From a virus: DNA of 64,000 nt. Position numbers and translations under genes: made by a program. Below are positions 1 through 64,000 of this stretch, piece by piece. Location: the IMG/VR virus record IMGVR_UViG_3300032174_000002, positions 21,091 through 85,090 of that record, one strand, 5' to 3'. The notes below the pieces were generated by a model, which was given only the letters and a program-made list of their open reading frames with translations, did no database searches and was not told the origin of the DNA. Each line of letters opens with the position of its first letter. The first letter of the stretch is position 1.

Positions 1-165
1 GTGCACCTCGACGGTCAGCGGTGTCGTCGTGCTTGCCGGCACCCACGCGCCCGGACCTCGATGCAGAAAGTGCATCGCCAGGGCGTCGGCCGCCATTGCG
101 TCCTTCGCTCTGGCGTAAAGCTCTCCGTTGATGCGGACCTCGTACGGAAGATCGTCCTTGTCCAT
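1..165 (-). CDS. Hypothetical protein, partial (runs off left edge)
   Basis: Only the first 55 codons are visible. The ATG at 165-163 follows a strong GGGGGAGG Shine-Dalgarno (SD), and the frame stays open to base 1. The visible N-terminus starts MDKDDLPYEVRINGELYA and is not recognised. It lies 29 nt downstream of the membrane-protein gene and is transcribed in the terminase direction, so it should lead into the unseen head (portal/capsid) region. No function is claimed. Confidence 0.6.
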   Translation of the reverse strand, partial: MDKDDLPYEVRINGELYARAKDAMAADALAMHFLHRGPGAWVPASTTTPLTVEVH

Positions 166-194
166 CTGCCTCCCCCTCTTGTTCCTGAAGATCC

Positions 195-617
195 TCACCG
201 CCGCCCCGTCTTCGGCCGGCCCCCGGTGAGCGCCAGCACCTCCTCTGGCGATATCGGCTCGCCCGACAGCTCCGCCGCCGCCCGGGCCTTCTGCTGCGCC
301 AGCTCTGCCACCCGGGCACGCTCCTTGTCCTCGGCCTTGACCGCGCCGGCGACGCCCGCCCCGGCCTGCCGCGCCCGCGCCGCCTGGACCGCATCGCCCA
401 TCCATTTCACCGATGCCCAGCCCCGCCACAGCACGATCGCGTGCGGCCGGTAGCCCGCCAGCCCGAGGAGCAGCAAGCCCCCCGAGAGCGGCCACAGCCA
501 GGTCGCCCGAAAGGCCCAGGCAAGCCCCCAGGTCGCCAGCCCCCAGCCGGCCAGGAAGGCGGCCAGGGTGAGGGTGGCGGCACGGCTGCCAGTGGCGAGG
601 AGGCGGGGGAAGGGCAT
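195..617 (-). CDS. Small membrane protein with charged C-terminal helix
   Basis: 140 aa. Two hydrophobic stretches (about residues 15-35 and 40-58, rich in Trp, Leu and Gly) form a membrane hairpin. They are followed by an amphipathic Ala/Glu/Arg-rich helix (about 70-120) that could be a cytoplasmic coil. The start overlaps the stop of the upstream gene (TGATG), so the two are translationally coupled. It sits just downstream of the large terminase gene. No family recognised; a holin-like or virion membrane role is possible but unsupported. Confidence 0.7.
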   Translation of the reverse strand: MPFPRLLATGSRAATLTLAAFLAGWGLATWGLAWAFRATWLWPLSGGLLLLGLAGYRPHAIVLWRGWASVKWMGDAVQAARARQAGAGVAGAVKAEDKERARVAELAQQKARAAAELSGEPISPEEVLALTGGRPKTGRR

Positions 618-1141
618 CAGATCGGCATGCGGTGGCCGGCCGCGCGCGCGTGGTCCAGACTGCGGATATGCCCAGCCGTCTCGCTCTCCGAAAGCCTGTC
701 ATTGGCGTCCGCCAGCGCTTCGAGGTGGGCGGCGTGGCCGCTCAGGCTTCGCGCCAAGCACCGCGCATCGCGGTAGTCGTCGCCCGAGGCGCGCCCCTCC
801 CCGAGGATTGACTCGAAGCGGCCAAGGATCGCATCGAGTTCCCGCTCGGCTCTTGCCGCAGCCGCGATCATGGCTCGCCTCGTCGCCGGCGTCGCCCGCG
901 CCTCGGCCGCCGCGATCTCTCGCTCCACCGAGTCCATGGGAGCCTGCTCCGGTGCGGCGGCGTCCGCCGTGGTCCTCCACAGCTCGGCGACGTTTCCCCA
1001 GGCAATCAGCCTGGTGCCGCCAACGATCACGCCGAGAAACGCGCCGTGCATGTCGGAGAGGATGCGGCACTCACCCTCCACGAGCCTGCCGGCTCTCGTG
1101 TGTACCTCGCCGGCAAAGGGCTCCCGCCAGTCGTCCGTCAT
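617..1141 (-). CDS. Hypothetical protein downstream of terminase
   Basis: 174 aa, not recognised. The N-terminal third is beta-rich (residues about 8-55, a small barrel-like pattern with Gly-Val-Ile-Val-Gly). The rest is Ala/Arg/Glu-rich and predicted helical. The ATG at 1141 follows the terminase stop by 4 nt, with a GGAGGG-type SD inside the terminase end. It belongs to the packaging operon by position and spacing only. Confidence 0.65.
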   Translation of the reverse strand: MTDDWREPFAGEVHTRAGRLVEGECRILSDMHGAFLGVIVGGTRLIAWGNVAELWRTTADAAAPEQAPMDSVEREIAAAEARATPATRRAMIAAAARAERELDAILGRFESILGEGRASGDDYRDARCLARSLSGHAAHLEALADANDRLSESETAGHIRSLDHARAAGHRMPI

Positions 1142-1145
1142 CTGC

Positions 1146-2630
1146 CTACCCTCCCTGCGCCGCTCTCGGCGCTGCTCGGCCGAAGCTGTAGTGCCTCGAC
1201 GCCTTGGGGCTCAGCCCGGCAAGCTCGAACATCAGCCACGTAGCAGCATCTAAACGATTGGGGCTCGCCTCGCCGCGCTTGCCGGTGTACGACAGCATCT
1301 CATCTTCCAGCTTTCGGAGATGGTCGTAGGTGTAGAGCCGCTTCTTCGGGTCCCACTTCGCGACGTGGTGGACGCGCCCCTGCTCGTAGAGGGCAGACAC
1401 CGGCTCGGCCCGCGCCATCTTGTTGACCGCGGCGTGGACCTTGCGGACGGGGAGGTTGATGTTCGCGCCGCGGAGCGTCGACTCCACCAGGTCGCCGCCG
1501 TTGTTCACCTCGGCCACCAGGCGGTCGCCAGCGATCTCCGCCATCAGCGCCGCGGCCGAGCTCGCCCAGGCCTCGGCCGGCATCACGCCGGACCAGTCGT
1601 CGGTGATGTAGAAGTGGGGCGGCGCCGGCTTGGCGGGAGGGGCCACGGCCCGCGCCAGACCTCGCTTGCCGGCCACGATGCCGCACTCGTCCGACGCCGA
1701 CGTCGCCGTCACCGACGGGTCCAGCCCAACCACCACCCGGTCGATCTCCTCCTCCCACCACTCGCCGTCCTCGCCCGCCGGCGCCTTCACCCGGTGAGCC
1801 GGCACTCGCTCGACTCGGTGGTCGTTGATCATGCCCCAGGTCCAGAGAGCGCCCGGCACGTCCTCGAGGATCTCGGCGGCCAACTCCTGGCGCCCCAGGC
1901 GCGTGCCTTCCATCGGTGCCACGACCTCCTCGATAAACTCGGCCGCCAGGTTGGCCTCGTTCTCCCTGGTATGGCCGCGGGTCACGATCGTGCTGGCCTT
2001 GGCCATCAACTCGCGAAGCAGCTTGATCGGCTTCGGGGTGGTGGTGATGAGGATCTGCGGCTGGCCCTTGCGGCACATCAGGAGCAGGTTCGACCAGACC
2101 TCTTCGAGGCGCTTGTAGGCGGCGAGCTCGTCCGCCCAGAAGCCGTCGAGGTTGGGGCCGCGGAAGCGGTCCGGTTCGTCGGCGGAGAACAGGTGGGCCT
2201 TCGCCCCGTTGTCCCAGGTGATCGTTCGCTTTGTGGGCTCGTAGCGGGGTCGGAAGGCCGGGTCCGAGCAGGCAAGGATGCCGGTCGGTCCCTCGACCAC
2301 GACGCCGCGGAGGTCACCCGCCGTCGGAGCCGACACCCCGAAGCGCTTCCACTCTCCCGCCTCCACCTTGTCGAGGACGGCGTTTGACCCGACTTTCGTC
2401 TTTCCCCAGCCGCGCCCGGCCAGCCACATGAGGATGAAGAACCCGCACGCCGGCAGGAACTGCCCGTTGCTCCGCTCGTCCCGGTCGAGCGTCGGGTTCC
2501 GCGGTCGTCCGGCCCCCTCCTGGCCCACCGCATGCCAGCGCTTCCGCCTCTCGGTGTCGAGAGGAGCGTTCCTGAGCATGAAGAGGCGCCAGAACTCCTG
2601 GCGGAGGGGGATGGGGGAGAGGGCGGGCAT
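1146..2630 (-). CDS. terL: Terminase large subunit (packaging ATPase and nuclease)
   Basis: 494 aa with the start chosen at 2630. It pumps phage DNA into the prohead and cuts it. Walker A AGRGWGKT is at residues 71-78 and Walker B FWADE at 164-168. The ATPase coupling segment TTTPKP is near 196. The RNase-H-like nuclease domain shows Asp304 in VGLDPS, Glu374/Asp380 in AEVNNGGD and Asp461 in NRLDAATW, the expected acidic set. The frame is open up to 2723, but those extra residues are Arg/Pro-rich and overlap a separate coupled ORF (2639-2779), so the MPALSP start is preferred. Length and motif order fit the DNA-packaging family of siphoviruses. Confidence 0.95.
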   Translation of the reverse strand: MPALSPIPLRQEFWRLFMLRNAPLDTERRKRWHAVGQEGAGRPRNPTLDRDERSNGQFLPACGFFILMWLAGRGWGKTKVGSNAVLDKVEAGEWKRFGVSAPTAGDLRGVVVEGPTGILACSDPAFRPRYEPTKRTITWDNGAKAHLFSADEPDRFRGPNLDGFWADELAAYKRLEEVWSNLLLMCRKGQPQILITTTPKPIKLLRELMAKASTIVTRGHTRENEANLAAEFIEEVVAPMEGTRLGRQELAAEILEDVPGALWTWGMINDHRVERVPAHRVKAPAGEDGEWWEEEIDRVVVGLDPSVTATSASDECGIVAGKRGLARAVAPPAKPAPPHFYITDDWSGVMPAEAWASSAAALMAEIAGDRLVAEVNNGGDLVESTLRGANINLPVRKVHAAVNKMARAEPVSALYEQGRVHHVAKWDPKKRLYTYDHLRKLEDEMLSYTGKRGEASPNRLDAATWLMFELAGLSPKASRHYSFGRAAPRAAQGG

Positions 2631-2638
2631 GGAACCAG

Positions 2639-2779
2639 CTAGCCGTGATCGATGGCGACCACGAAGCGGCGAGGGTCGAGCCCGCGGCACCGATTCGAGA
2701 GGGTGGCGAACTCGGGCGGCCAAGACCGCACCTCGTCCCTGTCCACGAACCAGTCGGTCACCTCGCGCGTGGTCGCCAT
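2639..2779 (-). CDS. Small coupled ORF between the terminase genes
   Basis: 46 aa (begins MATTREVTDWFVDRDEV). Its ATG overlaps the stop of the putative small-terminase gene (TGATG). Its TAG lies 8 nt before the preferred terL start. Coupling on both sides and a plausible composition argue that it is translated. It also explains why the upstream extension of terL looks like out-of-frame sequence. Function unknown. Confidence 0.6.
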   Translation of the reverse strand: MATTREVTDWFVDRDEVRSWPPEFATLSNRCRGLDPRRFVVAIDHG

Positions 2780-3723
2780 CAGTTAGCTACCTCCCCCGGC
2801 GTCATCACCGGCGCCATCCGCTTCACGTCCACCAAGAACCTGGAATGCGCCTTGCGCTCCTCTGCCTCCGCGACCTCGGGTGCCAGCATCGCCGCCAACG
2901 CCGCCGACTTCGCGGCCTCGAAGCCGGCCCTGTAGATCCCTGCCTCCACGCTGCCGGGAGGATAGGGCAGCTCGAGCGGGCAGAGCAGCGCCTCCACGGC
3001 CGCCTTCGCCTGCGCCAGCAGCGCTTTGATCGCCGCGGCCTGCTGGTGGAGAGTCTCCTGCACCATATCGGCATACCGGACCACCAGCATCTGCAGCTCC
3101 TCGAGCGTCAGCACCGCCCGGGCCCGGACTGCGATCTTGGTCTCGGTGTCGACCAGGCGGCGGGACGTTTCGATCGTTCGCCGGGCCTCTCCTTCTGCCT
3201 GGATCGCGGCCTGCCGGCGCTGCTCGGCGGTCGCCCCGGCCTCGAGCGCCGCCTCGAGCCGGGCGAGGATGCGGACCGCGGCATCGGGGTCGCCAGCGAC
3301 AGCTTGGAGCTCGTCCAGGATCTCCCGGGCCTCGAGCAGCGCGGCGCCGATCGCGGCCACGGCCGCCCCGGAGCCAGTGCGCTTCATCTGCTCCGAGAGC
3401 AGGAGGGCGGCGAGCGCCTTCTCTTCGACCAGCTGCGCGGCCTGGGGGTCGGCGAGCAGGCGCTGGTGGGCCTCCCGCAGCTCTTCCGGGATGGCGAGGG
3501 CATACTTGCTGTACGCACCCGTCTTGTAGTTGCCGTTCGCCGGCCCGACCGGGTTTCGACCGCCGTGGCGCCAACAGCGGTCCCTGCCGGGCTCGCAGGG
3601 CTTCTTGCATGGCGTCCCGCCTGGGATGCCGCGGCGGGCGTGACCTTTGATGGGGAAGTTGCAGCGGGGGCGCCCCCCTAATTTCAGAGCGCGGTCCTGC
3701 GGTTCGGAGCCTGGATCTGCCAT
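2779..3723 (-). CDS. Putative terminase small subunit
   Basis: 314 aa. The N-terminus (about 15-70) holds a Cys/His cluster (CNF, CKKPC, RCWRHGG) followed by NGNYKTGAYSKY. This HGG...G.Y..G signature is common in proteins encoded immediately upstream of large terminases. The remainder is a long Ala/Glu/Arg helical region consistent with oligomerising coiled coils. Position directly upstream of terL supports a DNA-recognition packaging subunit. No classical helix-turn-helix is obvious, so the call rests on context plus the N-terminal motif. Confidence 0.6.
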   Translation of the reverse strand: MADPGSEPQDRALKLGGRPRCNFPIKGHARRGIPGGTPCKKPCEPGRDRCWRHGGRNPVGPANGNYKTGAYSKYALAIPEELREAHQRLLADPQAAQLVEEKALAALLLSEQMKRTGSGAAVAAIGAALLEAREILDELQAVAGDPDAAVRILARLEAALEAGATAEQRRQAAIQAEGEARRTIETSRRLVDTETKIAVRARAVLTLEELQMLVVRYADMVQETLHQQAAAIKALLAQAKAAVEALLCPLELPYPPGSVEAGIYRAGFEAAKSAALAAMLAPEVAEAEERKAHSRFLVDVKRMAPVMTPGEVAN

Positions 3724-3747
3724 CCGGTCACCGGCTGCGGAGGCGCC

Positions 3748-3945
3748 CTACGACCATTGGCGCTCGAACTCTTGCCGTCCGGGGTGGCCGGCGGCGCTAT
3801 CGGCTGCGCAGTCCCTGTACCCGGCCTCGTGGGACTCATACCAAGTGCCGAGAATGCCGTAGCGGAAGCCATTCTCGCCGGCGAAGCTCAGGAAAGTATC
3901 CACCACCGCTCCTGGCGTTCGCTCGACCATGGTCACCGCGCTCAT
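3748..3945 (-). CDS. Hypothetical 65-aa protein
   Basis: The start at 3945 overlaps the upstream stop as ATGA. Upstream in-frame codons look non-coding. The protein begins MSAVTMVERTPGAVVDTF and contains an aromatic FRYGILGTWYESHEAGY segment. Not recognised. It sits 24 nt before the putative small terminase. Confidence 0.55.
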   Translation of the reverse strand: MSAVTMVERTPGAVVDTFLSFAGENGFRYGILGTWYESHEAGYRDCAADSAAGHPGRQEFERQWS

Positions 3946-4271
3946 CGCCCGAATCCAGCGCGCGGCGGCCCGATCGAGATGCCCTGCTCGAGATCCCGCA
4001 GCCGCACGAACGCCGGCGCGCCGTTCTCGCCACTGGCCCACAGCCAGGCCAGCGATTCGTACTCGGTCAGCCAGGGCTCATTCTGTGGGTAGAAGTTACT
4101 GCACTCGACGATCTTGCTCTGGATCACCGGCGGCGGATGGCCCGCCGCGAGGCACCGCCGGACCGTGTTGCCCCGGCTGTCGCGCTGCGTCCAGCAGGAC
4201 TTGCAGGAGGCGCAGAGCGGCAGGGAGAGGTCCTTCGGAGTGGCCTTGTCGATGCGGATGGCGGGTGGCAT
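3942..4271 (-). CDS. Small Cys-containing hypothetical protein
   Basis: 109 aa. A CASCKSCW cluster near residue 20 plus later Cys (RRCLA, VECSNF) give a possible four- to five-cysteine metal site. A conserved-looking YPQNEPWLTEYESLAW block follows. It is coupled to the next gene by ATGA. Function unknown. Confidence 0.6.
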   Translation of the reverse strand: MPPAIRIDKATPKDLSLPLCASCKSCWTQRDSRGNTVRRCLAAGHPPPVIQSKIVECSNFYPQNEPWLTEYESLAWLWASGENGAPAFVRLRDLEQGISIGPPRAGFGR

Positions 4272-4416
4272 GGGCTGGACTGCTTGCCGGGTGGCTCCTT
4301 GCCCACGTGGGGCGGCTCCACGCTACCGAGGTGGCCTGCCGGAGCCCGGCGGCTCCGTGGGGTTCCGGGTGGCTCACCCGGCCGTCGTTGCCGAGGCGAC
4401 GGGGACGTTCAAAGGC

Positions 4417-4446
4417 GGGGCGGCGACCCGCGCGAGCCGCCGCCCC
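4417..4446 (-). terminator. Possible rho-independent terminator
   Basis: A perfect 9-bp GC stem (4417-4425 with 4438-4446, loop 12 nt) lies 14 nt after the stop of the Big-domain gene in the leftward direction. Only three T follow, so termination would be weak. Bases 4272-4459 hold no gene I can support. Confidence 0.35.
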
Positions 4447-4459
4447 TTCGCGCGTTGGC

Positions 4460-4801
4460 TCAGGCTCCCGGCGCGGGAGCGGGGGCAGCGGGAGCGGCGG
4501 GAACCGCGGTCGGCGCGGCCGCCGTCAGGTTCAGCCCAGTCGCCGGCTCGGAGACGTCGTAGTCCTGGCTCGCATCCAACTCGGCGCCCACCGTGTTGGT
4601 CGCCTTGACGTTGACGGTCGCCTTGCCGGGCGCCACCGCGACGGCCACGCAGGAGAGGCCGTCCGCGGCCGGCGTGACGGTCAGGATGTTGGTGTCGGAG
4701 CTGGACCATGCGATGCCGGTCACCGGCTCCGGCTCGCCCTTCGCGCCCAGCGGGTTGATGGCCAGGGCGTCTTCCTGGCCGACGCTCATCGGGATCGACA
4801 T
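4460..4801 (-). CDS. Bacterial Ig-like (Big) domain protein
   Basis: 113 aa starting MSIPMSVGQEDALAI after a strong SD (GAGGAGAGCG, 6 nt before the ATG). Residues about 5-90 show the Big-domain pattern: a W.SSDTNILTVTP strand, then GLSCVAVAVAPGKATVNVKAT. Such Ig-like domains decorate phage capsids and tails and can bind carbohydrates. The C-terminus is a Pro/Ala tail. The same frame is open upstream to 4981, but that part appears to belong to another gene. It could be a head decoration protein given nearby terminase; this is inference. Confidence 0.75.
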   Translation of the reverse strand: MSIPMSVGQEDALAINPLGAKGEPEPVTGIAWSSSDTNILTVTPAADGLSCVAVAVAPGKATVNVKATNTVGAELDASQDYDVSEPATGLNLTAAAPTAVPAAPAAPAPAPGA

Positions 4802-4821
4802 GTCTTTCGCTCTCCTCAGAT

Positions 4822-4981
4822 TCAAGATGGTTGCGCCGGTACTGGCGCCTCCGGGCGGTCGCGCCGCCAGGGCCTCGAGATCCTCCTGGAGCTCTTCCAG
4901 GGCGAGCCACAGAACCGTCGCGCTACCTTCCCGTCCAGGGATGGCGAAGTGCGCGGCGGCCTCGTGGAGATGGCGGTGCAT
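4822..4981 (-). CDS. Small hypothetical gene, frame apparently broken
   Basis: From ATG 4981 the frame reads MHRHLHEAAAHFAIP... through an acidic helix ELQEDLEAL with G/C-rich third positions. It then runs without stop into the Big-domain gene. A shift of frame near 4870 instead gives a tail RDRPEAPVPAQPS and a TGA at 4822, followed by the SD of the next gene, which is the normal arrangement here. A one-base indel is suspected. No function. Bases 4982-5104 hold nothing I can support. Confidence 0.35.
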
Positions 4982-5104
4982 TGTCGGCAACGATCATCGC
5001 GCAGTCGTTGCGGCGGCGTCAAGGGCTGAACGGAAGCCGAGCCTGTCTACCTCTGCACCGTCGCCGTGCAGTACTGCAGGGTCGCGGTGCAGACCCCCCC
5101 TCCT

Positions 5105-5329
5105 TCACACCCGCCTCTCCCTCACCGTCAATCCCCTGCGTTCCGCCACTCGGTGCGGGTGCGCTCCCACCGGCAGGTCCGCCCCGTTGTACTCCCAGGC
5201 GGCCAGCACCTCGCGGCGCCGGGAGCCGGTCAGGAAGCGGGGGTGCCAGTCGAGCGCCTCCCGCTCTTCCATCTCGTGGTGCGGCCGTAGGGCCGCGATC
5301 AGCATCAGCTTGGTCGGGATGGGTATCAT
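5105..5329 (-). CDS. Hypothetical 74-aa protein
   Basis: The start at 5329 overlaps the upstream stop (TGATG), giving MIPIPTKLMLIAALRPHHEM. It has a basic middle and C-terminus (GSRRREVLAAWEYNG). Not recognised. It is the downstream member of the QueC/DpdA transcription unit. Confidence 0.55.
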   Translation of the reverse strand: MIPIPTKLMLIAALRPHHEMEEREALDWHPRFLTGSRRREVLAAWEYNGADLPVGAHPHRVAERRGLTVRERRV

Positions 5330-5523
5330 CACACCCCTTTGGCGAGCGGCCGCTGCGGGAGAGACTGCCACCGGGCCGCGTGCTGGACCGGCTGGCCGCT
5401 GGTGGGCGCGGTCAGCTGGATCGGGATCTTGCCGGCCTGCTGGCCGCCCACCAGGCAGGGATGGCCGCGGGTGGCTCCGCAGTGCGGGCAGGGGACGGAG
5501 AGGGCGGCGGCGGGGTCGGTCAT
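5329..5523 (-). CDS. Small zinc-finger-like protein
   Basis: 64 aa; the start at 5523 overlaps the queC stop (ATGA). CPHCGATRGHPC near residues 11-22 followed by HAARW gives a CxxC...C...H pattern. This resembles short phage zinc-binding proteins that begin CPxCxAxxGxPC. It directly follows queC, so a link to the modification pathway is conceivable but unproven. Confidence 0.65.
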   Translation of the reverse strand: MTDPAAALSVPCPHCGATRGHPCLVGGQQAGKIPIQLTAPTSGQPVQHAARWQSLPQRPLAKGV

Positions 5524-6092
5524 CGGTCCTGCCTGCACGAGTCGCACTCTCCGCACTGCGTACCGTCCTGGCGCGGCTCGTAGCAAGACCAGGTGTCGGC
5601 GATCACCACCTGAAGTGCGACCGCGAGCGCGCGGACTTCGGAGCGCAGCATACCAACGAGCGGCGCGCGGACGACAACGCCGCCGTCGAGCGCGAGGACG
5701 ACCGAGAGAGCCGCCGCGAATTCCGGCCGGCAGTCAGGATAGCTCGCCTGGTCCGCGCCACTGGCGCCATACCAGACCTCCCGGGCTCCGATCTCCGGTG
5801 CCGAACTGGCCGCCAGCGCAATCAGGATCAGGTTCCGGCAGGGGATGACTCGCGGCCCGGAGGCGCCGACGCCATTCGCCAGGGCCGCCGCGGCCGGGAA
5901 TGCGGCTCGCAGTTCGACTAGGCGGCTACCATTCCTGCCGCACCAGCGCTGGGCAGCTTCGCGCTCCTGTTCCACCGCCGGCTGGCCGTAGTCCACAAAC
6001 GCCGCGGCGGCCAGGCGACCGGCTCGCGCCGCGATCGTCGCCAGCACTGTCGAGTCCAGGCCACCGGAGAACAGGACCGCCACGTCCTTCAT
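5520..6092 (-). CDS. queC: 7-cyano-7-deazaguanine (preQ0) synthase QueC
   Basis: 190 aa. QueC converts 7-carboxy-7-deazaguanine to preQ0 using ATP and ammonia. The PP-loop SGGLDST is at residues 9-15, the family motif GADQASYPDCRPEF is in the middle, and the C-terminal zinc site has Cys170, 180, 183 and 186 (CGECDSC). It is slightly shorter than cellular QueC (about 220-230 aa) but keeps every signature. The start overlaps the stop of the DpdA-like gene (ATGA), so the two are co-translated. In phages this enzyme supplies a modified base for DNA. Confidence 0.93.
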   Translation of the reverse strand: MKDVAVLFSGGLDSTVLATIAARAGRLAAAAFVDYGQPAVEQEREAAQRWCGRNGSRLVELRAAFPAAAALANGVGASGPRVIPCRNLILIALAASSAPEIGAREVWYGASGADQASYPDCRPEFAAALSVVLALDGGVVVRAPLVGMLRSEVRALAVALQVVIADTWSCYEPRQDGTQCGECDSCRQDR

Positions 6093-6709
6093 GGTGCGCC
6101 TCGGTAGTTGATGACCTTCTGGTGGCGGGCACCGTCGAGCAATCCGATCGTGCTGGCGAACCGCGTCACGCTGGTGCCGTCGAAGGAGTCAGCCCCGGCG
6201 AGTTGGCACAGCCAGATGCGCCGAGCCGTGTTCACGCGCCCGACGTGGAGATGGCAGCCGCGTTTCCGCGCCAGGTCGCCCCAGGCCGGAAGCGTGCGCT
6301 CCTTCCATCCGGTGTCACCCCCGACGAAGATGCCGACGTTCGCCGAGAGGAGCGGCGCCACGTCCTGCGGCTCCATCCCGTTCTGCACCGGGACGAGCCG
6401 CCTGCCTCCGAAACGTTCGAGGCGCGGCAGCCACGACTCGGACAGCCGCAGCGAAGTGAGGCCGCCGCATACGATGTCGGGCGCCACCACGAAATCCGCC
6501 CCGGCACCGAGCAGGTCGAGCGCTCGCGAGAAGGCTCCGGCGTCGAACGGTTCGCCGCGCTGGAAGGCGGTCCAGGCCCCGTTGTCGAGGGCGTACCTCG
6601 CGAAGCCCTCCGTTCGTAGCGCACCGGTCGCCGACACCATCAGGCCCCAGCCGCACTCGCGGAGCACCGCGAGATTCCTGGCTGTGCCGGTGCGGGAGGC
6701 GTAGGGCAT
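6089..6709 (-). CDS. dpdA: DpdA-like DNA-guanine transglycosylase
   Basis: 206 aa, start at ATG 6709 with AGGTGG SD. The order of motifs is that of the tRNA-guanine-transglycosylase TIM barrel as seen in phage DpdA proteins: LDNGAW (41-46), APDIV (76-80), PVQNG (107-111), GIFVGG (126-131), HVGRVNT (155-161) and GADSFDGTS (172-180). Known DpdA enzymes exchange guanine in DNA for preQ0 or derivatives. Asp42 and Asp78 are candidate catalytic residues. It overlaps queC, which would make its substrate. FolE, QueD and QueE are not in the window and may be supplied by the host or lie outside. Confidence 0.78.
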   Translation of the reverse strand: MPYASRTGTARNLAVLRECGWGLMVSATGALRTEGFARYALDNGAWTAFQRGEPFDAGAFSRALDLLGAGADFVVAPDIVCGGLTSLRLSESWLPRLERFGGRRLVPVQNGMEPQDVAPLLSANVGIFVGGDTGWKERTLPAWGDLARKRGCHLHVGRVNTARRIWLCQLAGADSFDGTSVTRFASTIGLLDGARHQKVINYRGAP

Positions 6710-6718
6710 GAGCGCCAC

Positions 6719-7198
6719 CTACTCGCCCCCTTCCGGCGGCGGCAGCTTCATCTTCCCGAGCAGCCGCCCGGCCTTGGCGAACGCCACCCGCAGCCGATCG
6801 AGGTCCTCGGCCTGGTCGGCTTCGTAGGCTTCCCGGAGGAGCAGCAGCCCGTCCACCGCGACGGCTACGATCTCGTCCGGGGAGGGGAGGGGAGGTTCGA
6901 GGCCGAGCAGCTCGGCCAGAGCGGTCACAGCGCCGGCGGCGTCTCGCCAAGCAGGGATGCGCTCGTGGGCAGCGGCTAGAATCTCCCCGACCGGGCAACC
7001 GCTCCACTGCGCACCCTTGACACTCAGGAGCGCGCCGATCTGGTACACGATGTCGCCGGAGAGCTTCCCCGCGATCTGCGCTTTCTCCATCTCCTCGCGC
7101 GATTCCTCCCAGGCCCATCGGGCGACATCGCGGGCCTCTGCGCCGACCCGCTTTGCATCCTCGCCAGCGCTCGTGACCCACCACTCATCGAAGGTCAT
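6719..7198 (-). CDS. Hypothetical protein in the queC/dpdA unit
   Basis: 159 aa, start at 7198 by ATGA overlap. Begins MTFDEWWVTSAGEDAKRVGAE and is almost entirely helical and acidic. The MTFDEWW opening is common in small phage proteins of unknown role. It lies 9 nt before dpdA. Confidence 0.6.
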   Translation of the reverse strand: MTFDEWWVTSAGEDAKRVGAEARDVARWAWEESREEMEKAQIAGKLSGDIVYQIGALLSVKGAQWSGCPVGEILAAAHERIPAWRDAAGAVTALAELLGLEPPLPSPDEIVAVAVDGLLLLREAYEADQAEDLDRLRVAFAKAGRLLGKMKLPPPEGGE

Positions 7199-7557
7199 CG
7201 GACGCCCCACCCGAGACCCTTGACCGCCCGCACGCTCGGCGCCAAGGCCAGGTAGTAGTGGTCATCCGCCGGGCGCCCTGTCGCTTCTTGGTAGAACTCG
7301 TACGCCGCCCGGGCGAAGCAGAACGAGCAGCATCCAGGCTCGGCCCAGCCACAGACCAACTGCTCGGAGTGGCTCCCGTCGAGCGTGGTCACCTCGACGA
7401 CGCAGGCACGATCCTGGGTGCAGCCGCAGCAGTAACACGCCGGCCGCGTGCAGACCGGGCAGCGGAAGCCGTTGTCGGCTGCGGAGCTCGCCTGGAGGAC
7501 GGTGCCGCAGCCCTGGCAGGGGACAGGGAGCGGGTGGAAGGGGAGGGGAGCGGTCAC
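7195..7557 (-). CDS. Cys-rich zinc-binding phage protein
   Basis: 120 aa. Paired cysteines (CQGC, CPVC, CYCCGCTQDRAC) are followed later by CGWAEPGCCSFC. The CGCT-D-AC ... C-W-PG-CS-C arrangement is a recurrent uncharacterised phage family. The Cys count suggests at least two metal sites. Coupled at both ends (ATGA with 7198; overlaps the gene upstream). Confidence 0.7.
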   Translation of the reverse strand: MTAPLPFHPLPVPCQGCGTVLQASSAADNGFRCPVCTRPACYCCGCTQDRACVVEVTTLDGSHSEQLVCGWAEPGCCSFCFARAAYEFYQEATGRPADDHYYLALAPSVRAVKGLGWGVR

Positions 7558-7910
7558 CGCTGCGCCTCCACGGCGGCCTGGTCCTGAATGGCGACGAAGG
7601 AGACGGCGATGGCTTCGTCCTCGGTCAGCAGCCCCCGCTGAGCGTCATCGAAGATGTCCGAGAACCGCTGCGCCAGTTCCGCCCGCAACGCCGGCTGCGG
7701 CCCGCGGCGCTCGACGGCCAGCTGCCAGCCGCGGCAGGGTTCGCCCTCGCGCTGCGCCTCGTGGCAGCAGAACGTCTCGCCGGACAGGACGCAGAGCATG
7801 GCCACCAGGCGCGTGTCCTCGGAGAGCGAGGCCGGCGTCCCGCGGCGGAAGGCGCAGGTGGCGCAGCGCTCCGTAGTGCTGGCTCCCGGCGACGCCGGCT
7901 GGTCAGGCAT
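7554..7910 (-). CDS. Cys-rich hypothetical phage protein
   Basis: 118 aa. CATCAFRRGT, then C.LSGE.FCCHE, then CRGW form a CxxC...C...CCHE...C pattern seen in uncharacterised phage proteins. The C-terminal half is acidic and helical. Overlaps both neighbours by a few bases. Confidence 0.65.
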   Translation of the reverse strand: MPDQPASPGASTTERCATCAFRRGTPASLSEDTRLVAMLCVLSGETFCCHEAQREGEPCRGWQLAVERRGPQPALRAELAQRFSDIFDDAQRGLLTEDEAIAVSFVAIQDQAAVEAQR

Positions 7911-8148
7911 GCGCTCTCTCCCGCTCGACCGCGACGTCGAGCCAGCCGACGTCCGGGTCCTGCCGTAGCCGCTTCTCCCAAGCTCGGTGCAGGCCGGGGT
8001 CCGCCGCGCAGGCTTGGAGGTAGGCCTGCTGCAAGACGGCGCCGAGTTGGCGCCAGGCGGCGATCTCCTCGCGTGTCGCCTCGACGAGACGACGGGTCGC
8101 CGCGGCGAGCGGGGATTCGAGGAGGGCGGTCACGGCGTCCGCTCCCAT
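7903..8148 (-). CDS. Hypothetical 81-aa protein
   Basis: Entirely helical, Ala/Arg/Glu-rich (begins MGADAVTALLESPLAAATRR). It overlaps the following gene by 8 nt and the preceding one by 19 nt. Not recognised. Confidence 0.55.
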   Translation of the reverse strand: MGADAVTALLESPLAAATRRLVEATREEIAAWRQLGAVLQQAYLQACAADPGLHRAWEKRLRQDPDVGWLDVAVERERAHA

Positions 8149-8354
8149 CGCTCGGTCGCCGCCTTGCGCGACTGCCGCGCCTTCGGCTGCCGGTGGGCCG
8201 GATACCGTGCTGCCGGGAGGCTGGCGTCCTGGGCGCCGGCGAGGAGGCGCTCGACCTCACGGAGGGCGGCGACGATCTTTGCTGAGCGGCCCGGCGCCGT
8301 CACGTGGAGGGCGTCCACCTCGTCAACCAGCTCCCGCAGTTTCGTGGTGTCCAT
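8130..8354 (-). CDS. Hypothetical 74-aa protein
   Basis: The start at 8354 overlaps the upstream stop (TGATG), giving MDTTKLRELVDEVDALHV. An N-terminal acidic helix is followed by a strongly basic C-terminus (HRQPKARQSRKAATERWER), compatible with nucleic-acid binding. Not recognised. Confidence 0.55.
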   Translation of the reverse strand: MDTTKLRELVDEVDALHVTAPGRSAKIVAALREVERLLAGAQDASLPAARYPAHRQPKARQSRKAATERWERTP

Positions 8355-8716
8355 CACGGCACCGTCACCCAATGTGGAATCTGCTTCCCCTCGGAGATCA
8401 GCACCAGCTTGACGCCGCCCTTCCAGCCGGAGATCTCCCGGAAGTGGCAGACCGCCAGATCCAGGAAGCCGAGGCCGACCGACTTCACCCGCTCGACATC
8501 CACCGAAGCTGAGAAGTGGGTGACCTCGGCGCCCTCGATCAGCTCCCGGGAGACGATCAGCCGGGTGCCGTCCTCGAAGTCGAAGACATGGCGGGGGTCC
8601 TTGCCTGGCGTCTCCCGCTCGCCGCGCTCGATCGCCGCGGCGTCGACCAGCTCGGCGACCGCGGCGGGGTAGCGGCCGGCGAGCAGCGTCGTCGGCTCGG
8701 GGCGGATCGGCAGCAT
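8354..8716 (-). CDS. Hypothetical 120-aa protein
   Basis: The start at 8716 overlaps the XRE gene stop (TGATG). A compact alpha/beta protein with HVFDFEDGTRLIVSRELIEG and THFSASV, and a C-terminus ending ISEGKQIPHWVTVP. A similar HFSAS-containing small family is common in phages and has no assigned role. First gene after the regulator. Confidence 0.6.
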   Translation of the reverse strand: MLPIRPEPTTLLAGRYPAAVAELVDAAAIERGERETPGKDPRHVFDFEDGTRLIVSRELIEGAEVTHFSASVDVERVKSVGLGFLDLAVCHFREISGWKGGVKLVLISEGKQIPHWVTVP

Positions 8717-8967
8717 CAGACCCTCTCCGCCCGCTGCTTCAACCGCAGGCCCTCGTACCGCCCGAGAATCTTGGGCGTGCAGGACCGGCGGCCCAACTCG
8801 ATGTCGGAAATGTATGCCGGTGAGAAACCCACCAGGTCCGCGAAGTCGCGCAGGGACAGCTCGGCGCCTTCCCGCTGGCGCCTCAGCCAGGCCGGCCGGA
8901 CGCGCTTGATCTTGCCGGCGCCGCAGCATCTGCCGCACTCCTCCTCGGTGAACTTGGGTTCGGCCAT
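8716..8967 (-). CDS. XRE-family HTH regulator with N-terminal Cys cluster
   Basis: 83 aa, start at 8967. Residues about 6-12 carry CGRCCGAG, a possible metal site. Residues about 25-75 form an XRE helix-turn-helix: LSLRDFADLVGFSPAYISDIELGRR. It probably represses transcription, perhaps its own, since the promoter at 8975-9004 drives it and the leftward packaging/modification block. The ATG is 7 nt from the -10 hexamer, so the message should be leaderless. An upstream in-frame start at 9009 would overlap the promoter and is rejected. Confidence 0.8.
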   Translation of the reverse strand: MAEPKFTEEECGRCCGAGKIKRVRPAWLRRQREGAELSLRDFADLVGFSPAYISDIELGRRSCTPKILGRYEGLRLKQRAERV

Positions 8968-8974
8968 GGCGTGT

Positions 8975-9004
8975 ACGCTAGCATATGCCGCGACGGCCGC
9001 GCAA
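8975..9004 (-). promoter_or_regulatory. Promoter of the XRE gene and leftward block
   Basis: -35 TTGCGC (9004-8999), 18-nt spacer, -10 TAGCGT (8980-8975), then 7 nt to ATG 8967. The same two hexamers with the same 7-nt gap precede the isolated gene at 55586. Predicted leaderless transcript. Confidence 0.5.
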
Positions 9005-9015
9005 CCCATGTTGTT

Positions 9016-9336
9016 TCACCGGGAGGTTTCACGTGGAACGTCGGAGCCGGCCGTAGGCATCGCCGTCCGCCAGGCGTTCCGCCGCCTCCGCGGCTTGAAG
9101 TCCTCGCAGCACCCGGAGAGCAGCTGTGGACTGTCCCAGGGCTCGCCCTCCCCGAAGACCACCCACAGCTCGGCGTTGCAGCCAGGACAGCCCGACCAGC
9201 CCCAACCCCAGCGGACCTCGACGTGCCAGCCGCATCGCCGGCAGACCAGCAGCCAGTTGTCGCCGTCGAGCGATGGGCGGCCTTCGGGGCCGTCGTGGGC
9301 CGGGACGTCGAAGCCGGGGTGCCGGCGGGGGTGCAT
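9016..9336 (-). CDS. Zinc-ribbon hypothetical protein
   Basis: 106 aa. CRRCGWHVEV ... CPGCNAELWV (about 32-60) forms a CxxC/CxxC zinc ribbon. A CCEDFKPRRRR stretch and basic tail follow. The ATG lies 9 nt after the CCA of tRNA-Pro, with no clear SD, so the exact start is uncertain. Confidence 0.6.
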   Translation of the reverse strand: MHPRRHPGFDVPAHDGPEGRPSLDGDNWLLVCRRCGWHVEVRWGWGWSGCPGCNAELWVVFGEGEPWDSPQLLSGCCEDFKPRRRRNAWRTAMPTAGSDVPRETSR

Positions 9337-9345
9337 CGGAGGTGG

Positions 9346-9423
9346 TGGTCAGCGCGGGAGGATTTGAACCTCCGACCCCTCGCTCCCAGGGCGAGTGCTC
9401 CGGCCAAGCTGAGCTACGCGCTG
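9346..9423 (-). tRNA. tRNA-Pro (anticodon TGG)
   Basis: All arms fold: acceptor 7 bp (CAGCGCG with CGCGCTG), D stem GCTC/GAGC, anticodon stem CTCGC/GCGAG with loop CCTGGGA, T stem GGAGG/CCTCC with TTCAAAT. CCA is encoded. The 7-nt loop places TGG at 34-36 but with C instead of the near-universal T at position 33. Confidence 0.85.
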
Positions 9424-9526
9424 ACATTGCCCCTGCGCCGTCTTCCCCCGGCGCTTTGACGGGCGGGCCGCCCGGGCCATTTGTCTCACCAGAGTTGCCG
9501 ACGGGCTATTACCCGCCAGACAAGCA

Positions 9527-9600
9527 CCGCGAATCGAACGCGGCTCCCTTCGCTCCAGCCCTCGGCCAGCGAGACGGATACGAGCCGTCCCTACCTCGGC
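9527..9600 (-). other. tRNA-like fragment without acceptor stem
   Basis: A perfect T arm (5-bp stem, TTCGATT loop, 9527-9543) and an upstream 5-bp anticodon-like stem-loop (9573-9589, loop CTCGTAT, CGT at the anticodon position) sit between tRNA-Pro and tRNA-Trp. No 5' acceptor matches the 3' side, and no CCA follows. It looks like a decayed or very divergent tRNA. Bases 9424-9526 hold nothing else I can support. Confidence 0.3.
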
Positions 9601-9630
9601 CCCGCGCGGCGGGACTCAGGAAGAGGCGGC

Positions 9631-9706
9631 TGGCGGGACCGGCAGGAATCGAACCTGCCCGCGGGGTTTTGGAGACCCTGCCGCCGGCCTTGGGTCATGC
9701 GATCCC
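9631..9706 (-). tRNA. tRNA-Trp (anticodon CCA)
   Basis: Acceptor GGGATCG pairs with CGGTCCC (one G-T). Anticodon loop CTCCAAA lies on a GGGT/ACCC stem. T arm GCAGG/CCTGC has TTCGATT. The 3' CCA is encoded. The D arm pairs poorly, unusual but seen in phage tRNAs. Only 2 nt separate it from tRNA-Met. Confidence 0.75.
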
Positions 9707-9708
9707 GA

Positions 9709-9786
9709 TGGTTGCGCGGGCCCGAGTCGAACGGGCGACCTGTAGGTTATGAGCCTACCGAGCTTCCACGGCTGCTCCACCGCGCA
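9709..9786 (-). tRNA. tRNA-Met (CAT), initiator-like
   Basis: Folds fully: acceptor TGCGCGG/CCGCGCA, D stem GAGC-type with A11:T24, anticodon stem GTAGG/CCTAC with loop CTCATAA, T stem CCCG-rich, encoded CCA. Its body (TGGAGCAGCC...AGCTCG, AGGTCG) closely follows bacterial initiator tRNA. The R11:Y24 pair is the initiator hallmark. However 1-72 is a T-A pair rather than a mismatch, and the anticodon stem has only two of the three G-C pairs. Confidence 0.85.
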
Positions 9787-9795
9787 GGCTGAAGT

Positions 9796-10596
9796 CTACA
9801 GCATCCAGGGCTGCTCGGGGACCGCTGATGCTGCGACCGACGCCGGCGCCACGCCCTCGCGCTTCTCCGCCGCCCGCGCCTGCTCGACCGCCACGGCAAA
9901 CGCCTCCGGGTGCTGGTCCTGCGCCAGGACGACGCCCGGCCGGCGCACCCACCGGCCCTTGACCTCGCCCGGCACGAGCCAGTGGTGGTACCACCGCGAT
10001 GGTGCCATGTCGAAGTGGCGAAGGTCGGCGATGGTCACCCAGCCCCGGACCTCGAGGAGAGCCAGGAGCCGCAATGCCCGCACCTTCCATTCGGTGAGGC
10101 GGATCGGGGACGAGACGCCGGCGGGGACGGTCGGAACGACGGGGGGAAGCCAGGCCGGCTGCTCGAAGTGCTGCGGCGGCCAATGCTCGAGCAGGACCTC
10201 GAGGGCGGGCCAGACGATGCGCTCCGGCTCGCCGACGACGACATCGCCGCGGCGGGACTCCCAGCCGCTGCGGACCCGCGGCGCGATCACCCGGAAGCCG
10301 TAGCCCTCCGCGACGGTCTCGAGGTCCCCGTCATGCTCCGGCACCAACAGCCCGATGAACTGCGGGCCGAAGGTCCGCGGCGCCCAGCCCCTCAGCCCGG
10401 CGCGCTCGACCGCCTGCGCCACCAGGTGCAGGTTCGCCCGCAGCTTCGCCTCGATCCCGATCTGCACCTCGCCCTTGACGAGCAGGAGATCCCAGCCGCT
10501 CGTCTCCGGGTACGGAACCCAGCCCTGCTCACGGCAGGCGGCGGCGAAGCTCTGGCAGAGGAGGAACTCGGAGGCGAAGAGGGGGGAGCGCTTCAT
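9796..10596 (-). CDS. PD-(D/E)XK-like nuclease-fold protein with C-terminal winged-helix-like region
   Basis: 266 aa, start at 10596 by ATGA overlap. The N-terminal domain has ASEFLLCQSFAAAC, then GWDLLLVKGEVQIGIEAKL (about 30-50). This D...(I)EAK spacing is the PD-(D/E)XK core, continued by a Gln in helix LVAQAVE. The C-terminal half (about 160-230) contains ALRLLALLEVRGWVTIADLRHF, a winged-helix pattern. Possible sequence-directed nuclease or restriction-like protein; substrate unknown. It immediately precedes the tRNA cluster. Confidence 0.6.
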   Translation of the reverse strand: MKRSPLFASEFLLCQSFAAACREQGWVPYPETSGWDLLLVKGEVQIGIEAKLRANLHLVAQAVERAGLRGWAPRTFGPQFIGLLVPEHDGDLETVAEGYGFRVIAPRVRSGWESRRGDVVVGEPERIVWPALEVLLEHWPPQHFEQPAWLPPVVPTVPAGVSSPIRLTEWKVRALRLLALLEVRGWVTIADLRHFDMAPSRWYHHWLVPGEVKGRWVRRPGVVLAQDQHPEAFAVAVEQARAAEKREGVAPASVAASAVPEQPWML

Positions 10597-10952
10597 GGGC
10601 GCCGAGGCCCCTTGAACAGCTCCTGTTGGACGGCGGGCGCCCTGGCGCTCCATGTCGCCGCATGAACCGGACAGAGATCGTAGTCCTCCCCGATCACCGT
10701 CCGGCAGCACCAGCACAGCGGAAGATCGCACGTCTTCCCGCCGCCCACAGGCTGATCGCAAAGGAAGTCGGCCGAATGGCCGCACCGGCAGACCGGCTCC
10801 GGCTTGATCTTGCCGCAGATGAAAACCGGCCCCTCGAATCGCGGCATCAAGCGAGTCTCGGCCTCCGGGATCGGGATCTGCCCGGCGGCGCGGGTCACGT
10901 CCGCCAACGTCTCGACCGGCGCGGACGGGCAGGGGAAGTAGACGCAGGACAT
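10593..10952 (-). CDS. Cys-rich zinc-binding protein
   Basis: 119 aa, start at 10952 (MSCVYFPCPS). CRCGHSADFLCDQ, then TCDLPLCWCC, then DYDLCPVH gives an array of about nine Cys/His typical of small phage zinc proteins. Coupled to the downstream nuclease-like gene. A T-arm-like hairpin lies just upstream (10980-10996). Confidence 0.65.
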   Translation of the reverse strand: MSCVYFPCPSAPVETLADVTRAAGQIPIPEAETRLMPRFEGPVFICGKIKPEPVCRCGHSADFLCDQPVGGGKTCDLPLCWCCRTVIGEDYDLCPVHAATWSARAPAVQQELFKGPRRP

Positions 10953-11039
10953 GGCGGGAATGGCCGGCCCGGTTTCAGGGCTGGAGTCGAACCAGCGGGC
11001 GCCCACTCCCGGGTCCCTTCCGGCACCGGCCGAAGGCGA

Positions 11040-11420
11040 TTATATCCGATCCCCCCGCGCCCGATTTCGTGGGCCTTTCTGTCCCGCCTCGTGTCCATGC
11101 CATCCCTCGCTGCCGCATGCACTTGCGGCCGTTCTGTCCGCTTCCGTGTCCCGCCTGACGTCCAGGAACTCGGCGCACGCCAGCGCCTGGTCCGCGCACT
11201 GCCGGCAGTGGCAGAGGTGCTCGAGGACGCCGCGAGCTCGCCACCGCCAGGCGAGCCGCGGCCGGTGGCTGAGGTGGGCGATGAGCAGCGCGGGGGCCGG
11301 GTGCCAGCCGGGGTCCGGCGGATCGGAGCGACCGGCAAAGCGCGGGCCTCCGCGCCAGTATCGCCGGGCAAGACTGGCGCAGGCGGCGCGGATGAGGGAG
11401 TCGAGCTCGGGAGCGTCCAT
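11040..11420 (-). CDS. Hypothetical protein with Hx3Cx2C motif
   Basis: 126 aa, start at 11420 (MDAPELDSLIRAACASLARR). The segment EHLCHCRQCADQALAC contains H-x3-C-x2-C, the zinc-binding signature of anti-sigma (ZAS) domains, on a helical background. Whether it binds sigma is unknown. It is transcribed away from the rightward promoter at 11467. No SD is evident, so the start is tentative. Confidence 0.5.
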   Translation of the reverse strand: MDAPELDSLIRAACASLARRYWRGGPRFAGRSDPPDPGWHPAPALLIAHLSHRPRLAWRWRARGVLEHLCHCRQCADQALACAEFLDVRRDTEADRTAASACGSEGWHGHEAGQKGPRNRARGDRI

Positions 11421-11466
11421 GCCAGGCAAAGACACCGCTGCTGGCGGATTGTTTAGACAGGGGGAC

Positions 11467-11495
11467 TTGACGTTTGCGCAGCGCTGGTGTAACGT
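11467..11495 (+). promoter_or_regulatory. Promoter of the 11.5-16.1 kb rightward block
   Basis: -35 TTGACG (11467-11472), 17-nt spacer, -10 TAACGT (11490-11495), only 6 nt before ATG 11502. A leaderless transcript is predicted. Confidence 0.6.
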
Positions 11496-11501
11496 ACCGA
11501 C

Positions 11502-11696
11502 ATGGCCACCAACCGCGACACCCATTCACACTTCTGCCCACACTGCTCGCAGCATGTACAGTGCCCGACGACCGAGCACGGCGGCCCGTGCCTCACCCCG
11601 CCGCATGTGGCGATGACCTGCAACCCGTGCGCGGAGCGGATGGTCTGGCCGGCGATCGCCGCCGCGGCCGCTCGCCGCCAGCCCGCAACCACCTGA
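11502..11696 (+). CDS. Small zinc-finger protein
   Basis: 64 aa. CPHCSQHVQC near residue 12, then PCLTPPH and TCNPCAERM gives two CxxC-type pairs. First gene of the rightward block, directly at the promoter with no leader. Function unknown; early small zinc proteins often act on host transcription, which is only a guess here. Confidence 0.65.
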   Translation: MATNRDTHSHFCPHCSQHVQCPTTEHGGPCLTPPHVAMTCNPCAERMVWPAIAAAAARRQPATT

Positions 11697-11724
11697 CCCA
11701 GCCCGAGAGGCCGGAGGGACCGAC

Positions 11725-12312
11725 ATGGACGCATATCGCTACGAGGTGAAGTACTTCGACGCCGAGCTGAGCAGGCAGGGGAGGGGCGGCGTGCGCGTCC
11801 GCTCCTTCACCAGCTACGATGCGGCGGCCACGTTTGCCGCCGCGAACAAGCTCTACGCCCAGCCCTGCACCGTGTTCGACCGGCAAGAGTTGGCGGCGGG
11901 CACCAGCTTCGAGGCCTCCTCGCCCTGCCAGCTCGGCGGCGACCTGGTGGCGCTGGCGCAGCGCTACGCCCCGGCGCTCCCGAAGGAGGTGCGCGCCATC
12001 CTGATGCTGGCGGCCCGGATCTACCAGGAGTCGGGCGAGCCCGACCTGTCGATCCGCTGCCAGGAGACGGCGGCCGGGATCAAGGAGGCGACTGCGCTGC
12101 CGAGGTCACGGCCGTTCGTCCCGAGCGCGGCCGCGGCGGAGCGCCGGCGCGTCGCCGATCCGTCCTATGTCCCGACGCTCGACGAGGCGCTCCGGCATCC
12201 CGACGCTTTCGTCGAGGGGATGATCGAGACCGCCGGCGAGGTGCGCCTCGGTGCCGGCCGCTGCCCGGCGAGCTTGCTGGCGCCGGTTACACCGCGCGGG
12301 AACCGCCGGTGA
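11725..12312 (+). CDS. Hypothetical 195-aa protein
   Basis: The ATG follows a GGAGGG SD. The N-terminal part (MDAYRYEVKYFDAEL, RVRSFTSYDAAATFAAANK) is alpha/beta. The middle is helical, and residues 145-195 may be a separate small domain. Not recognised. Couples to the next gene by GTGA. Confidence 0.6.
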   Translation: MDAYRYEVKYFDAELSRQGRGGVRVRSFTSYDAAATFAAANKLYAQPCTVFDRQELAAGTSFEASSPCQLGGDLVALAQRYAPALPKEVRAILMLAARIYQESGEPDLSIRCQETAAGIKEATALPRSRPFVPSAAAAERRRVADPSYVPTLDEALRHPDAFVEGMIETAGEVRLGAGRCPASLLAPVTPRGNRR

Positions 12313-12578
12313 TCCTCTACCACGGCGAGCGCCGCACCCCGAAGGAACTCGCGGCCATCCTGGTCAGGGAGAAGCTCGAGGAGCTACCGGCCGACTGGAC
12401 GCCGGAGAACATCCCAGGCGAGCAGCCGACGCCGGGCGAGCGCCTGGCGGTCATCGAGCAGATCGCCAAGTACCGGGCGCGCTTCTACAAGATCCTGTCG
12501 GTCATGGACGGCGAGGAGCCGGCGGACCTCGGCGCCGCTGGTCAGGTGCTGCGCGACATCCTGGAGCCGCGGTCATGA
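12309..12578 (+). CDS. Hypothetical 89-aa protein
   Basis: GTG start overlapping the upstream stop. Reads MILYHGERRTPKELAAILV, acidic and helical throughout, with PGERLAVIEQIAKYRARFYK. Not recognised. Confidence 0.6.
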   Translation: MILYHGERRTPKELAAILVREKLEELPADWTPENIPGEQPTPGERLAVIEQIAKYRARFYKILSVMDGEEPADLGAAGQVLRDILEPRS

Positions 12579-12799
12579 GCGCCGCCTATCACTGCGACGC
12601 CTGCGGCAAGCTCGCCGAGCCCACGGATATCGTCTCCTTCGAGAATGTGGACACCTGGAAGAACGAGACGGATGGCGAGGCGTCCTGGAGCCGTATCGAC
12701 ATCTGCCGCGCCTGCTGGCCTCGCCCCTTCGGCGAGGTGCTCCAGGCGGCCTGCATCGGCTTCGACAAGAGGGCGCCGAGGAAGAAGGCGCGGTCATGA
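12575..12799 (+). CDS. Small zinc-binding protein
   Basis: 74 aa. CDACGKLAEP (residues 7-16) and ICRACWPRP (about 44-52) supply a CxxC/CxxC zinc site around a beta-rich core. This resembles phage proteins describing a rubredoxin-like knuckle. ATGA-coupled to both neighbours. Confidence 0.65.
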   Translation: MSAAYHCDACGKLAEPTDIVSFENVDTWKNETDGEASWSRIDICRACWPRPFGEVLQAACIGFDKRAPRKKARS

Positions 12800-13176
12800 C
12801 CGCCCTCCGCTGGATTGGCCTCGGCATCCTGGCCTACGGCTTCCTGTGCTTCGAGTTGGGAGTCTGGTGCGGCAGCCGCCGGTTCGAGGCTCAGACTCGG
12901 GAGTTGCGCGCGAAGGCTGCGCGGGTGGCACGGAGGCTGGCCCCACTTCTGCTCCTGTCCGTGTTGCCGGCGGCTGGCTGCGGTCCGATCGCTACGCCGC
13001 CAGATCGCGGCGCCGCAGCGGTCAGCGCCCTCGCTTACGTCCGCGACGACAGATCCAATCTCTGTTTCGCGGTGGTCACCAGCAACAGCTTCGGCGGCTG
13101 GATGATCACGTCGATCGCCGGCATTCCCTGCACCCCTGAAGTGATGCGGCTGGTCGGCCGCGGGAGCATCCAATGA
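12796..13176 (+). CDS. Membrane protein with an internal lipobox
   Basis: 126 aa. Residues 5-25 form a transmembrane segment (RWIGLGILAYGFLCFELGVW). A charged stretch (28-47) follows. Residues 45-62 read as a textbook lipoprotein signal, LLLLSVLPAAGC, with a GTG codon at 12925 that would make VARRL the start of a separate lipoprotein in the same frame. The mature part has three Cys. Its role may be in the envelope, perhaps superinfection exclusion or lysis; this is inference. Confidence 0.6.
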   Translation: MTALRWIGLGILAYGFLCFELGVWCGSRRFEAQTRELRAKAARVARRLAPLLLLSVLPAAGCGPIATPPDRGAAAVSALAYVRDDRSNLCFAVVTSNSFGGWMITSIAGIPCTPEVMRLVGRGSIQ

Positions 13177-13379
13177 GAAACGCAAGGAAGCAGCGCGAAG
13201 CGCGGCGAGCGCGGACGCGGCAGCAAAACGCGCAGCTCGAAGGTGACGGCGCCCTACGGGACACCATCGAGGCGCCCTCGCATGAGTCGCCGGACGAGCC
13301 CTACGATTTTGCCGCCGACGACCTGGCCTTCGACGCCGCCAGGGAGAGGAGCATGGGCCATGGCCGCTCCCGCGATTGA
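13173..13379 (+). CDS. Small charged hypothetical protein
   Basis: 68 aa. A very basic N-terminus (MRNARKQREARRARTRQQN) precedes an acidic second half (DEPYDFAADDLAFDAARE). Likely disordered or nucleic-acid binding; not recognised. Its last 20 nt overlap the next gene. Confidence 0.5.
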   Translation: MRNARKQREARRARTRQQNAQLEGDGALRDTIEAPSHESPDEPYDFAADDLAFDAARERSMGHGRSRD

Positions 13380-13869
13380 GACCATCCTGTCGCAGATCCG
13401 CAACCTCGAGCACGCCGCCTACCGCGCGGCGGCTGCGGCCTGCCAGACCGCCCGGCTCCACGTCGGGACCGCCGAGCGCCGATGGGAGAGGACCGAGCGC
13501 GAGCAGATCGAGCGCCGGGAGCTGGGCCTCCGCGCTGGCCAGATCGAGACCTTGCGCCGGAAACTCGCCCGGATCGAGGCGCGACTCCATGCAGCCGTCG
13601 CTCCCTGCGCCTCGTGTGGCGAGGACGCACCGGCCGGCGCCACCATCTGCCCCGAGTGCGGCGCCGATCCGGCCGCCAAGACAGCCGCCTGCTCCAACTG
13701 TGAGGGGACCGCCGAGTACGAGCGCCAGACCGGCAGGGCACCCTGGCTGACCGTGACGGAACCTTGCCGACACTGCACCGATGGCCAGGTCGAGGCTCCC
13801 TTCCTACTCGAACGGGTGCGGGCTCTCGGGGAGCCGTGGGCGATGGAAGCGGCGGGAGGGCCGCGATGA
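13360..13869 (+). CDS. Coiled-coil protein with zinc ribbons
   Basis: 169 aa, ATG 13360 after AGGAG. An N-terminal helical coil (about 1-80) is followed by CASCGEDAP...CPECGADP, then CSNCEGT...CRHCTDG, so four CxxC pairs build two zinc ribbons. DnaJ-like CxxCxG spacing is suggested by CSNCEGT and CRHCTDG. Role unknown. Confidence 0.65.
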   Translation: MAAPAIETILSQIRNLEHAAYRAAAAACQTARLHVGTAERRWERTEREQIERRELGLRAGQIETLRRKLARIEARLHAAVAPCASCGEDAPAGATICPECGADPAAKTAACSNCEGTAEYERQTGRAPWLTVTEPCRHCTDGQVEAPFLLERVRALGEPWAMEAAGGPR

Positions 13870-14669
13870 GGCTCGACCCCGAAGTCCGCGAGGTCCTCGA
13901 CCACGGCGCCCTCTTCGTCGCCAACCATAGCGGCGGCAAGGACAGCCAGGCGATGCTCATCCGGCTGCTTGAAACGGTGCCGCGCGAGCAGCTCGTGGCC
14001 GTGCACGCCGCCCTTGGCGAGGTCGAGTGGCCCGGCGCTTTGGAGCACGCCGAGCGCCAGGCGCAGGATGCCGGGCTGCCGTTCCTGGTCGCTCGCGCCG
14101 GCATCTCGCTGCTCGAGATGGTCGAGCGCCGCTACAGCCGGCGGCCGGAGGTCCCGTCCTGGCCCTCCGCCTCGACGCGGCAGTGCACCTCCGATCTGAA
14201 GCGCGGGCCGATCGCGCGCGAGGTCCGCCGGTTCGCCAAGGCGCACGGCTTCTCGGTGCTGGTCAACTGCCTGGGCATCAGGGCGGCCGAGAGCCCCCGC
14301 CGCGCCGTCGCCGCAACCTGGTCGGCAAACGCCCGCGCGACGACGCATCGCCGGCAGTGGTTCGATTGGCTGCCGATCCACGCCATGAACACGGTGGAGG
14401 TCTTCGAGACGATCCGCGCGGCCGGCCAGCAGCCCCATCCCGCCTACGCCGGCGGCAACGAGCGGCTGTCATGCATTTTCTGCATCTTGGGCTCCGCCGC
14501 GGACGCTCGTAACGGCGCCATCCGCCACCCCGACCTGTTCGCCCGCTACGTCGAGCTGGAGCGCCGGACCGGCTACACAGCGCACCAGTCGCGCCGGAGC
14601 CTCGAAGAGGTCGCCGGCCTGACCGTCGAGCAGGCTCGCGAGCTGCATGCCGCGGAGGCTCCGCGATGA
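13866..14669 (+). CDS. PP-loop protein, PAPS-reductase/sulfotransferase family
   Basis: 267 aa, ATGA start. The PP-loop HSGGKDSQAM (22-27) sits in an adenine-nucleotide alpha-hydrolase fold. The later segments STRQCTSDLKRGPI and LSCIFCILGS carry the Cys and basic residues typical of the phage PAPS-reductase-like group (PF01507). These enzymes activate a substrate by adenylation. The real substrate in phages is unknown and need not be sulfate. It might contribute to DNA or tRNA modification; nothing else in the window proves that. Confidence 0.8.
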   Translation: MRLDPEVREVLDHGALFVANHSGGKDSQAMLIRLLETVPREQLVAVHAALGEVEWPGALEHAERQAQDAGLPFLVARAGISLLEMVERRYSRRPEVPSWPSASTRQCTSDLKRGPIAREVRRFAKAHGFSVLVNCLGIRAAESPRRAVAATWSANARATTHRRQWFDWLPIHAMNTVEVFETIRAAGQQPHPAYAGGNERLSCIFCILGSAADARNGAIRHPDLFARYVELERRTGYTAHQSRRSLEEVAGLTVEQARELHAAEAPR

Positions 14670-14938
14670 CCTTCATGCCCTACGGCACCCTGACCGACAA
14701 CGCCCCGATCCACCCAGGACGGAAGCCGAGGAGCAACCGCCAGGTCTTCCGGGTTACCAAGTCGCCGATCTGCGAGTACAACCCGGCTGGCAAGAATTGG
14801 GTGGCGATGCTGTCCGACCGCTTCCATGGCCTCGCCGTCGTCGAGGTGGACGTCTACCTGCCTGGCGCCCCCTCCCTCCGGCTTTGTGATGACTGTGCTC
14901 GACGGTTCCCGCGGCGTAGGGTGCGGGCGCTGCGATGA
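14666..14938 (+). CDS. Hypothetical 90-aa protein
   Basis: ATGA-coupled. Beta-rich core (QVFRVTKSPICEYNPAG, LAVVEVDVYLPG) and a terminal LCDDCARRF CxxC pair. Not recognised. Confidence 0.55.
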   Translation: MTFMPYGTLTDNAPIHPGRKPRSNRQVFRVTKSPICEYNPAGKNWVAMLSDRFHGLAVVEVDVYLPGAPSLRLCDDCARRFPRRRVRALR

Positions 14939-15270
14939 AGCTGGTCTGCCTCCTGCTCGGCGGCCCGACCTACACGATCGACGGGATGCCCTTTGAGTGG
15001 CACCCTCGCCTCGGCCCCGCCCTGCTCGGCAAGAAGGGCCAGGTCCTCGCCAGCCAGCCAGGCCCGCGGCACCGCTTCTGGAAAGCGATCGATTGGTGGC
15101 GGGAACAGGGCTGCCGGGTGACGGACGCAGGGGTCTGCATCTACGAGGAGCCGCCGGCGCCGGTCTACGTACAGATCGTCGGTCGCCATTACGCCGAGGT
15201 GGCGCCCGGCCGAACGCCGGAGGATGTGCGCCGCGAATGGCTGGCGAAGATCGAACGGGAGCCGCGATGA
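14935..15270 (+). CDS. Hypothetical 111-aa protein
   Basis: ATGA-coupled. Begins MKLVCLLLGGPTYTIDGM. Contains FWKAIDWWREQGCRV and a final helix PEDVRREWLAKIER. Compact alpha/beta protein, not recognised. Confidence 0.55.
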   Translation: MKLVCLLLGGPTYTIDGMPFEWHPRLGPALLGKKGQVLASQPGPRHRFWKAIDWWREQGCRVTDAGVCIYEEPPAPVYVQIVGRHYAEVAPGRTPEDVRREWLAKIEREPR

Positions 15271-15713
15271 TGCGCCGCTCCCCGCTCCGCCGCATCGGCA
15301 AGAAGACGGCCGCCAGGATGGCCCATGGAACGCCACGCCGTCCGCTCCCGGCCCGCAACCCCGAGCGCCAGGAGGCGAGTTACAGGCGAAACTACGCCGG
15401 TCCTCTGCCCGGCGACTACCGGCTACGTATCGTGGTGATGCCCTGTGCGGCCTGCGGGCGCCGGGCACCCTCCGAGCCGGCCCACGTCCGCGCCCGCGGG
15501 ATGGGAGGGGCCAAAGGGTGCTGGAGGGACCTGGCGCCGCTCTGCGGGCCGCGGTTCGGCGACGTCGGCTGTCATCGGCTCTTCGACGGCGACAGGGCCG
15601 CCTTCCGGGCGCGCTTCCCCGGCCTCGACCTGGCGGCGATCGCGGCCGAGCTCGCCGCGGCGTACCTGGCGGAATTGGGGCTCGCGGTGGACGCTCCCCC
15701 AGCGCTGCGCTAA
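15267..15713 (+). CDS. HNH-like nuclease (YbcO/DUF968-type)
   Basis: 148 aa, ATG at 15267. A basic N-terminus is followed by CAACGRRAPSEPAHVR, DLAPLCG and VGCHRLFDG. This is the Cys2...AH.R...LC...CH pattern of small phage beta-beta-alpha-metal nucleases in recombination regions. His in EPAHVR and CHR are candidate catalytic/metal ligands. Probably acts on branched or single-stranded DNA; exact family not assigned. Confidence 0.7.
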   Translation: MMRRSPLRRIGKKTAARMAHGTPRRPLPARNPERQEASYRRNYAGPLPGDYRLRIVVMPCAACGRRAPSEPAHVRARGMGGAKGCWRDLAPLCGPRFGDVGCHRLFDGDRAAFRARFPGLDLAAIAAELAAAYLAELGLAVDAPPALR

Positions 15714-15725
15714 CCTTCCATCCTG

Positions 15726-16058
15726 ATGAGCGACCCCGCGAAGCCCCTCACCCCCTCCGAGATGGGCCGCCGCGGAGGCGCCCGGTCGACGGCTGCCCAG
15801 AAGGCCGCGGGCCGGCGCAACCTCCGCTCGGCGGCGAGGGCCCGGAAGCGGGCGCTCCGCGCCCAGGCCGAGGCGGCGGCCCAGATTCCGATCGGCAACA
15901 CGGTCGACGAAAAGCTGGCGGCGGGGAGGGAGATGCTCGCCGGCGGGGCGTCCCTGGCCGCGGTGGGACGGCGCCTGAAACTCTCCCGGGAACGGGTACG
16001 GCAGGCTCTCGGAGAGTTTGCCGCCGAATGCCGGGCGGCGCGGCGGCGGCCGGAGTAA
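15726..16058 (+). CDS. HTH DNA-binding protein (sigma-region-4-like helix)
   Basis: 110 aa. N-terminal motif SEMGRRGGARSTAAQKAAGR, then a long Ala/Arg helix. The C-terminal LAAVGRRLKLSRERVRQAL (about 77-96) matches the recognition-helix style of sigma region 4. Too small to be a sigma factor; likely a transcriptional regulator. Last gene of the block, converging on the leftward gene at 16257. Confidence 0.6.
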   Translation: MSDPAKPLTPSEMGRRGGARSTAAQKAAGRRNLRSAARARKRALRAQAEAAAQIPIGNTVDEKLAAGREMLAGGASLAAVGRRLKLSRERVRQALGEFAAECRAARRRPE

Positions 16059-16065
16059 CCGCCTC

Positions 16066-16257
16066 TCAACTCAGGCGGGATCCCCGCAGGTTGATGCTCG
16101 GGCTTCCGGGAAGGATTCGCTCGACCTTGAGCCGCCCCTGGCAGGGATCGCAGCCGGCCGGCTTGTCCCCGCACATACCGCCACGCCTCCGGCTAGCAAA
16201 CCCCTCGAGCCATCGACAGCCGCAGCGTTCGCAGATCAGGTGGACGTCGGCCTTCAT
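16066..16257 (-). CDS. Small zinc-ribbon protein
   Basis: 63 aa, start at 16257 overlapping the DnaC-like stop. CERCGCRW near residue 10, then MCGDKPAGCDPC gives two Cys pairs. Last gene of the replication block. Unknown role. Confidence 0.6.
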   Translation of the reverse strand: MKADVHLICERCGCRWLEGFASRRRGGMCGDKPAGCDPCQGRLKVERILPGSPSINLRGSRLS

Positions 16258-17003
16258 GGAGCCGCCATGAGCGATCCCTGGACCGCCGCGAGGCTCAGAT
16301 CGGCGACGAGGCCGCCGACGATGCGCCGGTAGAAGCCGTCCCCCCACTCCCGCAATTCCTCATCCCCGAGATTGGTGGTGATGATCGTCGGCCGGCTCTG
16401 CGACTGCCGCTCCTCGAGCAGCGTCCAGACCCGCTCATGGCGGTTGTAGGAGAACGACTCCCGCCGGCGCAGGTCGTCGATGACCAGGATGCCGGCGCAG
16501 GCGTAGTTCATCATCGCCTCGTCCTGGAAGGCGTCGAGGTTCAACTGGTGGGCGGGGAGCCAGCGGCCGATCCGGCCGGCGCGCAGCACCTCGTCGAACA
16601 TGGCGGCCGCGATGTGGGTCTTGCCGATGTTTGAGACGCCGCGGACCAGGAGGATGGGCAGGTAGCTCTCGTCGCGCGTCCAGAACCGGAAGGCGGCCAC
16701 GGCGGGCGGCATCCGCATCCGGCTGCCATCCCAGGTCTCCCAGGTCATCCGGCAGTAGGAGGCGGGGACGCCAGACCGGCGCCGGTCGTCGCGCGCCTTG
16801 TCGGGGTTGAAGTGCATGAAGGTCGCCTCGCTCTTGCACTTCTCGCAGCCGCCGTTCGCGAGCTCGTACTGCGTCATCGCGGCACCGCACGGACAGAGTT
16901 TGCCGCTCGGCGAGCCGAGCCACCGCTCGATCCCCTCAGTGCTGGTCTCGGGACAGCGGCTCGCCACGTCCCGGTAGTGCCGGGGGGCTATCGATGGCTG
17001 CAT
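16254..17003 (-). CDS. DnaC-like helicase loader ATPase
   Basis: 249 aa AAA+ protein. Zinc-knuckle cysteines 37/39 and 53/56 precede the ATPase. Walker A GVSNIGKT is at 122-129, Walker B ILVIDDL at 172-178, and the sensor-like TIITTNL near 215. This is the DnaC/IstB layout. It loads a replicative helicase at the phage origin. It follows the initiator-like gene, the lambda O/P order, and overlaps it by 68 nt, longer than usual here, so its start may lie further in. No transposase is nearby, so IstB is unlikely. Confidence 0.85.
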   Translation of the reverse strand: MQPSIAPRHYRDVASRCPETSTEGIERWLGSPSGKLCPCGAAMTQYELANGGCEKCKSEATFMHFNPDKARDDRRRSGVPASYCRMTWETWDGSRMRMPPAVAAFRFWTRDESYLPILLVRGVSNIGKTHIAAAMFDEVLRAGRIGRWLPAHQLNLDAFQDEAMMNYACAGILVIDDLRRRESFSYNRHERVWTLLEERQSQSRPTIITTNLGDEELREWGDGFYRRIVGGLVADLSLAAVQGSLMAAP

Positions 17004-18021
17004 CTCGGTTCTCCTGTGGTTTCTTGAACATGCCGGCAGCTTCCATGCGTCGGATCTCCGCCTCGGCGCGGGATGCCTCGGCGGGGCTCATCTCGCGCGG
17101 TTTGAGGGTGCCTGGCGGCAGTTGGTTCTCGCGGGGGACGTCGAAGCGGCGGCCTTGAAGGCCTGACCCCGGCCGCGATGCGCCGTTCCCGTTCGCCGCT
17201 CGCTCGGTCGGTTGGTGATCCTGGGTGTCTCCGCACCGCTTGCCGAGCCAGGTGGCCATCCCCTCGTAGGTGCGTCGCTTGGCAGCGTGGTTGCGCGACC
17301 AGAGACGCAGGGCGGACAGGCGCTGCCGCACATCGACCCCCGGATAGGCGCGCTCGAGCTCGCTGACCAGGGCCGCTCTGACGCCGTACTCCACGGCCGA
17401 GCCGGCGTGCCCCCACCGCTCGTCTGGCGCCAGGCCTGCTGAGGACGTGTCCGCCAACTCCCTCCTCGGAGCCAAGTAGTGATCGGCGAGTTTCGGCGGC
17501 TGACCAGCGATCGGGATCCAGATCACCACGTCGGGGGCGCCCCCCGGCGGCCCCTTTCGCCGCTCAGCATCGTGCTCGCGCGCGCTGCTGCCGAGCCGAG
17601 GAGCGGGAGGGGTAAGGGGTGGGGATTGGGGGGTCTGGGGGGAAGGGGGCGGGGATGGGGGGGGTGAGGGGTCATGCCCATCTCTCCGGTGCCCTGCCGG
17701 TGCCCTGCCGGTGCCCTGCCGGTGCCCTGCCGGTGCTACGGCTGTGCCATCAGCCTGCCGGTGCCCTGCCGGTGCCCTGCCGGTGCCCTGCCGGTGCCCT
17801 GCCGGTGCTACGGCTGTGCCATCAGCCTGCCGGTGCCCTGCCGGTGCTACGGCTGTGCCCTGGCCGGTGCCAGGAGCGTCAGCATACGGCGTCCCCGCTG
17901 AATCAAGCGCCGCCTGAAGTAGCTGGCGAACGACCTCGGCGATACCAATGCCGCGGCGCCTCGCCTCAATCTCGAGCCGGAAGAGCACCGGCTCCGGTAA
18001 GTCGAGCGTGCGCTGCTTCAT
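16936..18021 (-). CDS. Replication initiator-like protein with internal repeats
   Basis: 361 aa. N-terminus (1-40, LPEPVLFRLEIEARRRGIGI) looks like a ribbon-helix-helix. Residues about 50-115 are 24-aa tandem repeats (GTGRAPAGHRQ units), followed by a proline run. The C-terminal domain (about 200-270, DVRQRLSALRLWSRNHAAK) is helical and resembles replisome-organiser C-termini in position only. It is directly upstream of the helicase loader, and its DNA carries direct repeats. This is the arrangement of phage initiator genes that contain their own origin. No catalytic motif seen. Confidence 0.55.
   Translation of the reverse strand: MKQRTLDLPEPVLFRLEIEARRRGIGIAEVVRQLLQAALDSAGTPYADAPGTGQGTAVAPAGHRQADGTAVAPAGHRQGTGRAPAGHRQADGTAVAPAGHRQGTGRAPAGHRRDGHDPSPPPSPPPSPQTPQSPPLTPPAPRLGSSAREHDAERRKGPPGGAPDVVIWIPIAGQPPKLADHYLAPRRELADTSSAGLAPDERWGHAGSAVEYGVRAALVSELERAYPGVDVRQRLSALRLWSRNHAAKRRTYEGMATWLGKRCGDTQDHQPTERAANGNGASRPGSGLQGRRFDVPRENQLPPGTLKPREMSPAEASRAEAEIRRMEAAGMFKKPQENRDAAIDSPPALPGRGEPLSRDQH
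17603..17671 (+). other. G-rich tract with G-quadruplex potential
   Basis: Eight or more runs of 3-8 G on the + strand, encoding the proline run of the initiator-like gene on the - strand. It abuts the direct-repeat array. Confidence 0.6.
17688..17865. repeat. Direct repeat array (11-bp units), iteron-like
   Basis: Nine copies of ggtgccctgcc, arranged as 4 copies, a 28-bp spacer unit, 4 copies, the same 28-bp unit, 1 copy, and a diverged unit. The 72-bp higher-order period keeps the reading frame (24 codons). Lies inside the initiator-like gene, upstream of the DnaC-like gene. Candidate replication origin. Confidence 0.8.
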
Positions 18022-18242
18022 CGGCCCGCAGCCCCCGCATCCGCCGAGCGGAGGGGCTCGACGAGATCTGGCGGGGGTGGGGCACTTCGGCTGCGTAGGC
18101 TGGCGTCAAACTCGATGGCGTGGCGCGTGTGGATAGCGATGCAGCGCCGTAAGTAAGACTGGAATGGGACCGCCTCGAGCGCCGCAGCCTTCCGCGCGTC
18201 TGACAGGAGGTCATCGTCCAGGATAAGGGTGAACCTCGGCAT
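18018..18242 (-). CDS. Ribbon-helix-helix regulator
   Basis: 74 aa, ATG 18242 behind a promoter and a GGAG SD. RFTLILDDDLLSDARKAAALE followed by SYLRRCIAIH is the beta-helix-helix of Arc/MetJ-type repressors. It heads the operon with the initiator-like and DnaC-like genes (ATGA overlap), so it may control replication gene expression. Confidence 0.7.
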   Translation of the reverse strand: MPRFTLILDDDLLSDARKAAALEAVPFQSYLRRCIAIHTRHAIEFDASLRSRSAPPPPDLVEPLRSADAGAAGR

Positions 18243-18272
18243 GGCGTGATCTCCGCAGAAAGTAGGAAGGAG

Positions 18273-18302
18273 ATAGTACGGCTGGCGGCGCGCCGGCGTC
18301 AA
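18273..18302 (-). promoter_or_regulatory. Promoter of the replication operon
   Basis: -35 TTGACG (18302-18297), 18-nt spacer, -10 TACTAT (18278-18273), about 30 nt before ATG 18242. Lies just inside the end of the upstream gene. Confidence 0.55.
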
Positions 18303-18739
18303 GTTCTAGGCCGAACCTCCGCCGCGGCCTCCTCGAGCCGCCGCGTCCGCTTCCCGCACCAGCAGACCACGGCTCCTGGCGGGAAGGCGTGGCCATCGGC
18401 GCACCTGGCGTCGACCATGGCCACACTGAAGGGCTCCCGCTTCGACGGCCGGAGGGTAGCCAAGAGATCGTCCACCGCGGCTCGCAGCGTAGGGCTGCCG
18501 CTGGCGATCGACGCCAGGGACGGCCTGATGGGCGCGGAAGGGGAAGATCGGGCGTCCTGTGGCATCCTGCGGGCTGGCGGCTCCCGAGCCACCGCCTCGA
18601 GGAGCGGCCCGAACTCGCCGGCGCCATCGAGCAGCATCGCGAGGATCTCCGGCCCGGTCATCGAGTCGAGGGTGCCGCGGCCCTGGGCGGCCATGGCGGC
18701 GCCGAGCCAGCGCTGGACCTGGGCTTCAGCTTCGGTCAT
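18299..18739 (-). CDS. Hypothetical 146-aa protein
   Basis: Begins MTEAEAQVQRWLGAAMAAQ, helical first half. A C-terminal CADGHAFPPGAVVCWCGK segment forms a small zinc-like site. Overlaps the end of the HTH gene. Not recognised. Confidence 0.6.
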   Translation of the reverse strand: MTEAEAQVQRWLGAAMAAQGRGTLDSMTGPEILAMLLDGAGEFGPLLEAVAREPPARRMPQDARSSPSAPIRPSLASIASGSPTLRAAVDDLLATLRPSKREPFSVAMVDARCADGHAFPPGAVVCWCGKRTRRLEEAAAEVRPRT

Positions 18740-19493
18740 CGGGAACCTCCTTCGGCCGACGTCGCCGGCGTCGAATCGAGTCCGCCAGGCGATGCCGGAC
18801 CGGCGGCCTGGTCAAGCCGTCCTCCCGCAACCAGGTGCACACGGTCGGCAGCGACACGCCCACCGCGGCGACGATCTCCCGGAGCTTCTTGCCGGCGATC
18901 CGGAGCTGCATCACCTGGATGCGTCTCTCCCGCCTTGCCCGCGCCTCCGGCGTGTCGGCCTCCCACTGCGCCCGGCGGGTCGCCTCCGCGGCATCGCAGC
19001 GGTCCTCGGCCTCGAGGTGCCGCTTGACCGCGTTGCGGCTGATGTCGAGCTCTCGGGCGATGCGGTGGACGCTCCACCGGCGCTCACGGGCGAGCTCGCG
19101 CGCCACGGGGCCGATCGCCTCGTAGTCGCGGCCGTTGCGGCGGCCGTTCTGGATCACGTCGGCCTGGCTCTTGGTGCGGAGCACGCCGGCGCGGCGCAGG
19201 TAGTCGAAGACGGTCTGCTGCGACGGGGCCGGATCGACGCCGGCGGCGCGGAGTCTCGCGACCACCCCGCGACAGGACAGCCGCTCCTCGACGTAGAGGC
19301 GCCGGGCCTCGAGCATGGTCCGGGCCGTGAAGCAGTTCTGGTCGGCGATCCGGCTATTCCGTTTCAGGACGCCGTAGGCCCATCCAGGGCTGACGCCGGC
19401 GGCGCGCGCGGCCGCGGTGTGGCTGCTGGTCCGGGCGTAGTTGGCGAGCACTCTGGCGCGGTGCCAGGCGCCGTAGATCGGGCGGCGGCTCAA
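18726..19493 (-). CDS. Multi-HTH DNA-binding protein
   Basis: 255 aa with the TTG start at 19493 (TTGA overlap with the upstream stop). At least three helix-turn-helix segments can be read: SHTAAARAAGVSPGWAYGVL, WSVHRIARELDISRNAVKRH and KLREIVAAVGVSLPTVCTWL. They are joined by basic linkers, ending in an Arg-rich tail. It resembles the DNA-binding half of transposases/resolvases, but no catalytic DDE or serine domain follows. Probably a phage regulator or replication accessory protein. Confidence 0.65.
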   Translation of the reverse strand: MSRRPIYGAWHRARVLANYARTSSHTAAARAAGVSPGWAYGVLKRNSRIADQNCFTARTMLEARRLYVEERLSCRGVVARLRAAGVDPAPSQQTVFDYLRRAGVLRTKSQADVIQNGRRNGRDYEAIGPVARELARERRWSVHRIARELDISRNAVKRHLEAEDRCDAAEATRRAQWEADTPEARARRERRIQVMQLRIAGKKLREIVAAVGVSLPTVCTWLREDGLTRPPVRHRLADSIRRRRRRPKEVPDDRS

Positions 19494-19723
19494 TCTTGCT
19501 CCTTCGCTGACATGCGCCTGTAGTAGCCGCGGTTCACCGGATCGATCAGCGCGGCCAGCATCCCAAACTGGTCGTGCTTGTAGCGCACCCACGGCTGGCC
19601 GGGCTCGCTGGCCTCCTGCAACTCGAAGCCCAATACGGCGCCGGTTCGGACAAGCCGCCAGATCGTGCTTTCCTCTGTGCAGCCCCAGCGCGCCGCCACT
19701 CCTGGGTCGTCCCTGTGCGGCAT
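19490..19723 (-). CDS. Small HTH-like protein
   Basis: 77 aa, start by TGATG overlap. DDPGVAARWGCTEESTIWRL followed by RTGAVLGFEL ... PWVRY suggests an excisionase-like winged helix. Assignment is tentative. Confidence 0.5.
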   Translation of the reverse strand: MPHRDDPGVAARWGCTEESTIWRLVRTGAVLGFELQEASEPGQPWVRYKHDQFGMLAALIDPVNRGYYRRMSAKEQD

Positions 19724-19950
19724 CACCTCACCTCGAGGTTGAGGCAGCGGCAGGCCGGATCGCCGCACACGCCGCCGGTGTAGTTGATGCTGTGCGCCGG
19801 ACCGTGGGCATCGCGGCGGTGACCGCAGCGGCAGACCTGGCGGTCGGTCCGCTCCTGCTCGTCACGGCGCAGGTCCTGCCAGGCTTCGAGGAGGAGCTTG
19901 CGGGCTTGCTGCACCTTTGGGTGGGCCAGGTAGGTGGCGTCACTGACCAT
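19723..19950 (-). CDS. Zinc-binding hypothetical protein
   Basis: 75 aa. N-terminal helix (HPKVQQARKLLLEAWQDL), then CRCGHRRDAHGP ... CGDPACRC, a C.CGH....H ... C...C.C array common in phage genes of unknown role. Confidence 0.65.
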   Translation of the reverse strand: MVSDATYLAHPKVQQARKLLLEAWQDLRRDEQERTDRQVCRCGHRRDAHGPAHSINYTGGVCGDPACRCLNLEVR

Positions 19951-20176
19951 CGGCGCTCCCTCCTGGCGCTCGGCGGCCGAGAGCGGCTGCGCAGGCCCGG
20001 CACTTGAAGCTCTCCTGGACCGCCTTGTACATCGGCGGCGAGAGGTTCGACGACTCCCAGCCGCGGCAGAGCGAGACGCGGAAGCCGTCGCGGTCCACGC
20101 CGACCGGGAGGAAGTGCGCCTTGCGGGCGCCGCGCGGCCACCACCAGCCCTCGGAGAAGGCGTCGGGCTCCTTCAC
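19940..20176 (-). CDS. Hypothetical 78-aa protein
   Basis: GTG start overlapping the methyltransferase stop (GTGA). Contains SEGWWWPRG and a final CRACAAALGRRAPGG. Not recognised. Overlaps the next gene by 11 nt. Confidence 0.5.
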   Translation of the reverse strand: MKEPDAFSEGWWWPRGARKAHFLPVGVDRDGFRVSLCRGWESSNLSPPMYKAVQESFKCRACAAALGRRAPGGSADGQ

Positions 20177-20973
20177 TCGCCCTCCTCTCCGTGGACGGCC
20201 AGGGTTGGCGTGCGGGTGGTCTCGTCCCAGCCGCGCTCAAAGGTGGTCCCGCGGGCGCCGGCGAGGGGGAGCGCCGCCTGCCGCGTCTCCTCGATCACCC
20301 GCTGGCGCACGCCGTTGACGAAGTCGGGATCTCGATCGAAGCCAATGAAGAGCCGATCGCAGCGGATAGCCGCGATCGCCGTTGATCCTCCACCCATGAA
20401 GGGATCGAGCACGAGACCGCCGCGCGGCGACACGAGCCGCACGGCACGCTCCATCAGGTCGACAGGCTTCTCGGCTGGATGGTCTGTCAGCGTCGACGCG
20501 TTCCCTCCACCCCAGGCGCAGCGCCACAGATCCGGCTCGGAGGCGCTCGCCGCCTGGAAGTCGTTGAGTTGAAGAACCGTGAAGGTTTCGTAGCTCCTGC
20601 TTAAGACACCGCCGAGTCCCATGCGCTCCTTGTCCCAGACGCCGATCGCTGGCGCGCGTCGGATGCCGAGCTTCGCCGCAGCCTGGTCGAGTTCGAGGCA
20701 GCCGCGCCAGTCGAGCGTCATCCAAACCGCCCCATCAGGCCGGAGGACGCGCAGCCACTCCCGCAGATGCTCGCGCAGCCACGCCGCGAAGAACTGCGTC
20801 TCCTTGATCGAGCGCACGGTGCGGGAATTGGCGATCGACGACTCGCCGGCGATGGCGTAGGGCGGATCGGTCACAACCGCATGGACGGAGCCGGGCGACA
20901 ACTCGGAAACAAGCTCGAGCGCCTCACCCAGGAACAACTGGACGCCGGGCTGCTCGTGGTAGAGCCGCGCCAT
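20173..20973 (-). CDS. DNA methyltransferase (N6-adenine or N4-cytosine, beta type)
   Basis: 266 aa, start at 20973 (TGATG). The catalytic motif TDPPYA is at 35-40, then HPAEKP at 165-170 and the SAM-binding motif DPFMGGGST at 190-198. This DPPY-before-FxGxG order defines beta-class amino-methyltransferases. No partner restriction nuclease is adjacent, so it is probably an orphan enzyme that protects phage DNA or regulates genes. The target site cannot be read from sequence. Confidence 0.92.
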   Translation of the reverse strand: MARLYHEQPGVQLFLGEALELVSELSPGSVHAVVTDPPYAIAGESSIANSRTVRSIKETQFFAAWLREHLREWLRVLRPDGAVWMTLDWRGCLELDQAAAKLGIRRAPAIGVWDKERMGLGGVLSRSYETFTVLQLNDFQAASASEPDLWRCAWGGGNASTLTDHPAEKPVDLMERAVRLVSPRGGLVLDPFMGGGSTAIAAIRCDRLFIGFDRDPDFVNGVRQRVIEETRQAALPLAGARGTTFERGWDETTRTPTLAVHGEEGE

Positions 20974-21713
20974 CAGAACAAAGTCCCCGACCGCCGCGCC
21001 GCCGGCTTCACCACCTTCGGAGCCGCCCAGCCAGGTCGCCCCGTCGCCGGCGCCAGCCCCAGCTCGATCAGTGCCGCCAGGCCGATAAACGCCGCGTCGG
21101 AGGCGTCGTAGCCAGGGAAGCTGTGCACGGCCCCCCAGCGAGCCCGAGCCGCGGCCAGCACCTCCTCCTTGCCGGTTCCCGATCCGCCGCCCTTCCCGAG
21201 CGCGGCCATCTTCACGGAGGCGATCGGCTGGGACTTGACCTCCAGTTGGTTCTCGGCGCACCAGGCGAGCAGGATGCCCTCGGCGGCGCCGTAGGCATGC
21301 GCCGCTGCGATATTGGTCGGCCGCGGCTTGTGGATGGTCGCTGCGACACCGGCGATGTCGTCGAGGACCGCCTCGATCGCGGCTCGGTCACCGGGCGGCA
21401 GCGTCCGGGAGCGCTTGTATCCTTCACGGGCCAACCGCAGGATGCGCTCCGCCGCGGTGGTCGGCTCGTCAGCTGCGGGGCTCATGTGCGCTCGGACTTC
21501 CTCGTAGGCGCAGAGGTCAGGGCGCCCAGATGCCAGCGCCTCGTCGAGCTTCTGGCGGAGCCTGATCCAGCGGACGCCCGGCGATTCCTTCCGGTTCCGG
21601 TCCGCGATCGACCACGTTCCAACGCCGGTAAGGTCGGCGCCGCCGCCCGGGCGAGCCAAGAGTCTGGCCCAGCCGACGAAGGAGCCGCCGAGATCCAACG
21701 CCAGGATCTTCAT
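20973..21713 (-). CDS. ruvC: RuvC-like Holliday junction resolvase
   Basis: 246 aa, start at 21713 (ATGA). LALDLGGSFVGWA places the first catalytic Asp at residue 7. CAYEEV supplies the Glu. C-terminal GYDASDAAFIGLAAL supplies the Asp pair. It resolves four-way junctions formed in replication and packaging. A 40-residue insertion (about 85-125) lengthens it relative to bacterial RuvC, as in other phage RuvC-like proteins. Neighbours are the methyltransferase and the recombination genes. Confidence 0.82.
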   Translation of the reverse strand: MKILALDLGGSFVGWARLLARPGGGADLTGVGTWSIADRNRKESPGVRWIRLRQKLDEALASGRPDLCAYEEVRAHMSPAADEPTTAAERILRLAREGYKRSRTLPPGDRAAIEAVLDDIAGVAATIHKPRPTNIAAAHAYGAAEGILLAWCAENQLEVKSQPIASVKMAALGKGGGSGTGKEEVLAAARARWGAVHSFPGYDASDAAFIGLAALIELGLAPATGRPGWAAPKVVKPAARRSGTLF

Positions 21714-21931
21714 CCGCTGCCCTCCGCCACCAGCCGGTTCACCGCCTCGATCGCCGCCCGCTTGGCTGCCTCGTGCTCTGCCTTCGCTACCTGGTTCGTC
21801 GGCTCCCGCTGCCGCCGACCCCAGGTCCGGTAGACCTCGCGCTGCAAGGGCTTGGGGACGAGGCGCCAGTGCTTGCCGCAGAGCAAGAGGTGGGACGGGA
21901 CGACGGCCGAGCAGCCCGAAACATCGCACAT
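21710..21931 (-). CDS. Small Cys/His phage protein
   Basis: 73 aa. MCDVSGCSAVVPSHLLLCGK then HW and VPKPLQREVYRTW. This C...C...C..HW..VP..L...V signature recurs in phages next to replication genes. Probable single zinc site. Coupled to ruvC. Confidence 0.65.
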   Translation of the reverse strand: MCDVSGCSAVVPSHLLLCGKHWRLVPKPLQREVYRTWGRRQREPTNQVAKAEHEAAKRAAIEAVNRLVAEGSG

Positions 21932-22146
21932 CAGGTGGACCTCACCTGATCGAATTCCACGACCTCATCCAGCGACTCCGCGGCCGAAGTTATCAGGTTC
22001 GATGGATCATTGCAGTTGCTCAAGACGACTACGCGCGCGCCATCGCCCGCGGTGCCAGGCACGTCCGAGATCAGCGCCCAGGCCCGGCCGGCGAAGTGAG
22101 CGTTGAGCAGGAGGAAGAGTTGCCTGTCGCCGGGCGAGATGCTCAC
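21931..22146 (-). CDS. Hypothetical 71-aa protein
   Basis: GTG start at 22146 overlapping the upstream stop. Reads SISPGDRQLFLLLNAHFAGR, then a beta-rich half ARVVVLSNCNDPSN. Not recognised. Confidence 0.5.
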   Translation of the reverse strand: MSISPGDRQLFLLLNAHFAGRAWALISDVPGTAGDGARVVVLSNCNDPSNLITSAAESLDEVVEFDQVRST

Positions 22147-22391
22147 CGCTTCCGCCTCCTGCCCGGATGAGCAGGACCACGGCGGCCCTTGCTCGGCCGC
22201 GGTCCTGCGTCGTTGTGGACCTTCGGGTGCGCGATCGCCGGAAAGGCCGGCGCAGGCTGTTCCCCGATCGGTCGCGGGATGGGCGGCCAGCGGGCACGAT
22301 CCATCGCAGCGGGCGGCTGCTCGCCTACCGGAAGGGCACGCCGCCGCTGGCGGATCGGGCGCCCGTACTTGCGAGGAGGACCGGAGATCAC
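22143..22391 (-). CDS. Basic Pro/Arg-rich small protein
   Basis: 82 aa, GTG start overlapping the previous stop (TAGTG). Very rich in Arg and Pro, no fold apparent; possibly disordered and nucleic-acid binding. It is retained because both ends are coupled, but coding is less certain than for its neighbours. Confidence 0.45.
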   Translation of the reverse strand: MISGPPRKYGRPIRQRRRALPVGEQPPAAMDRARWPPIPRPIGEQPAPAFPAIAHPKVHNDAGPRPSKGRRGPAHPGRRRKR

Positions 22392-22615
22392 TACCAGCTT
22401 TCCTCAAGCGCCTCGAACTCATCGCGCGGCATCTCGTAGCAGCGGATCGTCACCGCAGGCCCAGGAGTTGTGGCCGCCTCGTTACTCCCGTCCCACGCAA
22501 GCTCGGCCGCCTCAGTTGCCGCGCGGCCGGCAGCCTCGGCGGAATCGACGACGAGGTAATCGTAATCGCGGTTCGGGTGCGGCGCCACCTCCCAGACGCG
22601 GACACTATCCGCCAT
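22391..22615 (-). CDS. Hypothetical 74-aa protein
   Basis: Start chosen at 22615 (MADSVRVWEVAPHPNRDYD). Beta-alpha-beta look with DYLVVDSAEAAGRAATEAAE and an acidic C-terminus. Not recognised. Confidence 0.55.
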   Translation of the reverse strand: MADSVRVWEVAPHPNRDYDYLVVDSAEAAGRAATEAAELAWDGSNEAATTPGPAVTIRCYEMPRDEFEALEESW

Positions 22616-22799
22616 CGCTCGGTCCCTTCTCGCGCCCACCGTTCAGCAGCTCGGTGAGTAGGGTAGCGTTCAGGTCGCTGGCTGCCGCCTGGCCTGCGCG
22701 CCGGGCCTCCGGGGAGCTATCCAGCGATTCCAGGATGGTGATCGCCGCCTTGACGCGGCCGGCGTCGTGGAGGATGGCGTGGGTGGGCTTGCCGGCCAT
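22605..22799 (-). CDS. Hypothetical 64-aa helical protein
   Basis: Start at 22799 overlapping the upstream stop. MAGKPTHAILHDAGRVKAAI then LNATLLTELLNGG; two helices. Not recognised. Confidence 0.55.
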   Translation of the reverse strand: MAGKPTHAILHDAGRVKAAITILESLDSSPEARRAGQAAASDLNATLLTELLNGGREKGPSDGG

Positions 22800-23239
22800 C
22801 ACCATTCCGCCTCGGTAGAATACTTGTAATCGTCGCCGTCGTCGTCACCGATCGCATTCGGCAACCCATACTTGATCGCCACCGCCTTGAACAGCGGCAG
22901 CCCGTACTGCGCGTAGCTGTCGAAGTCCCGCAGTTCGGCGTCGTCGAGAACCCACATCCACATCTTCACCGTCTCGTACATGAGCGAGGCCGAGATGCCG
23001 CGACGGTTCAGCGCCTTCTCGAAGCCGAAGGCCAGATCCTCGGCGAGTTGCGCGACGACCGCCTCCTGCGTCCATGGCTTCGGCGGCTTCGGCTCGGCGC
23101 CGTCCTTCAGCTTGAAGCCGAGCGCCTCCCAATCGGCGACAGGGAAGAAGTCGCACAGCCGCGCGTAGTCGCGGCCATCGAGAGTCTGGCTCTCCTTGCC
23201 GCCCTTGATCGCTTCCAGCACCTGTGCCTGCGTCAGCAT
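22799..23239 (-). CDS. Acidic hypothetical phage protein
   Basis: 146 aa, ATG 23239. Begins MLTQAQVLEAIKGGKESQTL. A conserved-looking middle (SLMYETVKMWMWVLDDAELR) and a very acidic C-terminus GDDDGDDYK follow. Similar proteins are common beside recombination genes in phages and have no known role. Confidence 0.6.
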   Translation of the reverse strand: MLTQAQVLEAIKGGKESQTLDGRDYARLCDFFPVADWEALGFKLKDGAEPKPPKPWTQEAVVAQLAEDLAFGFEKALNRRGISASLMYETVKMWMWVLDDAELRDFDSYAQYGLPLFKAVAIKYGLPNAIGDDDGDDYKYSTEAEW

Positions 23240-23250
23240 CGGGCCTCCGC

Positions 23251-23967
23251 TCAGCAGAACCGCGAGATCCCCGTCACGCCGGGAATCGGAGCCGGCGTGC
23301 TGTTCATAACCTCCTTCATGGCCTTGGCCTGCGCGTTCAGGGCAGGCATGGCGGGGAGGAGGTACTGCGACCGCTGCGCCGGGTTCTCGGCCACCCACTT
23401 GATCAGGGCCGGAAAGTCGGTCACCTCGGCGCTCCACGTCTTGCGCACGTTGACGCCCATCGGCGCCGGCGGCCTCGCTGCGGTCACCACCGGGGCGGCC
23501 GGCAGGATGGTCAGCGCGGCCTCGGCGGCTGCGGGTCGGCCGGCATCCTGGTAGCGTTGGGCGCGTTCGAGCGCCTCCTCCTCGACCACTCGCTGCGCGG
23601 CGGCGCGGGCCAGTCGCGCCTCGTCCTCGATCCGGCGCCGCTCCGTCTCCCGCCAGGCGCCGAGCTTCGCCTTGAGCGTCCGGCGTGCCCGCTCGAAGGC
23701 TCCGGCCAGGCGGTCTCGCAGCGCCACGTTTGCCTTCCAGGCCCGGTGGCTGGCCTCGCAGGCAGGCTCGACTAGGGCCAGGGCTTGCTTCTCGTGGTCG
23801 GCCCACTCCCGTTCCAGGGTGCAGGCTTGCTCGTGGTCCTCGGCTGTCAGAATCTCGATCTCCTTCGCGCGCTGCTCGACGGCGGAGCCTTCCGTCTCCA
23901 CCTTCGCCAGGGCCTGCGGATCGATTCTGGGTGCGGGTTCTTCGACTAGGACTGCCGGTGCATTCAT
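23251..23967 (-). CDS. Coiled-coil protein of the recombination region
   Basis: 238 aa. Residues about 15-140 are a continuous charged helix (Glu/Arg/Ala), followed by a Pro/Ala linker and a C-terminal domain with WSAEVTDFPALIKWVAEN and a final GVTGISRFC. This two-part layout recurs in phages next to annealing proteins and exonucleases. The role is unknown. Confidence 0.6.
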   Translation of the reverse strand: MNAPAVLVEEPAPRIDPQALAKVETEGSAVEQRAKEIEILTAEDHEQACTLEREWADHEKQALALVEPACEASHRAWKANVALRDRLAGAFERARRTLKAKLGAWRETERRRIEDEARLARAAAQRVVEEEALERAQRYQDAGRPAAAEAALTILPAAPVVTAARPPAPMGVNVRKTWSAEVTDFPALIKWVAENPAQRSQYLLPAMPALNAQAKAMKEVMNSTPAPIPGVTGISRFC

Positions 23968-23980
23968 GGCTGATCTCCGG

Positions 23981-24733
23981 TTATGCGCGTTCCAGATAGG
24001 CGTTGCTTACGACCTTCAGGCACACTCGGCCGACTTCCGGCGCGGCCCGTTCCGTCATCGGCTTGACCACGATGCCCTCGCGGAGATGATTCGCGCCCGG
24101 AACCTTCGAGGGTCCCTCGGCCAACGCCAGGATGGCTTCCAGATCAAATGGCGCGCCGCTGGCGATCGTAGGCACCCACGGGAGCGCTGGCGCGAGGTCG
24201 CGGGCCTCCTGCGCGTTGATCCATTCGCTGCCGCTCAGCAGATCGAAGACGGCGATGCAAGCCTCGCCCGGCTTGGAGCCGTACTTGAGATCCTGGACCT
24301 GGCCGTAGACCTCGCAATAAACCGCGATCTCGGGATGATCGATGAGGAACCGCTTGACCTCGGCGCCGCCGGCCGTGGTGACCAGCGCCTTCCACCAGAG
24401 ATTGCCCTCGTTGTAGCGCTTCCATTCAGTGCGGCTGCCGGCGTGGAAGTTCTCGCCGTCGAAGACGTACCGGCCATTGGCGCCGTGAATCTTCTCGGTC
24501 ACATAGACCAGCTCGCCAGGCTCGAAGACGGCAGCGTAGCGGCGCAGGCTCTCCACGTCGAATTCGGGGACGATCGAATCGGGCGGAATGTAGGCGCCGA
24601 TCGCCCGGCCCGACCAGTCCTCGGTGCGGACGCAGCAAGTGTAGCCGCTGAACACCTTGACCACGCTCAGCGTGTCAGCGTTGGGGTGGGGCAGCAACTC
24701 GATCGGCACCACTTCGACCCGGTGATCGCTCAT
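23981..24733 (-). CDS. RNA ligase (Rnl5/NgrRnl-like)
   Basis: 250 aa. An N-terminal beta-rich domain (1-55, VEVVPIELLPHPNADTLSVV) precedes the nucleotidyltransferase core. Motif I is EKIHGANG with Lys81 as the AMP-accepting residue. EVYG is at 141-144, EGIVVK at 219-224 and LKVVS at 239-243. The N-terminal domain plus KxHG ligase core resembles the Naegleria-type Rnl5 group. It seals 3'-OH/5'-phosphate RNA nicks, plausibly repairing tRNAs cut by host defences; the phage carries its own tRNAs. Confidence 0.82.
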   Translation of the reverse strand: MSDHRVEVVPIELLPHPNADTLSVVKVFSGYTCCVRTEDWSGRAIGAYIPPDSIVPEFDVESLRRYAAVFEPGELVYVTEKIHGANGRYVFDGENFHAGSRTEWKRYNEGNLWWKALVTTAGGAEVKRFLIDHPEIAVYCEVYGQVQDLKYGSKPGEACIAVFDLLSGSEWINAQEARDLAPALPWVPTIASGAPFDLEAILALAEGPSKVPGANHLREGIVVKPMTERAAPEVGRVCLKVVSNAYLERA

Positions 24734-25380
24734 CCCTTGCCTCCGTTATTGTAACTATTTGCGGCCCGCCAGTTCCACACCGCCGCGGCCCCCCGGAAGA
24801 TGTTCAGCGCCGCCCCGTCCTCGTCCTCGACCAGGTGATGCCGCGGCATCTCGCCGTTCCCGCCCAGCGGTACCAGGAAGCATGGACAGTGCATCAACTC
24901 GACCGGGTCGACGTCGAGGTCGCCAGCCCTGGCCGCCTCGATCAGCAGCCCCCGGTAGCCGCCGGCAACTTGCAGGCGGTGCCCGGGCTCGACGCCATCT
25001 CCTTTCCAGTCCACGATGGCCAGCAGGTGCTGGAAGAACCGGCCGGCGTAGTCGGGCATGCCGGCGTATTGCCACGTCTCGCTGGCGAGCGGCGTCTCCC
25101 AGAGGATCGGGCGGAGCTTGGCGGCTTCCTTCAAGCGCAGGAACTTCTCATAGCGCGGGAGGACGTGCTCGGCGCCGGCGAAGTCCCAGTCGATCTCGAG
25201 GCCCGAGAAATCGAGGTCCACGACCTTGTGCGTGGCCGTCCCGCGTTGACGGTAGAACGGGTCGAGGAAAGAGAGATCCTTCAGCATCCCCATGCCGGTG
25301 AGGATCTGCGTCACGCTCGGCAGCACTCGGCCGGCGAGGGTGTACTGATGCAGATCCTCGTTGAAGTCGGGGGCGGTCAT
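24730..25380 (-). CDS. PD-(D/E)XK exonuclease (RecB/Cas4-like)
   Basis: 216 aa, start at 25380 (ATGA). N-terminal LPSVTQILTGMG is the usual opening. The core reads GMPDYAGR ... LAIVDWKGDG ... LQVAGGYRG, giving Asp, Asp-x-Lys and the motif IV Gln...Tyr of this superfamily. It probably degrades one strand to feed the annealing protein at 27411-28436. No Fe-S cysteine cluster is evident. Confidence 0.8.
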   Translation of the reverse strand: MTAPDFNEDLHQYTLAGRVLPSVTQILTGMGMLKDLSFLDPFYRQRGTATHKVVDLDFSGLEIDWDFAGAEHVLPRYEKFLRLKEAAKLRPILWETPLASETWQYAGMPDYAGRFFQHLLAIVDWKGDGVEPGHRLQVAGGYRGLLIEAARAGDLDVDPVELMHCPCFLVPLGGNGEMPRHHLVEDEDGAALNIFRGAAAVWNWRAANSYNNGGKG

Positions 25381-25475
25381 GGTCGCGCCGGCGGTTCCTT
25401 CCGACCGAAGAGTTCGGCCACGACCCACAGCAACAGGATCGCCAGGGCCGCGAGGTGGCCGAGGGCGGCGTTCAC
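25377..25475 (-). CDS. 32-aa single-pass membrane peptide
   Basis: GTG start at 25475 overlapping the upstream stop, and ATGA overlap with the exonuclease start. Sequence is one hydrophobic helix (LGHLAALAILLLWVVAELFG) with a short basic tail. Too small for standard gene calling. Coupling at both ends supports translation. Confidence 0.55.
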   Translation of the reverse strand: MNAALGHLAALAILLLWVVAELFGRKEPPARP

Positions 25476-25813
25476 CGCCTCGACCCCCGCGCCTCGCGCA
25501 GCCGCTCCTGGTCGCCGAGCAGCTTCTCCTCGGCCGACGGCGAGAGGCGCACGCAGCCGTTCTCGACCGTGACCCAGCCGTGGTCCTCCATGATCGCGAT
25601 CACCTGCAACTCGCAGCAGTGGAACTGCCGCAGGCCGATCGAGCGCGTGGCCGGCCGGCTGACCGTAGCGTTGGCGAGCAGCAAGACGATGCCGGCGAAG
25701 ATGTAGCGGTACTCGTCGCCGAAGGATGTCCCCTTCCAAGTGGTGGCGATCTCCTCCCACCGGCGCTCGGCAAGAACCTTGTGGCCGGGGATGCCGTAGA
25801 CGCGATCGCTCAT
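25472..25813 (-). CDS. Hypothetical 113-aa protein
   Basis: Start at 25813 by ATGA. Begins MSDRVYGIPGHKVLAERRWE. Includes a hydrophobic YIFAGIVLLLANATVS segment and a possible winged-helix part (HCCELQVIAIMEDHGWVTVE). Not recognised. Confidence 0.55.
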   Translation of the reverse strand: MSDRVYGIPGHKVLAERRWEEIATTWKGTSFGDEYRYIFAGIVLLLANATVSRPATRSIGLRQFHCCELQVIAIMEDHGWVTVENGCVRLSPSAEEKLLGDQERLREARGSRR

Positions 25814-26190
25814 CGCCAATCCTCCTTGAACGCGGCGAGGCCGCCCAGCAGCTCGATCACCGCGGCGAGCTGCTCGCGCACCCAGGCCTCAACCAGCGCC
25901 TTCACCTCGGCCGTTGTCAGCGCCTCGAACTTGGCATCGCGCCAGACCAGGTGCTCGCCGCCGGCGAGACGAAGGAGGATGGAGGCATGGGCGCTCGGCG
26001 TTGGGCCATAAGGCCACGAGCCGACCTTGCCGGTCCTGCTGTCGAACGTCATCGCCCCGCCACCCTCTGGTCCCGGCCAGTACCGGGTGCTGATGCTCAG
26101 GAGCGGCCCGTCATAGTCCTTCTTGCCCTGGCAATCGTCGGTCCAACTGGCGGCCGGCCGCAACTCGGTGATCGCACTCTCGCCGCTCAT
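25810..26190 (-). CDS. Hypothetical 126-aa protein
   Basis: Start at 26190, overlapping a TGA in the frame of the preceding gene's true end (TGATG). Reads MSGESAITELRPAASW; has GGAMTFDSRTGKVGSW beta strands and a C-terminal helix (EVKALVEAWVREQLAAVIE). The same frame is open upstream without stop, see the preceding gene. Confidence 0.6.
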   Translation of the reverse strand: MSGESAITELRPAASWTDDCQGKKDYDGPLLSISTRYWPGPEGGGAMTFDSRTGKVGSWPYGPTPSAHASILLRLAGGEHLVWRDAKFEALTTAEVKALVEAWVREQLAAVIELLGGLAAFKEDWR

Positions 26191-26571
26191 CAGATGACCT
26201 CCTGGACCGGAGCCGGAGCCGGAGGCAGCAACGGCGGGATGGTGAAGGGGTCCGACATCTCTAGCGCGACGTTCATGAAGCCGATGAAGCAGGGAACGCA
26301 TCCAGCGGAAGGCGCGCGGGTGGCCGCAGGCGCGGCAGGTGATCGGCGGCGTCCACCGCTCGATCCCGGCCGCGATGCGCCGCGCCTCGAACGAGGTGCC
26401 GATGCCGGTCATGATGGCGTCGGAACAGCGCTGCGAGCAGACGCAGGGCTCGATCGGCTCGCCGCGGCAGCCGCAGTCCACGCCGCTGCAACAGAGGATC
26501 GGCTCGAAGTCCGGTACGGGGCGCCCGCAGCACTCGCAGGAAGCGATCGGGCGATGGGCGGGAGGCGTCAC
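26190..26571 (-). CDS. Cys-rich zinc-binding protein, frame apparently broken
   Basis: GTG start at 26571 (GTGA). The first about 85 codons encode CECCGRPVPDF ... CCSGVDCGCRG ... CVCSQRCS ... CRACGHPRAF, at least a dozen Cys. Near 26300 the G/C-rich third-position bias switches to another frame. That frame reads CVPCFIGF ... SDPFTIPPLLPPAPA and stops at the TGA overlapping the next start. In the original frame there is no stop at all. An extra base near 26290-26310 would explain this. Confidence 0.5.
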
Positions 26572-26867
26572 GAGTTGCACCACCTGATGAACGACGCGTG
26601 TAGCCAGTAGATGCCCTCGCACAGCTTGAAGAGGAGCGCGAGGAAGGTGACCACGCCGAGAGCGATCATCATGGTCCAGCGGGGCATGTAGAGCGCCATC
26701 CACCAGCCCATGTCCGGCTCGGCCCCGGAAAGCTTCATGATGACGCCCAGGCCCTCGGTGCCGATGAATACAACGGCGGCGAGCGCGCAGAGCACCACCT
26801 TGGCTGCGACGCTGATCGCTCGCCCGGCACCGAGGTAGAGCGACAGGAGGAATCGCTTGACTGTCAC
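26568..26867 (-). CDS. Small membrane protein, two TM segments
   Basis: 99 aa, GTG start (GTGA). Hydrophobic segments at about 18-38 (VAAKVVLCALAAVVFIG) and 65-85 (MMIALGVVTFLALLFKL), with short charged ends. Located in the replication/recombination block rather than with lysis genes, so a membrane-associated early function is more likely than a holin. Confidence 0.6.
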   Translation of the reverse strand: MTVKRFLLSLYLGAGRAISVAAKVVLCALAAVVFIGTEGLGVIMKLSGAEPDMGWWMALYMPRWTMMIALGVVTFLALLFKLCEGIYWLHASFIRWCNS

Positions 26868-27133
26868 GGCTCCTCCTGGTTCGGCCCGAAGTGCATCGTC
26901 TCGCACTCGCCGCACAGCCACGCCCGGCCGCGGAGAAGCTCGGCCCGGCTGGCGTCTCTCCCGAGCCGCTCGGCAAGCGCGTAGTCCGCGGCCGATCCCT
27001 GGTAGATCAGCGGCTCGCCCAGGGCGGCAGCCTTCACGCCATGCTCGAAGGCGGCGCGCGTCCGCTGGTGGAGTAGGGTTCCGTCCTCCTGGCGGAAGGG
27101 CAGATCCTTCGCCGTGAAGTGGTCGGCCGCCAT
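26864..27133 (-). CDS. Hypothetical 89-aa protein
   Basis: Start at 27133 (TGATG). MAADHFTAKDLPFRQEDGTL, helical, with a single CGEC pair near the end. Not recognised. Confidence 0.55.
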   Translation of the reverse strand: MAADHFTAKDLPFRQEDGTLLHQRTRAAFEHGVKAAALGEPLIYQGSAADYALAERLGRDASRAELLRGRAWLCGECETMHFGPNQEEP

Positions 27134-27414
27134 CAATCCGCCTCCCAGTTCTCACGTTCGTAGAGCGATTCGGCCGTCTCGCCGGCTACGACCTCGCCGG
27201 CCACGCCCGGCACTGCAGGAATTTCCCTCGCCCGGATGACCGGCTCGTCGCTCATGAGCACGACAGACTCCGGTTCCTCGGTGCCGTCGTAGTCCGCGCC
27301 CCACTCGACGGCGATCGCCGCGCGCCAGGCGAGCACGGCCTCCGCGAACGAAGGCGCCTCGACGTAGCGCTCCTGGCCATCGAACAGCACCAGGTAGAGC
27401 TTGGCCGCGCTCAC
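27133..27414 (-). CDS. Hypothetical 93-aa protein
   Basis: GTG start (GTGA) after the annealing-protein stop. SAAKLYLVLFDGQERYVEA then SFAEAVLAWRAAIAVEWG, a small beta-alpha unit; acidic C-terminus. Not recognised. Confidence 0.55.
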   Translation of the reverse strand: MSAAKLYLVLFDGQERYVEAPSFAEAVLAWRAAIAVEWGADYDGTEEPESVVLMSDEPVIRAREIPAVPGVAGEVVAGETAESLYERENWEAD

Positions 27415-28436
27415 GGCGTCGGCCTCGCCGTGGCGAACAGCCCGCAGATCAGCTCGTAAGGAGGCCCGGCCGCGATCTCCTCCAGCGTCTTCCCGCAGCC
27501 GGCCTGCACCTCGGCGCGGATCTCGGCGGCGCTGTAGCCAGACTGCATGCCGATGGCGATCAGGCGCTTGACTTGGCGCTCGGAGATGACGCCGGAGCTG
27601 TGCCACTTCGCGCGCGCCGGCTCCCACCGCTCGACCGGGATGAGACGGTCGGCCGGCAGTTCGTCGTCGCTGCCCGGCTCGCGGGCCGCCGCCGAGGGCG
27701 CGCCGTTCGCCGTGGCGGGTCCTGCCGGGGGGCTGGCTGCTGCGGCCGGCGCCGCCGCCTTCCCGTTGGCCGCCGCCGGCGTCCCCACAGTCCGCGGCGC
27801 CGCACCGTCGGTCCCGTCCAGCCCCTCCGGCAGGTCCTCGATGTCCTGGTCGAAGATGTCCGAGGCGGCCGTGCTCGACTTCGCGCAGTCCACCCGCCCC
27901 CGCTTCGTCGCCATCTTGAGGACGGTGTTCGCGATGTCGGCGGGCTCGACCCGCACCTGGTCGATCTGCCAGGGACCGCGCTCCCCCTTCATCCACTTCC
28001 GCCGCCGGCGGTCGGCCGGCGTCTCGTTCCACTCCTGCTGGCAGACCGCCTTCCGCCAGCGATACTTCTCCTCGTCGGAGGAGCACTCGCCGACGCCCTC
28101 GCCGACGATCAGCCCGGAGGCGATCGCCCGCGCCCGGACGTGGACCCGATAGTGGACCCGCTCCGGCAGGGCGCTCAGATCCTCGATGGTGATCTCCGGC
28201 GCGAGCTGGAAGGTGACCATGAGCTGCTCGGCGCCTGGCTGCCAGAGCGAGGGCTTGAGGCTGCCAACGATCTTGCCGTAGTGGGTCCCCTCCTGCATCA
28301 CTTCGCGCATCACCTGCTGGACGAGGCGAGTGCGGGCTACGACCTCCGCGACGGTCAGGCGCTGCTCGCCGCTGTGCCGGAGCGGGACGAGGGCGCCGGT
28401 GGGCTGGGGCTGCTCTTCGACGGTGGTAGTGGTCAT
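27411..28436 (-). CDS. Putative single-strand annealing/recombination protein
   Basis: 341 aa, ATG 28436. It shows a phage family pattern: VMREVMQEGTHYGKI, KPSLWQPGAEQLMVTF, IASGLIVGEGVGECSS, DIANTVLKMATKR, then TAASDIFDQDIED. The family is found in phage recombination regions. The Rad52-like/annealing role is inferred from context (exonuclease, RuvC in the same operon) and not from a catalytic motif. Residues about 235-275 are an Ala/Pro linker; the C-terminal helical domain (about 285-335) may be a UBA-like module. Driven by the strong promoter 28485-28513. Confidence 0.6.
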   Translation of the reverse strand: MTTTTVEEQPQPTGALVPLRHSGEQRLTVAEVVARTRLVQQVMREVMQEGTHYGKIVGSLKPSLWQPGAEQLMVTFQLAPEITIEDLSALPERVHYRVHVRARAIASGLIVGEGVGECSSDEEKYRWRKAVCQQEWNETPADRRRRKWMKGERGPWQIDQVRVEPADIANTVLKMATKRGRVDCAKSSTAASDIFDQDIEDLPEGLDGTDGAAPRTVGTPAAANGKAAAPAAAASPPAGPATANGAPSAAAREPGSDDELPADRLIPVERWEPARAKWHSSGVISERQVKRLIAIGMQSGYSAAEIRAEVQAGCGKTLEEIAAGPPYELICGLFATARPTP

Positions 28437-28484
28437 GGCTGGGTCCTTTCGAGGCGCCCACGCACCGGCCAGCGCCCAGCCGCA

Positions 28485-28513
28485 AGAATAGAGCGGACCG
28501 TGCGCTCTGTCAA
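28485..28513 (-). promoter_or_regulatory. Strong leftward promoter with operator-like palindrome
   Basis: -35 TTGACA (28513-28508), 17-nt spacer, -10 TATTCT (28490-28485). A perfect 6-bp inverted repeat with 7-nt centre (28490-28508) fills the spacer. Drives the 28.4-18.3 kb block. Confidence 0.75.
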
Positions 28514-28539
28514 GCGATGCGACTCTCCGTTGCCTTGAC

Positions 28540-28568
28540 TTGACAACGCGGACGAACTTCCCTACCAT
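28540..28568 (+). promoter_or_regulatory. Rightward promoter of the XRE gene
   Basis: -35 TTGACA (28540-28545), 17-nt spacer, -10 TACCAT (28563-28568), 7 nt to ATG 28576, so the transcript should be leaderless. Divergent from the promoter at 28485-28513. Confidence 0.65.
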
Positions 28569-28575
28569 CCCGGGC

Positions 28576-28815
28576 ATGGCAAACACCTCCTCACCGCGGA
28601 CCGACATCGCCAGGGCGCTCCGGGTCGCACGGGCGCGCCTTGGCATCGAGCAGGCCGAGATGGCGGAGCGCACCGGATGCAGTGCGTCCATGGTGTCGCT
28701 GCTCGAACGGGGTATGCGAGCCCCCAGCGCCGAGCTGCTGGCCGCCTACGCAGCCACCGCCGGCGTCCCTCTGTCGGAGATGCTCCGGTGGGGAGAGGAG
28801 GCGAGCGCGCCATGA
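28576..28815 (+). CDS. XRE-family HTH regulator
   Basis: 79 aa, start ATG 28576 (the frame is open to 28540 but that is the -35 region). Residues about 10-60 form the XRE fold: ALRVARARLGIEQAEMAERT, CSASMVSLLERG, ELLAAYAATAG. First gene of the rightward block and divergent from the recombination operon. Its natural target is the shared control region 28485-28568, giving a possible two-way switch. Confidence 0.8.
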   Translation: MANTSSPRTDIARALRVARARLGIEQAEMAERTGCSASMVSLLERGMRAPSAELLAAYAATAGVPLSEMLRWGEEASAP

Positions 28816-29090
28816 GCCGCACGCCGATCAACGATCTCGCCGAGCTGCTCCACAAGGAGGTGCTGCCGCGGATCTACGGCAAGCCCGTCCAGTTCGTGAT
28901 GCTGGTCTTCACCGACGAGCCGGAGGGAGCGGGAGGCGTCCGCGCCGACTGGATCTCGACCGTCAAGCGCGAGGACGCCAACACGGCCGTCGCCGAGTGG
29001 CTCCAGCGGATGGACCCGGAGATGGCCAAGCGCGTCTTCGACCGCCTGTTGCAGCAGAACCTTACCGGACCCGAGAGGGTCCAGGGATAG
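28812..29090 (+). CDS. Hypothetical 92-aa protein
   Basis: ATGA-coupled. MSRTPINDLAELLHKEVLPR, then VQFVMLVFTDEPEGAGG, WISTVKREDANTAVAEWLQR. Similar small proteins with a WIS(N/T)..R.....AM.E pattern occur in phages; role unknown. Confidence 0.6.
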   Translation: MSRTPINDLAELLHKEVLPRIYGKPVQFVMLVFTDEPEGAGGVRADWISTVKREDANTAVAEWLQRMDPEMAKRVFDRLLQQNLTGPERVQG

Positions 29091-29109
29091 CCGAAAGGAG
29101 CCAGCCACG

Positions 29110-29763
29110 ATGACCACCAGGAAGAGAGCGAGGAAGCCGCCGGCAGCGAAGCCAGAGCCCGCGAAGGAAGCGGCTGAGGGACCGACAATCGAGTCGCTGC
29201 GCGCCGACGCGACCAGGCTGTCGGGCCAACTCCTGGCGGCGCAGGCCCGCGTCAAGGCGATGAGAGAGGCGCTCATCTGGTGCAGCGGCGCCAGCGACTT
29301 CGCGCCGCCGGACTACTCGGGCGCGCCGGAAGGAGGTCCGCCGAAGACTCCGGCCGGGAAGGCATATGAGGGATGGGAGAAGATCTGCCGCCCACTCCTC
29401 GCGAAGGAAGCCGCCGCAGCACCGGAGCCGGCAGCCGCAGCAGCGCCCCCAGAGCCGGAGAAGGCGGAAGCCGCCGCGCAGCCGGCCGAGGACGAGGCGA
29501 AGCGCCAGGCCGCGCGCGACGAGTTCAACCGCGCCTTCACCTTGAACGCCGAGGTCCGCATCGACTCCATCGTCGGATCGGAGCCGGCCCGGAGCCTCGA
29601 AGGCGACCTCCGCTCCTACATCGCCTTCCTGGAGCGCAAGTACGGGATGACGGTCCATGCCATCGACTACCAGAAGCGGCCGCGCGGCGAGTACATGCGG
29701 GCTACCACTACGTTGCTGCCGGAGAAGAGGCGCAGCGGCAACTGGTTCGCCTTGGCCGGCTGA
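29110..29763 (+). CDS. Hypothetical 217-aa protein
   Basis: ATG after AAAGGAG SD. Basic N-terminus, a helical segment (about 30-60), Ala/Pro/Glu linker (105-140), and a C-terminal alpha/beta domain ending TTLLPEKRRSGNWFALAG. Not recognised. Confidence 0.6.
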   Translation: MTTRKRARKPPAAKPEPAKEAAEGPTIESLRADATRLSGQLLAAQARVKAMREALIWCSGASDFAPPDYSGAPEGGPPKTPAGKAYEGWEKICRPLLAKEAAAAPEPAAAAAPPEPEKAEAAAQPAEDEAKRQAARDEFNRAFTLNAEVRIDSIVGSEPARSLEGDLRSYIAFLERKYGMTVHAIDYQKRPRGEYMRATTTLLPEKRRSGNWFALAG

Positions 29764-29766
29764 GCC

Positions 29767-30190
29767 ATGGCGGAGCCCCGCATCATCACCGCCTTCGACG
29801 AGATCGCCCAGCTGGCCATCCGGCTGGGCGTCGTGCCGCTCAACGCCCGGCCGGGCTGCTGGGAGTTCCAGGTGGACGAGCATTGGTGGATCGCGGTCAA
29901 CGGCCACCGCGAGTCGCTGAAGTGCTCGAAGGGTGTCGCGGTCGAGCCGTTCAACGCTTACGTGGAGTTCAACGGCTGGCCCGCGGGCAGCTTCAACCCG
30001 GCCGGCGGGATCATGGCGGCCGGAGAGGCGGCGAACGAGGATGCCTTCATCGCGGCGCTGCGGGCTGCGGTTCCGGCGCTACGACGCCCAACGCCGGCGG
30101 ATGGCCGAGGTTCCGACCTCCCTGGTGCCGGCCTCTGCTGGCGAGGTGCGGGAGTTGATCGGGCGGCTGTTCGGAGGCGCCGGGCGATGA
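29767..30190 (+). CDS. Hypothetical protein, frame apparently broken
   Basis: From ATG 29767: MAEPRIITAFDEIAQLAIRL, WEFQVDEHWWIAVNGHRESL, with sensible codon use to about 30060 (EDAFIAALRAA). Then coding character moves to the +1 frame (RRYDAQRRRMAEVPTSLVPA ... IGRLFGGAGR), which stops at 30190 overlapping the next ATG. One surplus base near 30060-30070 accounts for both. Read literally, the first frame continues to 30435. Confidence 0.5.
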
Positions 30191-30435
30191 GAGCGGCGAA
30201 GGATTGGGACTGGCGCAGCCGGCACGAGCGCATCCTGGCCCTCCTGGGACGCAACGCCAACGCCGGCGTGGATGGCGTCGCGACCGTGCGAGAGATCGCC
30301 CAGCAGCTCGACGTCGGCTATCAGCTCACCCTCCGCGACCTCTGGGCGCTCGCTTCCCAGGGCAAGATCACGATGAAGCGCCGCGAGCGGGACGGGCGGC
30401 TATTTCCTTCGATCCGACAGGAGAATGCTCTATGA
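30187..30435 (+). CDS. Winged-helix-like small protein
   Basis: 82 aa, ATGA start. WRSRHERILALLGRNANAGV then ATVREIAQQLDVGYQLTLRD and GKITMKRRERDGRLFP reads as a winged helix-turn-helix. Probable regulator. Confidence 0.55.
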   Translation: MRAAKDWDWRSRHERILALLGRNANAGVDGVATVREIAQQLDVGYQLTLRDLWALASQGKITMKRRERDGRLFPSIRQENAL

Positions 30436-31099
30436 AGGACAGCGATTCCGGGACGCAGAAAGGCCTGCTGCGCAGCCGCCAGACCCTCGAAGCGGTTATG
30501 GCGTTCCTCCACGAGGTCAAGTCGTTCGACATCGCGCCGGTCAAGATCGCCTTCGACAAGGCGCGGCGGCACTGCAAGGCGCTCGGCCAGGATCTCTTCG
30601 AGGCGGACATGGCCTCGCAGCTGCGGGCCGGCGGCCCACCGGCCGGCCCCTGTTCGAGCAGGAAGCCGAGGAGCGCGCCGCGGCCGACCGGGCCGAGCTG
30701 GTACGGCAGGCGACCGGCGATGCGCCTCCCGATGCCGTGCCCGAGGCCGAGAAGAAGAAGCGCGGCCGACCCAAGAAGCGGGCGCCCGAGGGACCGCCAG
30801 CCGAGGATGCTGCGCCGCCCGAGGTCACCCCGGAGCCGCCGGCCGAGGAGCCCCAGGCCTCGGAGCGCGCCACGGTCACCTATGAGCTGCGCCGCGACAC
30901 CAACATGGGCGGGGCCACCTACGCCTGCCGCCTGGTGAGCCGGGGCGGCCCTCCCGTTCTGACCGGCCTGTCTCGGCCGATCGAGCCCCGCGAGCTGGCG
31001 GCCATGACGCTGGAGAATCTTCCCTCCCTGGCCTACGACGAGACGCCCGAGATGCTCGGATGGGCGGCGGGGCAACTGCGGGCGATCGAGCCCGGCTGA
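30432..31099 (+). CDS. Hypothetical protein, frame apparently broken
   Basis: ATGA start. Frame 1 gives MKDSDSGTQKGLLRSRQTLE ... FDKARRHCKALGQDLFEADM. Near 30635 the coding signal shifts to the -1 frame (RPLFEQEAEERAAADRAELV, then KKKRGRPKKR, then RATVTYELRRDTNMGGATYA) and runs to TGA 31099. One missing base in the GC-rich stretch would restore one frame of about 222 codons. The KKRGRPKKR stretch is AT-hook-like. Function unknown. Confidence 0.5.
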
Positions 31100-31157
31100 G
31101 CCGGTAAAATCCCGCGCCGGTTGTAAAAAGCCGGCGAGATTCCGATGAGGTGAAGCG

Positions 31158-32015
31158 ATGCAGCGATACACGCAGGAGTTGATTACCAGCGTCGGACACC
31201 CAGAGGATGGACACACCGCGCAGGCAACCGTCGAGCCGGTGATGGTGCCGCGGCCGGCCGGCGAGTGGGTGCGGTTCGCCGACGTACCCCTGGCGACGAT
31301 CACCGCACTCAACATCGCCGAGCGCGACTGCGAAGCGGCCGTCGGCAAGGCGACAAACGCCGAACGCGAGCGCGATGCGGCCCGCCAGTCCTTCGCCGAC
31401 ACCGAGAATGCGCGCCTCGCTTTACTCGCCGAGTTGCGCATCGTCCAGGTCGGCAGGGACACGGCGCAGCGTGAAGTGGTGCGTGAGCACGACGGCAGGG
31501 TCGCGGCTGCCCGCGAGCGCGACGCCGCACTGAAGCTCGCCGAAGAACGCTCCCTGGCGGCAGGGATAGCCGAGGAAGCGCTACGGAAGGATGCAGCCGT
31601 CATCCAAGCCCTGAACGCGCAGTGCGAAGCGGACAGGGCCAGGGCAGGCGCCGCGGAGAAGGCGTTGGAGACAGCGCGCGCGGACCGGGACGTCCTCACC
31701 CGCATGCTGGCCGAGACTCGCGCGGACGCCATCCTGCTCGCGGCGTTCCCGCGCCTCCGGGAAGTCATCGCCGGGCCTAGTGCCGCGCCGGTAGAACGGC
31801 CAGGCGGCGGCTGGAGCTACGACATGGAAGCCGCGCCGCGAGACGGCAGTTCCAGGGACACGATCGAGTTGGCGACGGAGGAGGGCGTCCTGGTCGGCTT
31901 CTGGCACCTCAGTCGCGAGTGGCTGGCGCCGCGCAGTCTTGCGCCCTTGCCGACTCCGTACGCCTGGCGCCGCGTGCGAATTCCACCGCGGCCGGCCGCC
32001 ACCGAGGGGAGCTGA
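31158..32015 (+). CDS. Coiled-coil protein with C-terminal DUF551-like region
   Basis: 285 aa. Residues about 50-185 form a long coiled coil (NIAERDCEAAVGKATNAERE ...). The C-terminal segment has WSYDMEAAPRDGSS ... GVLVGFWHLS ... PYAWR, resembling the W..AP.DG..........PT.W module of small phage proteins. A short 6-bp hairpin without a T run lies upstream at about 31117-31140. Role unknown. Confidence 0.6.
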   Translation: MQRYTQELITSVGHPEDGHTAQATVEPVMVPRPAGEWVRFADVPLATITALNIAERDCEAAVGKATNAERERDAARQSFADTENARLALLAELRIVQVGRDTAQREVVREHDGRVAAARERDAALKLAEERSLAAGIAEEALRKDAAVIQALNAQCEADRARAGAAEKALETARADRDVLTRMLAETRADAILLAAFPRLREVIAGPSAAPVERPGGGWSYDMEAAPRDGSSRDTIELATEEGVLVGFWHLSREWLAPRSLAPLPTPYAWRRVRIPPRPAATEGS

Positions 32016-32018
32016 GGC

Positions 32019-32252
32019 ATGGAGATCACGCTCCGCAGCACCAGCAAGATCGTCACCGTCAACGGTAACGTGCAGGCGCGGGTTTGGGAGGGAGCGACCG
32101 CTTCGGGAACGCCGATCACGGCCCTGGTGACCCGGATCGTCGTAGCGGAAGACGCCGGCGCCGAGCGGCATGCCGAGTTCGAGCGCGAGCTGCAAGAGAC
32201 CGCCGCGCCCACGGGCGTGAACGAGGCATTCCCTCTCCGCCTGATCCTCTGA
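32019..32252 (+). CDS. Hypothetical 77-aa protein
   Basis: MEITLRSTSKIVTVNGNVQA, then ASGTPITALVTRIVVAEDAG: a beta-rich small domain with an acidic helix. Matches the style of small phage proteins with a MEI.L..T.KIV.(V/L)NG..ARVWEG opening. Role unknown. Confidence 0.6.
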   Translation: MEITLRSTSKIVTVNGNVQARVWEGATASGTPITALVTRIVVAEDAGAERHAEFERELQETAAPTGVNEAFPLRLIL

Positions 32253-32458
32253 TGCGCCGCTCCCCGAAATCCCGCTTGCGCCGCCGGCGCCAGGACCCCG
32301 GCCCCAAGCCGGTCGTCTTGGAAGACGGCGACCCGCGCATCGTACCTGACTGGACCGGGCAATGTACCGTCTGCGGCAACTCGCCCATCGTGCCGCTGAC
32401 CGGCCTGTGCGGGCCCTGCACTTGGGGCGAGGCCGAGACGGCTGGAGGAAACTGGTGA
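32252..32458 (+). CDS. Small zinc-binding protein
   Basis: 68 aa, TGATG start. Basic N-terminus (MRRSPKSRLRRRRQ) then CTVCGNSPIVPLTGLCGPC, a four-Cys zinc site. GTGA-coupled to the S24-like gene. Confidence 0.6.
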   Translation: MRRSPKSRLRRRRQDPGPKPVVLEDGDPRIVPDWTGQCTVCGNSPIVPLTGLCGPCTWGEAETAGGNW

Positions 32459-32784
32459 CCGAGCGCGTCATGACCCCTGGCCACCTCCTCGCCGGCCCCG
32501 CGGAGGACCACTACGTCCTCCGGGTCGTGGGCGACATGGCGGCAGAGGACGGCATCCAAGACGGAGACCTCCTGGTGCTGCTGCGGGCCGAGGCGCGCCC
32601 GGGCGACGTCGCCGCGGTGCTGGTCGGCGGGGACTGCTACCTGCGCCGCTACTTCCCGGAGGGCGCCACGGTCAGGCTGGATGCGCTCGGCCGCGGTAGG
32701 CCCGCGATCTCTGTCCCGGCCGCGGATATCAAGGTCCAGGGCGTCGTGGCCGGGCTGATGCGGAAGTACCGGAGGGGAGCGTGA
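32455..32784 (+). CDS. Peptidase S24 (LexA/UmuD) fold lacking catalytic residues
   Basis: 109 aa, GTG start. HYVLRVVGDMAAEDGIQDGD aligns with the RVxGDSMxxxGIxDGD motif of LexA/UmuD C-terminal domains, but Ser is replaced by Met. The following strand GGDCYLRRYF has Arg where the catalytic Lys is expected. There is no HTH domain. It should keep the dimerisation fold without self-cleavage, so a role as a decoy or modulator of host LexA-type repressors is plausible but is inference. Confidence 0.65.
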   Translation: MTERVMTPGHLLAGPAEDHYVLRVVGDMAAEDGIQDGDLLVLLRAEARPGDVAAVLVGGDCYLRRYFPEGATVRLDALGRGRPAISVPAADIKVQGVVAGLMRKYRRGA

Positions 32785-32975
32785 GGGCCCTCTCCCGCCT
32801 CGCCAGGCATCTCGGCAAACGGACGCGCTGGTGCCTGTTCGTGGCAGCGAGCGCGGCCACCGCCAACCGCCTCGGGACCTGGCCTGCGCCAGCGGACTGC
32901 GCCAGCCGCGCCGATGAGCTCGAGGCCGAGTATCAGGAGCGCTTCGGCAGGAAGCGCAAGAAGGGGGCTGCTTGA
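32781..32975 (+). CDS. Hypothetical 64-aa protein
   Basis: GTG start (GTGA). MRALSRLARHLGKRTRWCLF with a weakly hydrophobic middle and a basic tail ERFGRKRKKGAA. Coupled to the HerA-like gene. Not recognised. Confidence 0.5.
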   Translation: MRALSRLARHLGKRTRWCLFVAASAATANRLGTWPAPADCASRADELEAEYQERFGRKRKKGAA

Positions 32976-34699
32976 CCGTGAAGTTGCATCTCGCCGCCGA
33001 CCTGGCCCTACCGCTCGACGCCTGCACGCAGACCTTCCTGGTGGTCGGCAAGCGCGGGAGCGGCAAGACCAACACCTGCGGTCGGCTCGCCGAGCAGCTG
33101 CATCACGCGAAGCTGCCCTTCGTCGTAGTCGACCCGGTGGACTCGTGGTGGGGCCTCAAGGCGGCGCAGGACGGCCGCGGGCCCGGTCTCGACGTCTACG
33201 TCTTCGGCGGCAGCCATGCCGACCTGCCGCTCGAGGCGACCGGCGGCAGCTTGGTCGCCGACGTCGTGATCGAGAACCGCATCTCGGCCATCCTCTCGAT
33301 CAAGCACTTCAGCGGCCGGGAGCGCTCCCGTTTCGTCTCCGACTTCGCCGACCGGTTGTTCCGCAAGAACGCCGGCGAGCCGGTGCATCTCTTCCTCGAG
33401 GAGGCCCACGAGGTGGCGCCGCAGCAGATCCCGAAGCGCGAGGGCGCCGAGGAGATGCTGGGCCGGGTGACGCGGATCTGGAAGCTCGGCCGCTCTTCGG
33501 GGATCGGCGGCTCCGCGATCACGCAACGGCCGGCCAGCTTGTCGAAGAACATCACGACCCAGGCCGAGATTCTGATCGTGCATCGCCTGATCGGCCCGCA
33601 GGACGTGGCCGCCATCAAGGAGTGGATCAAGTACCACGGCGAGAGCGAGGAGATCCTGCCGACCCTCTCTGGCCTCAAGACCGGCGAGGCGTGGGTGTGG
33701 GCCCCCGACTTCCCGGAGAGCGCGCCGATCGGGCTGCGCCGGGTGCAGATCCTGAAACGCGAGACGTTCGACTCCTCGGCAACTCCTACCGGCCACCGCG
33801 TCGAGCCGCGGGAGTTGGCGCCGGTCGACATCGCCGGCATCAGCTCGAAGATGGCGGCCACGATCGAGCGAGCGAAGGCCGAGGACCCGAAGGAGTTGCG
33901 GCGGCGGATCGCGGAGCTCGAGCGCGCGCTGGTGGTGGCCGAGAAGAAGGCGGCGGTCGAGCCGATCGTCACCCAGCGCGTCGAGGTGCCGGTCCTGGCG
34001 CTGGACATCGCTGTGCGCCTGACCCGCGACGCCGGCGCCATCCAGGCGGCGGCCGAGGGGATGGCGAGGACGGCGGCCGAGATCGCTGCGGGAGTTCAGC
34101 GAGCGCAGGCCGCAGGCGAGGCGGCCACGCGCCGGCCCATCGCGGCACCAGCGCCCGTCCGTGCCGCGGTCCCGCGGCAGGCACCCCATGCGCGCGCCAC
34201 CCAGCCGCGGCAGGGAGGCCCCGCACCTGCCGAGAACGGTCGCCTCCCCGTCGGCGAGCGCCGCATCCTGACCGCCATCGCTCAGTACCCGGAGGGGGCG
34301 AGCCGCGAACAGCTGACCATCCTCACCGGCTACAAGCGGTCCTCGCGAGACACCTACCTTCAGCGCCTCGGGGCTCGCGGCCTGGTCGACGCCGCCGGTG
34401 GCGGCATGCTGATGGCCACCGGCGCAGGCATGGCCGCCCTTGGCGATGACTTCGAGCCCCTCCCGACCGGAGCGGCCCTGCAGTCCTACTGGCTCGACCG
34501 GCTCCCGGAGGGCGAGCGCCGCATCCTCGCCATCCTGATCGGCGCCTATCCGCGGGCGGTGCAGCGGCCCGACCTCGACGAGGCGACTGGCTACAAGCGC
34601 TCGAGCCGTGACACCTACTTGCAGCGGCTGGGCTCGCGCCGGCTGATCACGGCCGCCGGGCCCGGCGAGGTGCGGGCGAGCGAGGGGCTGTTCGGATGA
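32972..34699 (+). CDS. HerA-like ATPase with duplicated winged-helix tail
   Basis: 575 aa. Walker A VGKRGSGKT (25-33), Walker B HLFLEEAHEV (139-148) and sensor GSAITQRPASL fit the HerA/FtsK-type hexameric ATPases that move DNA ends. Residues about 280-425 hold a helical stretch and an Ala/Pro linker. The C-terminus is a tandem duplication: two copies (about 426-480 and 511-566) of GERRIL...TGYKRSSRDTYLQRLG.R, each a winged-helix-like unit. No NurA nuclease is adjacent. Terminase is separate, so a role in replication, recombination or defence evasion is more likely than packaging. Confidence 0.8.
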   Translation: MTVKLHLAADLALPLDACTQTFLVVGKRGSGKTNTCGRLAEQLHHAKLPFVVVDPVDSWWGLKAAQDGRGPGLDVYVFGGSHADLPLEATGGSLVADVVIENRISAILSIKHFSGRERSRFVSDFADRLFRKNAGEPVHLFLEEAHEVAPQQIPKREGAEEMLGRVTRIWKLGRSSGIGGSAITQRPASLSKNITTQAEILIVHRLIGPQDVAAIKEWIKYHGESEEILPTLSGLKTGEAWVWAPDFPESAPIGLRRVQILKRETFDSSATPTGHRVEPRELAPVDIAGISSKMAATIERAKAEDPKELRRRIAELERALVVAEKKAAVEPIVTQRVEVPVLALDIAVRLTRDAGAIQAAAEGMARTAAEIAAGVQRAQAAGEAATRRPIAAPAPVRAAVPRQAPHARATQPRQGGPAPAENGRLPVGERRILTAIAQYPEGASREQLTILTGYKRSSRDTYLQRLGARGLVDAAGGGMLMATGAGMAALGDDFEPLPTGAALQSYWLDRLPEGERRILAILIGAYPRAVQRPDLDEATGYKRSSRDTYLQRLGSRRLITAAGPGEVRASEGLFG

Positions 34700-34927
34700 G
34701 GCTCGTCGACGAGCAGTACGTCAGCCCCGCGGAGGCCCGCGAGCAAGGGGAGGCGGCCGCCAGGCGCCAGGCCGACCTCGAAGAGCCAACCCTTACACCT
34801 CTCCGATGCCGAAGACGAGGAGCGCGCCTTCAACCCGCCCGCTGCACGCGCCTGGAATGCCGGCTGGACCCGGGAGAGACTGCGGCAGCTGGCAACGCTT
34901 ACCGGGCCGAAGAAGGCACCTGCATGA
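34696..34927 (+). CDS. Hypothetical protein, frame apparently broken
   Basis: ATGA start. MRLVDEQYVSPAEAREQGEA continues to about 34785. The +1 frame then reads LSDAEDEERAFNPPAARAWN ... LRQLATLTGPKKAPA and stops at 34927, overlapping ATG 34924. The second frame has no usable start codon of its own, so a single-base surplus near 34785-34805 is the simplest reading. Not recognised; the AWTRERL-type end suggests a small helical DNA-associated protein. Confidence 0.5.
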
Positions 34928-35112
34928 GCACCCGCCGCCTCGCCTTCCCGGCCCATCTCGCCGGCGTTCCCGTGGTCGACCTCCGCCACCTGCGCGAGTC
35001 TCGCCAGCCGGTAGCCGCCTACCTGGTCGGCGCCGAGCACCGCGGCGAGGGCGCCATGCTCCTGGCCCACCTGCGCGGCACGCTGCACGTCCACCCCGAG
35101 GCCAGCCGGTGA
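34924..35112 (+). CDS. Hypothetical 62-aa protein
   Basis: ATGA start. MSTRRLAFPAHLAGVPVVDL, then QPVAAYLVGAEHRGEGAMLL: alpha/beta, not recognised. GTGA-coupled to the HNH gene. Confidence 0.5.
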   Translation: MSTRRLAFPAHLAGVPVVDLRHLRESRQPVAAYLVGAEHRGEGAMLLAHLRGTLHVHPEASR

Positions 35113-36002
35113 ACGGTCGCCACTGGACGCCGCTCGAGGACGGCCAACTGCGCCGGCTCTATCCGGTCCTGCCGCGCGTCGACCTCGAGCGCTTCTTCCA
35201 GCGCCGCATGACCGCGATCTGGACGCGGGCGGCCGTCCTCGGCTTGAGCCGCGGGAAGTGGACGGAGGCCGAGAAGGCCGCGCTGCGCCGCCTCTACCCG
35301 ACCCTCCCGGCTCCGGATCTCGAGCGGTACTTCCGCCGGCCCATGGGCGCCATCTCGCAACAGGCGATGAAGCTCGGCTGTCAACGCCGACCGCCTGGCG
35401 GACGCTTCGGCCCCGGCCATCCCACATACCGCTGGAACGCCGGCAAGAAGATCGGCTCTCGCGGCCGCACGGCCGAGACCCAGTTCAAGCCACGACAGAT
35501 CTCGAACACCTGGGTGCCGATCGGGACCGTGGTCATCGACACCGAGGGCTACCGCAAGATCAAGGTATCCGACGACCGCACCGTGCCCTCGCGCTTCAAC
35601 TGGCGGTTCTGCCACGTCCTGCTCTGGGAGCGCCACCGCGGCCCGGTGCCGCGCGGCCATGTCGTCACCTTCCGTGACGGCGACCGCTCCCACATCCGGA
35701 TGCCGAACCTCGAGCTGATTACCCGCCGCGAGCTGCGGCGCCGCAACAGCATCCACGCCCTCTACCCGCCCGAGCTGAAGGCGGTCATCTACCAACTCGC
35801 CGGACTCAAGCACCGGATTACCATCAAGGAGAGGAAGCTACGCCATGCCCAAGACAAGAACGCTGGAGGACCTCCGGGAGCTGCTATTCAGCGCCGCCGA
35901 ACGGCTCGAGAAGGCGGACGGCGACGCCCTCGAGGCCGAGTTGAAGCGCGCCAAGGCCACCGGCGAGATCGGCAAGGTGCTGATCGCAACCGGCAGGCTT
36001 GA
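35109..36002 (+). CDS. HNH endonuclease with Myb/SANT-like N-terminus
   Basis: 297 aa if read to the stop at 36002. Two Myb-like helical repeats (WTPLEDGQLRRLYPVL; WTEAEKAALRRLYPTL) precede an HNH_3-type domain: RFCHVLLWERHRGPVPRGHV ... DGDRSHIRMPNLELITRREL. The Myb repeats probably bind DNA and the HNH domain cuts it, as in free-standing homing-type nucleases. The last about 50 codons overlap the next gene by 158 nt and look non-coding, so the true end is probably near 35850. Confidence 0.8.
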   Translation: MNGRHWTPLEDGQLRRLYPVLPRVDLERFFQRRMTAIWTRAAVLGLSRGKWTEAEKAALRRLYPTLPAPDLERYFRRPMGAISQQAMKLGCQRRPPGGRFGPGHPTYRWNAGKKIGSRGRTAETQFKPRQISNTWVPIGTVVIDTEGYRKIKVSDDRTVPSRFNWRFCHVLLWERHRGPVPRGHVVTFRDGDRSHIRMPNLELITRRELRRRNSIHALYPPELKAVIYQLAGLKHRITIKERKLRHAQDKNAGGPPGAAIQRRRTAREGGRRRPRGRVEARQGHRRDRQGADRNRQA

Positions 36003-36144
36003 GCTGGAGCATCTCCGGCAGACCGGGCGAGAGAGCGTACCAGCCAAGTTCCTGGGCTCGCGCACGGCCGCCCGGGTCGAGCAGGAGAGCAACGGCCCGC
36101 GCGCCCTGGCCGCTGCGCCGCCGGCGGGAAGACGGCCAGCGTGA
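35845..36144 (+). CDS. Hypothetical helical protein
   Basis: 99 aa, ATG after GAGAGGAAG. RTLEDLRELLFSAAERLEKA then EIGKVLIATGRLELEHLRQT matches the small two-helix phage family L.d.....g.id...a..i......li...k.E....... Function unknown. ATGA-type junction with the ParB-like region. Confidence 0.6.
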   Translation: MPKTRTLEDLRELLFSAAERLEKADGDALEAELKRAKATGEIGKVLIATGRLELEHLRQTGRESVPAKFLGSRTAARVEQESNGPRALAAAPPAGRRPA

Positions 36145-36182
36145 AACCTGTGGGAACGCTTGATCCTGAAAGGAACCCGTAC

Positions 36183-38153
36183 ATGACCGAACCAGCCACC
36201 AGTCCCGTCGGCCAACTGCTCCCGATCACCCACCTCCACCCCAACCCCTGGAGCAAGCGCCGGAAGAGCGCCGCGACGGCCAAGGAGGACGCCGAGCTCG
36301 CCGCCAGCGTCCGCGAGCTGGGGATCCTGGAGAACCTCCTGGTGCGCCCGCTCCCAGAGGACGCCGCGAAGGAGTTGAAGCTCAAGGACCCGGCCGGTCA
36401 CTACCAGGTGGTCGCCGGCAAGCGCCGCCTGCAAGCCGCCCTCGACGCCGGGCTCGACCTGGTGCCCTGCACGGTCCGCGACCTCGACGACCACCGGGCG
36501 CGCGTCATCACCATCTCGGAGAACCTGCACCGGCTGGACATCCACTGGCTCGACGAGGCGCAGGGCGTCGCCGGGCTGCTCGAGGAGTTTGGAAACCAAG
36601 AAGCGGTCGCCGTCGAGCTCGGCCGCTCGGTTGGCTGGGTGGCGCGCCGCAAGCGCCTGCTCGATCTCTCGCCGGCCTGGCTGGCGATCGCCGAGGACCC
36701 GGAGGGGCAGCCCGAGACCTCCATGAAGGGCTTCGCCGCGGCCTGGGGAACCGCCCACTTCGAGCAGATCGCCATCCTCGAGACGGAGGCCCAGGACGAC
36801 ATTCTCGAGCCGCAGATGCAGTGGCAGCTCCGGGACGCCCGCACCGCCGGGCAGCTGGCCCAGCTGATCGCCGCCCGCACTCGCGCGCTGTCCTCGTTCC
36901 CGTGGCCGTTGAGGGACGCCGAGCTCTACCCGGCGGCCGGCGCCTGCTCGACCTGCCCGATGCGCTCGTCGCAGAATCCCGGCCTCTTCGACGACCAGGA
37001 GGCGGCCGAGGGCGGCAAGCCCACCAAGAAGCCGCGGGGCCACGGCGCCGACCGCTGCCTGAACCCGAAGTGCGCCGACGAAAAGGCCCGGCGCTTCGTC
37101 GAGCGCCGCCACGCCGAGCTGAAGGCGGAACACTCGAAGGTGCTGTTGATCAAGGGCGACGGCCACGACGCGCGCCAGGCGCCGGCGGGGGCCATCAACA
37201 GCTGGGAGGTCCAGAAAGTCAAGGAGGGCGACAAGGGCGCCGTGCCGGCCGTGATCGCGTCGGGCCGGGACGCCGGCCGGGTGCAGTGGGTCAAGCCGCC
37301 CTCCTCGGGCCGCGCCGAGAGAGCCGCCACCAAGGCCGCCGGCGGCAAACCGGAGAAGACGCCGCTCGCCGACCGGAAGGCCGCGCTCGCCCGCCGGCGG
37401 ATGGGCCACGCGATCGATGCCATGAAGGCCGCGATCGTCCAGCAGCCGGCGCCGGCGCTCGAGGTCTGCATCCGCTTGGCGATCACGGCCGGGACGAAGC
37501 AGGCGAACGACGCGACCGGCGGCTACCACTACGGCTTCGACGAGCTGCTGCCGCGGTGCGAAGGGAACACCGCCCACGAGGCCCGGCGGCTGCTGCTCGC
37601 CGGCACCGGCCAGAACGATACGATCGTGGGGGAACTCGAAGACCGGGCAGACCGCGAAGAGAACGCGGCGGCCAGCCATCGCGATCGCCGCGACACCTCG
37701 GCGCGTGTGTGGGAATCCTTTGTGGCCCTCGGCCAGTTCACCGGGGGCGTTGACGCTACCGCCGAGATGCTCGCCGCTTACCTCTGGGCGCGCGTTCTCC
37801 CGACGCTCTACGGCCGGATGACGCCGACCGGGATGCCGGATCACGTGAAAGTGGCCTACGCTGAGGCCGAGAGGACCGCCGCCCTGGTCGGGCTCAAGGC
37901 CAAGGTCTACCTCGAGCAGGCCACCGTAGCGTTGCCCGATCCGAAGGGCTGGGCGAAGGAGGAGGCCGAGGAGGCGGCGAAGAAGCCGGCGCGCGAGCCC
38001 AAGCAGAAGAAGGCCCCTCGTGCGGTGCGCGAGAAAGCCAAGAGGGAAGCCATGCCGCCGATCACTGATGAGGCCGCGCGGCTGATCCACTCGCTCCACC
38101 CGCCGGCGAAGGCCAAAGGGAAGGCCGGCCGCGGTAAGAAGGCGAAGTCGTGA
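36183..38153 (+). CDS. ParB-like protein with zinc-finger middle domain
   Basis: 656 aa, ATG 36183 after AAAGGAACC SD (an upstream in-frame ATG at 36141 lacks one). N-terminal ParB/Srx fold: ELGILENLLVRP, then HYQVVAGKRRLQAAL (75-86, the GxRR box) and TISENLHRLDI. Next, a helix-turn-helix-like segment (QEAVAVELGRSVGWVARRKR). A cysteine site (CSTCPM ... RCLNPKC) lies near 256-295. The long C-terminal part is helical with Lys-rich ends. Free-standing phage ParB-like proteins bind DNA or act as CTPase switches and nucleases. No ParA is nearby, so plasmid-type partition is not supported. Confidence 0.8.
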   Translation: MTEPATSPVGQLLPITHLHPNPWSKRRKSAATAKEDAELAASVRELGILENLLVRPLPEDAAKELKLKDPAGHYQVVAGKRRLQAALDAGLDLVPCTVRDLDDHRARVITISENLHRLDIHWLDEAQGVAGLLEEFGNQEAVAVELGRSVGWVARRKRLLDLSPAWLAIAEDPEGQPETSMKGFAAAWGTAHFEQIAILETEAQDDILEPQMQWQLRDARTAGQLAQLIAARTRALSSFPWPLRDAELYPAAGACSTCPMRSSQNPGLFDDQEAAEGGKPTKKPRGHGADRCLNPKCADEKARRFVERRHAELKAEHSKVLLIKGDGHDARQAPAGAINSWEVQKVKEGDKGAVPAVIASGRDAGRVQWVKPPSSGRAERAATKAAGGKPEKTPLADRKAALARRRMGHAIDAMKAAIVQQPAPALEVCIRLAITAGTKQANDATGGYHYGFDELLPRCEGNTAHEARRLLLAGTGQNDTIVGELEDRADREENAAASHRDRRDTSARVWESFVALGQFTGGVDATAEMLAAYLWARVLPTLYGRMTPTGMPDHVKVAYAEAERTAALVGLKAKVYLEQATVALPDPKGWAKEEAEEAAKKPAREPKQKKAPRAVREKAKREAMPPITDEAARLIHSLHPPAKAKGKAGRGKKAKS

Positions 38154-38518
38154 GCGGCATTTACTCCGCGACGGCGGGCCAGCGGGAGCGAGTCCTCCTG
38201 GGCGTCTCGCTGCTGATCTTCCTGCTCGGCGGGATCGCCATCGGCTTCGCCGGCGCGGCGGTGATCATGGGCCACGGAAGCCGCCAAGCGCCGACGGTGA
38301 AGGCTCCCGCAGTCGCGCCGGGCGATTGGGGCGGCGCGCGCGTTACGCTCAGCACCGGCGAGCAGGCCCACGGCTTCAAGGTGTCCGGCGCCACGGATAC
38401 CGTCTTCGTCTTTACCTTCCCCGAGGGCAATAACTGCCTCGTCCGACTCCAGCCGGCCCCAGGCGACCGGACGGCTGCCGCTGCCATGGCCTGCACCTGG
38501 TTGAAGGCAGCCCCGTGA
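38150..38518 (+). CDS. Single-pass membrane protein
   Basis: 122 aa, GTG start. TM helix about 15-40 (VLLGVSLLIFLLGGIAIGFA), then a beta-rich exported domain (GARVTLSTGEQAHGFKVSGA) with two Cys. Likely anchored in the inner membrane. Function unknown. Confidence 0.6.
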   Translation: MSGIYSATAGQRERVLLGVSLLIFLLGGIAIGFAGAAVIMGHGSRQAPTVKAPAVAPGDWGGARVTLSTGEQAHGFKVSGATDTVFVFTFPEGNNCLVRLQPAPGDRTAAAAMACTWLKAAP

Positions 38519-38778
38519 CGCTCACCTGCACCGTCTGCGGCTTCGAGATCCCGGACCCTCCCGGCCGGAAGTACCTGGTGGTGTTCCCGCTGCCCTGGGG
38601 CGGCATCCGGATCGAGGTCGGCTGCGACCCCACCACGAGGTGGACGCCAGCGGCGCGATCGCCGTCTTCTCCAGCGCCGGCTGCTGCAACACGTGGCTGG
38701 ACAACGTCTGGCACCCGCACCTCGCCGGATGCCAGCACGACGACCCGCGGGGAAAGGCCGTCAGTCAGGCCGTCATGA
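38515..38778 (+). CDS. Zinc-binding protein, frame apparently broken
   Basis: GTG start. LTCTVCGFEIPDPPGRKYLV ... GIRIEVGCD is well-coded to about 38633. Downstream the coding frame is the -1 frame: ASGAIAVFSSAGCCNTWLDN ... HPHLAGCQHDDPRG. Third positions there are over 90% G/C. The join is at a gaccccacc run, where one lost C would restore DPHHEVD. The literal frame stops at 38778, overlapping the next ATG. The corrected frame has no stop and would fuse with the methyltransferase. Confidence 0.5.
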   Translation: MTLTCTVCGFEIPDPPGRKYLVVFPLPWGGIRIEVGCDPTTRWTPAARSPSSPAPAAATRGWTTSGTRTSPDASTTTRGERPSVRPS

Positions 38779-39464
38779 CACCCCGCGATCCTGCCGCCTT
38801 GGTGGCCGCCTGCCGTGTTCCCTCGCACGTCCGGGAGGCAGAGGCAGGCCCCTGGCACCTCCGTCGTTTAACGCCCATCCCGGAGTTCCTGGCGCTCTAC
38901 GATGGCCTGGTGCCCCCGCTCGCTCCCTATGCCGACTACGTGGCGCTTTTCCGCCACTCCCTCGCCACCATGCACCTCGAGGGTTCGCCGGGCGAGGTGG
39001 TGATGGAAGATAGCCCCAGGGAGCTGCGCCGCCACCTGCCGCTGCTGATGGCCGCCCGCGGGCGCGTCCTCGTCTCCGGCCTGGGGCTCGGCTGCGTCGT
39101 CCGCGGGCTGCTCTCCCTGCCGGAGGTGGAACACGTCGACGTCGTGGAGATCGACCGCCACGTCGTCGAGCTGGCCGGCGGGGAGTTCGCCGGGAGTCCC
39201 CGTTGCACTCTCCGGTTAGGCGATGCGCTCACGGTCAAGTGGCCGCGCGGCGCCCGCTGGGGCTTCGCCTGGCATGACTGCTGGGACGAAGGCGGCCACC
39301 TGGCGCTGCTGCACGCGAAGCTCCTCAACCGCTACCGGCGGATGGCTGCCAGGCAAGGCGCCTGGGGGATGCCGCGGTGGTTCCGGCGCCGGGCTTGCTG
39401 GATGCTCGGCTCGCCGCGGCGCCAGCGCGGCAGGTCAGCCGCGGAGGGCAGGCATGCCGCCTGA
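38775..39464 (+). CDS. SAM-dependent methyltransferase
   Basis: 229 aa. Class I Rossmann motifs: RVLVSGLGLGCVVRGLL (SAM-binding GxGxG), then VEHVDVVEIDRHVVEL (acidic end of strand 2), then LRLGDALTV. The look is of spermidine-synthase-like or small-molecule methyltransferases seen in phages. No DPPY or PCQ motif, so it is not a typical DNA methylase. Substrate unknown. Confidence 0.72.
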   Translation: MTPRDPAALVAACRVPSHVREAEAGPWHLRRLTPIPEFLALYDGLVPPLAPYADYVALFRHSLATMHLEGSPGEVVMEDSPRELRRHLPLLMAARGRVLVSGLGLGCVVRGLLSLPEVEHVDVVEIDRHVVELAGGEFAGSPRCTLRLGDALTVKWPRGARWGFAWHDCWDEGGHLALLHAKLLNRYRRMAARQGAWGMPRWFRRRACWMLGSPRRQRGRSAAEGRHAA

Positions 39465-39651
39465 TCACCGCCCCGTCTCGCGCCGCCGCAACCCGGTGCG
39501 CTTCCTGCCCTCCGACCCCGAGGAGCGTCAGGCCGAGATCGCGAAGGAGGAGGCCGCTATCCGCCGGCAGGTCGGGACCTGGGGCCTTGACCTTCAGGAC
39601 CCGGCAGGGGATGGCGCGGCGATCGGCAACCCGTCGCCGAAGAGGTCCTGA
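39454..39651 (+). CDS. Hypothetical 65-aa protein
   Basis: ATG 39454 overlapping the methyltransferase end. MPPDHRPVSRRRNPVRFLPS, then DPEERQAEIAKEEAAIRRQV. Basic then acidic helix. Not recognised. Confidence 0.55.
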   Translation: MPPDHRPVSRRRNPVRFLPSDPEERQAEIAKEEAAIRRQVGTWGLDLQDPAGDGAAIGNPSPKRS

Positions 39652-40085
39652 TGACCAGCCGCCCGCACCGCAGTCTCGCCCGCTCCCTCGAGGCACTGGC
39701 CAGCGAGTACCGCCTCGGCGTCGTCGAGCTGCTCGCGAAGACGGGGAGCGCGAGCCCCTCCGAGATCCAGGCCGCACTGCCGCATCTCTCGCAACCCTCC
39801 GTCTCCCGCCATCTCCGGACCCTGCTCGATCGCGGCGTCGTCGAGCAGTCCCGAGACCTGGCCTCCCGCAACCACTGCGGGCTGCGCTACCGGCTGGCCG
39901 CCGAGGCGTTGGATCTGGTGCTGGCGCTGCGCCGCCTCGCGAACGAGATCGAAGCCGGAATCGTCGCCGAGTACTTCCCGATGGGCGTCGCCGACGTCGC
40001 GGAGCGGCACCGGCAGCAGACCGCCGCTGCCGAGCTCGGGGCCGGGCACACGCGGGGCAGCTCGCCCCAGGAGCCGCCGCCGTGA
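39651..40085 (+). CDS. ArsR-like winged-helix regulator
   Basis: 144 aa, TGATG start. ALASEYRLGVVELLAKTGSA then SEIQAALPHLSQPSVSRHLR and GVVEQSRDLASRNHCGLRY is the full winged-helix of ArsR-type repressors. No metal-binding cysteine pair is present. Near the end of the block, so it may govern the early-to-late change. Confidence 0.75.
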   Translation: MTSRPHRSLARSLEALASEYRLGVVELLAKTGSASPSEIQAALPHLSQPSVSRHLRTLLDRGVVEQSRDLASRNHCGLRYRLAAEALDLVLALRRLANEIEAGIVAEYFPMGVADVAERHRQQTAAAELGAGHTRGSSPQEPPP

Positions 40086-40258
40086 AGCCGCTCACCGTGC
40101 TGACCTACGAGATCGCCGGCCGGCGCAACCGCGCGCTGAAGGCGATGGACCTCGCCGGCGACGACCTCGAGCAGGCGCGCCGGCTGCACGACCGGGCGCA
40201 GGCCCTGCTGGACCGCGCCATCCGCGAGCCGCTCGAGCGAGTTGAGCGGCCATCATGA
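40082..40258 (+). CDS. Small helical protein
   Basis: 58 aa, GTG start (GTGA). KPLTVLTYEIAGRRNRALKA then LEQARRLHDRAQALLDRA. Probably a coiled coil; not recognised. Confidence 0.5.
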   Translation: MKPLTVLTYEIAGRRNRALKAMDLAGDDLEQARRLHDRAQALLDRAIREPLERVERPS

Positions 40259-40443
40259 GCGATCGACTGAAGCTCGTCCGGCCGGCGTTCCAGGTGCCGC
40301 AGCCCGATCGGTTCACGACATACCACCATGACTGCGGGGGCTGCCCGCGCGTGGATGGCTGCCGCGTGCCCGTGCCCGAACGCCAGCGTGCCGGCGAACA
40401 GGGCTAGGACCGCGACCAGCATCGCGACTCCCAGCTTGCGCAT
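40105..40443 (-). CDS. Putative secreted protein antisense to the end of the rightward block
   Basis: ATG 40443 follows a strong GGAGG SD. The first 30 residues (MRKLGVAMLVAVLALFAGTL, then AFGHGHA) are a clear signal peptide. Beyond about residue 45 the sequence turns Arg/Ser-rich like an antisense shadow. The true product may be a short exported peptide with its stop displaced. It overlaps the + strand ORFs at 40082-40407, so at least one of these calls is incomplete. Confidence 0.4.
   Translation of the reverse strand: MRKLGVAMLVAVLALFAGTLAFGHGHAAAIHARAAPAVMVVCREPIGLRHLERRPDELQSIAHDGRSTRSSGSRMARSSRACARSCSRRACSRSSPARSIAFSARLRRPAIS
40255..40407 (+). CDS. 50-aa zinc-like protein
   Basis: ATGA-coupled ORF, MSDRLKLVRPAFQVPQPDRF, then HHDCGGCPRVDGCRVPVP, with three Cys and two His in a short space. 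Last ORF of the rightward block, overlapping the leftward ORF from 40443. Small, so uncertain. Confidence 0.4.
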   Translation: MSDRLKLVRPAFQVPQPDRFTTYHHDCGGCPRVDGCRVPVPERQRAGEQG

Positions 40444-40510
40444 CGTCTCGTCCTCCTTGGTTGGTCGACCATGTCGGGGATCGGCGCCCCCGGTTCACCA
40501 GATTCTCAGT

Positions 40511-40767
40511 CTACTTCAGCTCCGCGGCGGTTCCCATCAGGCAGCTGGCAATCGCTCGCGCCTCGCCCTTGCGCATCAGGACGGGCGTGGAGATCTGCGT
40601 GCTCGTCTCCGGCTTGCCCTCCTCGCCGGCGTCTCCGGTGATGACGTGCATCACCACGTAGTCGCCTGGGCGAAGCGCTCGCCGATACCGATGGAGCAGC
40701 GATGGATGTCGAGCACGGCGCCATCGCCGGTCGCGTGCCCTGCGGTCAGATCGAACCTCGCGTTCAT
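40511..40767 (-). CDS. Hypothetical protein, frame apparently broken
   Basis: ATG 40767 after AAGGAGAC. Frame 1: MNARFDLTAGHATGDGAVLD ... SIGIGERF. Near 40672 coding passes to the -1 frame: PGDYVVMHVITGDAGEEGKP ... EARAIASCLMGTAAELK, stop at 40511. The join GAGCGCTTCGCCCAGG would become one frame (ERFAPGDYVV) with one more base. Beta-rich small protein, function unknown. Confidence 0.5.
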
Positions 40768-40832
40768 GCTTCGTCTCCTTGTACGCGGCCGTCACGGTCG
40801 CCGCGGAACCGTCGCGAGCTGGAGCGCTCGCC

Positions 40833-41723
40833 CTACCCCGGGAACGCCAGCCAGGCGATGACGCCCATCAGGTTCCCGGCGGTGTTGACGTGCTGCCAGG
40901 ACTTGCCGGAGACGGTGTCCTTCACGACCACCGTGAAGCCGGCGTCGGTCGAGGCGTTCAGCTTGACTGAGTGCCCGGCCGCTCCGTTGTCCAGCACGGT
41001 CACGAACACCTCCGGGATCTGCGGGCCGAAGAACCAGAACCAGCCGACGCCCGGGAACATGGTGACCGCCTGGCCGGCCCCCTTCCTGCCCGATCGGCCG
41101 GCCGGCTCCTCCCAGTGCGGGATGCGGACCTCGAAGCGGCCGCCGAGGAGCTTGAGGACCTGCCCCGCCTCGGCCTTGCCACGCTCGCTCTGCGGCGCCT
41201 GGTCGGGATGTGCCACGTCCCATGCGTAGAGCTCCTCCTGATGCTGGGCGGCCGCCGCCTCGCTGGCCTTCTTGGCGTCGTCGAAGCCGGCCCCGGAGGC
41301 TCCCGGAGGGCCGCCGGCCAGTGTCGCGAGGTGGTCCCACAGCGCGGCGCCGTTGAAGGCGACGTACTTCGCGACGGCGACGTCGTCCGCGGTCACGGCA
41401 TACTTGCCGACGAGATCGGCGTCGAGCCCTAGGGGGTTCGACGGATCGTTGGCCACCGCGGACAGCGGGTTGGCGGCCGCGGCGCCGCTGAGCCCTTCGT
41501 TGACGGTATCGCCGTAGACGTGGCCCTGGAGCTCGGGGACGCCGAGCATGGCTGCCACGGCGGCGTTCTGGGCTGTGACGGATTCCGGCGTGCCGTCGGT
41601 CGCCGGCACGATGATGGATGGGTCCCAGGACTTCGCGACGCGCCCCCCGCCGGCGGAGGCCAGATAGAGGACCTGCTTGCAGCCCTTGGCGACGGCGTAC
41701 CCACGAACGGTGCGGATGGACAT
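40833..41723 (-). CDS. Hypothetical 296-aa protein
   Basis: ATG 41723 (MSIRTVRGYAVAKGCKQVLY). N-terminal beta/alpha part with GGGRVAKSWDPSIIVPATDG, a helical middle (about 100-190) and a C-terminal beta-rich segment (VFVTVLDNGAAGHSVKLNAS ... FTVVVKDTVSGKSW) that looks Ig- or lectin-like. Located downstream of lysis genes. A virion or exported function is possible; no family recognised. Confidence 0.6.
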   Translation of the reverse strand: MSIRTVRGYAVAKGCKQVLYLASAGGGRVAKSWDPSIIVPATDGTPESVTAQNAAVAAMLGVPELQGHVYGDTVNEGLSGAAAANPLSAVANDPSNPLGLDADLVGKYAVTADDVAVAKYVAFNGAALWDHLATLAGGPPGASGAGFDDAKKASEAAAAQHQEELYAWDVAHPDQAPQSERGKAEAGQVLKLLGGRFEVRIPHWEEPAGRSGRKGAGQAVTMFPGVGWFWFFGPQIPEVFVTVLDNGAAGHSVKLNASTDAGFTVVVKDTVSGKSWQHVNTAGNLMGVIAWLAFPG

Positions 41724-41764
41724 GATTGGCTTTCTCCCTCTCCGCTCGACGAGCGGGTAGTTGA

Positions 41765-42031
41765 CTAAGGCTCTGGCGGCTTCCACTGGCCGCGGCCGCG
41801 CATTGGCGCCAGCGTGCCGGTGTCCGCGAAAGCGCCGAGCCACTCGATCAGCTCGCGCGCCAGCTTCCTGGTGAGGTGCATCCTGCCGTCGCCCTGACCC
41901 AGCCAGATACAGTAGTCGGTCGCGAGGGACGACTCCTGAATGGAGCATGCCGCGCCCGAGGCGTCCTTGAAGTCAGACCGCAGAAAGCCGCGCTCAGTGG
42001 GCTTTGCGAGCTTGATCGCGCGGCGGCTCAC
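41765..42031 (-). CDS. Conserved phage hypothetical protein
   Basis: 88 aa, GTG start (GTGA). GFLRSDFKDASGAACSIQES, SLATDYCIWLGQGDG, RMHLTRKLARELIEWLGAF. This (C)S.Q.SSLA....IWLG......MHLT pattern is a widespread phage family of unknown role, frequently near lysis or small-gene clusters. Confidence 0.7.
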   Translation of the reverse strand: MSRRAIKLAKPTERGFLRSDFKDASGAACSIQESSLATDYCIWLGQGDGRMHLTRKLARELIEWLGAFADTGTLAPMRGRGQWKPPEP

Positions 42032-42867
42032 GGCACCCCGCTCCGCCACTCCGGCGTGACCGCACCGCGCGCGCCGAGTACCCGGCCATACACCGCCCCG
42101 AGAGCTCCGGCCGGCGCCGGCTCCGCGAAGACCTGGACACTTCCCTGCCACGTGATGCGTCCGGTTCTGACGGTGTCCTTCGCGACGTGGATTTCGGCCC
42201 CCAGGCCGGCCGCCGTAGTCGAGTAGGTGTAGGTGGGGCCGCCGCCGATCCGCCAGCCTTCCGAGAAGTGGGACAGCTCGAGGAATCCAGGGCGCTCCTC
42301 CGTGAACACCAGCCTGGCCTTCCCGGTCGTGTCGGAGAGCAGCACCTCGGCGTTGCCGCGCACCCTGAGGTGGCCGGTCGTGTCCCGGCACTCGAAGGTC
42401 GCGTGATCCAGCGGGTCCAGCTTGCAGGGGATGGCGCCCGGCCCCCAGATCCGGTGCTCGCCGGCGGCCGGAGCCGGCAGGCCGGTGTCCTTGTGGATCT
42501 GCGCCTCCTGATCGGGCGTCGCCACGCGCACCTTGACCGGAGCGGCATCGGTCGGTCGGTCGTTCTCGGCGAGGGTCTGCGGCGGCCCGCCGAAGGGGTG
42601 GCGCAGCGAGCGCTTGCCCTTGACCCTGGACTGCGGCACCTCCGCCGGCGCCCCTCGCGTCGGCAGCTGCGCCCCCTGGACGGCCTTCGCCGCGCGCCCC
42701 AGGGCGATCGCCGGCCCCGCGACCGACTGCAGCTCTCCGTGCCACTGCCGGTAGGCGAGCCCGACCACGACCAGGACGCAGCCGAGGACGACGATCGCGA
42801 TCAGCCGGATGGGGTGCAGGAGGATGGTGCCCAGGGCGTGCAGGGAGGAGCGCAGCGGGTTGTTCAT
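42028..42867 (-). CDS. Membrane-anchored hypothetical protein
   Basis: 279 aa, ATG 42867. TM helix about 15-38 (LIAIVVLGCVLVVVGLAY), helical/Pro linker to about 110, then a beta-rich C-terminal domain (CKLDPLDHATFECRDTTGHL, VRGNAEVLLSDTTGK, ISWQ-like strands). Topology suggests a periplasmic domain. Not recognised. Confidence 0.6.
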   Translation of the reverse strand: MNNPLRSSLHALGTILLHPIRLIAIVVLGCVLVVVGLAYRQWHGELQSVAGPAIALGRAAKAVQGAQLPTRGAPAEVPQSRVKGKRSLRHPFGGPPQTLAENDRPTDAAPVKVRVATPDQEAQIHKDTGLPAPAAGEHRIWGPGAIPCKLDPLDHATFECRDTTGHLRVRGNAEVLLSDTTGKARLVFTEERPGFLELSHFSEGWRIGGGPTYTYSTTAAGLGAEIHVAKDTVRTGRITWQGSVQVFAEPAPAGALGAVYGRVLGARGAVTPEWRSGVP

Positions 42868-43136
42868 GATGGCGCCGGCGGCGGAGCTTCCTTCGGTCGC
42901 GGATCGACAAAGGCCGGCTCCGGGTACTCGCTGGGCACCGCCGGGGCGAAGAATTGCTCCCCGTCTGGCATGATGAGCAGCCATCCGGATTCGGCTGGGT
43001 GCGTCTGCTTGTCGCCGACGACCAGTAACCACTCGGAGGCTTCGCGCAGCCGCTGGGCGTTGACCTGTGTGATGCGATGGGCGGCGTGAACGCTATCCCC
43101 GACTTGCTTCCAGTTGGATGGCTTCCATGTGGCCAT
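42864..43136 (-). CDS. Hypothetical 90-aa protein
   Basis: Start at 43136, overlapping the upstream TAA (TAATG). MATWKPSNWKQVGDSVHAAH, then REASEWLLVVGDKQTHPAES and GWLLIMPDGEQFFA. Small alpha/beta protein, not recognised. Confidence 0.55.
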   Translation of the reverse strand: MATWKPSNWKQVGDSVHAAHRITQVNAQRLREASEWLLVVGDKQTHPAESGWLLIMPDGEQFFAPAVPSEYPEPAFVDPRPKEAPPPAPS

Positions 43137-43282
43137 TAGGTCCCCTCCCCGCCCGTCCGGCAGAGGTAGCCCCAGGCCGGGTCCCGCGCCGTCCAGGCCT
43201 GGCGATCGGCCTGCCGCTCGCGCTCGGCGACGATCGGCGCGATGGTCGCCTCCAGGACCTCGATGCGGGCGCCCAGGGTCAC
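43136..43282 (-). CDS. 48-aa coupled ORF
   Basis: GTG start at 43282 overlapping the upstream stop (GTGA), TAA overlapping the next ATG. TLGARIEVLEATIAPIVAER is a helix, followed by DRQAWTARDPAWGYLCRT. Coupled on both sides; function unknown. Confidence 0.5.
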   Translation of the reverse strand: MTLGARIEVLEATIAPIVAERERQADRQAWTARDPAWGYLCRTGGEGT

Positions 43283-43461
43283 TTGCGGTCCTTCTCCGGC
43301 ACGACCCGCCAGTCGGGGTCGCCTCCACTCACGCGGCCCACGTCCCGCACCGGGTTGTCCCGATTGTGGGGGATGATTTCGAGGTGGCCGTCCCCGCGGA
43401 CCTTCCCCTGCCAGCGCCGGCCGGAGTGCCTGTTCTCGACCGTGACGTCTCTGTCGCTCAT
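43279..43461 (-). CDS. Hypothetical 60-aa protein
   Basis: MSDRDVTVENRHSGRRWQGK then GHLEIIPHNRDNPV: charged, beta-rich. ATGA-coupled to the upstream gene. Not recognised. Confidence 0.5.
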   Translation of the reverse strand: MSDRDVTVENRHSGRRWQGKVRGDGHLEIIPHNRDNPVRDVGRVSGGDPDWRVVPEKDRK

Positions 43462-43712
43462 CCTCTTCCTCCCTTCTCGCCCGCGGCTGCCGGAGCAGCG
43501 GGGAGCGGCTCGAAGTTATCGGCGAAGTACTGTGCCGCGACGAGCCACTGGTCGGCGTGGTTCTTGGGGTTCCTGGCGATCATGTCGCCGGCTTTCGGAG
43601 AGCCTGCCGCCTTGTCGGGAGCGGAGATGCTTACCGCCGCGAGATCCTCGCCCGGCTCCCAGGGACGCAGTTCGGCGATCTGCTTGCGGCGATATTGCTG
43701 GAAGTTGCTCAT
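43458..43712 (-). CDS. Conserved phage hypothetical protein
   Basis: 84 aa, ATG 43712 after GGGGAGG. MSNFQQYRRKQIAELRPWEP, VSISAPDKAAGSPKAGDMIA, RNPKNHADQWLVAAQYFADN. This F..Y.R..IAELRP...GE....VSIS..D...GSPK.GDMIARNP.NH.DQWLV family is widespread in phages and has no assigned role. Confidence 0.75.
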   Translation of the reverse strand: MSNFQQYRRKQIAELRPWEPGEDLAAVSISAPDKAAGSPKAGDMIARNPKNHADQWLVAAQYFADNFEPLPAAPAAAGEKGGRG

Positions 43713-43873
43713 GGCGTTTGTCCTCCCCGGCGCCACGGCGGACAAGTATGGGAGCAGGGCAGGGTCCTTGATATGCAGGCGCAACTCTCGACTCCGCCGC
43801 ACGAGAACGGCTCCTCGCTGGCGGCGACGACGCGCCTCAGATCCGAGAGCTGATGCAGCGTTTCCTTGCTCAA
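43709..43873 (-). CDS. 54-aa Cys-rich protein with TTG start
   Basis: TTG at 43873. SKETLHQLSDLRRVVAASEE then FSCGGVESCACISRTLPCSH and CPPW; six Cys. The stop overlaps the next ATG (ATGA). Just upstream, an 8-codon ORF (MKKNVVGN, 43902-43876) is itself ATGA-coupled to 43899-44129. The two could be one gene split by an indel, or the 8-mer could be a coupling leader. Confidence 0.45.
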   Translation of the reverse strand: MSKETLHQLSDLRRVVAASEEPFSCGGVESCACISRTLPCSHTCPPWRRGGQTP

Positions 43874-43898
43874 CCTCAATTACCAACTACGTTCTTCT

Positions 43899-44129
43899 TC
43901 ATGACGTTCCCCCCTTTAGCCGCGGTTGTACGGCCTGCGCCTGCTGCGCGGCGAAGCGCTCCATGCCGAGCCTGAAGAAGCGCGCCTCGATGGCCTCCAC
44001 GGCGTCGCGCTTGAAGTCGGTCAGGCAGACGCTGCGCTGCATCTCGCCGTCGTCGCCGTAGAGCGCCTCCGGAGGGCAGCCGTGGCGCAGCCAGAGGAGC
44101 CGGCGCAGGACAAGCTCGCTGCCCGTCAC
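43899..44129 (-). CDS. Conserved phage hypothetical protein
   Basis: 76 aa. MTGSELVLRRLLWLRHGCPP, EALYGDDGEMQRSVCLTDFK, EAIEARFFRLGMERFA. The MTGS.L.LRLLWLRHGC....LYGDDGEMQ.....DF family is widespread in phages, often near lysis genes; role unknown. Confidence 0.75.
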   Translation of the reverse strand: MTGSELVLRRLLWLRHGCPPEALYGDDGEMQRSVCLTDFKRDAVEAIEARFFRLGMERFAAQQAQAVQPRLKGGTS

Positions 44130-44470
44130 GGCTTGACCTCGATGACCGGAGGCGCCGGCCCCTGCGCCGCGGCGATGGCGACCTTGGCCGCCACATGCTT
44201 GTTGAAGGATCTGTACGCGAGGAGCGCCGGCACCAGGATGCCGAGCTCCGCCGCCACGCCCTGCCAGGCGCGCTCACAGAACCACTGCGCGTGCGGCCAG
44301 CCCGCGATCGCCAGCACCCACGCGACCGTGATGACGATGCACTGGGCCACGACGATGCCGATGAACCAGGGGCTAGCCCCGCCCTGGCTGGCCGGGTCGC
44401 TGGCCTGGAAGGGCGCTGGCGCCTGCCCGGGGAGCAGGGAGCGCAGCGAGGCGAGGGAGGGGAGATTCAC
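44126..44470 (-). CDS. Holin candidate (two TM segments)
   Basis: 114 aa, GTG start at 44470 (GTGA). After a polar N-terminus come two hydrophobic helices, about 36-58 (WFIGIVVAQCIVITVAWVLA) and 68-85, and a charged C-terminus. Size, topology and position one gene downstream of the GH19 endolysin suit a class II holin, which forms membrane holes at lysis. Another candidate is at 55266-55550. Confidence 0.6.
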   Translation of the reverse strand: MNLPSLASLRSLLPGQAPAPFQASDPASQGGASPWFIGIVVAQCIVITVAWVLAIAGWPHAQWFCERAWQGVAAELGILVPALLAYRSFNKHVAAKVAIAAAQGPAPPVIEVKP

Positions 44471-44637
44471 GGCCCGAGCTTCCTGGCGACCACTGGCGGT
44501 GGGATCGTGGGGCATTCTCGCCAGATGCCGCCGAAGTTACGGAGTCCCGGGGCGGTTGGGGCGTCCCCCCTCCAGCCGCCGAGCAGCTTCATGCTCTTGA
44601 TCGTCGCCTGCTGACCGGCCGAGCCGTCCGCTAGCAT
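44467..44637 (-). CDS. 56-aa hypothetical protein between endolysin and holin
   Basis: Start at 44637 overlapping the endolysin stop. MLADGSAGQQATIKSMKLLG, then LRNFGGIWRECPTIPPPVVA. Not recognised; part of the lysis operon by coupling. Confidence 0.5.
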   Translation of the reverse strand: MLADGSAGQQATIKSMKLLGGWRGDAPTAPGLRNFGGIWRECPTIPPPVVARKLGP

Positions 44638-45452
44638 TCCAACGCCTCCCTCGCCTTGGCGTAGTACGCCTCGCGGCTCGCCAGGCCGTTCAGGCCGCCG
44701 TTGATGGCGCGGGTGATGGCCTGGAAGGCCCACGCCTGATCGGCGGAGTCCGCGAGCCGGTTGCAGTCGTGCGTCGCCCAGTACCGGCCAGCGATGCGGA
44801 AGCCAACCCTCGGCGTCGCCGCCAGGTCCGGGTTGCCTACGAGATCCACACCGAGGGCCGCGCCCATCCCTCGGTAGCCGTCCAGCCCAGTCAGCTCAAT
44901 CGGCCCCCGCCCGCGGTATCGCCAGCCGTCCCCCGACTCCTCAGGCCCGTTGCCCATACGGTTCGCGTACACCCTGTTCGCGATGCGCTCCGGCTGGCGG
45001 GCGTAGGCGGCGGCTGTCTCGGCGTCGAAGTGGGTCGGGAAGGTGGCGAGCAGCGCCGCCGCCGAGTAGTTGAGGTTCTCGGTCCACTCCCTCAGCTCCG
45101 CCGACTCGTGGGCCAGCTGCGCCAGGAAGGCGGCGGCGCGGAGCCGGGTGTCGATGGCGAACTCGACCATGGCGCCGGTGAGGTAGGGCAGGTAGGCAGC
45201 GAGCACTCCCTCGCGCTGGTGAGGCATGATCTGGCCGAGAGCCGGCAGCGGCAGCATGAAGACGTCGGGATAGCCTGCCCCCGCCGGAGCCTCCGGGACG
45301 GCAGGCGCTACGCTGCCGGCCTGCACTACCTCCACGGAGGACGGCGGGGTGCTGCGCGCGTCAGCGGTGTCCAAGGGCGCTGACGCTCCGTTGCCGAAGA
45401 TCCGCTGGAGGATCCCCGCGGCGGCGCTGACGAGATCGTCGAAAAAGCTCAC
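44631..45452 (-). CDS. Endolysin, glycoside hydrolase family 19
   Basis: 273 aa, GTG start at 45452 (GTGA). The N-terminal about 90 residues are a linker-like Ala/Pro region with a helix. The catalytic part has LPYLTGAMVEFAIDT, AFLAQLAHESAELREWTENL, ALLATFPTHF, YARQPERIANRVYANRMGNG and GDGWRYRGRGPIELTG. These are the chitinase-like GH19 motifs of phage lysozymes; the Glu in AHESAEL is the expected catalytic acid. Cleaves peptidoglycan glycan strands. No signal peptide, so it should need the nearby holin. Confidence 0.92.
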   Translation of the reverse strand: MSFFDDLVSAAAGILQRIFGNGASAPLDTADARSTPPSSVEVVQAGSVAPAVPEAPAGAGYPDVFMLPLPALGQIMPHQREGVLAAYLPYLTGAMVEFAIDTRLRAAAFLAQLAHESAELREWTENLNYSAAALLATFPTHFDAETAAAYARQPERIANRVYANRMGNGPEESGDGWRYRGRGPIELTGLDGYRGMGAALGVDLVGNPDLAATPRVGFRIAGRYWATHDCNRLADSADQAWAFQAITRAINGGLNGLASREAYYAKAREALEC

Positions 45453-45649
45453 CGCTGGCCCACCTCCTGTGCGATGTGCTGGCGCTTCTCGGTGTGCCGC
45501 TCCCATCGATGCACCCGGCGCTTCGTCGCTCGGCAGCGTGGCGAGCAGCACGGACAGACACCGCCGCGCCGCGACCAGAGATCATCGCCAGCGTGGCCGC
45601 GCTGCATGCCGCCTCTGCCTCTCGGGCCGATGACCACGCCGCGGCTCAT
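45449..45649 (-). CDS. Small basic Cys protein
   Basis: 66 aa, ATGA start. MSRGVVIGPRGRGGMQRGHA, a CPCCSPRC cluster near residue 32, and a basic helix at the end. Coupled to the endolysin. Unknown role. Confidence 0.5.
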   Translation of the reverse strand: MSRGVVIGPRGRGGMQRGHAGDDLWSRRGGVCPCCSPRCRATKRRVHRWERHTEKRQHIAQEVGQR

Positions 45650-46824
45650 GGCCCACCCAGTACGGCCACCAGCGACCAGACCGCCGCCGCGATGACGCCG
45701 AGTTCAATCAGGGAGGACACCAGGCAGCCAGCGGGGCCGCTCTTTGGCATGACGCTCCCGCCTGCGATGGTGGGAGCGCGACCACCAGGGCCAGGCGCCG
45801 GAGGCGGGGCCTGCGCGGCCGCGGCGACCGCCCCGTCCGGCACGATGCTCCCGCTGCCGAGGTGGTAGACCTTGATCGGGGCGGCAGGAAGCGGCACGTC
45901 CACTGCCTTGAAGATCGTTGAGGTGTAGTAAGCGGCCCCCTGGACGACCGCCGCAGCGTGGTCGTCGACCTCGCGGATCCTATCCACCTTGCCGTCCTTC
46001 TCGACAGCGCCCCACGGCGGGGTGGGCGCCCAGGTCGTCGCCCGGTTCGGCGCCGAGCCGAGGGCGCGCTTGCCGATGAGCACCGGCAAGGTGTTCGCGT
46101 CCACCCCGCGGTCGAGCGTTACCATGGCCGAGTCGGAGCCGACGAAGAAGGTGACCGGGGTTGCGAGCGCCCATTTGGGATTGGCGAGGGGGCGCGATCG
46201 GAGCTGCTCGAGCTCCGGCATGATCGCCCGGATCAGTAGGCGGTCGAGCGTCGGCGGGTTCGTAGCTGGCGCCGGCCCGCGCCCTGCAACAAAGTCGCTC
46301 GTCTCATCGCAGATCGTCCAGAGGTGCAACCCAGGCAGGGCGCTACGCTCGCCGGTGATCGGCGCTCCCGTCCACGACCAGAACCGCCAGAGGTCCAGCC
46401 ACTCCCAGGCGAGAGCGGCCAGCGCGGGACTGCCCTTACGCGCCAGCACCGCGGCGCTCACCAGGAAGAAGTACCAGTAGCCGCCGTCGCGGCTTCCGAC
46501 CTCCTTGCCCATCCACCCGAGGGTGGCCTTCATCTTGCCGAGCCAACTGAGCATAAGCGCGTCGGCGCCGGCTTGGCCACGCGCCACCGCATTTGCCCCC
46601 GCCACCATGGAGTAGTTCCAGGAGCCGCCGCGCAGAGCGCCATCCATGTCGCCCTGGATCGCCGCGTTGCTGTAGGCGCCGGAATCCCCGGCAGGCCAGA
46701 GCTGGCCGGCTTCGATCCACTGCCCAGCGATGAAGGGATGGGGAATACGTCTCGGGGGCCGCACGCCCAGCCAGGCCGCGAGCGAGGACTGGTTGCTCTG
46801 GACGTTCTGGGTGCCGTCGCTCAT
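45646..46824 (-). CDS. Hypothetical 392-aa protein with C-terminal TM
   Basis: ATG 46824 (MSDGTQNVQSNQSSLAAWLG). Trp/Tyr-rich helical core (GGSWNYSMVAGANAVARGQA, DGGYWYFFLVSAAVLA, WEWLDLWRFWSWTG), resembling alpha/alpha glycoside-binding proteins in texture. A beta segment and a Pro-rich linker follow, then a hydrophobic end (SLIELGVIAAAVWSLVAVLG). Probably envelope- or virion-associated. Not recognised. Confidence 0.6.
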   Translation of the reverse strand: MSDGTQNVQSNQSSLAAWLGVRPPRRIPHPFIAGQWIEAGQLWPAGDSGAYSNAAIQGDMDGALRGGSWNYSMVAGANAVARGQAGADALMLSWLGKMKATLGWMGKEVGSRDGGYWYFFLVSAAVLARKGSPALAALAWEWLDLWRFWSWTGAPITGERSALPGLHLWTICDETSDFVAGRGPAPATNPPTLDRLLIRAIMPELEQLRSRPLANPKWALATPVTFFVGSDSAMVTLDRGVDANTLPVLIGKRALGSAPNRATTWAPTPPWGAVEKDGKVDRIREVDDHAAAVVQGAAYYTSTIFKAVDVPLPAAPIKVYHLGSGSIVPDGAVAAAAQAPPPAPGPGGRAPTIAGGSVMPKSGPAGCLVSSLIELGVIAAAVWSLVAVLGGP

Positions 46825-47036
46825 GGCATCCCTCCCGCAGGCGCCAGCCCGGCTGTGGTCCACTGCACGAAGAGGTAGGCGAGGGAGCCGGCGGCCAGCA
46901 GCCCGACGCCCCACAGGACAGCGAGCCCGACACGGCGCCAAGAGACCGGCGGCCGAGACAGCCGGCGGCGCTCGCGATTCAGGCGCTCTTGTTCCTGGCG
47001 GGCGATCCGGTTGAGGTAGCGGTCGCGCTCGGTCAC
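46821..47036 (-). CDS. Single-pass membrane protein with basic coil
   Basis: 71 aa, GTG start (GTGA). N-terminal Arg/Glu helix (RDRYLNRIARQEQERLNRER), then TM about 36-58 (VGLAVLWGVGLLAAGSLAYL). Possible accessory of the 392-aa protein it is coupled to. Confidence 0.55.
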   Translation of the reverse strand: MTERDRYLNRIARQEQERLNRERRRLSRPPVSWRRVGLAVLWGVGLLAAGSLAYLFVQWTTAGLAPAGGMP

Positions 47037-47242
47037 CAGAACCTCAGCGCGGCGACGATCCGCCGCAGTTGAGCGCGCCAGCCGATCAGCACTGAGGAGA
47101 TCTGCTGGCCATCCAGGTAGGTCGTCAGCCAGCCGCGGTGGAGCGTGGCGGCGAGGTGGTGCCAGCCGCCATCGGCCGGACAGACGTGCTGCTCGACCGT
47201 CGTGCCGGCGAGCTTCCAGACGCGGAGGCCGGAGATGTTCAC
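47033..47242 (-). CDS. 69-aa LamG-like fragment protein
   Basis: GTG start (GTGA). GLRVWKLAGTTVEQHVCPAD, then WHHLAATLHRGWLTTYLDGQ is the W.H.A.......Y.DG signature of LamG/concanavalin jelly rolls. The protein is too short for a full domain. A remnant or mini-lectin; function unknown. Confidence 0.5.
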   Translation of the reverse strand: MNISGLRVWKLAGTTVEQHVCPADGGWHHLAATLHRGWLTTYLDGQQISSVLIGWRAQLRRIVAALRFW

Positions 47243-47457
47243 CGCTTCCTCCGGCGTTCGACCTCGCGGCGCCCCGCCTTCGTGAGCGGCCACCAGGGCC
47301 GACGCGGGTCGCCGCTATTCAGGCAGCGCACCAGGCCGCGGTCCAGGAGAGCGCGCAACGCCCGCGACCGCCTGCCGATCCTGGCCTTGCCGCGGGTCGA
47401 GGAGAGATCCCGCAGGAGATCCAGTGCTCGGTGTCGAAGCTCGGGGAGGGTTGCCAT
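47239..47457 (-). CDS. Small winged-helix-like protein
   Basis: 72 aa. MATLPELRHRALDLLRDLSS then RALRALLDRGLVRCLNSGDP, WPLTKAGRREVERR: the order helix-helix-wing with LT.AGR typical of small winged helices. Possible regulator. Bases 47458-47523 carry nothing I can support. Confidence 0.55.
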   Translation of the reverse strand: MATLPELRHRALDLLRDLSSTRGKARIGRRSRALRALLDRGLVRCLNSGDPRRPWWPLTKAGRREVERRRKR

Positions 47458-47523
47458 GGGATACGATCATCGTCCTATCGTCGCGCGTAGTCAAGAGGTG
47501 CTTTAGTGAAGGCTGCCTACTCT

Positions 47524-47721
47524 TCACGCCCCGTTCTCCCGCGCCTCCTGCGCCAGCACCCGCCGCGCCCGCTTGTCGATCCGCGCATCCAGGAAGTCCC
47601 GCAGGATCACCCGCGCCAGTTCCGCGAAGGAGGGGAAGCCGTCCTCCTTGGCCGCCTGATCGGCCCGGGCCGCCAGGACCTCTCCGTAGTCCACCGTCCG
47701 CCTGCCTGTCTGTGGTGCCAT
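47524..47721 (-). CDS. Ribbon-helix-helix regulator
   Basis: 65 aa, ATG 47721 with AGGGGGTGAAC SD. RRTVDYGEVLAARADQAAKE then SFAELARVILRDFLDARID looks like a CopG/Arc type RHH. First gene of the leftward 47.7-40.5 kb block, behind the divergent promoter pair, so a likely local repressor. Confidence 0.65.
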   Translation of the reverse strand: MAPQTGRRTVDYGEVLAARADQAAKEDGFPSFAELARVILRDFLDARIDKRARRVLAQEARENGA

Positions 47722-47738
47722 GTTCACCCCCTGAACGC

Positions 47739-47767
47739 AGGCTACCGCGGCGCTGTCCAGTTGTCAA
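47739..47767 (-). promoter_or_regulatory. Leftward promoter of the lysis block
   Basis: -35 TTGACA (47767-47762), 17-nt spacer, -10 TAGCCT (47744-47739), 18 nt before ATG 47721. Confidence 0.65.
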
Positions 47768-47784
47768 GCGCCAGAGCATAGGGC

Positions 47785-47814
47785 TTGACAAGTCCACGCG
47801 GACTATCGTAGACT
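47785..47814 (+). promoter_or_regulatory. Rightward promoter with palindrome
   Basis: -35 TTGACA (47785-47790), 18-nt spacer, -10 TAGACT (47809-47814). A perfect 5-bp inverted repeat with a 4-nt centre lies in the spacer (47791-47804). The leader of about 35 nt ends in AAGGAGAAGGC before ATG 47853. Confidence 0.6.
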
Positions 47815-47852
47815 GATCACAGTCAACGGCCCCGAGAGGGCAAGGAGAAGGC

Positions 47853-48209
47853 ATGAGCGACCATCCGCACTTCCGCATCGTCTCCTACGGCTGCGGCTAC
47901 TACGCCGTCCACACCCGCGCTGACGTGTACGGCGCCAGCGTGCCGATCCACGAGCCCGAGGTGCCGGACTGGGGCACGCTCTGGCACCGCTGCTGCGCCA
48001 TCATGGCCGCCGCCGAGCCGTCGCCGGAGTTGCTGCGCGAGTTGCGCGTCAAGCGCGCCGCCGCAGTGGGTGCCAGCGCCGCCAGCTGCGCCCGGCATGG
48101 CCTGGCGTGGAACGCCGCTTACCTGGCCCGCCAAGCTGCGAGGTGGGCCGAGTGCGCCCTGTCCGGTGACTTGACGCCGGCCTGCCCGCAGATGTGCAGC
48201 GCCACCTGA
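47853..48209 (+). CDS. Hypothetical 118-aa protein
   Basis: Strong SD (AAGGAG). MSDHPHFRIVSYGCGYYAVH, then a helical middle and seven scattered Cys. Not recognised. First gene of a short rightward unit of small proteins. Confidence 0.6.
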   Translation: MSDHPHFRIVSYGCGYYAVHTRADVYGASVPIHEPEVPDWGTLWHRCCAIMAAAEPSPELLRELRVKRAAAVGASAASCARHGLAWNAAYLARQAARWAECALSGDLTPACPQMCSAT

Positions 48210-48244
48210 CCACTACCGGGCCGCAAGGCCACGAGGAGAGAGCG

Positions 48245-48411
48245 ATGTTTCCGCCCTGCGCACCATGCATCGAAGCATCCGAAGTGTCCACCACCGCCAA
48301 CGACCGCGCCTGGTGGCTGTGGCACTTCACTGGCCAAGCCCTCGCCGGACTGCTCGCCAGCGACGACGCCCCGAGGCCGGGATGGAGACCGCTGGAAGGG
48401 AGGAGCCATGA
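48245..48411 (+). CDS. Small protein, frame apparently broken
   Basis: ATG 48245 after GGAGAG. MFPPCAPCIEASEVSTTAND, AWWLWHFTGQALAGLLASDD. At a gccccgag run near 48370 the -1 frame continues as APEAGMETAGREEP and stops at 48411, overlapping ATG 48408. One lost C in the C run restores the gene. Otherwise the literal frame runs 180 nt into the next gene. Confidence 0.45.
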
Positions 48412-48764
48412 GCGTCCGCGCGTGGGAGGAAGAAACGCCGGAGTACCGCGCCCACCAGTTGCGCCTGGACGCCTGGCGGCGCAAGGGCCAGCGCTTCGGC
48501 CGCGCCGTCATCCTGACCTTCATCGTCGGCGCCGTCGCGGGCTTCGCGGGCGCTATGCTCGGCATCGGCACCGCCGAGATGGAGCGTGAGAACCGGCCGC
48601 TCGTGCAGCGGACCGCACTGCCGCCGGCCGAGCTCGCCCGCTCGCTTCGGGAGTGGATGGCCAAGTGCGAGGGGGAGCGCTTATGGTGCCGCGACGGCAG
48701 CCACGGGGCCGCCTGCGACTTCAACCGCGACCGCTGCTACGCCTCGTGGAGAGAGAAGCCGTGA
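48408..48764 (+). CDS. Single-pass membrane protein with Cys-rich exported domain
   Basis: 118 aa, ATGA start. TM about 29-50 (VILTFIVGAVAGFAGAMLGI) after a charged N-terminus. The C-terminal part has four Cys (KCEGERLWCRDGSHGAACDF, DRC), compatible with periplasmic disulfides. Unknown role. Confidence 0.6.
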   Translation: MSVRAWEEETPEYRAHQLRLDAWRRKGQRFGRAVILTFIVGAVAGFAGAMLGIGTAEMERENRPLVQRTALPPAELARSLREWMAKCEGERLWCRDGSHGAACDFNRDRCYASWREKP

Positions 48765-48949
48765 GCCGCCGCGCCCAGCGCTTGGCCGCCTTGTCGCTTC
48801 CCGCCGGCTGGGCCGAGCAGGTCCGGGACGGCTGGTGGCTGGTCACCGACGACGAGGGCCAGGTCCGCGTCGCCGTCAAGCTCGACCGTGATACCATGCC
48901 TGTCAACGAAGCACCGACAGACGGACCCCTTGAAGGAGGGCCTGCATGA
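48761..48949 (+). CDS. Hypothetical 62-aa protein
   Basis: GTG start (GTGA). SRRAQRLAALSLPAGWAEQV, then DGWWLVTDDEGQVRVAVKLD. Small alpha/beta unit; not recognised. Confidence 0.5.
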   Translation: MSRRAQRLAALSLPAGWAEQVRDGWWLVTDDEGQVRVAVKLDRDTMPVNEAPTDGPLEGGPA

Positions 48950-49335
48950 GAAGCGCCAGAGTCGTTCTCGCCGCCGCCTTGCTGTGCGCCCTCGCCGCGG
49001 CGTCTCTCCGCGCCGACATCAGCTATTTCACCGTCCAGGGCCGGGCCTGCCGGACCTCCTACGGCTGCGAGCCGGGCGGCCCGTGCTACTTCACCGTCGC
49101 CGTGGTCACGGTCGTGGACGGCCGGGAGCAGGTCCCGGTCCTGGTGAAGTGCGACCCCGCCTTCCCCGACGTCGCCGCGGTCTGCCAGCAGGTAGTCGGC
49201 GTCGGCCGGTGCGTCGCCTTCTCCGGCCCCATCCTGGCATCGATCAACGCCTGCCCGACGCTCGACGCCCGCAGCGCGAACATCCCGCCGGACTGGGAGT
49301 GCACGCCGTTCCCGATTCCCTACGGACCTTGCTGA
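48946..49335 (+). CDS. Secreted Cys-rich protein
   Basis: 129 aa. A signal peptide spans about 1-23 (VVLAAALLCALAAASLRA). The mature part has nine Cys (CRTSYGCEPGGPC, KCDP, VCQQ, RC, AC, EC, GPC), typical of a disulfide-stabilised exported protein. Possibly acts in the periplasm, for example superinfection exclusion; inference only. Confidence 0.65.
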   Translation: MRSARVVLAAALLCALAAASLRADISYFTVQGRACRTSYGCEPGGPCYFTVAVVTVVDGREQVPVLVKCDPAFPDVAAVCQQVVGVGRCVAFSGPILASINACPTLDARSANIPPDWECTPFPIPYGPC

Positions 49336-49432
49336 GGAAGAAGCGCCACCCGCCACCGAGCCGCGCACCACGGCACCCCGCTGATCCCCGCCACCCGCCC
49401 AGCCTGCCACCGCCTTCCCGCCAACTCAACCA

Positions 49433-49465
49433 GGGGCGCCGGCCGATCCGAACGGCCCGCGCCCC
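49433..49465. terminator. Probable bidirectional terminator
   Basis: A strong GC hairpin (ggggcg arm 49433-49438 with cgcccc 49460-49465, plus an inner ggccg/cggcc stem) lies between the convergent genes ending at 49335 and 49480. No long T run on either side. The rest of 49336-49479 shows no gene. Confidence 0.5.
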
Positions 49466-49479
49466 TCCCGCCTCACCTT

Positions 49480-49875
49480 TCAGTGCCTGAGAACGAACCA
49501 GATCAGAGCCGGAACGGCAACAAGCAGGCCGCCAAGTAGGCCCCAGACGCCCGATTTGACTTTCAGCGCCGAGATGTCGGAACCTGTCGCGGCCTGAAGC
49601 GCTGCGAGCTTGTCGGCGAGCTCCTCGGCCAGGCGGCGCGCCTCGTCGCTGACGCCCTGCGCCAGGCGGCGCGCCTCGTCGCGGACCTCCTGCTGTTCGC
49701 GCCGCAGCCTTTCCAGTTCGTCCGTCCGGAAGGCGTCGATTCTCTTGCCGATCAATTCCCGGACGTCCTGAATCGACTGTGCCACGCGATCCTGCGCCGA
49801 CTCGATCCGGCCGATATCGCGAGTGATCCGTTCCTTGAACTCGCCCCACCCGGAGAGCTCGAAGCCGTCCCCCAT
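49480..49875 (-). CDS. XhlA-like coiled-coil protein with C-terminal TM
   Basis: 131 aa. Long coil about 10-95 with heptads (RIESAQDRVAQSIQDVRELI, LERLRREQQEVRDEARRLAQ, containing an internal near-repeat DEARRLA), then TM about 108-128 (VWGLLGGLLVAVPALIWFVL). This layout matches haemolysin XhlA-type phage proteins that assist lysis. Last gene of the tail operon. Confidence 0.65.
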   Translation of the reverse strand: MGDGFELSGWGEFKERITRDIGRIESAQDRVAQSIQDVRELIGKRIDAFRTDELERLRREQQEVRDEARRLAQGVSDEARRLAEELADKLAALQAATGSDISALKVKSGVWGLLGGLLVAVPALIWFVLRH

Positions 49876-49876
49876 T

Positions 49877-50251
49877 TCAGGACTTCTTCCTGATGACGGC
49901 GCAGAAGTAGATGCCGTCGGTCACCACCAGCGGCGCCAGGTTGATCTCGACCGGGAACTCCTCGCCGCTGCGGTTGATGGCGGTGAGGGTCAGGCCGACG
50001 CCCATGGGGCGCACGCGGGGCTCCTTGACGAAGCCGGCGAAGTGCGCACGGTGGCGCTCGTGCAGAGGCTCGGGCAAGAGCGACTCGATCGGCTTGCCGA
50101 TCATGAAGGCTCTGGGGTGCCCGAAGAGTAGCTCGAGTTGGCGGTTCGCCAGGACGATGGTGCCGGTCCGGTCGGCGATGACCACGGCGTCAGGAAGCGA
50201 CTCGACGATCTCGGCGAGCAGTTCGGGGTCGGGTAGGGCACGCTGGGCCAT
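49877..50251 (-). CDS. Stand-alone PAS domain protein
   Basis: 124 aa, TGATG start. LLAEIVESLPDAVVIADRTG, TIVLANRQLELLFGHPRAFM, IGKPIESLLPE, RHRAHFAGF, LTAINRSGEEFPVEINLAPL is a complete PAS fold. No kinase, cyclase or DNA-binding part. PAS domains bind small ligands or other PAS domains, so it may interfere with host sensor kinases. Unusual among tail and lysis genes. Confidence 0.88.
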   Translation of the reverse strand: MAQRALPDPELLAEIVESLPDAVVIADRTGTIVLANRQLELLFGHPRAFMIGKPIESLLPEPLHERHRAHFAGFVKEPRVRPMGVGLTLTAINRSGEEFPVEINLAPLVVTDGIYFCAVIRKKS

Positions 50252-50532
50252 CAGGAGCTCTCCTCTCTCGCCGGCGCTTTCCCGGCAAACTCGCCGGCAT
50301 ACAGGGCCACCATTCGATCGCCGATCGCCGCGGCCCGCAGTTCGGCGCCCGCGCCCCAGCCGTCAAGGACCGCCCTGGCGGTTCCGAGCGGCGCGAGATC
50401 CCACCGGGCGAAGATCATGGCGGCGAGCTTGGCCGCCTTCGTCTTGCTGAACCCCCAGGTGCGGATCTCGCCGGCGAGCGCCGCCTCCGCCTCCTCCGGC
50501 GAGCAGCCGAGCCGCAGCGGGTTTTTACTCAT
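50251..50532 (-). CDS. Hypothetical 93-aa protein
   Basis: ATG 50532. MSKNPLRLGCSPEEAEAALA, then WGFSKTKAAKLAAMIFARWD: helical. Overlaps the upstream gene by 8 nt. Not recognised. Confidence 0.55.
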   Translation of the reverse strand: MSKNPLRLGCSPEEAEAALAGEIRTWGFSKTKAAKLAAMIFARWDLAPLGTARAVLDGWGAGAELRAAAIGDRMVALYAGEFAGKAPAREESS

Positions 50533-50827
50533 CGCCGGGTTCACCGGACGGCGGCTCGGCCGCGAGCGGCGACAAGAAGGGGCGACGCACCGCCCCGCGA
50601 TTCGCTTCGATGAGCGCCAGCACCGCGCCATCGATGTCCCGAGCCAGCGCCATTGTAGGGTCGTGGACAGCGCAAATCCTCGCGAGCACCGGCGACACGT
50701 CCACCCCGGCGAGCTCGAGCTCCTCAAGGCTCTTGGCCGCCGTCTCGCAGACGTGACCGAGGTACCGAGCGGCGCGCGCGGCCGCCCCGGCGTTATGAAG
50801 CAGCTTTGCATCGGCGCCCCCCGGCAT
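50525..50827 (-). CDS. Hypothetical 100-aa protein
   Basis: ATG 50827 after AAGGAGG. MPGGADAKLLHNAGAAARAA, helical, with SLEELELAGVDVSPVLARIC. Not recognised. Confidence 0.55.
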   Translation of the reverse strand: MPGGADAKLLHNAGAAARAARYLGHVCETAAKSLEELELAGVDVSPVLARICAVHDPTMALARDIDGAVLALIEANRGAVRRPFLSPLAAEPPSGEPGDE

Positions 50828-50831
50828 CTTT

Positions 50832-51248
50832 CTACCTCCTTGGCGCGAGAGGGCGCCAGCCGTTCTCGGCGAGCTTCTCTCGCAGCGTTTGCATCTCGAT
50901 CCTCTGGGTCTCGAGGTTCTGATTGGTGACGGCCAGGGACTGACCCTGCGCCGCGACGGTGGCGGCGAGCACCGCGACCTGCTGAGCCTTCGCCTCCTTC
51001 TCGGCCTGCAGCTGCTCGACCTGGTGCTGCAACGCCGCGACGGCTCCCTCGCGCAGTCCATCGCTATGCTGCCAGGCCCCGTAGCTGCCGATCAGGCCGA
51101 CGGCGAGCGCGCCGAACGCGATCCACGCCCCGACGCTCATGCCGATGTGGCGTTGCAGATGCTCGGTCACTTCGCGAATCCTTGTCCACCGAGACCGGCG
51201 AGGCGGCACCAGCGAAAGAGTCCGGTCCGGGATCGCATCGGTTACCAC
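50832..51248 (-). CDS. Spanin-like TM plus coiled-coil protein
   Basis: 138 aa, GTG start. TM about 38-57 (AWIAFGALAVGLIGSYGAWQ), followed by a coiled coil to the end (LQHQVEQLQAEKEAKAQQVA, LETQRIEMQTLREKLAENG). N-terminal TM with a periplasmic coil is the shape of an inner-membrane spanin (Rz). No embedded Rz1 lipoprotein was found. It could equally be a tail-tip membrane protein. Confidence 0.5.
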   Translation of the reverse strand: MVTDAIPDRTLSLVPPRRSRWTRIREVTEHLQRHIGMSVGAWIAFGALAVGLIGSYGAWQHSDGLREGAVAALQHQVEQLQAEKEAKAQQVAVLAATVAAQGQSLAVTNQNLETQRIEMQTLREKLAENGWRPLAPRR

Positions 51249-51282
51249 GCGCCCACCCGGTCGGTCGTTGAATTGATCACGG

Positions 51283-52647
51283 TCACAGAACCTCCTTGAG
51301 CTTATACGACTGGGAATTTCTCGAGAAGCGCGGATTCTTGACCGGCGAGAGCCCGTCGTGGCGACACCAAAGTATCTGGTTGTAGTACTTGCCCGGCGCC
51401 GCCGGATCGGGGATCCAGAGAAAGTTTCCGGTGATTCCCACCGACCCCTGCTGCTGCGAGAAGATCTCGTCCCACGCCTCGGCGTCCCTGAGAGAATTGC
51501 AGACGAGCTCGCCGATCCGCCGCTTCGGCCGCACCTCGAACCACTCCTGCCCGCCGGGTGTTTCGCTCACCGGCGACTTGTCCTCCCAGGAGATGCCCCA
51601 GCCGTAGTCCATGTTCACGAACGGCTGCACCGCATCCGCGACCACCAGCCGGCCGGCCTGCGCGTAGCCCGGCGAGCCGTTCAGGTCCACCTGGTCCACG
51701 AGGACCGTCCCGCCGGCGCCGGCGACGCTGACGGGCGTCGGGAGCACCCAGGCGAGGTTGAATACCCGCGCCACCTGCGTCGTCACGAATTGCGGGTAGG
51801 CGATGACCAGGTCACCGGAGTCGGCCAGGTAGCCGTTGTGCTCGGCCTGCCACTCGACCGCCGAGAACTCCACCGTCTGCGTCGAGCCGTGGACGCCGGT
51901 GAGCCGGAGGCCGGCCTGTGTCGTCGAGAGGCCGGTCGCCAGCAGGGAAGCGTTCCAGCTCACCTGGACGAGTTGGCCGCCAGTCCTCGTGATCGCGATC
52001 CCGGACGCCAGGTTGGCGGTGAAGACGCCGGCCTCGAAAAGATCCACGGAGAGCGTCGGGTCCGTCCCGCCGGAACCGCTCCGGCGGCACCAGATGTTGA
52101 AGGTCTGGAGGTTCGCCCCGGGCTTGAGCGGCAGCAGGCCATGGTCCGTCTGAGGGAGGTCGAACTGCCACCGCGCATCCGTGTTCGCGGTCGGCGAGAT
52201 CGCGGTCAGCCAGCTCGTCGCCGGCAGCCAGACGCTGGCGCTCGGCGCGCCGACCAGGTTGGCGAAGAGGTTGGGAGCAAACGCCACCGGGCGCACGATG
52301 ATCGAGAGCGGGCTGCCGAAGGAGCTGCCGTAGGCGCGCGCGCGCCACTTGCGGAGCAGGCCGCCGATCACCGGACGCGCAGCATCGGCGACGAGCGCGA
52401 CGACCGCGACGCGCGAGTCGATCGTCGCCTGAACCGGAGGCGCCGAGTACTGCAGCCACCGCGAGCCCGGATAGCCGAGCGGCGAGGCGACGACCCCGGG
52501 CACCAGGTCCGCCGCGCTCCGCCACGGGCTCGTGATCTGCGGGTATCGGAGATTCGCGACGTCCGATCCCGGTGCGGTGCTGCCGGCCGAGAGGCCGGCG
52601 CCGGCCAGGTCGACCGAGTTCGGAAGCGTGAAGAGCATCGAGGCCAT
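51283..52647 (-). CDS. Distal tail/baseplate protein
   Basis: 454 aa, ATG 52647 (TGATG). Beta-rich throughout. N-terminus MASMLFTLPNSVDLAGAGLS, middle WQFDLPQTDHGLLPLKPGAN, C-terminus EWFEVRPKRRIGELVCNSLR ... GKYYNQILWCRHDGLSPVKN. Lies between the LamG tail protein and the lysis-like genes. Position supports a structural tail role; exact family not identified. The same frame stays open far upstream but that is a shadow of the next gene. Confidence 0.6.
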   Translation of the reverse strand: MASMLFTLPNSVDLAGAGLSAGSTAPGSDVANLRYPQITSPWRSAADLVPGVVASPLGYPGSRWLQYSAPPVQATIDSRVAVVALVADAARPVIGGLLRKWRARAYGSSFGSPLSIIVRPVAFAPNLFANLVGAPSASVWLPATSWLTAISPTANTDARWQFDLPQTDHGLLPLKPGANLQTFNIWCRRSGSGGTDPTLSVDLFEAGVFTANLASGIAITRTGGQLVQVSWNASLLATGLSTTQAGLRLTGVHGSTQTVEFSAVEWQAEHNGYLADSGDLVIAYPQFVTTQVARVFNLAWVLPTPVSVAGAGGTVLVDQVDLNGSPGYAQAGRLVVADAVQPFVNMDYGWGISWEDKSPVSETPGGQEWFEVRPKRRIGELVCNSLRDAEAWDEIFSQQQGSVGITGNFLWIPDPAAPGKYYNQILWCRHDGLSPVKNPRFSRNSQSYKLKEVL

Positions 52648-55253
52648 CAGCCCTGCCCCCAGACACCGAGCCCGACCGAGCCCAGTTGCTGCGCCTGGTC
52701 GAACGACAAGACGACAAAGTTGCGGGGCAGCCCCAGGCGCGGCCCGGCGCCCCCCGGCAGGCTGTAGCTGATCGCCGCCTTCTCGTTGACGTCCGAGCTG
52801 TACGGCAGGGTATGACCGCCGATCTTGTAGAGGTCGCTCCGCACCGAGAACAGCGCGAGCAGGCGCTTGGCCTCGACCAGCGCGTCCGCGTAGAAAGCAT
52901 AGTTGGCGAGGACGATCAGCGCCCCGGCCTGGCTGTAGGTGGTCAGAACCTGGGCGTCCTGTGCCAGGGCATAGCGGTACTGCCGCAGGCAGAAGGCCAG
53001 GCGGGGCGGATTCGAGAGCGCGATGCCGGTCAGCTGGTTGGCGGAGGAGTTGCTGGAGTTGTAGTTCTGGGCATAGGCCACCGCGACCCGGTACACCGGG
53101 ACGGTCTGGAGCTCGGCCGTCCACTGCGGCTTGGTCTCGATCGAGGTGTAGTCGAGCGAGACCGCCGGCGCGCCGGCCGGGACGCCCCCGAACCTGGCGA
53201 TCTGGAAGAGGTTGCCGATCCGCTGGAAGCCGAAGAGGGCGCCCACCGTCGACGCGACTTCGTTGCAGACGTCCTGCAACGTGCGCCCGGCACCGAGTAG
53301 GGCGCTGTTGAACGGATCCGGCGAGGACGCCGCGCTGTCCTGGACGGCGATGCCGATCGTGGCGCCGTTGGCGGCATCCATGGCCGCGAAGGCAGCTGTG
53401 TCGAGGTCGGCAGGGTCGGCGAGCAGCCCGTGGCGCACGACGACGCGGCGCATGATCTGGCCGGCCGTCTTGACGTAGCCGTGCGGGCCGCCGTTGTCGC
53501 CGCGCACCCACGCGCTGATCGTCCCGGCCGGGTTCTGGAGCAGCGTGAAGTAGCCGCGCGCCGGGTCCGCCGCCCACTGCGCTGTCCCAGCCTCCGTCGC
53601 GATGGTGACCGGAGGGCCGGCCGCCTGCGTCGTGATCGGCGCGCCGACGAGGTTGAAGATGATCGCCGTGGCGCCGGGGGCAGGCCGCACCGACGCGATC
53701 TGGAAGGTGCCGTCGTTGACGCCGCCGGCGCTCCCGGAAATCGTCACCGTCATGTTCGGAGTCGCCGCCCCGGGGATGACCGGGGGGGCCGCTGCTGCTC
53801 CTGGCGTGAAGATCCCCGGCGCGAAGACGCTGAAATCCGCGCCCGCGGCGGCGATCTGGTTCGGCGCCTGGAAGGCGACGTCCGCGCCGGTGTAGGAGAA
53901 CGGGGGCCGGAGCCAGGCGCCCTTGTCGGAGACGCCCTTGATCAGCTGCACGCTGCCGTCGTGGACCTGGTAGATGAGGCTCGGCGGGTCGACCAGGATC
54001 GCCGGCAGCTCGGGGACCTCGCCGTAGCAGAGCGGGAGCGCGGTGCCGGCGATGTTCGGGTCCGACCAGTCCGCGACGTCCCATGCCGGCTGCCCGAAGA
54101 GGATGCCGGTATGGCCGCCGGTCGTGCTGTCGTAGACGTAGGCGCGCTGACCCTCGCGGCAGCCGGCGTCGAGGACGAGGCCGGCCTCGTTGCCGGCCAT
54201 GCGCTTGCGCATCCCGTCCTGGATTTGCGCCTGCGTGCGGGCCACGGACCAGATCCGCAGCGCCGACATCCGGTTGCCGGCGCCGATCCCATTGAGCACG
54301 AGCCCGGCGGACGGGAAGAGGGCGGTCAGGTACGTCCCCGCTCCCGGCGTGCCGAGCGAGCCCGAGAGCCCCGAGGCCGATGCCAAGAGCACGCCGTTGA
54401 TGTACACGGCGATCGTCTGCGCGGCATGGTCGTAGGCAAAGGCGACGTGCTGCCACCCCAGGGTGATCGAGCCGGCCGGCGTCGAGTACATGCCGATCCC
54501 GGTCAATCCGATGGCCAGGTAGTCGAGCGGCAGCTGGAAGTACCAGCCGTGCGAGGCGTCGGACATCGAGAGCGGCGTGCTGTTGCCGCCGGTCCCGGTC
54601 AGGTAGAGCCAGAACTCGACCGTGACCGAGCCGGTCTGCGCCGGGAAGGTCGGCCAGACGACCTTGTCGCCGTAGGCCCCGACCTCGACGCACGGCGGGC
54701 TGTAGGTGTCGGCCGGCTGGCTCTGGATCGGCTTGGCGAACGTCCAGTCCCGTGACCGCAGGTGGAGCGTCGCCCGCAGCGGGTCGACGAGCATGTCGCC
54801 GGCGCCGACGCCGTCGAGGACGGTGCCGTAGTCGGAGAGCGCCAGGACCGTGCCGTTACTGAGCGAGCCGCCGAGCTGCAAGAGCGCGCGGCGGCCGTCG
54901 AAGGCGAGCTGCCGCAGGTTGTCGAGACCGCCGTCGCCGTTGCCGAACCCGACCTGCCCCAGGTCCGGCGTCGCGTAGCCCCCGATCTGGTTGCCGCTGT
55001 ACATGCTGCGCTTGACCATCGGGATCCCGTCCTCGGTGATCCGGCCGGCGTACTCCATCGTGGCGGGGTTGTCGCCGGGCTGGGACGTGAAGCCGTGCGA
55101 CGAGAAGTAGCGCGGGAGGATGGCTCCCCAGTCCGCCCCGCCGGGGTTCCAGGCGCAGCCGGTCAGCGCGAGCGCCGTGCCGCCGGTCGCGCTGACGGCG
55201 AGGGCCGACGGAGCGCCGTCCGCCAATCGCCAGTACTGGACCAGGGTGGGCAT
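52647..55253 (-). CDS. Large tail protein with LamG domain
   Basis: 868 aa. Residues about 200-350 form a LamG/concanavalin jelly roll: GSVTVEFWLYLTGTGG, WQHVAFAYDHAAQTIAVYIN, RMSALRIWSVARTQAQIQDG. The parts before and after are beta-rich. The C-terminal third (PVYRVAVAYAQNYNSSNSSA) looks like tail-tip or baseplate protein. LamG folds bind sugars, so it may contact the cell surface. Located between the tail-fibre and distal tail genes. Confidence 0.72.
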   Translation of the reverse strand: MPTLVQYWRLADGAPSALAVSATGGTALALTGCAWNPGGADWGAILPRYFSSHGFTSQPGDNPATMEYAGRITEDGIPMVKRSMYSGNQIGGYATPDLGQVGFGNGDGGLDNLRQLAFDGRRALLQLGGSLSNGTVLALSDYGTVLDGVGAGDMLVDPLRATLHLRSRDWTFAKPIQSQPADTYSPPCVEVGAYGDKVVWPTFPAQTGSVTVEFWLYLTGTGGNSTPLSMSDASHGWYFQLPLDYLAIGLTGIGMYSTPAGSITLGWQHVAFAYDHAAQTIAVYINGVLLASASGLSGSLGTPGAGTYLTALFPSAGLVLNGIGAGNRMSALRIWSVARTQAQIQDGMRKRMAGNEAGLVLDAGCREGQRAYVYDSTTGGHTGILFGQPAWDVADWSDPNIAGTALPLCYGEVPELPAILVDPPSLIYQVHDGSVQLIKGVSDKGAWLRPPFSYTGADVAFQAPNQIAAAGADFSVFAPGIFTPGAAAAPPVIPGAATPNMTVTISGSAGGVNDGTFQIASVRPAPGATAIIFNLVGAPITTQAAGPPVTIATEAGTAQWAADPARGYFTLLQNPAGTISAWVRGDNGGPHGYVKTAGQIMRRVVVRHGLLADPADLDTAAFAAMDAANGATIGIAVQDSAASSPDPFNSALLGAGRTLQDVCNEVASTVGALFGFQRIGNLFQIARFGGVPAGAPAVSLDYTSIETKPQWTAELQTVPVYRVAVAYAQNYNSSNSSANQLTGIALSNPPRLAFCLRQYRYALAQDAQVLTTYSQAGALIVLANYAFYADALVEAKRLLALFSVRSDLYKIGGHTLPYSSDVNEKAAISYSLPGGAGPRLGLPRNFVVLSFDQAQQLGSVGLGVWGQG

Positions 55254-55265
55254 CTCGCGTCCGCG

Positions 55266-55550
55266 CTACTTCCCGGTGACGCCGGCGTCCGGAGCCGCGG
55301 CCAGCTTTGCCTGCGCCTCGGTCAGGCGCGCCTCGGCGTGGGCGGCGGCGATGTCCTTCGCCCACGACAGGCCCAGGCCCAAGCCGAGATACACGAGTAG
55401 GGCCGGCCAATCGTCTCTCCACATCGTCATGGCGCCGGCGTGGCCGAGGGTCGCCCAGATGAAGCTGAAGACCACGCTGAAGGTGATCGCGTTCTTCGGC
55501 ACCCACGACGGGAGGCCGCCGGGGGCTGGCTGCTGCGGGTCGTCGCTCAT
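55266..55550 (-). CDS. Small membrane protein, second holin candidate
   Basis: 94 aa. Two hydrophobic stretches, about 22-42 (ITFSVVFSFIWATLGHAGAM) and 48-65 (ALLVYLGLGLGLSWA), and a helical charged C-terminus (AHAEARLTEAQAKLAA). Holin-like size and shape but far from the endolysin. It flanks the oppositely oriented gene at 55586. Confidence 0.5.
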   Translation of the reverse strand: MSDDPQQPAPGGLPSWVPKNAITFSVVFSFIWATLGHAGAMTMWRDDWPALLVYLGLGLGLSWAKDIAAAHAEARLTEAQAKLAAAPDAGVTGK

Positions 55551-55578
55551 TTGCGCTCCTTGGATGTCGTGGTAGCGT
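55551..55578 (+). promoter_or_regulatory. Promoter of an isolated rightward gene
   Basis: -35 TTGCGC (55551-55556), 16-nt spacer, -10 TAGCGT (55573-55578), 7 nt to ATG 55586: leaderless. Same hexamers and gap as the promoter at 8975-9004. Confidence 0.5.
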
Positions 55579-55585
55579 TCGCTCC

Positions 55586-55993
55586 ATGACGACGCCGTTC
55601 GCCAGGACCTTCAACGCCGGCCTCTGGGGCGCCGTGGCGCTCTTCCTCGCCCTCGAGGCGTGCCACTACGGGCGCCAGGCGCTGGTGGCGCCGGTGGTGG
55701 TTACCTACGTCTGCGCCTCGATCGCCGCGGCCGACGCCTACGGCGAGTACCGCGCCCGGGACCTGGCGGCCGGGCGGATCGTCCTGTCGATCGGGTGCTA
55801 CACCGCGCGCGGCCTGCCGGAGCCGTACACTCAGCAGCTTCTCAAGATCGACTGGGCCGACGAGGTGGTTTTCCTTCGCGGCACGGAGGAGTCGATTCTG
55901 CTGCTGCAATACCTGACCCGCGCTCGCTCTTCCGGCAAGCCTGTGCACGAGATCTGGCCGGCCGCCGGGCCGCGACTTTTCCGCCGCAGCTGA
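55586..55993 (+). CDS. Moron-like membrane-associated protein
   Basis: 135 aa on the strand opposite to all tail genes around it, with its own promoter. Hydrophobic N-terminal segment about 12-45 (GLWGAVALFLALEACHYG, APVVVTYVCASIAAAD), then a soluble alpha/beta part (LLKIDWADEVVFLRGTEESI). An independent cassette in the late operon is typical of morons that alter host phenotype. Not recognised. Confidence 0.6.
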   Translation: MTTPFARTFNAGLWGAVALFLALEACHYGRQALVAPVVVTYVCASIAAADAYGEYRARDLAAGRIVLSIGCYTARGLPEPYTQQLLKIDWADEVVFLRGTEESILLLQYLTRARSSGKPVHEIWPAAGPRLFRRS

Positions 55994-56004
55994 GACTCGG
56001 CCGC

Positions 56005-57849
56005 TCACTTCCCCGCCCAGTTCTTGATGACGCTTGATTCTGTGCGCGCTCTCACCCAATTTAGATGGCAGGTGGTGTTGTCCCGAACGAAGTAGAAGAA
56101 GCTCGGCGGCGCGCTCAACAGGGTCGTGGTCGTGGCGACCACGTTGAAGATCTTGCAAGTTTCATTCGAGAACGCGAACGTCAGCACCCCCGTCGACGCG
56201 ATGTACCGCAACTGCACGCATCCCGAGAGGGTGTTGGCGTCTACCCCGATGCTGCCGCTAGGGACGGAGATGTTGGCCAGGCCAGCCGCGGCGTAGGAGG
56301 TGGCCGTTTGCCACGCCGGCGCACCGCTGGAAGTGAAGTAGCCGAAGTAGAGTTTCGTCGGCGAAGCTAATGTGCCCGTCAGAACGCCGATGCCGCATCC
56401 GTTGCCGAGGTTCGACAGGTCTACTTGAGCCGTGACCGTGAAGTCCACGGTCCCGCTGCTCGGCGCCCCCAGGCCTCTCACCTGGAAATTGCAGCTTGTA
56501 CAACCCGCGAGGGTGGCGCCCTCCATTTCCAGGGTCTCTGTGGCAGTGCCCTGGTTCTGCCAGGTCCAGCTCTGCCTGGCGACGTTTCCGGGCCAGGTTT
56601 CACAGACCGAAGAACCGGTGAAACAGGAGGTGGGCTCGGTTTCCGGGTCATAGTGACCCGGGCCGCTGGCGGTCCCGACCACGTCCCAGTTGGCGCCATT
56701 CGAGACGACGGCCAGGAACGCTCCCTGGTAGGCGAGTGCCGCCGGCGTAGCGCCGTCGACGGTCTGGGCCGAGGTGGTGGCGACGGAGCACAGGTTCGTG
56801 CTGGAGTCGGTCTTCTTGATGAGGTGCGCGGTGCCCGTGGCACCCGCCGCGGCAGCGTCGGGGAGTGTCTCGGTGAATGCCCCGCCGGCGGCGTTGCATT
56901 CGGTGTAGCTCTCCGTCTGCGGGATGGAGTAGTTGGCGGTCTGGCTGGTCAGGACCGGCGACTGGTACGAGCCGTCTGCGCTCGAGCCGTTGGAGACGAA
57001 GCGCTGGCCGGCGATGCCGGCGCTCGCGGCCGCTACCGCGCCGGTGCCCTCGCCGAGCAGGGGGCCATGGGCCGTGAGCGTCGTGTCGCCAGTCCCTCCA
57101 TGCGGAACGGTGTTCGGGTCCAGCGTCGCCGCTGGCGCGAACACTACCCCGTTCGTCTTCGTGCAGGTGATCGCGTTGCTTCCCGAGGTCGTGCAGTCGC
57201 CGCTCATCTCGGCCGCCGTCATGGGCGAGCCGCCGCGCATCACGCCGGCCAGCGTGCTCACCGTCCCGCTGCCGCCCTGGTTGGTGGGCAACGCCGCGGA
57301 CAGGTGCGTCGCACAGACCTGCGGCGCCGTCGCGGAGCCGCACAAGTCATTGGCCAGCTCGAGGATGCCCTTGATGCTGCTGGTGGCGTCCACCGGCGCC
57401 GGCGGTACGGCCCAGGTCGCGTCCTCGCGCAGGTAGCGCGTCACCCCCGCCGAGCCGCCGGGATCCGGCACGATGCCGCGTGCATGGCTCCCGCCGGAGG
57501 CGACAAAGTCGGAAAGGTTCGCGAGCGGCACGACCGTTGCCGTCCAGGTGCAGGTGATCGCCGCCACGCCAGCGGCGGCTGTCGCCGGGCTTGGCGTGCA
57601 GCTGAACTGCGCTGGCAACGCCAAGGTGAAGGATTGGAACGCTGGCCCCAGGAGATCCACCGCGAGCTGGTACTGGTCGCGGCTGATGCCGAGCTTCGAC
57701 ACCAGGTAGGCGTCCGTCGGCGCCGGACTCGTGTCGTGGATCAGGCCGCGGATCGTGGAGTTCTGGGCGCCGGCCGGGAGCGCCACGAAGGCGGCCAGGA
57801 GCGCCGCCAGGATGGTGCGCGGGATGCGTCGATCGATCATCATCGCCAT
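56005..57849 (-). CDS. Tail fibre protein with N-terminal signal-like segment
   Basis: 614 aa, ATG 57849 after AGAGGGAC. Residues about 10-28 (TILAALLAAFVALPAGA) read as a Sec signal peptide, odd for a virion protein. The middle has fibre-type repeats (DATWAVPPAPVDATSSIKGI, PHGGTGDTTLTAHGPLLG, AAGGAFTETLPDAAAAGATG). The C-terminal region with many Cys pairs (CTSCNFQ, GNGCGIGVL, ETCKIF) is a beta-rich head, probably receptor-binding. Confidence 0.72.
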   Translation of the reverse strand: MAMMIDRRIPRTILAALLAAFVALPAGAQNSTIRGLIHDTSPAPTDAYLVSKLGISRDQYQLAVDLLGPAFQSFTLALPAQFSCTPSPATAAAGVAAITCTWTATVVPLANLSDFVASGGSHARGIVPDPGGSAGVTRYLREDATWAVPPAPVDATSSIKGILELANDLCGSATAPQVCATHLSAALPTNQGGSGTVSTLAGVMRGGSPMTAAEMSGDCTTSGSNAITCTKTNGVVFAPAATLDPNTVPHGGTGDTTLTAHGPLLGEGTGAVAAASAGIAGQRFVSNGSSADGSYQSPVLTSQTANYSIPQTESYTECNAAGGAFTETLPDAAAAGATGTAHLIKKTDSSTNLCSVATTSAQTVDGATPAALAYQGAFLAVVSNGANWDVVGTASGPGHYDPETEPTSCFTGSSVCETWPGNVARQSWTWQNQGTATETLEMEGATLAGCTSCNFQVRGLGAPSSGTVDFTVTAQVDLSNLGNGCGIGVLTGTLASPTKLYFGYFTSSGAPAWQTATSYAAAGLANISVPSGSIGVDANTLSGCVQLRYIASTGVLTFAFSNETCKIFNVVATTTTLLSAPPSFFYFVRDNTTCHLNWVRARTESSVIKNWAGK

Positions 57850-57868
57850 GAAGTCCCTCTTCTCTCGT

Positions 57869-58624
57869 TCAGCCGAGGTCGAGCACATCGCCGCCCCCGT
57901 CGATCTGCAAGAAGCTCGAGTCGTCGATCATCAGGTTGGCGCCGAGCCCCGGGTTGTAGTACGGCAAGCCGTGCGACCAGTACCACGGCTGCACCTGCGT
58001 CGAGTTGAGCGCGCCGGCGTAGACCTGGAAGTCGCTGACCTCGCCGTCGAGGTACTGGTTGGCGCCGACCGGATCGCGCAGGACGGAGCAGGCGTTGCCG
58101 GGCGCGTTGAAGGTGCCGCTGACCGTGGCCTGCCTGCGCAGCAGGGCCAGGTAGCCGGGCAGGCGCTCGACGGGCGGCGCCATCGTCAGACTGTAGAGCG
58201 ACAGCGTCGCCGGGTAGCTATCGACGTCGAGGACGGCATAGAGGTACGTCCACATGCCCGGCGGTACCGAAACGATCATGCCGGCCCAGGTGGCGAGGAA
58301 CTGCGTCCCGGCGTCGTTCGAGACGACCGCCTCGGCCAGGTTCGTGCCGCTGCTGCTGAGACGGAGGAACCGCTGGCCCGCCGCGGCCCCGTCGCCGCCG
58401 AAGCCGGCGATGTACTTGGCCGCGATCGCCGAGGTCCTCGGCTTGACCCAGCAGCCCCAGGACATCGAACCAGCCGGCGCTGCGACCGTCGCCGCGCCGT
58501 AGCTGGCCACGCCGTCCCCGACGAGCGACGGGGCGACGTGCGCGACGTCGTAGGGCCAGAGCGTGCAGAGCCATGCTTTCGTCGCCAGCGGATCCGCCAG
58601 CAGCGCCATGTAGTTGGCGGTCAA
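57869..58624 (-). CDS. Tail protein with LamG-like domain
   Basis: 251 aa, TTG start at 58624 overlapping the tape measure stop (TTGA). TANYMALLADPLATKAWLCT opening, then SMSWGCWVKPRTSAIAAKYI, MWTYLYAVLDVDSYPATLSL and LDGEVSDFQVYAGALNSTQV, the signature strands of a LamG jelly roll. Immediately downstream of the tape measure, so probably at the tail tip. Confidence 0.7.
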   Translation of the reverse strand: MTANYMALLADPLATKAWLCTLWPYDVAHVAPSLVGDGVASYGAATVAAPAGSMSWGCWVKPRTSAIAAKYIAGFGGDGAAAGQRFLRLSSSGTNLAEAVVSNDAGTQFLATWAGMIVSVPPGMWTYLYAVLDVDSYPATLSLYSLTMAPPVERLPGYLALLRRQATVSGTFNAPGNACSVLRDPVGANQYLDGEVSDFQVYAGALNSTQVQPWYWSHGLPYYNPGLGANLMIDDSSFLQIDGGGDVLDLG

Positions 58625-61600
58625 GCTGCCCTCCCGGCGCGCTGAACGCTGCCAACGACGGCCATGGCGCGGGTGAGCTCGGCCTGGCGTCGTTCGACTT
58701 CGGCCACGCGACCAGCGAGAACAGCGGCCTCGGCCCGCTGCTGATCCCGGAACGCGGCGAGCTCGGCGACGACCGCCTTGCCGTCTGCCGTGAGCTGGTC
58801 GCCCTGGGGCGGCGCCGGCACCAGCCGCACCGAAACCACGGCCGCCGGCGAGAGCGGCGGTACAGCGCCCCAGGGCGAGAGCGGCGCGGTCGCAGCGTCG
58901 CGCGCCGCATATCGGTCGGCCGGGTTCTGCCCGCCGGTGCCAGTCGCGATCAGGCGCAGCGCCGCGGCGGCGGCGGTGCCGGCGACCGCGGTCGCGTTCA
59001 GGGCATCCGCCGCGGCCCGGGCGGCCGTGGTCCCGGGATCGTTGACCGTGGCGCCGGTGGGTGATGGCGGCGGTGCAATCGCGCCGCCGGGCGCGCCGCT
59101 GCCGGTACCAGGATAGAACCCCGCCGGCAGCCCGGAGGGGAGCGCTCCGCCGGACCAGTAACTCGGCGTCGTGACCGGCAGGCCGAGCTTCTGCTCGAGC
59201 GCCTGGAGCTGCGTCAGGACCGCGTTGAACATCAACGTGTACGGGCCGCTCGAGCCGTACTCGTCGCGCAGCGCCGTGAGGTAGTCCGTCGCCGCCTGCT
59301 GCGCGTTCGACACCGCGGTCGCGTCGGCGCCAGGGGCGTTGGCGAGCCCGAGGTCTCGCTGCCACTCGGCAGCGGCCGCCGTCACCCGCTCGGCCGGCGT
59401 CAACGGCGAGATCGCCGTGTTCTGGCGCAGCGAATCAATGAACTTCTGCAGGGCATCGGCGGCGGACTGCGCGGAGGAGGCGAGGTTGCCCTGGGCGGCC
59501 GTCGCCGAGCTCGCCCCGGCGTTGAGCTTCGCCCAGTCCGGGGTGTTCGCCGGGTCGGCGAAGAACGCCTCGATCCCGCTCACCTGGTCGGCGAGTGCCT
59601 GGGTGATGACGCCCTGCGCCAGGAGGATGTCCGTCTCCTCCTGAAGCTGTGCCAGCTTGATCTCGAAGTCGATCTGCTCGAGTTGCTCCTTGACGAGCTC
59701 GGCCTGCTTGGTGTTGCCCGCCGCGGTGTAGATGCCCTCGACCATGGTGAGGACGTCGGCCGACCCTTGCTGCGCGATCTGCTGCATCTCGCGGTTGAAT
59801 TCGGCAGCGGAGATCGCGCTGTCCGCGAGCCCGGTCCGTAGGGCCTCGATGGCATCGCTGAACTTCTTGGCGTCGGCGGCCGTCGTATCGAGCGGGAGCG
59901 ACAACCCGCCGACGACCTGCATGACCAGATTCTTTTCGTCCTGCAGCTCGGCGACTCGAACGCGGTGGAGTTCCGCCGAGCCGGCGCCCAGATCCTGCTC
60001 GGTCTTGTAGATGTTGGCGAATTGCGTATGGATCGCCGACAGCCCGACCGCGAAGGTCGAAAGCCCATGAGCCTGCTGGACCAGCGGGGTGACTACCGCA
60101 TCGGTCTGGGCCTGCGTTTGCAGCCGCAGCAGGGCGATGTCCGCCGCGCGGGCCGCCTCCTCGTCCTTGTATGCCTGGCTGCTCTTCTTGAGCCCCTTCT
60201 CCTGCTCGTCGATGTCCCGGTTGATCTTGAGAACGGCGGCGTCGAACGGGAGCATCCCGAACTGCGTCAACGCGAGGAGCGCCTGCGCCAGCGTCTGGGC
60301 GGCGGAGGCAAGCGAGGTGACCGAGGATGACGCCGAGCCACCAGGCGCGTGGAGATCGCCGGGCTTGATCGTGAGGCCGGCCAGCTGCTTCAGCAGGTCC
60401 TCGTCGCTCTGGATCGCCGCGTTGATCGAATCGAGCAAGAGCTTGTTGGCGTCGTCGATCACGCCAGCCGACTTGGCCTGGATGGTGGCGCTGTCCACGG
60501 TCGCCCGCGCCACGAGCCCGAGTCCGGTGATATACGCGCCCTGGCCGGCGATCGATAACGCCTCGACTTGCAGTTGGATGATCTGTTGCTTGACGCTCGC
60601 CTCCTGCAAGGCGAGGGCGTTGTTGTACGTCTCCATGTCGAGCTGCTGCTGCTGTTTCGCAGTCAGCCTCTTGCCCTCGATGGAGTCGCGCTCCTTCTCG
60701 TCAAGCGCGACGATCCCCGAGTTCACGTCGCCCAGCATGGTCCCGAGGTCGGCGAGCGACAGGCCCATGTTGACCAGCGCGATGTTCTCGCTGATCACCT
60801 GGTTGCCGAAATTCGCCATGTCGGTCGTGATCTGGGAGATGGCGCCGTGCGCGCCGGCGATCACCTGCTGCAGGACCTGGACGTTGCCCAGGATCTGGTT
60901 GGGGTCGACCGAGCCGCTCAGGTTCTTGACGTAATCCTGGATGATCTTCGGCAGGTTGCCGAGGTTGGCCTTGTTGAAGGCCGCCGCGATACCGTGATCG
61001 ATCGCGGACTGCATGGACTGGAAGCTGCCGATGATCGTGTTGCCGACCGTGACCTGGAACTCGAGGCCGTTCTTCGACACCTGGACGGCGATCGCCGGCA
61101 GGCTCTGGATAATCTGTCCGGTGGCCTTCTCGAAACCCTCGAAAAACTGTTGCAGGCTCTGAACGACCTGCTGCGACTGCTGATCGAAGGAGGTGAGACT
61201 GGCGCCCGCGGCGCCGAGGCCAACGCTGGGTGTGCCACCTACCTGGTTGTAGGAGGCGCCCGGCTGCACGCCGCCGAAGGTCATCCCGGGACCGAAGGTC
61301 GTGTTCGGGTCCGGGCCGGCCTTGCTCAGGAAGCCGGTGATGACGTTGTAGACCACCCAACCGGCGAAGGCGACAGCGCCGGCGTAGAGCAAGCCAGAGG
61401 CGCCAACGCCGCTCGCCAAGCCGCCACTACCACCGCCACCGAACAGCGAGGCGATGCCGCTGATGAGGCCCCCGCCGCTGCTCGAGGCCCCGGCGGCGGC
61501 CGTCGATGCCGCCGCCTCCGTCTGTAGCGCCGCGGCGAGGTCGAACTCCTGCGCGTTATTCGTGAACAGGCCGGAGTTCTCGCCGAACCACTGGAATTCC

Positions 61601-64000
61601 TGCTTGGAGAAGTCGGTCTGGAGCGAGGCCGAATTGCCGAGCATCGAGCCGGCACTCGCAAGCTTGTCGCCGGCGCCTCCCAGGATGCCGCCGAGGCCAC
61701 CGAGCGGGCTGCTGCCGGTGAGCGCCCCAACAAAGGTCCCGAACTGCGACACGGCCGACTGGAACTGCGCGGTCGCGCCGCCTCCGGGGCCGCCGCCGAA
61801 GAGCGCCGTCTGCAAGGTCGCGCCCTGGCCAAAGAGCCCCTGCACGATGCTCGACTCGGCCTCGTGCGCCGCCATGTTGGCGAGCGCGTCGACGACGGTC
61901 TTCTCCATCCCCTGCCAGATGGATTTCCAGGTGACCGCCATGCCGGCCGCCGATTCGCCGACGGCCTGGAACAGCGTCTCCCAGTCCTTGCTGACCGCGT
62001 CGGCGACCGACTTCTCGTCCGCGGCCCGTTGCTGCAACACGGCGGAGAGCTGCCTGTACGCCTCGATCTGCCGGGAGACGCCGGCGAGGTCGGCCGCCAG
62101 CAACTGGGCCTTGACCTGGCCCTCCTGGGTCGCCAGGTTGATGCTATTCCTGTGGATCTCCTGGAGCAGCAGCTCCTGGTAGGCGACGAAGCCCTCGGCC
62201 GTGAACAGCGATTGGTACTGCTGCGCGAGGCCGCCGACCGCCGGGTTGATCTGGGCGTAGAGCCCGAGGTCGGCCTCGAGCTTCGCGACTTCGCTCTCGG
62301 CTCCCTGGAGGGCGCCCTCGCGCACGGCGGCCAGCCCCTGCTCGCCGGCGGTCAGATCCTTCGTCCCCTGGAGCTGGAAGCCCAGCAGCGAGATCTCGAG
62401 GCGGCGCGCGTCCAGGAAGCCGCCGGAGAGGTTCTCCCGCTTCGCCTGGGTGTCTGCGGCGGTGACGATCGCGTTGGCGCGCGAGTAGTCGTTCGAGCGG
62501 GAGAGGGCATCGGCAAGGGCGGCTTCGGCGGCGCGCTGCTCGTCGGTCGCCTTGATGTTGTAGCCGATCTGGGCGACCTGGCTGCCGATCGCGATCGAGG
62601 CCAGCGCCGCGTTGCGGGCGCGCTCGAGCTCCCGCTGCCCCTCCTCGGACAGGATCGGGATCCCCGCCGCGGCGAGCGCCACGCGCTCCTTCTCGACCGC
62701 GGCCGCGATGATCCCGGCAGAGGTGCTCTGGCTGGTCGCATCCGCGAGCTTCGCCTGGCCGAGCGCGGCGGCGGCGATCTCGGCCTCGCCCTCCTTGTAG
62801 GTCAGGGCGTTGCGGAGCTTGCTGGCGGTGTTCTGGTCGATCGCCGCCCCGGCGGCGCGGAGCGCGACCTCCTCGGCCTTGGTGACGACCAGCCCCTTGT
62901 CCTTCGCCTCGGTCTCGAGCTTCGCGATCTCGGCCTCGGCCTGCATGGCGCCGGCGTGGAGGCGGGCGGCGCCCGTCCCGAGCAGTTCGGCGTCCGCCTC
63001 GATGGCGAGCTTCGCCGCGCGTTCCTGCATGCCGACGATCACCTTGTTGATCGAGTCGGTGAAGTTGGCCTGTTCCTTCGTGGCCTTGGCGACGCCCGCG
63101 CCGTACAGGGCGTCGCCCTCGCCCAGGAGGTCGAGGACGGCCATGAGGTCGTAGGACTGCTTCGTCGTCAGCTGCTGCTGGGCTTGGAGCTTGGCCAGTT
63201 CGTCGCGCAGCTTGACCAGGCTGCCGCTCGCGCCGCCGGCGGACGGCTGCGCGATCGCACCCCCGCCGCCGTCGCCCATCGCGCTGGCCATCGCGATCGC
63301 GAGCTTTTTTTCCTCCTCGATCTGCGCCTCGATGGCGACGATCTGCTTCTTGACGGCCTCGATCCGGACGACCGCCGCGGTCTCGGCCGCGAGGGCGGTT
63401 TTCAGGTCGGCCTCGGCCAGCTGCCGCGCGGCCTCGCGCTGCTGCTTCGACCAGTCGTCGATGTTGGTGAAGTCGCCGTGCAGTCGCTCGAGGGCGGTCC
63501 CGAACTGGTCGAGGAAGTCGGAGATCTTGGCGGCGGAAGCGAACTCGCGGTCCTGGGCCGCGGCCGCCGCATCGACCTCGAGCACGTAGTTGTGCATGGC
63601 GACGGCAAGGCCGCCGACCGCGACCAGCGCCAGGGTGACTGGATTGGCCAGCAGGGAGGCGGTGAAGGCGTCGGTCGCCGCGGCGGCGCCCTCGGTGGCG
63701 GCGGCATCGGCGGCGACGGCCCCGGCGTGGAGGGTCGCCGCCGCGGCGGCATCGCCGGAGGCCACCGCGGAACTGCTGACGGCCGCCCCGTAGGCGTCGT
63801 AGATCACGGCGCCGGCGGCGGTCGCGGCTCCGGCCGACGTCGCGGCGCCGGCGAGCTCTCCCTCCCCGGCCGTGAGCGCCAGGCTCGCGGCCGCCGCCCG
63901 CTCCATGGCCCCGGCGGCCAGGGTCAGCGCCGGTACCAGCTCGACCAGCGCCGCCGCGGAAGCCGCGGACGCCGCCGCTTCGGCGGCCTGCGCCGCGGCC
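58621..64000 (-). CDS. Tape measure protein, partial (runs off right edge)
   Basis: At least 1,790 codons; the frame is open past 64000, and the first visible ATG (63906) is probably internal. Very Ala/Gln/Glu/Lys-rich long helices and coiled coils alternate with a hydrophobic Gly/Ala block (SGLLYAGAVAFAGWVVYNVI) and the C-terminal Pro-rich domain. This composition, extreme length and position upstream of tail-tip genes define a siphovirus tape measure protein, which sets tail length and enters the cell with DNA. By the usual rule of about 0.15 nm per residue the tail would exceed 260 nm. Confidence 0.92.
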   Translation of the reverse strand, partial: AAAQAAEAAASAASAAALVELVPALTLAAGAMERAAAASLALTAGEGELAGAATSAGAATAAGAVIYDAYGAAVSSSAVASGDAAAAATLHAGAVAADAAATEGAAAATDAFTASLLANPVTLALVAVGGLAVAMHNYVLEVDAAAAAQDREFASAAKISDFLDQFGTALERLHGDFTNIDDWSKQQREAARQLAEADLKTALAAETAAVVRIEAVKKQIVAIEAQIEEEKKLAIAMASAMGDGGGGAIAQPSAGGASGSLVKLRDELAKLQAQQQLTTKQSYDLMAVLDLLGEGDALYGAGVAKATKEQANFTDSINKVIVGMQERAAKLAIEADAELLGTGAARLHAGAMQAEAEIAKLETEAKDKGLVVTKAEEVALRAAGAAIDQNTASKLRNALTYKEGEAEIAAAALGQAKLADATSQSTSAGIIAAAVEKERVALAAAGIPILSEEGQRELERARNAALASIAIGSQVAQIGYNIKATDEQRAAEAALADALSRSNDYSRANAIVTAADTQAKRENLSGGFLDARRLEISLLGFQLQGTKDLTAGEQGLAAVREGALQGAESEVAKLEADLGLYAQINPAVGGLAQQYQSLFTAEGFVAYQELLLQEIHRNSINLATQEGQVKAQLLAADLAGVSRQIEAYRQLSAVLQQRAADEKSVADAVSKDWETLFQAVGESAAGMAVTWKSIWQGMEKTVVDALANMAAHEAESSIVQGLFGQGATLQTALFGGGPGGGATAQFQSAVSQFGTFVGALTGSSPLGGLGGILGGAGDKLASAGSMLGNSASLQTDFSKQEFQWFGENSGLFTNNAQEFDLAAALQTEAAASTAAAGASSSGGGLISGIASLFGGGGSGGLASGVGASGLLYAGAVAFAGWVVYNVITGFLSKAGPDPNTTFGPGMTFGGVQPGASYNQVGGTPSVGLGAAGASLTSFDQQSQQVVQSLQQFFEGFEKATGQIIQSLPAIAVQVSKNGLEFQVTVGNTIIGSFQSMQSAIDHGIAAAFNKANLGNLPKIIQDYVKNLSGSVDPNQILGNVQVLQQVIAGAHGAISQITTDMANFGNQVISENIALVNMGLSLADLGTMLGDVNSGIVALDEKERDSIEGKRLTAKQQQQLDMETYNNALALQEASVKQQIIQLQVEALSIAGQGAYITGLGLVARATVDSATIQAKSAGVIDDANKLLLDSINAAIQSDEDLLKQLAGLTIKPGDLHAPGGSASSSVTSLASAAQTLAQALLALTQFGMLPFDAAVLKINRDIDEQEKGLKKSSQAYKDEEAARAADIALLRLQTQAQTDAVVTPLVQQAHGLSTFAVGLSAIHTQFANIYKTEQDLGAGSAELHRVRVAELQDEKNLVMQVVGGLSLPLDTTAADAKKFSDAIEALRTGLADSAISAAEFNREMQQIAQQGSADVLTMVEGIYTAAGNTKQAELVKEQLEQIDFEIKLAQLQEETDILLAQGVITQALADQVSGIEAFFADPANTPDWAKLNAGASSATAAQGNLASSAQSAADALQKFIDSLRQNTAISPLTPAERVTAAAAEWQRDLGLANAPGADATAVSNAQQAATDYLTALRDEYGSSGPYTLMFNAVLTQLQALEQKLGLPVTTPSYWSGGALPSGLPAGFYPGTGSGAPGGAIAPPPSPTGATVNDPGTTAARAAADALNATAVAGTAAAAALRLIATGTGGQNPADRYAARDAATAPLSPWGAVPPLSPAAVVSVRLVPAPPQGDQLTADGKAVVAELAAFRDQQRAEAAVLAGRVAEVERRQAELTRAMAVVGSVQRAGRAA

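What the first reader, a model, noticed from the sequence alone, without database searches (positions are those of the whole stretch)
5520..6709. Co-translated QueC and DpdA-like pair: likely 7-deazaguanine hypermodification of phage DNA
QueC with all signatures overlaps a 206-aa TGT-fold DpdA-like gene by 4 nt. This indicates preQ0 is made and inserted into phage DNA. The DpdA is short, and FolE/QueD/QueE are missing from the window, so the phage may rely on host CDG synthesis. The coupled zinc protein (5329-5523) and the 159-aa protein (6719-7198) in the same unit are candidates for new accessory factors.
Basis: partly seen in the sequence, partly recalled or inferred. Interest (0 to 1): 0.85.

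Follow-up and report, generated by a model that had tools for sequence, protein, structure and literature searches.

The report
Compact DpdA-like enzyme paired with QueC
This phage carries a very small relative of the enzymes that swap guanine for a 7-deazaguanine in DNA, co-translated with a single gene (QueC) for making that base; the same small enzyme, often with just one pathway gene beside it, recurs in many unrelated phages and occurs alone on plasmids, which suggests a widespread and untested DNA-protection strategy.

Summary
Window 5520-6092(-) encodes an intact QueC. It overlaps by ATGA a 206-aa protein (6089-6709) that is a (beta/alpha)8 barrel, homologous to phage DpdA1 (profile-profile E 7e-8) and keeping the aligned TGT/DpdA acidic residues (D42, D78, D177). 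It is not a truncated DpdA. It is a full-length member of a compact family (phrog_15826, 'unknown function', no Pfam model), called sDpdA here.

No FolE, QueD, QueE, QueF or DpdA1 was found in the 85-kb record. The pattern is general: in 41 of 89 viral loci sDpdA has an adjacent co-directional preQ0 gene, in 36 of them exactly one (QueC 24, QueD 8, QueE 3, FolE 1). The window's nearest sDpdA relatives carry QueD in the slot where the window has QueC. DNA methyltransferases are frequent neighbours. Relatives without que genes sit on Pseudomonas and Burkholderiaceae plasmids and beside conjugation genes in sphingomonads.

Best reading: sDpdA inserts preQ0 into phage DNA, and the single que gene tops up host synthesis. 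Activity is unproven. Awkward facts: some phages carry both sDpdA and DpdA1, and a mycobacteriophage carries sDpdA although its host lacks the pathway. The proposed accessory proteins are not supported.

The parts
6089..6709 (-). sDpdA: compact DpdA-like guanine transglycosylase homologue, 206 aa, start ATG 6709
   Evidence: phrog_15826 8.7e-43; AF2 pLDDT 90.9, 8-stranded barrel; profile match to DpdA1 E 7.2e-8; best functional fold hits are viral DpdA
5520..6092 (-). QueC, 7-cyano-7-deazaguanine (preQ0) synthase, 190 aa
   Evidence: PF06508 4.3e-38; 2pg3/3bl5; motifs intact
6089..6092 (-). ATGA overlap: QueC start codon / sDpdA stop codon
   Evidence: sequence
6584..6586 (-). sDpdA D42 (ALDNGA), invariant; aligned with DpdA1 DSGA and, by eye, with the TGT DSGG aspartate
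6476..6478 (-). sDpdA D78 (PDIV), invariant
6383..6385 (-). sDpdA Q109 (VQNG), invariant; His in DpdA1, Gln in TGT
6317..6322 (-). sDpdA G130-G131, invariant
6179..6181 (-). sDpdA D177 (SFDGT), invariant; aligned with DpdA1 VDS aspartate; corresponds by motif to the TGT nucleophile
6051..6068 (-). QueC PP-loop SGGLDS
5535..5585 (-). QueC zinc cysteines C170, C180, C183, C186
5329..5523 (-). 64-aa zinc-finger protein overlapping the QueC end; probably unrelated passenger
   Evidence: PF24623 2.1e-7; not found beside relatives
6719..7198 (-). 159-aa protein of unknown function, 9 nt upstream of sDpdA; no family, no relatives found

Best explanation
sDpdA (6089-6709) is a minimal 7-deazaguanine:guanine transglycosylase. 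It replaces some guanines in replicated phage DNA with preQ0, giving dPreQ0, and protects the DNA from host restriction. The host makes the precursor through FolE, QueD and QueE. The phage's own QueC, translated directly after sDpdA, raises conversion of 7-carboxy-7-deazaguanine to preQ0 during infection. Shown by computation: QueC identity, sDpdA fold and homology to DpdA, conserved catalytic residues, overlapping reading frames, recurrent pairing with usually one preQ0 gene. Inferred: catalytic activity, DNA as the target, preQ0 as the base, protection, host supply.
For: Homology to DpdA1: hhalign prob 94.6, E 7.2e-8. BFVD fold hits are led, after one close homologue, by viral queuine TRT/DpdA proteins, E 5e-7, TM 0.68. 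D42, D78, Q109, GG130-131 and D177 are invariant across 20 divergent members. 41 of 89 viral loci have an adjacent same-strand preQ0 gene: QueC alone 24, QueD alone 8, QueE alone 3, FolE alone 1, two or three genes 5. QueC is found in only 141 of 50,697 phage records. Whole-record searches of 46 of these viruses find practically no QueD, QueE, FolE or DpdA1 beyond those beside sDpdA, except one full-pathway record (L152), one radical-SAM gene of unknown type in the record of L113 and one weak sub-cut-off QueD-like match in the record of L155. Nearest sDpdA relatives L097 and L098 carry QueD in the downstream slot, which argues for a pathway top-up and not for QueC as an obligate partner. que linkage changed at least 12 times on the sDpdA tree. 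DNA methyltransferases are frequent neighbours (23 and 11 loci). Phages with DpdA and no pathway genes can carry 7-deazaguanine in their DNA: 7-11 (PMC6884629) and MED16 (PMC8306585).
Against: No biochemical datum exists for any phrog_15826 member that I could find. Some phages with a full pathway and DpdA1 also carry sDpdA (Sonali, R29Z, phiG7 where it is split, L152), so sDpdA is not simply a replacement. Mycobacteriophage Phegasus has sDpdA and no QueC or QueD, and its host genus lacks the pathway (PMC6884629). Singleton-DpdA phage Orion, which did not turn up in a search with an sDpdA member, had no modification (PMC6884629). More than half of the viral loci have no que gene beside sDpdA. 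Direct profile comparison with E. coli TGT is not significant. PDB fold hits are generic TIM barrels.
Confidence: 0.6

Rival explanations
1. sDpdA inserts a 7-deazaguanine other than preQ0 (for example CDG), or acts on a second target or sequence context. The accompanying que gene only sets which intermediate accumulates, so the modified base differs between phages with QueC, QueD, QueE or FolE.
For: Different single que genes occupy the neighbouring slot; sDpdA coexists with DpdA1 in full-pathway phages, implying a different job. dCDG in phage DNA has been reported (recollection of Cui et al. 2023 NAR; paper not held).
Against: QueC, the last step to preQ0, is by far the commonest partner; hosts with a Q pathway would turn extra CDG into preQ0 anyway.
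Confidence: 0.17
2. The pair acts on tRNA: QueC boosts precursor supply and sDpdA is a phage TGT that modifies tRNA during infection.
For: TGT-type fold; the window encodes two tRNA genes.
Against: sDpdA lacks the zinc-binding C-terminal subdomain of tRNA TGTs; the phage tRNAs are Pro(TGG) and Met(CAT), not GUN-anticodon TGT substrates; recurrent neighbours are DNA methyltransferases and other DNA-processing genes.
Confidence: 0.1
3. QueC only raises host preQ0/queuosine for translation, and the DpdA-like barrel is a diverged enzyme with another nucleic-acid or nucleotide function (for example base removal or anti-restriction); on plasmids it works with DndC-like and Mre11/Rad50-like proteins.
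For: More than half of viral loci and all 58 bacterial loci lack a que gene in the flanks; 26 Burkholderiaceae/Pseudomonas loci have a DndC/PAPS-reductase-like gene near sDpdA.
Against: Adjacency to one of four enzymes of a single pathway in 41 of 89 viral loci is hard to explain without a 7-deazaguanine substrate; TGT/DpdA acidic residues are invariant.
Confidence: 0.13

Closest known systems
Phage DpdA1 (CAjan, Rosebush, Sonali gp87, phiG7 gp16; phrog_887 / phrog_7068)
   Same: TIM barrel, aligned Asp37/73/174 (Sonali numbering), genetic linkage to preQ0 synthesis genes
   Different: sDpdA is 206 aa against 296-376 aa, shares under 20% identity, has Gln where DpdA1 has His in the P-x-x-H motif, falls in another PHROG, and coexists with DpdA1 in some genomes
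Bacterial tRNA-guanine transglycosylase (TGT)
   Same: Order of DSGG/D/Q-G/GG/D motifs resembles DNGA/PD/VQ-G/GG/FDG (by eye)
   Different: No zinc-binding C-terminal subdomain; no significant profile match to E. coli TGT
SEA-PHAGES 'DpdA-like tRNA-guanine transglycosylase' (Sonali gp81, Aoka gp40, Phegasus gp54)
   Same: Same family as the window protein, about 32% identity; members already named DpdA-like by annotators
   Different: Actinobacteriophage branch; Aoka and Phegasus have no QueC or QueD in their genomes
Erythrobacter phage R6L gp10 / ZS04 ('hypothetical protein', 'DarB-like antirestriction protein')
   Same: 53% identical to sDpdA
   Different: No QueC or QueD in the R6L genome
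QueC (E. coli 2pg3, B. subtilis 3bl5)
   Same: PP-loop, substrate and zinc motifs; full-length match
   Different: Short C-terminus (4 aa after the zinc motif); below the TIGR00364 equivalog cut-off (113 against 150 bits)

Membership tests
QueC (7-cyano-7-deazaguanine synthase) | Full-length match to the QueC family over its curated cut-off | tested here: met
   PF06508 131 bits, cut-off 22; but 113 bits on TIGR00364, below its 150-bit equivalog cut-off
QueC (7-cyano-7-deazaguanine synthase) | PP-loop SGGxDS and four zinc cysteines | tested here: met
   SGGLDS; C170, C180, C183, C186
QueC (7-cyano-7-deazaguanine synthase) | Converts CDG to preQ0 | not testable with these tools
   needs complementation or assay
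DpdA/TGT superfamily | (beta/alpha)8 barrel related to DpdA | tested here: met
   AF2 pLDDT 90.9 with eight strands; viral DpdA proteins among the best BFVD hits; hhalign E 7.2e-8. PDB hits generic
DpdA/TGT superfamily | Conserved catalytic aspartates in barrel motifs | tested here: met
   D42, D78, D177 invariant and aligned with DpdA1 D37, D73, D174
DpdA1 subfamily (phrog_887/7068) | Significant match to the subfamily profiles | tested here: not met
   only phrog_15826 matched for P0002; phrog_887 not found in G000 at E <= 0.001
tRNA TGT | C-terminal zinc site CxCxxC...H | tested here: not met
   no such motif; the protein ends 29 residues after D177
Phage with complete preQ0 pathway (Hutinet group 2) | FolE, QueD, QueE and QueC all encoded | tested here: not met
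   only QueC present in the 85-kb record; the record may be incomplete
DpdA2, DpdA3, DpdA4 subfamilies | Sequence clustering with named members | tested here: inconclusive
   an nt-1 464-aa protein and Cellulophaga/Sulfolobales viral proteins appear among fold hits; a phiSM 240-aa protein groups with DpdA1, not sDpdA; reference sequences for these subfamilies were not at hand
7-deazaguanine DNA modification | Deazaguanine nucleoside in virion DNA | not testable with these tools
   needs LC-MS

The most novel reading that the evidence does not exclude
phrog_15826 is an undescribed compact DpdA subfamily spread through phages, plasmids and conjugative elements. It modifies mobile-element DNA using the host's queuosine precursor pool, and phages repeatedly add just one preQ0 enzyme (QueC, QueD, QueE or FolE) to relieve whichever step limits their host.
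Probability: 0.45. Interest if true: 0.75.

Novelty: new variant of a known kind. Interest (0 to 1): 0.58.

Why it matters
Known 7-deazaguanine phages mostly carry either a whole preQ0 pathway with a 300-400-aa DpdA or DpdA alone. Here a 200-aa enzyme is tied to single pathway genes in dozens of viral loci, and close relatives sit as 'hypothetical proteins' on 171 plasmid records, mostly Pseudomonas. If it works as proposed, it gives a function to a PHROG family of unknown function, a minimal enzyme for swapping a DNA base, and a likely anti-restriction factor for plasmids as well as phages. It also makes testable the question of how phages with partial pathways obtain their modified base.

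Tried and rejected
Truncated or decayed DpdA1: rejected; length and conserved core are those of a whole family. QueC as a PP-loop relative such as QatC or Cap9: rejected; QueC scores far higher. Other pathway genes hidden in the 21 kb outside the window: none. Zinc and 159-aa proteins as accessory factors: no conservation beside sDpdA. QueC as an obligate physical partner of sDpdA: unlikely, since QueD, QueE or FolE take its place or nothing does. A viral-contig scan seeded with the window QueC alone found no confirmed relative. HMM and hhalign comparison with a single E. coli TGT sequence: not significant. PDB sequence searches with sDpdA or DpdA1 profiles: nothing. Host of the phage: not determined; portal and capsid proteins have only distant relatives. 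Cui et al. 2023 could not be read, so whether its DpdA3/DpdA4 groups include this family was not checked.

Full report
WHAT IS THERE. The window lies in an 85,090-bp virus record (window = 21091-85090) with a tailed-phage terminase at 1149-2723(-) and portal- and capsid-like proteins in the first 20 kb. On the minus strand the order of translation is a 159-aa protein (6719-7198), then, after 9 nt, a 206-aa protein (6089-6709) with a Shine-Dalgarno-like AGGTGG 5 nt before its ATG, then QueC (5520-6092) through an ATGA overlap, then a 64-aa zinc-finger protein (5329-5523) through another 4-nt overlap. GC3 values mark the two central ORFs as coding.

QueC. P0001 matches Pfam QueC over nearly its whole length (131 bits, cut-off 22) and the solved QueC structures 2pg3 and 3bl5. 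PP-loop, RN, YPDCRPE, SCY and CGxCxxC motifs are intact. It falls below the strict NCBIfam equivalog cut-off, which I attribute to a short divergent phage member. Hutinet et al. (PMC6884629) warn that phage QueC singletons may be other PP-loop ATPases; the intact motifs and the genetic partner speak against that here.

THE DpdA-LIKE PROTEIN. P0002 has no Pfam family; its only strong match is phrog_15826, annotated 'unknown function'. The AlphaFold model (pLDDT 90.9, pTM 0.88) has eight strands in barrel order. PDB fold hits are generic TIM barrels. Against viral structures the best hit is a 499-aa homologue (48% identity); among the next hits are viral 'queuine tRNA-ribosyltransferase'/DpdA proteins from Arthrobacter, Sulfolobales, Microbacterium and Mycobacterium viruses. 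Profile-profile comparison with DpdA1 gives probability 94.6 and E 7.2e-8, aligning D42, D78, Q109 and D177 with DpdA1 D37, D73, H103 and D174. D42, D78, Q109, GG130-131, H155 and D177 are invariant across 20 divergent members. By motif these correspond to the catalytic and substrate-binding residues of bacterial TGT (established knowledge; direct statistical comparison with E. coli TGT failed). The TGT zinc subdomain is absent. I call the family sDpdA.

RELATIVES AND CONTEXT. Two IMG/VR scans and one GTDB scan gave 88 viral and 58 bacterial loci. In 41 of 89 viral loci (window included) a preQ0 gene lies next to sDpdA on the same strand: QueC alone 24, QueD alone 8, QueE alone 3, FolE alone 1, combinations 5. 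The 89 are not independent: several are near-duplicates, such as L116/L118 and L121/L122. For comparison, a search with the window QueC finds QueC in 141 of 50,697 phage records. Searching 46 whole records for QueD, FolE, radical SAM and DpdA1, and 36 records for QueC, found practically only the genes already seen beside sDpdA. The exceptions are L152's record, which has the whole pathway plus DpdA1, one radical-SAM gene in L113's record, and weak sub-cut-off matches (a QueD-like one in L155's record, a QueC-like one in L158's). On the sDpdA tree (quick method, many open forks) que linkage changes at least 12 times, and the window's nearest relatives (L097, L098; up to 67% identity) carry QueD, not QueC, in the overlapping downstream position, on contigs whose flanks share almost no genes with the window. 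Recurrent other neighbours are N6/N4 and C5 DNA methyltransferases (23 and 11 loci). The window has an N6/N4 methyltransferase at 20176-21261(-), 13 kb away.

OUTSIDE PHAGES. sDpdA is on 171 plasmid records, 146 of them Pseudomonas, usually annotated as hypothetical, including pND6-1 and pQBR103. In several sphingomonads it follows VirB8- and TrbI-type conjugation genes. In Caballeronia and Paraburkholderia it lies in a cluster with an Mre11-like phosphatase, a Rad50-like ATPase and a DndC/PAPS-reductase-like protein. None of the 58 bacterial loci has a que gene in its flanks. I infer that these elements would draw preQ0 from the host.

MECHANISM. The simplest account is that sDpdA exchanges guanine for preQ0 in DNA and that the single que gene boosts a limiting step of host preQ0 synthesis. 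Published precedents that host precursor can feed phage DpdA are 7-11 (PMC6884629) and MED16 (PMC8306585). Interchange of QueC, QueD, QueE and FolE in one gene slot fits supply of a pathway product better than a fixed QueC-sDpdA complex. The predominance of QueC points to preQ0. Activity, target and base remain inferred.

WHAT DOES NOT FIT. Sonali, Vibrio phage R29Z, Escherichia phage phiG7 (sDpdA split into two ORFs) and L152 carry DpdA1 and other preQ0-pathway genes as well as sDpdA. So sDpdA has a separate role at least there: another sequence context, another target, or an accessory function. Phegasus has sDpdA without QueC or QueD in a host genus reported to lack the pathway. These keep confidence at about 0.6.

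NOVELTY. DpdA enzymes and 7-deazaguanine phage DNA are known, and annotators already label actinophage members 'DpdA-like'. I found no paper on this compact family or on the one-gene architecture in the library at hand, but the 2023 paper that, as I recall, defined DpdA3 and DpdA4 could not be read. I rate it a new variant of a known kind.

Noticed in passing
L037-L094 (Caballeronia, Paraburkholderia, Pseudomonas genomes); L164: sDpdA with a 50-odd-aa N-terminal extension in a cluster with Mre11-like, Rad50-like and DndC/PAPS-reductase-like genes (a NADAR protein is also near in L164): a possible undescribed DNA modification or defence cassette on plasmids.
   Followed up: partly
L058, L062, L075, L083, L093, L094: sDpdA after VirB/Trb-type conjugation genes in sphingomonads, as if used to protect transferred DNA.
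   Followed up: partly
L036 3887-4533 (Escherichia phage phiG7, also SHIN8): sDpdA homologue split over two overlapping ORFs between the polymerase processivity factor and the DNA polymerase, in a phage that also has DpdA1; Vibrio phage R29Z has it intact in a similar place.
   Followed up: partly
L031 6643-7560; L003 21454-22497; L139, L157, L100: PAPS-reductase-like PP-loop genes close to sDpdA in several phages, a second kind of PP-loop partner besides QueC.
   Followed up: partly
BFVD A0A0F7L9Z1 (uncultured marine virus): 499-aa protein with a region 48% identical to sDpdA (TM 0.92): a possible fusion whose other half could show the partner function.
   Followed up: no
window 9346-9423 and 9709-9786 (-): Two tRNA genes, Pro(TGG) and Met(CAT), a few kb from the sDpdA operon.
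   Followed up: no
window 20176-21261 (-), 23984-24733 (-): N6/N4 DNA methyltransferase and an RNA ligase-family protein in the same record.
   Followed up: no
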